Below, in pieces: positions 1 to 16,274 of a DNA stretch of 16,274 nucleotides. The stretch is from Candidatus Mcinerneyibacteriota bacterium (GTDB taxonomy: Bacteria; AUK180; JAQVHJ01), in assembly GCA_030630935.1 (NCBI GenBank), contig DAOVMD010000017.1, positions 1 to 16,274 on the forward strand. The letters run 5' to 3'. The stretch's first letter is position 1; the number at the start of each line of letters is the position of its first letter. The position numbers were made by a program, and so were the translations under genes. The notes under the pieces are model-generated. The model did not search any database. It worked only from the letters and a program-made list of their open reading frames with translations, and was not told where the DNA came from.

Positions 1-11
1 AACAGAAGTCA

Positions 12-249
12 TCCCGTCGGGACAATGACACTCGGACGTTCTCTTTTAAAGCGAGATTGCCGCGTCATTCACTTTGTTCAATTCGGACGCAAGCTAGATT
101 TCACTTCGTTTCGATGCGCAATGACAATCTTACATTTGGATATTATCAAAGGTAAAAAGATCAGATTGCCACAACATTTTCTTCATAAACTCCGAAAATA
201 TTTCGCAATGACAAATAATGTTGCTTTTGGACAGCCACCTTGTCATTGT
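12..249. repeat. Intergenic repeat element with nested attgc...gcaat units
   Basis: This stretch has no credible gene. It holds a small hairpin (tccc-gtc-ggga, 12-22) and two units that begin with agattgcc (54-61 and 163-170) and end with gcaatgaca (118-126 and 205-213), so each unit is bounded by attgc/gcaat inverted ends. The outer copies acaatgaca (22-30) and tgtcattgt (241-249) are an exact 9-bp inverted repeat. Short repeats of this style, with gcaatgac ends, recur between genes in many bacterial genomes, and I infer that this is a degenerate, non-autonomous intergenic repeat. No transposase gene is visible. A 76-codon open frame through it (25-255) follows the repeat and has no protein character. 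Confidence 0.6.
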
Positions 250-306
250 ACATGAACGGCTTTAATAATCCTACTTCACACATTACATTATCTTCTTTTA
301 AATTAC

Positions 307-336
307 TTGACTTTAATAATTTTATTATGTTATAAT
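307..336 (+). promoter_or_regulatory. Sigma-70 promoter of the long operon
   Basis: A -35 box TTGACT (307-312) and a perfect -10 box TATAAT (331-336) are separated by 18 bp. The predicted start point is near 343, giving a leader of about 40 nt before the kdsD start at 383. It is the only strong promoter I see ahead of the 17 collinear genes. A 6-bp dyad (tattat/ataata, 323-337) overlaps the -10 box, but in such AT-rich DNA this may be chance. Confidence 0.7.
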
Positions 337-382
337 AGTATATATAAATGTTGGTATAAAAATTGTAAAGGACAACTACCTT

Positions 383-1384
383 ATGGAAATTAAAAATAAA
401 GAGAAGGTTATAAAAATTGCAAAGGATGTACTTGAATTAGAGAGTCGATCGATTAAGGATCTTCAAGCTCGACTTGATAATAGATTCATTAAATCGCTTG
501 AGATAATATTAAATACTCCCGGTCGCATTATTCTTACAGGTATGGGTAAGTCAGGGATTCTTGGGAAAAAGATTGCTTCAACTTTTGCAAGTACCGGCAC
601 ACCGGCTTTTTTCCTTCATCCTGGAGAAGGAGCCCATGGTGACCTTGGAATGTTGATGAAAGGTGATTCAATAATTGCAATTTCTTATAGTGGTGAAACC
701 AATGAAATCAGGATGCTTCTTCCAGTAATCAAGGAACTGAACCTTCCATTTGTTCTTATTACAGGTGATGTTAATTCATCCCTTGCTAAGAGTGCAGATG
801 TCATTCTTGATATTCACATTGAAAAAGAAGCTTCTCCATTTGGCTTAATTCCTACTTGCAGCATTGCTGCAACCCTTGGAATTGGTGATGCATTGGCTAT
901 TTCTCTTCTTCATTTAAAAGGATTTAAGAAGGAGGACTTTGCAGTAATTCACCCCAGCGGGACATTAGGTTATATTTTAAATTTAAAAATTTCAGATTTT
1001 ATGCATAGTGGAGATGATATTCCAATTATTTCAGAGACTTTTTCATTAAAAGAGGCGCTATTTGAGATCACACGTAAGGGTTTCGGATTTACTTTAGTAG
1101 GCGAAAAAGCTGATATAAAGGGTATTATTACAGACGGAGATATTAGGAGACTCTTAGAGAAGAATGAAAACATTTTAAGTCTTAGTTCCGGTGAGGTTAT
1201 GACTAAAAATCCGAAGACCATTCTATTTAACAGGACAATTTCGGATTCAATTGAATTAATGGAGAAGTTTTCAATTACATCATTAATAGTAACCGGTACA
1301 AACAAAGAGTTATTGGGAATTGTTCATTTACATGATCTTTTAGGTCGGGGGAAAATAAAAATAGGATTTAGTAATGAGACCTAA
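383..1384 (+). CDS. kdsD: Arabinose-5-phosphate isomerase (KdsD/KpsF)
   Basis: It interconverts D-ribulose 5-phosphate and D-arabinose 5-phosphate in the cytoplasm, the first step of Kdo synthesis for the LPS inner core. The 333 residues match the full family length: an SIS sugar-phosphate isomerase domain (about 30-200) followed by two CBS domains (about 206-262 and 270-325). Visible motifs are GMGKSG (53-58), the phosphate-binding SYSGET (101-106), EASPFGLIPTCS (149-160) and HPSG (190-193); K56, E149 and H190 correspond to residues implicated in catalysis in E. coli KdsD. The ATG is preceded by aaaggac (367-373) and is first in the operon behind a sigma-70 promoter. It overlaps kdsC, the gene acting later in the same pathway, by 11 nt. 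The kdsA and kdsB genes are not in the window. Confidence 0.96.
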   Translation: MEIKNKEKVIKIAKDVLELESRSIKDLQARLDNRFIKSLEIILNTPGRIILTGMGKSGILGKKIASTFASTGTPAFFLHPGEGAHGDLGMLMKGDSIIAISYSGETNEIRMLLPVIKELNLPFVLITGDVNSSLAKSADVILDIHIEKEASPFGLIPTCSIAATLGIGDALAISLLHLKGFKKEDFAVIHPSGTLGYILNLKISDFMHSGDDIPIISETFSLKEALFEITRKGFGFTLVGEKADIKGIITDGDIRRLLEKNENILSLSSGEVMTKNPKTILFNRTISDSIELMEKFSITSLIVTGTNKELLGIVHLHDLLGRGKIKIGFSNET

Positions 1385-1901
1385 ATTTGCAAAAATCAAA
1401 TTATTACTTTTAGATGTTGATGGTGTTTTAACAGATGGTAAGATTTATATGGGTACCGAAGGCGAATTATTTAAAGCGTTCAATGCCCGTGATGGTCTTG
1501 CAATAAAAATTGCGATAAAGAACGGACTTGAAATTGGTCTTTTATCCGGGAGATATTCCAAAATCACCGAGAATCGCGCGACAGAACTAGGTATAGAAAG
1601 AGTTTATTTAGGGTATAAGAATAAATTAGAGGTTTTTAAGAAATTAATTGAGGAGGAGGAATATAAGGTTGAGGAGATTGCTTTTTGCGGTGATGATATA
1701 ATTGATATTCCCATTCTTAAGAAAGTTGGGGTACCAATTTCTGTTGCCAATGCCGCTGAAGAAGTTAAGCGTGTTTCAGATTTTATTTCAGGCAGTAAAG
1801 GTGGTGAGGGAGCTGTGTATGAGATAATTAAAACCATCTTAACAGCGAAGAATATCTGGGAAGATGCAGTCGAGAATTTTATTAAGAATCTTTTAGAGTA
1901 A
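1374..1901 (+). CDS. kdsC: 3-deoxy-D-manno-octulosonate 8-phosphate phosphatase (KdsC)
   Basis: It removes phosphate from Kdo 8-phosphate to give free Kdo, which is then activated for LPS assembly. The 175-residue protein is a compact HAD-superfamily phosphatase without a cap domain, usual for KdsC tetramers. Motif I is DVDGVLTDG (14-22) with nucleophile D14 and acid/base D16; motif II is LLSGR (56-60); the motif III lysine lies in GYKNK (80-84); motif IV is GDDIIDIP (106-113), binding Mg2+. The C-terminal GGEGAVYE (143-150) is the family tail that reaches a neighbouring active site. The start lies inside the end of kdsD with an AGGA (1363-1366) seven bases upstream, so translation is probably coupled. 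Confidence 0.96.
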   Translation: MRPKFAKIKLLLLDVDGVLTDGKIYMGTEGELFKAFNARDGLAIKIAIKNGLEIGLLSGRYSKITENRATELGIERVYLGYKNKLEVFKKLIEEEEYKVEEIAFCGDDIIDIPILKKVGVPISVANAAEEVKRVSDFISGSKGGEGAVYEIIKTILTAKNIWEDAVENFIKNLLE

Positions 1902-1903
1902 GA

Positions 1904-2782
1904 ATGTTAAGAAGCTTGAAAAAGAGATTAAAAAAAGAATCAGCATATTACCTCATGCTTTTTTTAATATATATAGGCTCTTTAATTCCACGGAGTTTGG
2001 TATTACCACTTGGAAAATTAATAGGTTTTGCTGCTTATAAACTTCTACCTAAGCCACGACGTAAGGCACTAAAGAATTTAAATTCTGCTATTGGAATGAA
2101 ATTTAATGCTGAAGAAATCCATGAAATATGTAGAAGGAATTTCGAACATTGGGCAATTTCGCTATTTGAAGTGATTGGTTTGTTAAAAGTTAAAACAGTG
2201 CAGGACCTTAATTCAAAAGTAAAGGTGCGTAACCTGGAATTATTAAATGAATCATTGAAAGATGGAAAGGGAGTAATTCTTTTAACCCCTCATCTTGGAA
2301 ATTGGGAGATTGCTGCAGCTTACTTATCGTTAATGGGCTATAAATTTGCGGTTCTTGCAAAGGAAGTCTATGATTTAAGGCTAAATAGTATACTTCTGAA
2401 GATTAGAGGTGGACGAAAAATTGTCAATATTCCAAGAGATTCCATCTTCACAGCGGTAAAGTATTTAAAAACCGGATATATTTTAGGTATTTTACCTGAC
2501 CAGGCAACTAATGTAAGTGGAATTTATATTAATTTTTTCCATAAACCGGCATATACTCCGATTGGTCCTGCAAAACTTTCTATAAAAACTAAGATCCCGA
2601 TGTTACTATTTTATAACTATCGAGATGCTGGAGGAAAAATCAATATTGTTTTTGATTCTATACTTGAAAATTATTCTAATGAAGAAGAATTAACCTTAAA
2701 ATGGTCCAGGAAATTTGAAGAATATATCTTGAGGTTTCCTGAACAATGGGTCTGGCTGCATGATCGCTGGAAAAAGATTTAA
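1904..2782 (+). CDS. lpxL: Lysophospholipid/lipid A acyltransferase, LpxL (HtrB) family
   Basis: The family transfers a secondary acyl chain to the Kdo-lipid A precursor at the inner face of the inner membrane. The 292 residues begin with a basic segment and a hydrophobic anchor (about 16-46). The catalytic H-x4-E motif is HLGNWE (H130, E135), followed by PDQ (198-200) and the C-terminal [13 protein letters not shown], which is strongly typical of LpxL/LpxM proteins. It starts 2 nt after kdsC and its end overlaps lptC by 23 nt, so it belongs to the LPS part of the operon; in E. coli this gene is not in the kds-lpt block. The family is certain; the LpxL rather than LpxM assignment, and which acyl position is modified, is inferred. 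The symbol is provisional. Confidence 0.88.
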   Translation: MLRSLKKRLKKESAYYLMLFLIYIGSLIPRSLVLPLGKLIGFAAYKLLPKPRRKALKNLNSAIGMKFNAEEIHEICRRNFEHWAISLFEVIGLLKVKTVQDLNSKVKVRNLELLNESLKDGKGVILLTPHLGNWEIAAAYLSLMGYKFAVLAKEVYDLRLNSILLKIRGGRKIVNIPRDSIFTAVKYLKTGYILGILPDQATNVSGIYINFFHKPAYTPIGPAKLSIKTKIPMLLFYNYRDAGGKINIVFDSILENYSNEEELTLKWSRKFEEYILRFPEQWVWLHDRWKKI

Positions 2783-3368
2783 ACTTATTTTACTTTTTTC
2801 TCTTATTGTATTCATTTCATCCGGGTGTGGAGATATTGGTTTAGATGAACCATTCCGGGACGATTTAAAGGAAATAGATTATCAGATTTCTGGTTTTGAA
2901 CTGAAATATTATAAATTTGGTGAATTAAGTTGGATTTTCTGTGCTGATACAGTTGTTGTCCCAATAAGTGAAGAATTTGATTCCAAAGAAGATACAAGAG
3001 TTTTTTCTATTGATAAAGGTTTTAATTCAGCAGAAGTTGTTGAGATTAGTTTTTTTAAAAATGAAAAGCTTACATCAAAGTTATATGCTGATCGAGGGGA
3101 ATATTATGTTCTAAGCGGCAACCTGATTGCTGAAGGGAATGTCGTTGTCGAATCAGCTGATAAAGATAAATTGCTTACATCAAAACTATGGTGGATGGAA
3201 TTTGTCGAGCAGTTCTGGACAGATCGTGAAGTTGAGATTATCAGGCTTAAAGATAACTCCAAAATTAGAGGAGTTAGATTAAAATCTGATCGCATGTTAA
3301 AAGATGTCAGAATTGATAAGCATATTGAAACAGTTATTTACAAACCAAAAGAGAAAGCAAATGAATGA
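2760..3368 (+). CDS. lptC: LPS export protein LptC, lipoprotein-type
   Basis: LptC joins the LptBFG transporter in the inner membrane to the periplasmic bridge that carries LPS to the outer membrane. The 202-residue protein has a basic n-region (K5, R6, K8), a hydrophobic core and SSGC ending at C23, a lipobox-like site though with Ser rather than Leu at -3. E. coli LptC keeps an uncleaved TM anchor instead. The rest is beta-rich, with the usual progression: [20 protein letters not shown], then [13 protein letters not shown], then LLTSKLWW and a final [13 protein letters not shown]. The gene overlaps lpxL by 23 nt and lptB by 8 nt. No lptA lies between it and lptB. It is recognised by its repeat pattern and context; sequence identity in this family is always low. 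Confidence 0.85.
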
Positions 3369-4110
3369 TAAAGCCAATATTGAGCCCAAACAACATTTAA
3401 GAACCGAAGGTCTTGTTAAGGTTTACGATAAGAGGCAAGTGGTAAGCAATGTCAGCATTGACGTATTTAGTGGTGAGGTAGTGGGGCTACTAGGACCAAA
3501 TGGTGCTGGAAAAACGACAACTTTTTATATGGTGGTGGGATTAATCAAGCCTTTGTCCGGGAAAATATTTTTTAATGAGAAAGATATTACAGGTCTCCCA
3601 ATGTATAAGCGTGCACAGATTGGTATTGGTTATTTACCTCAGGAATCATCAATATTCCGCAAGTTATCCGTTGAAGATAATATACTTGCGATACTTGAGA
3701 TGCTTCCGTTAACAGCGCAAGAGCGAATGATTCGTCTTGAGGACTTGCTTCAGGAACTTAAAATTAATCATGTAAGGAAGAGTAAAGGTTATATGTTATC
3801 AGGCGGAGAACGCCGGAGAGCAGAGATCACTCGTACTCTGGTTACATCGCCTTCCTTTATTCTTTTAGACGAGCCATTTGCGGGTGTTGACCCGATTGCG
3901 GTTTTAGATATTCAGGATATTATTAGTGAGCTTAGGAAAAAGGGAATAGGTATATTAATTACAGACCATAATGTACGCGAGACGCTTGAGATAACAGATA
4001 GATCATATATTATGAATGAAGGTCAAATTCTTGTTTCAGGTTCAAAAGCAAAGATAATTGACGATCCTATTGCACGTAAGATTTATTTAGGTGAGAAATT
4101 TACAATGTAA
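3361..4110 (+). CDS. lptB: LPS export ABC transporter ATPase LptB
   Basis: This cytoplasmic ATPase dimer powers extraction of LPS from the inner membrane with LptF and LptG. Its 249 residues form one ABC domain: Walker A GPNGAGKT (45-52), Q-loop Q94 in GYLPQE, signature LSGGE (146-150), Walker B FILLDEP (166-172) with catalytic E171, and switch H203 in TDHNV. FAGVDP after Walker B and the short C-terminal tail are typical of LptB rather than of amino-acid ABC ATPases. I start it at ATG 3361, which gives the usual length and an 8-nt overlap with lptC; the in-frame ATG at 3304 would add 19 residues lying wholly within lptC and matching nothing expected. The lptF and lptG genes are not in the window, as is common. 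Confidence 0.95.
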
Positions 4111-4122
4111 GCCGGAGTTAAT

Positions 4123-5550
4123 ATGGCAAAAAAGCAGAATTTAAATTTACGCATTACTCAGAAGTTAGATCAAAGAATTGCACCCATGCTGATTCAAACT
4201 ATGAAGATTCTTCAACTTTCAACTGTTGAATTAGTTGAGCATATTCAGGAGGAGTTGGAATCTAATCCGTTTATTGAGGTTATTGACACTAGGGAAGATA
4301 ATGAAGAAGTCAAACCAATGAAGGAAGAGATGGAGAATAAGTTCCCGATTAATATTGATTGGATGGAAGATTACTTTCATAAATCCCAGGATATTCGTTA
4401 TTTTCAACCTGATGAATATGACAGCAGCTTTTATGAGAATGTACTTACTGAAACTCCTAGTTTACAGGAGCATTTAATTTGGCAATTACGCTTGTTCACT
4501 TCTGATGACCGAATTCTCAAGATCGCAGATTTCTTAATCTGGAATATTACGGAAGACGGTTTTCTTCAAATGTCAAACTATGAAATATTGGAATATTTAA
4601 AGGCTGATGTTCCGGAAATCACGATAGAAGAGATTGAAAAGATAATTAAGTTAGTTCAGGGATTTGAACCTTATGGTATTTGTGCGAGGAATGTTCAAGA
4701 ATCGCTTCAAATTCAATTGACTTTTATTGGACTTAAAGATTCTTGGGCATATCAGATTGTCGCAGAATATTATAGTTACTTAATTTCCAATAAGGTAAAT
4801 GAGGTAGCAGGATTATTAAATATTACAGAAGAAGCATTGAAGAAGGCAGTTGATATAATCTCCACCCTGGAGCCTTCACCCGGCAGGGAATATACGGATG
4901 AAGCACCAACCTATGTGATCCCGGATGTAATAATTCAGAATGTAGAGAATAAATATGAAATCATTTTGAATGAAAAAGATATCCCGCCGATTCGTATTTC
5001 TCCTTTTTATAGGAAGATTTTATTTGAAAAGAAGGAAGGAAATATGAATTCTGAACAGAAGGAATATATCTATACTAAGTTAAATAATGCACTTCTTTTA
5101 CTAAAGGGAATAGATCAGCGGCGGAAGACATTATGGAAGGTTACTGAAGCGATTTTCAAGATCCAAAAGAATTTTCTCAAAGAAGGCCTTTCATCTATCA
5201 AGCCTCTTACTCTTAAGGAAATTGCGGAGATGATTCAGATGCATGAAGCAACGGTAAGCCGTGTTACCAGGAATAAATATGTTCAGACACCTAAAGGAAT
5301 CTACAGGTTGAAATATTTCTTTTCCAGCAAACTCCAAACAGAAGACGGAGAAGATATCTCTTCAAAAGTGGTTAAAGAGAAGATTAAAGATATAGTTTTT
5401 GATGAACGGAAGATCTCGCCTTTGAGTGACAAAAGGATTGCGGAGAAACTTAATTCCGATTTTGGAATCAAGATTTCTCGTCGAGCAATCACAAAATATC
5501 GAGAACAAATGGGGATATTAGCCTCATATTTAAGAAAGGAAAAACTTTAA
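4123..5550 (+). CDS. rpoN: RNA polymerase sigma-54 factor (RpoN)
   Basis: RpoN directs RNA polymerase to -24/-12 promoters that need ATP-driven enhancer-binding activators. The 475-residue protein has the full architecture: region I (about 8-50) with QTMKILQLSTVELVEHIQEELESNPF-type sequence that contacts activators, an acidic linker (about 52-110), the core-binding region (about 112-300), a helix-turn-helix (LTLKEIAEMIQMHEATVSR, 362-380) and the RpoN box SRRAITKYRE (452-461, consensus ARRTVTKYRE) that reads the -24 element. GGAG (4114-4117) sits five bases before the start. It follows lptB by 12 bp and precedes hpf, the conserved Gram-negative order. No enhancer-binding protein and no convincing -24/-12 site is present in the window. 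Confidence 0.97.
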   Translation: MAKKQNLNLRITQKLDQRIAPMLIQTMKILQLSTVELVEHIQEELESNPFIEVIDTREDNEEVKPMKEEMENKFPINIDWMEDYFHKSQDIRYFQPDEYDSSFYENVLTETPSLQEHLIWQLRLFTSDDRILKIADFLIWNITEDGFLQMSNYEILEYLKADVPEITIEEIEKIIKLVQGFEPYGICARNVQESLQIQLTFIGLKDSWAYQIVAEYYSYLISNKVNEVAGLLNITEEALKKAVDIISTLEPSPGREYTDEAPTYVIPDVIIQNVENKYEIILNEKDIPPIRISPFYRKILFEKKEGNMNSEQKEYIYTKLNNALLLLKGIDQRRKTLWKVTEAIFKIQKNFLKEGLSSIKPLTLKEIAEMIQMHEATVSRVTRNKYVQTPKGIYRLKYFFSSKLQTEDGEDISSKVVKEKIKDIVFDERKISPLSDKRIAEKLNSDFGIKISRRAITKYREQMGILASYLRKEKL

Positions 5551-5563
5551 ATCAGGAGGAATT

Positions 5564-6100
5564 ATGGAGATTAAGATTAATGGTAAAAACTTTGAAATTA
5601 CCCCGGCAATTGGGAATTATGCAGAGAAAAGGTTTGTTAAGCTTACCAAGTACTTTGATGGTTTATTGGAGATTCATATTAATCTCATAAAGGAAGGTAA
5701 GGGCAATCATTTTGCAGCAGAGGTTAGTATTTTTGGTGATGGAGTTGTACTTCATTCTGAAGACCGTCAAGAAGACTTATATCAATCAATTGACATGGTA
5801 GTTGATAAACTTGAAAGACAGCTAAAGAAATATAAAGATAAATTAAAAGTTCGGAAGTCAAAGAGTTCATTACGCGGAGAGATGATAAAGCAAGCCTTTT
5901 CAGAGGAGGAAGAATTTACTTTTGGTAATGATAAGGTTATTTTTGTACCACTTAACACGAAACCAATGAGTACGGAAGAAGCTGTTTTACAATTAAAGAG
6001 TTCAAAGTTATTATTCTTAATGTTTCGGAACATTGATTCAAATAAGCTGAATGTGATTTACAAGAGGAACGATGACGTTTTTGCAATAATAACACCCTAA
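5564..6100 (+). CDS. hpf: Ribosome hibernation-promoting factor, long form
   Basis: Long HPF binds the 30S subunit and pairs 70S ribosomes into inactive 100S dimers in slow growth. Its 178 residues split into the N-terminal ribosome-binding domain (about 1-97, starting MEIKINGKNFEITPAIGNYA), a charged linker (98-122) and the C-terminal dimerisation domain (about 123-178) with KPMSTEEAVLQL, FLMFRN and NVIYKRNDDVFAII. The C-terminal domain marks the long form; enterobacterial HPF, also located beside rpoN, lacks it and needs RMF. An AGGAGG (5554-5559) gives it one of the best ribosome sites in the operon, consistent with high protein demand. It lies 13 bp after rpoN and 9 bp before hprK. Confidence 0.95.
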   Translation: MEIKINGKNFEITPAIGNYAEKRFVKLTKYFDGLLEIHINLIKEGKGNHFAAEVSIFGDGVVLHSEDRQEDLYQSIDMVVDKLERQLKKYKDKLKVRKSKSSLRGEMIKQAFSEEEEFTFGNDKVIFVPLNTKPMSTEEAVLQLKSSKLLFLMFRNIDSNKLNVIYKRNDDVFAIITP

Positions 6101-6109
6101 CTATTTAAT

Positions 6110-7066
6110 ATGGAAACTTCAATGTTTGAATATAGAATTAATGATTTAATTGAGGAGATTAAGGAGACACTTACATTAACGCCCCTAACTCTAGCTTCAG
6201 CCCAGGAAAATCGAATTTTAACACCTGAGTTGATTCAACCTGGTTTAGCACTTGCAGGATATTTTGAGCATTTTTACACTGAGCGAATTCAAGTGTTATC
6301 CAAGATGGAAGTGTCATATTTAAATTCAATTTCAACTCATAAATTAAAGAATGTACTTCGCTTCTTTCAGGATTTTAATATTCCATGTTTAATATTAGCC
6401 GGGGGTACTGTTACTGAGAAGCGGATTATCAGGATATTCAGTAAATTTAAAATTAGTTTATTGGAATCAAATACCAACCTCGACCATACAGTTATGACAT
6501 TATCTATGTTTTTACATGAGCGGTTTGCAAAATCTATCTCATTACATGGTGTTCTGATGGATGTTTTTGGAGTTGGTATTTTAATTACAGGGATGAGCGG
6601 AATAGGAAAGAGTGAATGTGCTCTTGATTTAATTGAACGTCGTCATCGTTTAATTGCTGACGACCTGGTAATTGCGAAGCAGCTTCGCGGAACCCTAGTT
6701 GGAGGTTCAATTGATAGCCCGTTAAAATTTCATTTAGAAGTCCGGGGAGTTGGGATTATAAATGTTAAGAAATTATTCGGAATATGCAGTGTTCTTTCCA
6801 AGAAACGTATTGAAACAATTGTTGAGCTGGTTGAGCCTGAAGATGCTCTTAAAGAGGACAGATCTGGGTTAACACAATTATTTAAGAAGGTTCTTGATAT
6901 TAATATTCCCCTGATTCGCCTCCCAACTTCTTCAGTTAGTAATATTGCAAAAACAATTGAGGTTATTGCAATGAGGTATTTAGGTTATACAATAGAGAAG
7001 GGTAAATTAGAAAATTATAACGAGAAACTCATTGAATTGTTTGAGCAGAAGGATAAGCAATCTTAA
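6110..7066 (+). CDS. hprK: HPr kinase/phosphorylase (HprK)
   Basis: HprK phosphorylates HPr on Ser46 with ATP or PPi and removes the phosphate when Pi is high, so that carbon state controls the PTS. The 318 residues have the HprK N-terminal domain (about 1-130) and the C-terminal kinase domain with Walker A GMSGIGKS (161-168), then ECALDLI and HRLIADD (179-185). The signature EVRGVGIINVKKLFG (210-224) and H146 in LHGV are also present. It sits 9 bp after hpf and 16 bp before EIIA. There is no good ribosome site ahead of ATG 6110; ATG 6122, four codons in and preceded by ggaa (6112-6115), is an alternative start. Its target HPr is encoded in the same operon and keeps Ser46. Confidence 0.94.
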   Translation: METSMFEYRINDLIEEIKETLTLTPLTLASAQENRILTPELIQPGLALAGYFEHFYTERIQVLSKMEVSYLNSISTHKLKNVLRFFQDFNIPCLILAGGTVTEKRIIRIFSKFKISLLESNTNLDHTVMTLSMFLHERFAKSISLHGVLMDVFGVGILITGMSGIGKSECALDLIERRHRLIADDLVIAKQLRGTLVGGSIDSPLKFHLEVRGVGIINVKKLFGICSVLSKKRIETIVELVEPEDALKEDRSGLTQLFKKVLDINIPLIRLPTSSVSNIAKTIEVIAMRYLGYTIEKGKLENYNEKLIELFEQKDKQS

Positions 7067-7082
7067 AATATTAGGTTGATAA

Positions 7083-7496
7083 ATGATTGGAATTATTGTT
7101 GTATCTCATGATGGAGTTGCAGAGGCAATGGTGAAATGCTGTGAAACAATTATTGGTAAATTGGATTGTCTTGAAACCATCTCATTCTTTTCTGATGAGC
7201 ATTTAATTGATCTTGAGAAGAAGTTTGATGTAGCTCTTGATAATTTAAGTGCTTGTAATGGTATTTTAATTTTAATAGATATGTTTGGGGGCAGCCCATC
7301 AAATATTGCGATCAAGAAATTATCCCAGAATCCTGAAATCGAGATTATCAGTGGTTTTAATATTCCCATGCTTCTTGAACTGATCTCCCGGAGTAACCTT
7401 GGTGATGTCAAAGAACTAAAAGAGAAATTATTAAATCGCTCGAAAGCAGGGATAATCGATATTAAAGGTCTTATAAAGGAACGTTTAAAAAAATGA
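7083..7496 (+). CDS. PTS mannose-class EIIA component
   Basis: The EIIA(Man) fold takes phosphate from HPr-His15 and passes it to EIIB. The 137 residues begin MIGIIVVSHDGVAEAM, where H9 matches the phosphorylated histidine (His10 of E. coli ManX), and carry DMFGGSPSN (66-74), the family's TDLFGGTP-type active-site loop. The length is that of a free-standing EIIA rather than an EIIAB fusion. It overlaps the EIIB gene by ATGA (7493-7496), which suggests coupled synthesis of the two cytoplasmic components. Many Deltaproteobacteria keep only EIIA of this class beside hprK in a regulatory PTS; here EIIB, EIIC and EIID are also present, so transport is likely. The substrate cannot be read from the sequence. 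Confidence 0.93.
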   Translation: MIGIIVVSHDGVAEAMVKCCETIIGKLDCLETISFFSDEHLIDLEKKFDVALDNLSACNGILILIDMFGGSPSNIAIKKLSQNPEIEIISGFNIPMLLELISRSNLGDVKELKEKLLNRSKAGIIDIKGLIKERLKK

Positions 7497-7957
7497 TTAT
7501 TTATCGAATAGATGATAGACTGGTTCATGGTCAGGTAATAGTAGGCTGGATAAAAAACCTGGGACTAAAATGGCTATACTTAATAGATAATGAAATAACC
7601 GAGAATCAACAGATGATAATGAGATTAACAGTTCCACAGGAAATAGAGTTTAAGATTTTAAATATTGCAAATGTAAAGGATGAAATAACTCGAGATCTCT
7701 CAGATAAACCGGGAATGATATTAGTGAAATCCCCATCGGAGATTCTTTCTCTCTTAGCAGCAGGAGTTAAAATTAAAAAAGTACATATTGGCGGATTGCA
7801 TTTTAAACCTGGTCGGTCTCAATATTGTGAGTTTATCTTCCTTTCACCAAAAGAAGTAGAAGCAATTCGGGAGATTATCTCTCACGATACTGTTGTTATG
7901 GTTCAATCTTTACCTAGCCGTCGAGAGATTCCGGTTGAGAAATTAATTCAAAAATAA
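7493..7957 (+). CDS. PTS mannose-class EIIB component
   Basis: EIIB takes phosphate from EIIA and donates it to the sugar as it leaves the EIIC/EIID channel. The 154-residue protein opens with the family signature RIDDRLVHGQV (5-15); H12 is the phosphorylated histidine. GWIKNLGLKWLYLIDNE and the downstream VHIGGLHFKPGR region also fit mannose/fructose/sorbose EIIB proteins, and the length is complete. Translation probably follows EIIA through the 4-nt overlap; AAGGA at 7476-7480 is 12 bases upstream. The matching EIIC gene is not next to it but starts about 2.1 kb downstream, after the GH57 gene. Confidence 0.94.
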   Translation: MIIYRIDDRLVHGQVIVGWIKNLGLKWLYLIDNEITENQQMIMRLTVPQEIEFKILNIANVKDEITRDLSDKPGMILVKSPSEILSLLAAGVKIKKVHIGGLHFKPGRSQYCEFIFLSPKEVEAIREIISHDTVVMVQSLPSRREIPVEKLIQK

Positions 7958-7963
7958 TATATT

Positions 7964-7967
7964 GAGG
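7964..7967 (+). promoter_or_regulatory. Ribosome binding site fixing the GH57 start
   Basis: GAGG at 7964-7967 stands six bases before ATG 7974. The upstream in-frame TTG at 7962 overlaps this site and lacks its own, so ATG 7974 is preferred. The protein then begins MNKVYFLMAIHNHQP, with the first GH57 motif about 11 residues from the start as is usual. Confidence 0.6.
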
Positions 7968-7973
7968 TACTTA

Positions 7974-10094
7974 ATGAATAAGGTATATTTTTTAATGGCT
8001 ATCCATAATCACCAGCCAGTTGGTAACTTTGATCATGTGATAGAAGATTCATATAAGAAATCATACCTGCCGTTTTTAGAAGTATTAGAAAGACATCCGA
8101 AGATAAAAGTAGGTTTTCATTGTTCAGGGATTTTATATGATTGGTTTGAAAACAATCACCCTGAATACTTTAATCTTATTTCAAGACTTATAAGGAATAA
8201 TCAGCTTGAACTTTTAACAGGTGGTTATTATGAACCGATTTTATCAATGATTCCGGATAGAGATAAGGTTGAACAGATAAAATTATTTACAGATTTCATC
8301 AGGCATAAATTTGGAGTTGCTCCAAAGGGTATCTGGTTGACAGAACGAGTTTGGGAACCGGGTTTTGTTCCATTTCTTACAAAGGCAAAGGTCTCCTATA
8401 CGATGGTTGATGAGTATCATTTTAACGCTGCAGGAGTTTCAAGTAAGAATCTATCCGGTTATTATATTACGGAAGATAATAATGAGGCCCTTTCAATTTT
8501 TCCAATTAATAAGAAACTACGATATGCGATTCCGTTTACTCCTGTTAAGGATGTAATTTCAATATTTAAAGAAGTTGCTGAACGTGAAAAAGATGCGATC
8601 CTGGTACTCGGAGATGATGGGGAGAAATTCGGGAGCTGGCCAGGAACATTCCATTCTGTCTATGAAGAGGGTTGGCTTGAAGAGTTCTTTTCAGAACTTG
8701 AGAATAATTATGATTGGTTACAGATGGCGCATTTTTCTGAGGTTTTAGAGAACTTCCAACCCAGTGGAAGAGTCTATCTGCCATCATCAAGTTATTCTGA
8801 AATGATGGAATGGGCCTTGCCTGCGGAGGAGACTTATAATTATAAAAAATTTAGAAAATCAATTAAGAATTCAAAAGAAATGGAGTACGGTTTAAAATTT
8901 ATCACTGGAGGTTTCTGGAGAAATTTCTTAATTAAATACCCAGAATCTAATCAAATGCAGAAGAAAGCAAGTTACATCAGCAGTAAAATACCGGGGACAT
9001 CCTCTACTACAATAAAGAAAGAGTTATTTATGGGAGAATGCAACTGTCCATATTGGCACGGGGTCTTTGGTGGTTTATACTTACCTCATTTAAGAAGTGC
9101 AAACTATGAGCATCTTATTAAAGCTGAATATATGGCTGATCTAAAAAGGATCAAGAATAAAAAGCAGTGGTTAAAACGAAGGATTTTAGATTTTGATTGT
9201 GATGGACATAACGAGATTCTCCTTGAGAACTCAAAGATGAATCTTTATATTTCACCAGCCTATGGCGGAAGTATATTTGAACTCGATTTAAAAGGAGATA
9301 AATATTTTAACCTGATAAATACAATTTCTAGAAAATTAGAAGGCTACCATTTTCAAGTTAAAGAATTAGCAGCTGCGGATAATACGGAAGTCACATCAAT
9401 TCATGATAAAATTAAAGCGAAAGAAACCGGTCTTGACGATTATCTTCATTATGATTGGTATTTACGCCGGTCTCTTTTAGATCATATTTGTGCACTCGAT
9501 ACTGAAATCGGGAATTTTAAAAATTCTGAACACTGGGAGCTTGGAGACTTTATTAAGGAACCTTATAAGTTTGAAGTTAAGAAAGGTAAAAATTATTATA
9601 GAGTTCAAATGAGAAGATTGGGTAACCTCTGGCTTACTGACAGGAATATCCCCTGGCAAATTACTAAAACAGTCGATTTCTTCGCAAATTCCCGCGATAT
9701 AATTGTAAAATATGAAATTGTTAATCTTTCTTCAAGTGATTTTGAGTTTATCTTTGGTTCCGAATTTAATTTTTCACTCATAACAGGGGATAGCCCCGGT
9801 AAATATATTTATTCAGGGAATGATTTAAATAGAATTGCAAGTTTATCTCAAGCGGGTACGGTTAATTCATTGAATCGTTTTGGAATCCTTGACAATGATC
9901 TGGGCATTCAGATTGATTTTAGCTTAAAGGAAGAAATGAACTTGTGGTATTTTCCGATTGAAACCGTTTCACAATCCGAAAATGGGTTTGAACGGGTTTA
10001 TCAGGAAACTTGCATTTTAATAAATAAACAAATGCATCTTCAAGCAGGAGCAACAGCAAATATAAATTTTAATTTTAACCTGAAAACATTTTGA
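7974..10094 (+). CDS. GH57 4-alpha-glucanotransferase / alpha-amylase-type enzyme
   Basis: GH57 enzymes of this subgroup cut alpha-1,4-glucans and transfer the released chain to another glucan. The 706 residues show the GH57 conserved regions in order: HNHQP (11-15), GGYYEP (83-88), WLTERVWEP (121-129) with nucleophile E124, and GDDGEKFGSWPG (213-224) with the acid at D214/D215. CNCPYWHGVFGGLYLPHLR (357-375) and a long beta-rich C-terminal half (about 420-706) are typical of the Thermococcus litoralis 4-alpha-glucanotransferase and Dictyoglomus AmyA type. There is no signal peptide, so the substrate should be cytoplasmic glycogen or maltodextrin. It sits between EIIB (16 bp gap) and EIIC (6 bp gap), an unusual place. 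Transferase versus hydrolase activity cannot be separated by sequence alone. Confidence 0.92.
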   Translation: MNKVYFLMAIHNHQPVGNFDHVIEDSYKKSYLPFLEVLERHPKIKVGFHCSGILYDWFENNHPEYFNLISRLIRNNQLELLTGGYYEPILSMIPDRDKVEQIKLFTDFIRHKFGVAPKGIWLTERVWEPGFVPFLTKAKVSYTMVDEYHFNAAGVSSKNLSGYYITEDNNEALSIFPINKKLRYAIPFTPVKDVISIFKEVAEREKDAILVLGDDGEKFGSWPGTFHSVYEEGWLEEFFSELENNYDWLQMAHFSEVLENFQPSGRVYLPSSSYSEMMEWALPAEETYNYKKFRKSIKNSKEMEYGLKFITGGFWRNFLIKYPESNQMQKKASYISSKIPGTSSTTIKKELFMGECNCPYWHGVFGGLYLPHLRSANYEHLIKAEYMADLKRIKNKKQWLKRRILDFDCDGHNEILLENSKMNLYISPAYGGSIFELDLKGDKYFNLINTISRKLEGYHFQVKELAAADNTEVTSIHDKIKAKETGLDDYLHYDWYLRRSLLDHICALDTEIGNFKNSEHWELGDFIKEPYKFEVKKGKNYYRVQMRRLGNLWLTDRNIPWQITKTVDFFANSRDIIVKYEIVNLSSSDFEFIFGSEFNFSLITGDSPGKYIYSGNDLNRIASLSQAGTVNSLNRFGILDNDLGIQIDFSLKEEMNLWYFPIETVSQSENGFERVYQETCILINKQMHLQAGATANINFNFNLKTF

Positions 10095-10100
10095 GATCAA

Positions 10101-10910
10101 ATGATTTTTAAAGTTCTCCTTGCGGGATTAATATCAGGATTATTTCAACTTGATCAAACGGGAGCATTTCAATTTATGCTTTCAAGGTCAATTATTAGTT
10201 CCACTATTCTCGGTTGGGTTTTAGGCAGCATAATTGGTCAACCGGAATTAGGATTGAGGTATGGTTTCTTGTTTGGGATTTTCTTTGATCTAATTTGGCT
10301 TTTCAGATTACCAATTGGTGCATCCACTCCACCTGATTATCAGATAGGTTCAAGCGTGGCAATCTCAAGCCTTATCCTGGGAATTAGTTTCTTCAACCCA
10401 AAGTTTATTTATATTTATGTATTCATCTGTTTAGTAATGGGTTTTGTATCAGGATACATTGGGGCATGGTTTGATGTTATTATTAGAAGATTAAATATCA
10501 ATATATCCCGAATGAGCAGATATTATTGGAATAAAGGAAAATTTCTAAAATTTAAATCCTTAATGCTATTGGGACTATTTAACTCTTTTGTAAAAGCTTT
10601 TTTAATAACGATTGTATTTTTATTTCTAATCCTTATTCTAAACCCCATTCTAAATTTTATCTTTGAAAATATTCCCGGTTTCATTGTTGAAGGATTTGCA
10701 ATTGTAATATTTTTTATACCGGCATTAGGTTTAATAGTTGTAATAAACCATATAATTAAAGAGAGTACATGGAAAGTCCTTGGCTTAGGTATTGTTACAG
10801 GCGCAATTATCTTCTCTTACTTGAAAGATTTTCATGTGTTTGGTTTCTTAATTATATTATTTTTCTGTATAATCATTTGGGTTAATGTTTTAAAAAAAGA
10901 GAAAGTATGA
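10101..10910 (+). CDS. PTS mannose-class EIIC membrane component
   Basis: EIIC forms the sugar-conducting membrane channel with EIID. The 269 residues are strongly hydrophobic and carry family landmarks: QLDQTGAFQFMLSR (16-29), the segment GWVLG (38-42) and LPIGASTPPD (70-79), the conserved loop of mannose/sorbose EIIC proteins. Several membrane helices follow to the C-terminus. The ribosome site is weak (gaga at 10094-10097), and the gene begins 6 bp after the GH57 stop, so coupling with the upstream gene is likely. It overlaps EIID by ATGA (10907-10910). The N-terminal half is much better conserved than the C-terminal half, but the overall length is normal. Confidence 0.9.
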   Translation: MIFKVLLAGLISGLFQLDQTGAFQFMLSRSIISSTILGWVLGSIIGQPELGLRYGFLFGIFFDLIWLFRLPIGASTPPDYQIGSSVAISSLILGISFFNPKFIYIYVFICLVMGFVSGYIGAWFDVIIRRLNINISRMSRYYWNKGKFLKFKSLMLLGLFNSFVKAFLITIVFLFLILILNPILNFIFENIPGFIVEGFAIVIFFIPALGLIVVINHIIKESTWKVLGLGIVTGAIIFSYLKDFHVFGFLIILFFCIIIWVNVLKKEKV

Positions 10911-11719
10911 CAATTAGGAAGATTGATATATTCCGAACAGGATTAAGAACATTTTTTATTCAATCTCTTTGGAATTATGAAAGCTTGCTCGCTTATGGCA
11001 TCGCTTTTTCTATTTTACCAATCTTAATTAAACTATATTCAAAACGGGATATAATACGAAAAGGAAGAGAGTATCTTTCATACTTTAATTCTCAACCTTA
11101 TCTTGCTGCCTTTATCCTGGGTATGCTGATAAAATTAGAAGAGGATGCAGTAGAAAACTCAATCAATAATAACTCAAAAATCAGTTCTGTAAAAGCCAGT
11201 TATATGGGACCACTCGCAGCAATGGGGGATTCTTTTTTCTGGTGGTGCCTTAAGCCGGCAACCTTAATTATTACAATCTTCCTTGTTATGTATTTTAATG
11301 ATTTCTCTAACGCACTTTTCCTTCTGTCCTTTTTCTTAATATTTTTTAATGCTTTTCATCTTTATTATAGATTTGGAAGTATTAGTTTCGGTTATAAATA
11401 TGGAGAGGATGGGTTGAAGTTTTTTCAAAAATTTAATATGAATTTATTTCAAAAAGTAATGTTCCAGATTACATTTTTTCTTTTAGGTATTTCTATTACA
11501 ATGCTTGTATTGAAATTCCCATTTCCAAAACTAGTAGAGAATATTGAGATATTTAAACATATTGAATTTCAGATTTTCTATGGTATCTCGGTAATATTTT
11601 TATTCTTTATATATAAGTTGAAACGTTCTCCCTTATTGTTAATTTTAACAACTTTAATTATTATATTTATATTTTCATTTTTAAAAGAGAAGAACCTGGT
11701 ATTTTTAAGGATAAATTAA
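10907..11719 (+). CDS. PTS mannose-class EIID membrane component
   Basis: EIID is found only in the mannose-class PTS and forms the permease complex with EIIC. The 270-residue protein carries the diagnostic motifs FFIQSLWNYE (16-25), FNSQPYLAAFILG (60-72) and MGPLAAMGDSFFWWCLKP (100-117). Hydrophobic segments follow in the C-terminal half (about 117-165, 182-203, 220-235 and 242-262). It overlaps EIIC by 4 nt, and its stop codon directly abuts the HPr start. With EIIA, EIIB and EIIC it completes a four-subunit PTS. Nothing in the sequence fixes the sugar; mannose-class systems import hexoses such as glucose and mannose, as well as sorbose and amino sugars. Confidence 0.93.
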   Translation: MTIRKIDIFRTGLRTFFIQSLWNYESLLAYGIAFSILPILIKLYSKRDIIRKGREYLSYFNSQPYLAAFILGMLIKLEEDAVENSINNNSKISSVKASYMGPLAAMGDSFFWWCLKPATLIITIFLVMYFNDFSNALFLLSFFLIFFNAFHLYYRFGSISFGYKYGEDGLKFFQKFNMNLFQKVMFQITFFLLGISITMLVLKFPFPKLVENIEIFKHIEFQIFYGISVIFLFFIYKLKRSPLLLILTTLIIIFIFSFLKEKNLVFLRIN

Positions 11720-11986
11720 ATGAAAGAAGAAACGATTATAATAAAAAATGAATTAGGTTTACATGCCCGTCCAGCTGCGATGTTAGTTAAGCTCTCAACT
11801 TCATTCGACTCAGAAGTTGAGTTGGAAGTGAATGAGATAAAAGTAAATGCAAAAAGTATAATGGGCGTTCTGATGTTGGGCGCTAATCAAGGAACCGAAG
11901 TTATAATAAGAGCAAATGGTGATGACGAAGAACAAGCATTAAAAGAAATTAAACAATTATTTGAAGATGGCTTTGGGGAAAAATAA
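11720..11986 (+). CDS. ptsH: Phosphocarrier protein HPr with Ser46 site
   Basis: HPr carries phosphate from EI to EIIA. The 88-residue protein has LGLHARPA (12-19) with the catalytic H15 and the regulatory segment NAKSIMGVLMLG (43-54), in which S46 is the residue HprK phosphorylates in Gram-positive bacteria and HprK-bearing Proteobacteria. Enterobacterial transport HPr also has a serine here but no HprK; the presence of both in one operon implies working Ser46 control. ATG 11720 directly follows the EIID stop codon, with aagga about eight bases upstream inside EIID. The EI gene starts 14 bp downstream. Confidence 0.96.
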   Translation: MKEETIIIKNELGLHARPAAMLVKLSTSFDSEVELEVNEIKVNAKSIMGVLMLGANQGTEVIIRANGDDEEQALKEIKQLFEDGFGEK

Positions 11987-12000
11987 AAGGAGATAATAAT

Positions 12001-13767
12001 ATGGATTTTGAAATTTTAAAGAACTCAGATGTTCGTTATGGATTGGGAGTTTCTCCTGGGATTGCGATCGGAAGTGTTTTTATTTATGGGAAACCATTTT
12101 TTAAAATTTCATTGCGGAAGATAACAGATGAAAATATCACGGCAGAGATTGCTCGATTTCATCTTGCTCTAAAGCAAGCGAAAGAAGATATTTTAAAAAT
12201 CAAGGGCAAGGTTTCAACCGATTTGGGGGAAAAGTATGCGTTTATTTTTGAAGCACATTCTTTAATTCTTGAAGACCCCAAAATTATTGATAACACAGAG
12301 AAGATAATACGGGAAAATAATTCTTGTGCAGAATATGCTTTTGAGAAAGTTTTAAATGGGATTTTAAAAACGATTGAATTTCTCGATAACGATTATTTAG
12401 CAGAACGTGTGATTGACATAAAGGATGTTGGACAGAAGGTTTTAAATTATTTACTCGAGACAGATATTCCCAATACACTTAGCGAATTACGTATTAGTGC
12501 TTTAATCGTTGCGAGAGATCTTATGCCGGGAGATACAGCTTCTCTTGAAAAGGAGAAGGTAAAAGGTTTAGTAACAGAACTTGGAAGCTATACATCGCAT
12601 ACCGCAATTATAGCGAGAGCAATGGAGATTCCTGCAGTTGTAGGTGTTAAGAACATTAGTACATCACTGCAGTTTGGGGACAAAATTATTCTTGATGGGA
12701 AGAAAGGTTTAGTAATTGTAAACCCATCCGATGAAGTTATCAAACACTATGAAAACCTTCAAAAGAAACATTTAGAGAAGAAAAAGTATCTTCTTTCCTT
12801 TACAAAACTTCCACAAAAAACAGTAGATAATAAAACAATTCATCTTCGTGCAAATATTGAATCTGTAGATGAATTGAAACTTCTTGCCGAATATGGTGCT
12901 CACGGGATTGGACTTTTTAGAACAGAATATTTATTTGCCAGGGGCAGGAAATTTCCGTCAGAAGAAACTCAATTTGAAGTATATAAAAAGACTGCTCAAC
13001 TGAGTAAGGATTATTCTTCTATAATTAGAACATTGGATATTGGCGGTGATAAAATTGATATAATCGAAGGTATGCCGCAGGAGAAGAATCCATTCCTCGG
13101 GTGGCGAGCGATTAGATTCTGCCTTACAAATACGGATATCTTTAAAACTCAATTAAGAGCAATTTTACGTGCCAGTGCATTTGGTAATTTAAAGATAATG
13201 TTTCCAATGATTTCAAGTATTGAGGAGATGACAACTGCCAAAGTAATTATTAAGGAAGTAATGAAAGATCTTTCTGAATCCGGAATTGAATATGATGCAA
13301 ACATTCCTATCGGAACAATGATTGAGATTCCATCAGCGGTTTTAATAGCTGAATCATTGGCAAAGGTCTCCGATTTCTTTTCAATCGGAACAAATGACTT
13401 AATTCAATATACACTTGCTGTGGATAGAGGAAATGAGAGAGTGTCCTATTTATATAATTATCTGCATCCCGCAGTTTTAAAATTGATTAAACAAACTATT
13501 GAAGTTGGTAAGAAAACAAAAACGCCTGTTAGTGTTTGTGGTGAAATGGCCGGCGATCCCGTTGGTGCTCTTTTACTCATTGGATTCGGAGTGAGAGATT
13601 TAAGTTTAAATCCATTTGCAATTCCTATAATTAAGGAAATTATAAAAAATGTAAATTCCGTTGAACTGGAAAAACTAATACAGAACATTACCGATTTTGA
13701 GAGTACTGAGGAGATTGAAGGATTTGTCAGATCGAAATTAAAAGACTACTTTAAAATGATTGATTGA
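12001..13767 (+). CDS. ptsI: PEP-protein phosphotransferase (PTS enzyme I)
   Basis: EI takes phosphate from PEP and gives it to HPr, the entry step of the PTS. The 588 residues have the N-terminal HPr-binding and phospho-His domains (about 14-250) with GSYTSHTAIIAR (195-206), where H200 is phosphorylated, and the C-terminal PEP-binding TIM barrel (about 275-575). The barrel contains GIGLFRTEYLF (302-312), RTLDIGGDK (343-351), SIGTNDLIQYTLAVDR (461-476) and SVCGEMAGDP (511-520) with catalytic C513. There is no N-terminal GAF domain, so it is the sugar-PTS form rather than the nitrogen-PTS EI (PtsP). A strong AGGAG precedes the start by a short spacer. The 14-bp gap from ptsH is the usual ptsHI arrangement. 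Confidence 0.97.
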   Translation: MDFEILKNSDVRYGLGVSPGIAIGSVFIYGKPFFKISLRKITDENITAEIARFHLALKQAKEDILKIKGKVSTDLGEKYAFIFEAHSLILEDPKIIDNTEKIIRENNSCAEYAFEKVLNGILKTIEFLDNDYLAERVIDIKDVGQKVLNYLLETDIPNTLSELRISALIVARDLMPGDTASLEKEKVKGLVTELGSYTSHTAIIARAMEIPAVVGVKNISTSLQFGDKIILDGKKGLVIVNPSDEVIKHYENLQKKHLEKKKYLLSFTKLPQKTVDNKTIHLRANIESVDELKLLAEYGAHGIGLFRTEYLFARGRKFPSEETQFEVYKKTAQLSKDYSSIIRTLDIGGDKIDIIEGMPQEKNPFLGWRAIRFCLTNTDIFKTQLRAILRASAFGNLKIMFPMISSIEEMTTAKVIIKEVMKDLSESGIEYDANIPIGTMIEIPSAVLIAESLAKVSDFFSIGTNDLIQYTLAVDRGNERVSYLYNYLHPAVLKLIKQTIEVGKKTKTPVSVCGEMAGDPVGALLLIGFGVRDLSLNPFAIPIIKEIIKNVNSVELEKLIQNITDFESTEEIEGFVRSKLKDYFKMID

Positions 13768-13777
13768 TGGTTTAAAT

Positions 13778-14602
13778 ATGGAAAAAGATTACCTAAAAAA
13801 AAGATTCAGCTTTTATCTGCTGCCGACATTGTTTACATTTGGAAATATGTTCTGCGGATTTTATTCAATAATTCTATCTCTCAACCAAAAAACAATGATT
13901 GCTGCAAAATTAATTTTATTAGGAATTGTTTTTGACATTTTAGATGGCCGGGTAGCAAGATTGATAAAAAAGGAGAGTGAGTTTGGAATAGAAATAGATT
14001 CGATGGCTGACTTGACAACCTTTTGTATTGCCCCCGCAATACTTTTATACTCCGGGTTTTCAACTTTAATCTTTAAGGCCAATGCTCCCAATTGGATGTT
14101 GATGCTGGTTTTTTTATTAGTAGTTGGTGGGGCATTGAGATTAGTGAGATTTAACATTAAGAAATATGGAGTTCTGCTGCAAACTACAAAAAAAAGATTT
14201 AAAAAGAGTAAAAAAAGTAATTTTGACGGATTACCGACTCCGGCTGCAGCTGGTTTTATTGCATCTTTTTTTATTGCATCATTTTCATTTGACTCAACAT
14301 CCCTGTTCCTGAAAACAATTCCGGTTATCATCGTTTTTATATCATACTTGATGGTTAGTAATATTGAATATCCTTCATTTAAAGAAATTGATGTGCATGA
14401 CAGGAAACCATTTGGGTTTATAGTTATTCTTATCTTCATGGTGGTTTTATTTTCATTCTTTGAAAATCGTTGGTTATTACTTTTCCTGATGATATTAGGC
14501 TATATTCTGTTTGGAGTCTTAAGAGAATGGGTTTATTTTATTTCATCCTTCTTTATTAAAGATGACAAACCGGATAATGAAAAGAGAAATTATATTTTAT
14601 AA
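13778..14602 (+). CDS. pssA: CDP-diacylglycerol-serine O-phosphatidyltransferase (PssA)
   Basis: It makes phosphatidylserine, the precursor of phosphatidylethanolamine, from CDP-diacylglycerol and serine in the inner membrane. From ATG 13778 the protein has 274 residues, with the opening FYLLPTLFTFGNMFCGF (12-28) typical of the bacterial membrane-type PssA. The CDP-alcohol phosphotransferase motif is intact: D56-G57, A60-R61, G70, D74, D78, matching D-G-x2-A-R-x8-G-x3-D-x3-D. FDGLPTPAAAG (about 149-159) and several membrane helices follow. An in-frame TTG at 13760 lies inside ptsI; the ATG is preferred for its protein start and the gatgg at 13765-13769. A lipid gene directly after ptsHI is unexpected by function, but it fits the envelope genes at the head of the operon. 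Confidence 0.93.
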   Translation: MEKDYLKKRFSFYLLPTLFTFGNMFCGFYSIILSLNQKTMIAAKLILLGIVFDILDGRVARLIKKESEFGIEIDSMADLTTFCIAPAILLYSGFSTLIFKANAPNWMLMLVFLLVVGGALRLVRFNIKKYGVLLQTTKKRFKKSKKSNFDGLPTPAAAGFIASFFIASFSFDSTSLFLKTIPVIIVFISYLMVSNIEYPSFKEIDVHDRKPFGFIVILIFMVVLFSFFENRWLLLFLMILGYILFGVLREWVYFISSFFIKDDKPDNEKRNYIL

Positions 14603-14614
14603 TATAGGTTAATA

Positions 14615-15424
14615 ATGACTGGTAATATAATCGAGGTGATATTACAACCTCTTTCAAATATTTTATTCTACTTTGTAATACTTTCATATTTCATTACATT
14701 CTTATTTACTGTTTTATTTATGATCTCAAAAAAAATATTCTTAGGGGAGATTTCAAATATATTCTTTATTATATCTGCAATACTTCATATTATCCTGGTG
14801 GTGTTATATCTTTTCAAAGGCGGTTTATTTATTTTTGATTCATTATTTAAGGTTTTGTTAATTGTATCGGCTGTTATTGTTGTGATATACATTTTTATTG
14901 AGCTCTTCTACAAAATTAAGATGGGTGGAATATTTATTCTAATGTTTATTCTTGCCGCTTTACTAATCTTGCTGGTTAAACCGGAAATAACATTTAAATT
15001 AACTCCCGAAATCTCTATCTTTAATTCAGTCTTTTATATTCTGCTAATGCTTGGATACTTCATTTTTATTGGAAGTTATATTAATAGCTTTTCAATTTAT
15101 ATCGCTGCTATTGCATACCCGCATATAATTAAAGAAAATATAGAAATATATCTGAAAGCTGCAAAACGATTTGATATCCTTGCAGGATATGGGTTAGGAA
15201 TTTCAATCCTGTCAAGATTTATCATCTTTAATCAAATAGAAATTGTTTTTGTCTGGAAATCAATTATAATTCAATCCCTCTCTGTAATTTTGGGGATTAT
15301 TATAATAAGGTCTGTAAGCCTTTATAAAAAATTACAAAATAAAAAAATTCTCCTCAGATTTTATAAAATTTTAGGAATGATATTCTGGGCTGCAATATTG
15401 TTCCTGAATAATGTGATTATTTAA
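14615..15424 (+). CDS. Eight-TM membrane protein, distantly CcsA/HemX-like
   Basis: I do not firmly recognise this gene. Its 269 residues contain about eight hydrophobic segments (near 16-37, 46-67, 77-99, 104-122, 137-168, 187-206, 210-233, 250-267). The length, helix count and the stretches SVFYILLMLGYFIFIGSY (138-155) and AAKRFDILAGYGLGI (182-196) recall the cytochrome c assembly family (CcsA/ResC and HemX), where a loop rich in Trp follows a similar helix. However, the WGxxWxWD haem-handling motif is absent and only H58 and H170 are possible ligands, so it would be a HemX-like or non-haem relative. It is last in the operon, 12 bp after pssA, with a modest tagg ribosome site. The gene is real; the family assignment is weak. 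Confidence 0.75.
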   Translation: MTGNIIEVILQPLSNILFYFVILSYFITFLFTVLFMISKKIFLGEISNIFFIISAILHIILVVLYLFKGGLFIFDSLFKVLLIVSAVIVVIYIFIELFYKIKMGGIFILMFILAALLILLVKPEITFKLTPEISIFNSVFYILLMLGYFIFIGSYINSFSIYIAAIAYPHIIKENIEIYLKAAKRFDILAGYGLGISILSRFIIFNQIEIVFVWKSIIIQSLSVILGIIIIRSVSLYKKLQNKKILLRFYKILGMIFWAAILFLNNVII

Positions 15425-15514
15425 TTCGATTTTGGGGACAGGGTTAACATTTTGTTTCAGTATTATGTTTACTTCAGAATTATAGCATCAAGAAAATCTC
15501 TGGTTTTTTGATGT

Positions 15515-15711
15515 AAAGGAATTTATTCCTTTTATATCTCGTAGACCCGGGTATTATATATCTTACCATCATCCGGGACTTTAGTCCCTAGTTTAATCCC
15601 ATTTATGGGATTATTTATCTCCATAATAGGAATAAGTTCCTTTGTTATTTTGGGAATTAGTGAACCATGTCTAAAGACATGGCCTACGAGATATAGGAGC
15701 AATAAATTGCT
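15515..15711. repeat. REP-like mosaic of small hairpins with TTTA/TAAA loops
   Basis: Six short hairpins, each with a four-base loop, are packed into about 200 bp: 15515-15532 (7-bp stem, loop ttta), 15575-15588 (5 bp, ttta), 15594-15613 (8 bp, ttta), 15628-15641 (5 bp, taag), 15665-15682 (7 bp, taaa) and 15698-15711 (5 bp, taaa). The palindrome acccgggt is at 15545-15552. A perfect 12-bp inverted repeat, tatatctcgtag (15533-15544) and ctacgagatata (15684-15695), frames the inner hairpins. Loops read ttta on the left and taaa on the right, so the whole element is inverted-symmetric in style although the stems differ. I infer a REP-type, non-autonomous element of the sort mobilised by single-strand (Y1/REP-associated) transposases; no such gene is in the window. 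Confidence 0.75.
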
Positions 15712-15758
15712 TTGTAATGATTTTAGTTTCATTCGGGAGGATTAAATTCTTAAGGTCA

Positions 15759-15777
15759 GGGTCAAGGTCCTTGACCC
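15759..15777. repeat. Perfect 9-bp palindrome, gggtcaagg-t-ccttgaccc
   Basis: The two 9-bp arms pair exactly around one central base, and a related aaggtca lies just upstream (15752-15758). There is no downstream T-run, so it is not a standard intrinsic terminator. It could be another REP unit, a protein-binding site, or part of the termination region for the upstream operon; the sequence does not decide. Confidence 0.6.
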
Positions 15778-15837
15778 CTACATTGTTTGGCAAATAATTC
15801 TTTTGTTTTTGATTGAATACATAAAATAAAAAAATGC

Positions 15838-15866
15838 TTGACATTTGAAAAAAACCGTGATATACT
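15838..15866 (+). promoter_or_regulatory. Sigma-70 promoter of the 107-residue gene
   Basis: A consensus -35 box TTGACA (15838-15843) and a -10 box TATACT (15861-15866) are exactly 17 bp apart, a near-ideal sigma-70 promoter. The start point is predicted near 15873, giving a leader of about 34 nt to ATG 15907. Confidence 0.78.
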
Positions 15867-15870
15867 CACA

Positions 15871-15893
15871 GTTCTAAATTAGAACCATTCTAA
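15871..15893. promoter_or_regulatory. Operator-like dyad at the transcription start
   Basis: Positions 15871-15885 form a perfect dyad, gttctaa-a-ttagaac, lying over the predicted start point. A third half-site ttctaa follows at 15888-15893, so ttctaa / ttagaa / ttctaa alternate in orientation. A repressor bound here would block the promoter; alternatively the dyad forms a small hairpin in the 5' leader. No regulator gene is identifiable nearby. Confidence 0.5.
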
Positions 15894-15906
15894 AACAGGA
15901 GACAGA

Positions 15907-16230
15907 ATGAAAGATTATAAAAGATGGGTTTTAAAAGATTCGGAGTTGGAGGAATTGACCACGGTTAAAGTAAGGGATCTGATAGAGCAGTGTTTTTATG
16001 ATGCACAAAAAGAGATTTATATTATTTCAAAGAAGCGTCTTAATGTTCCGTTTGACGATGATAAGGTTCGTCAGAGTATCAAGGCGACAATACGTTTAGC
16101 AATAAATCATGTTAATGGAGATGTGGATAATCCGAGTAAAGAGACCTTATATGAGGTATTGAACATTTTGGAGCAGAAAGCTAGTGTTATGTATTCTAAT
16201 TACCTTGACAGCGGATTGTATCGTAAATAG
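15907..16230 (+). CDS. Small conserved-looking protein of unknown function
   Basis: I cannot name this 107-residue protein. It is charged, largely helical in composition and has no signal peptide, membrane segment, cysteine cluster or clear helix-turn-helix. It resembles, from general memory only, small uncharacterised proteins that start with a WVLKDS-like segment followed by LTxVxxRDLI and contain GDxDNPxKETL; here these are WVLKDSELEEL (7-17), VKVRDLIEQCF (20-30) and GDVDNPSKETL (71-81). The start is well fixed by AGGAG (15897-15901), five bases before the ATG. It has its own strong promoter with an operator-like dyad, so it is a separate transcription unit from the long operon. The stop codon is inside the window, and the downstream neighbour is not visible. 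Confidence 0.8.
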   Translation: MKDYKRWVLKDSELEELTTVKVRDLIEQCFYDAQKEIYIISKKRLNVPFDDDKVRQSIKATIRLAINHVNGDVDNPSKETLYEVLNILEQKASVMYSNYLDSGLYRK

Positions 16231-16231
16231 A

Positions 16232-16260
16232 TTGCCGTTATGTTTTACTTCTATTATAAT
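16232..16260 (+). promoter_or_regulatory. Possible sigma-70 promoter at the right edge
   Basis: TTGCCG (16232-16237) and a perfect TATAAT (16255-16260) are 17 bp apart, starting two bases after the preceding stop codon. It would drive a gene beyond the window. A short ttgcc/ggcaa inverted repeat spans the same bases. The -35 box is imperfect and the region AT-rich, so this is tentative. Confidence 0.4.
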
Positions 16261-16274
16261 AGGCAAAATTAAAA

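Follow-up and report, generated by a model that had tools for sequence, protein, structure and literature searches.

Mannose-class EII genes of the PTS normally lie together, and the question raised by this locus is what a gene for a GH57 alpha-glucan enzyme is doing between EIIB and EIIC in a Candidatus Mcinerneyibacteriota bacterium. In the window, which is the whole stretch of 16,274 nucleotides that was analysed (contig DAOVMD010000017.1), the gene run around the GH57 gene is hprK-EIIA-EIIB-GH57-EIIC-EIID-HPr-EI, with a complete mannose-class PTS. The features that matter here are as follows.

4123 to 5550, plus strand: rpoN (sigma-54), read from the sequence; homologues recur at the same position in related loci
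5564 to 6100, plus strand: hpf, hibernation factor (PF02482, PF16321)
6110 to 7066, plus strand: hprK, HPr kinase/phosphorylase with Walker A lysine 167 (TIGR00679, 276.5 bits over cut-off)
7083 to 7496, plus strand: EIIA, mannose class, phospho-His9 (PF03610)
7493 to 7957, plus strand: EIIB, mannose/sorbose class, phospho-His12 (PF03830; His in 29 of 29 aligned homologues)
7974 to 10094, plus strand: GH57 4-alpha-glucanotransferase-type enzyme (PF03065, PF09094, PF09095; PDB 1K1W, 486 bits), with an active site conserved in alignment
10101 to 10910, plus strand: EIIC, mannose/sorbose class (PF03609, 56.5 bits; cut-off 26.3)
10907 to 11719, plus strand: EIID, mannose class (PF03613, 132.8 bits)
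11720 to 11986, plus strand: HPr, with His15 and Ser46 (PF00381, TIGR01003)
12001 to 13767, plus strand: Enzyme I (EI), phospho-His200 (TIGR01417, 636.6 bits over cut-off)

The insertion that the preliminary description had pointed out was borne out by the ORF coordinates together with the Pfam matches, the GH57 gene being 16 bp from the end of EIIB (7957) and 6 bp from the start of EIIC (10101). Its ORF is complete, from an ATG at 7974 that has GAGG on its 5' side to a TGA at 10092-10094 (706 aa); a start at the in-frame TTG upstream (7962) is less likely. The protein has the domain order PF03065 (GH57), PF09094 (AmyA-A_glucT_m, middle) and PF09095 (AmyA-gluTrfs_C, C-terminal), and its best match of solved structure, and the sole strong one, is the 4-alpha-glucanotransferase of Thermococcus litoralis (486 bits, near full length). 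The catalytic motifs, earlier described as intact with D214 or D215 as the second residue, are indeed so: E124 (nucleophile) and D215 (acid, the second Asp of a DD pair) align with E123 and D214 of the T. litoralis enzyme, and the catalytic Glu and Asp are kept in 39 of 39 aligned homologues. K218 and W121 match the GH57 4-alpha-glucanotransferase fingerprint of Lys at position 23 and an aromatic residue at position 12, as those positions can be mapped from the text and a legend of the published account (PMC6037648). The product is predicted from sequence to be a 4-alpha-glucanotransferase of the GH57 type. It resembles the T. litoralis enzyme (PDB 1K1W/1K1X/1K1Y) in full-length homology, catalytic residues and domain order, but differs from it in setting, the latter being archaeal and encoded by a stand-alone gene. 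The same genome has two more GH57 proteins, on contigs 420 and 227, of which the gene on contig 227 adjoins an amidohydrolase-like gene. To our knowledge, the T. litoralis 4-alpha-glucanotransferase has no link to a PTS.

The PTS around the enzyme is intact. All of its proteins exceed the Pfam cut-offs (EIIA-man, PTSIIB_sorb, EII-Sor, EIID-AGA, PTS-HPr, EI and HPr kinase); IIA, IIB, IIC and IID are all there, with phospho-His in IIA and IIB, and the P-loop of HprK and Ser46 of HPr are those of HprK/HPr-Ser regulation. In all of the 28-39 homologues aligned, the Walker lysine of HprK, Ser46 of HPr and the four phospho-His (EIIA, EIIB, HPr, EI) are conserved, apart from one EI homologue in whose alignment the active-site region is absent owing to a split gene call. 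All components and phosphorylation sites of other mannose-class PTS operons (the E. coli manXYZ type, and the hprK-EIIA-EIIB-EIIC-EIID-HPr-EI type of Gram-negative phyla) are found in the window; what differs is that the EII genes are not contiguous, an enzyme gene parting EIIB from EIIC, which is a trait of gene order and not of the proteins.

The plus-strand run begins with kdsD-like (SIS and CBS domains), kdsC-like, lpxL, lptC and lptB genes, followed by rpoN, hpf and hprK; hpf is the usual neighbour of rpoN-hprK. The ORF calls of lptC and lptB overlap (window 2760-4110), with no separate lptA seen between them. On the 3' side of EI are a gene for a CDP-alcohol phosphatidyltransferase and unnamed ORFs, one of which (14615-15424) encodes a very hydrophobic protein of 269 aa with many likely membrane helices and no Pfam or NCBIfam match. 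Promoter and terminator scans of the region gave numbers like those in shuffled sequences and were uninformative. Of the sigma-70-like sites scanned, the best (15838-15866, 11/12, with TG) lies 5' of an ORF of 107 aa (15907-16230) that matches nothing in Pfam or NCBIfam.

The EIIB-GH57-EIIC order, which the preliminary description proposed to seek in other genomes and which, had it been confined to this assembly, would have counted against the proposal, recurs in several phyla. The order hprK-EIIA-EIIB-GH57-EIIC-EIID, with EI downstream, was present in all seven genomes (seven species) examined of the window's small phylum, and in a second phylum EIIB-GH57-EIIC was found in seven genomes of one family, the GH57 gene being located elsewhere in the other families with a match. 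A scan of named genomes, with one or more of whose phyla either of these two may coincide, added the Elusimicrobiota (AM-2014 bin-1828, two Ruminimicrobiellum and Endomicrobium macrotermitis), Firestonebacteria and the unclassified bacterium Dive96_bin2.216; in FCPU426 and Krumholzibacteriota, EIIB-GH57 is followed by EIID, EIIC not being recognised by the profile used. An EIID gene was present in 92 of 386 genomes sampled across the domain; 80 EIID loci were taken, all outside the window's phylum, and EIIB was also seen in 56. The slot was occupied by GH57 in 16 of these 56 loci, from nine families, and the other 40 had no GH57 among the PTS genes, in which they differ from the window. Gaps around the inserted gene are mostly short overlaps or under 60 bp, and no plasmid copies of the arrangement were found. 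An assembly artefact is ruled out by the recurrence in independent genomes, and since slot and strand recur in so many of these, the order is not due to chance. The gene arrangement is real, recurrent and conserved, and its parts are intact.

Other genes are found inserted at related loci. Many genomes belonging to a single large phylum, as well as Zixibacteria and Bacteroides sp. SM23_62, have a MlaD-like gene that separates hprK from GH57 (loci L074, L084, L097, L100, L118 and L119), and in genome G064 a mlaD-like gene occupies the EIIB-EIIC slot itself (L223:9171-10073). In one family (f172) the EII operon has an insertion of another kind, the gene between EIIC and EIID there encoding a YCF48/PSII_BNR-like protein with a length of about 500 aa (L231:7715-9202, L232:5299-6825).

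Recurrence could also arise if a long, well-expressed operon had picked up GH57 and retained it with no functional link, as would be easier for a gene so common in bacteria (300 of the 386 sampled genomes), and the 40 loci that manage without it are consistent with such hitchhiking. This explanation is improbable, however, given that the slot is always EIIB/EIIC and the strand always that of the PTS genes across several phyla, and that the history of the linkage is not a simple one. The insertion trait must have changed at least five times on well-supported branches of the EII tree, and a single clade of all inserted GH57s was rejected by the AU test (p 0.0002), as it was when linked HPr-type GH57s were added (p 0.009). 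The inserted GH57s not being one clade, the linkage must have a history of repeated gain, of repeated loss, or of the two combined. Within the window's phylum, a replacement of the GH57 gene suggested by one tree was unsupported, one clade fitting at least equally (p 0.76).

An involvement of GH57 in envelope or LPS work would account for the position of the window operon after kdsD, kdsC, lpxL, lptC and lptB, and for that of GH57 after a mlaD gene in another phylum. This is very unlikely: the lpt-rpoN-hprK block is found both with and without GH57, and glycogen genes adjoin some GH57 homologues. We know of no alpha-1,4-glucan step in LPS transport.

The sugar that is imported may be glucose. 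A published account (PMC11257099) treats the mannose-type PTS of Endomicrobiaceae as a putative system of glucose uptake, and the Endomicrobium and Ruminimicrobiellum loci have the same EIIB-GH57-EIIC order as the window; by this indirect analogy, the window PTS would import glucose as well. The text of that study on Endomicrobiaceae does not mention amylase, glucanotransferase or glycogen. No earlier report of the EIIB-GH57-EIIC arrangement was found in the open literature, a body of papers that excludes preprints and most subscription papers, nor do the passages searched in publications about rpoN and about the evolution of the PTS mention it.

If the PTS instead imports something that GH57 processes directly, such as an alpha-linked di- or oligosaccharide phosphate, the enzyme would be unrelated to stored glycogen. 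Its position among EII genes would suit such a role, as would the scores of the window EII proteins against the curated NCBIfam models of EII sugar specificity, all of which are far under cut-off. It is nonetheless a quite unlikely role, in view of the glucose reading for Endomicrobiaceae, the glycogen genes beside non-PTS homologues, and the persistence of GH57 in genomes without EIID. No EIID was found in six genomes (L123; L169 and L177, both Hydrogenedentota; L176, Omnitrophota; G079; G090), some of the EIID-less genomes being incomplete, and in these GH57 adjoins hprK, HPr or EI. An elusimicrobial locus (L128) has the order EIIA-GH57-HPr-EI and an EIID match only below threshold. Because GH57 stays by hprK, HPr or EI where EIID is missing, the evidence favours, though more weakly than it does a joint running of sugar uptake and glycogen turnover, the phosphorelay and sensor (HprK, HPr and EI) over the imported sugar as the partner of GH57.

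The preliminary description had also proposed that the enzyme links PTS uptake to glycogen or maltodextrin storage. The proposal is upheld in part: the link itself is well supported, by the gene order across phyla, by the glycogen-gene neighbours of some non-PTS homologues and by the frequency of glycogen synthase; its glucose-importing component is sustained only indirectly, through the Endomicrobiaceae. Outside PTS operons, some GH57 homologues have glycogen genes beside them: glycogen synthase for L021 and L018, alpha-glucan phosphorylase for L024, a GH57 branching enzyme for L023 and, for L065, a gene that is part GT5-like and part phosphorylase-like. Counting against such a coupling, the genes next to other non-PTS homologues are unrelated, for instance those for S41 peptidases (L049, L051). 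Of the genomes with the insertion, 24 of 26 had a strong match to GT5 glycogen synthase, as did 26 of 35 of those without it, an association in the expected direction but not significant (Fisher p 0.10); independent pairs gave two or three for it and none against, which is too few pairs. The clearest case is within one genus, where the insertion and GT5 occur together in G338, whereas G062 has the PTS, no GH57 anywhere and no GT5. All four PTS genomes without any GH57 (G062, G073, G254 and G388, two of them of one genus) likewise lack GT5. A further point against coupling is that GT35 glycogen phosphorylase occurs in many of the genomes with the insertion but not in every one, and for this lack of uniformity it was rejected as an obligate partner; no GT35 match was found in the window's own genome (80% complete).

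The explanation that is preferred, and that seems reasonably probable from gene order and neighbours, is that the recurrent operon links intracellular alpha-glucan remodelling with sugar uptake by the PTS and with sensing by HprK/HPr. One conserved operon would bring together a complete mannose-class PTS, the HprK/HPr sensing module and a single intracellular alpha-glucan enzyme. The predicted GH57 4-alpha-glucanotransferase would act on glycogen or maltodextrin by lengthening and shortening alpha-1,4 chains, probably those of the cell's own glycogen, and if it is made together with the PTS, then sugar uptake and glycogen turnover would shift jointly. More speculatively, PEP and the phosphorylation state might set the use of glycogen, with an outcome comparable to that of the action of HPr on glycogen phosphorylase in E. 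coli (PMC11046441). The window resembles the E. coli case in tying a PTS phosphocarrier to a glycogen enzyme, but the tie is known from gene linkage alone, and the enzyme belongs to GH57 and not to GT35, the family of E. coli GlgP.

How close the coupling is may be considered at two levels. A serious contender, though rated somewhat short of an even chance, is that a glycogen enzyme is simply made beside a glucose-type PTS, with no PTS protein touching or controlling it. The operon-like spacing is what such co-expression predicts, and a residue signature common to PTS-linked GH57s, which could have marked a docking site, was not found beyond the level of shuffled sequences; yet simple co-expression with uptake leaves unexplained the position of GH57 by hprK, HPr or EI in genomes without EIID. 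It is a more tentative suggestion, close to the EIIA/HPr control raised in the preliminary description, that HPr, HPr(Ser-P), EIIA or EIIB binds GH57, switching glycogen remodelling with the phosphorylation state. If so, there would be a PTS-to-glycogen control circuit in several phyla, separate from the HPr-GlgP circuit of E. coli.

The retention of one slot in several phyla, together with the position of GH57 by HPr, EI or hprK where EIID is lacking, suggests that sugar sensing and the glycogen store are tied to each other. Should the coupling be true, it would provide a testable carbon-storage switch for poorly studied phyla, and the control of glycogen by the PTS would become an answerable question outside E. 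coli.
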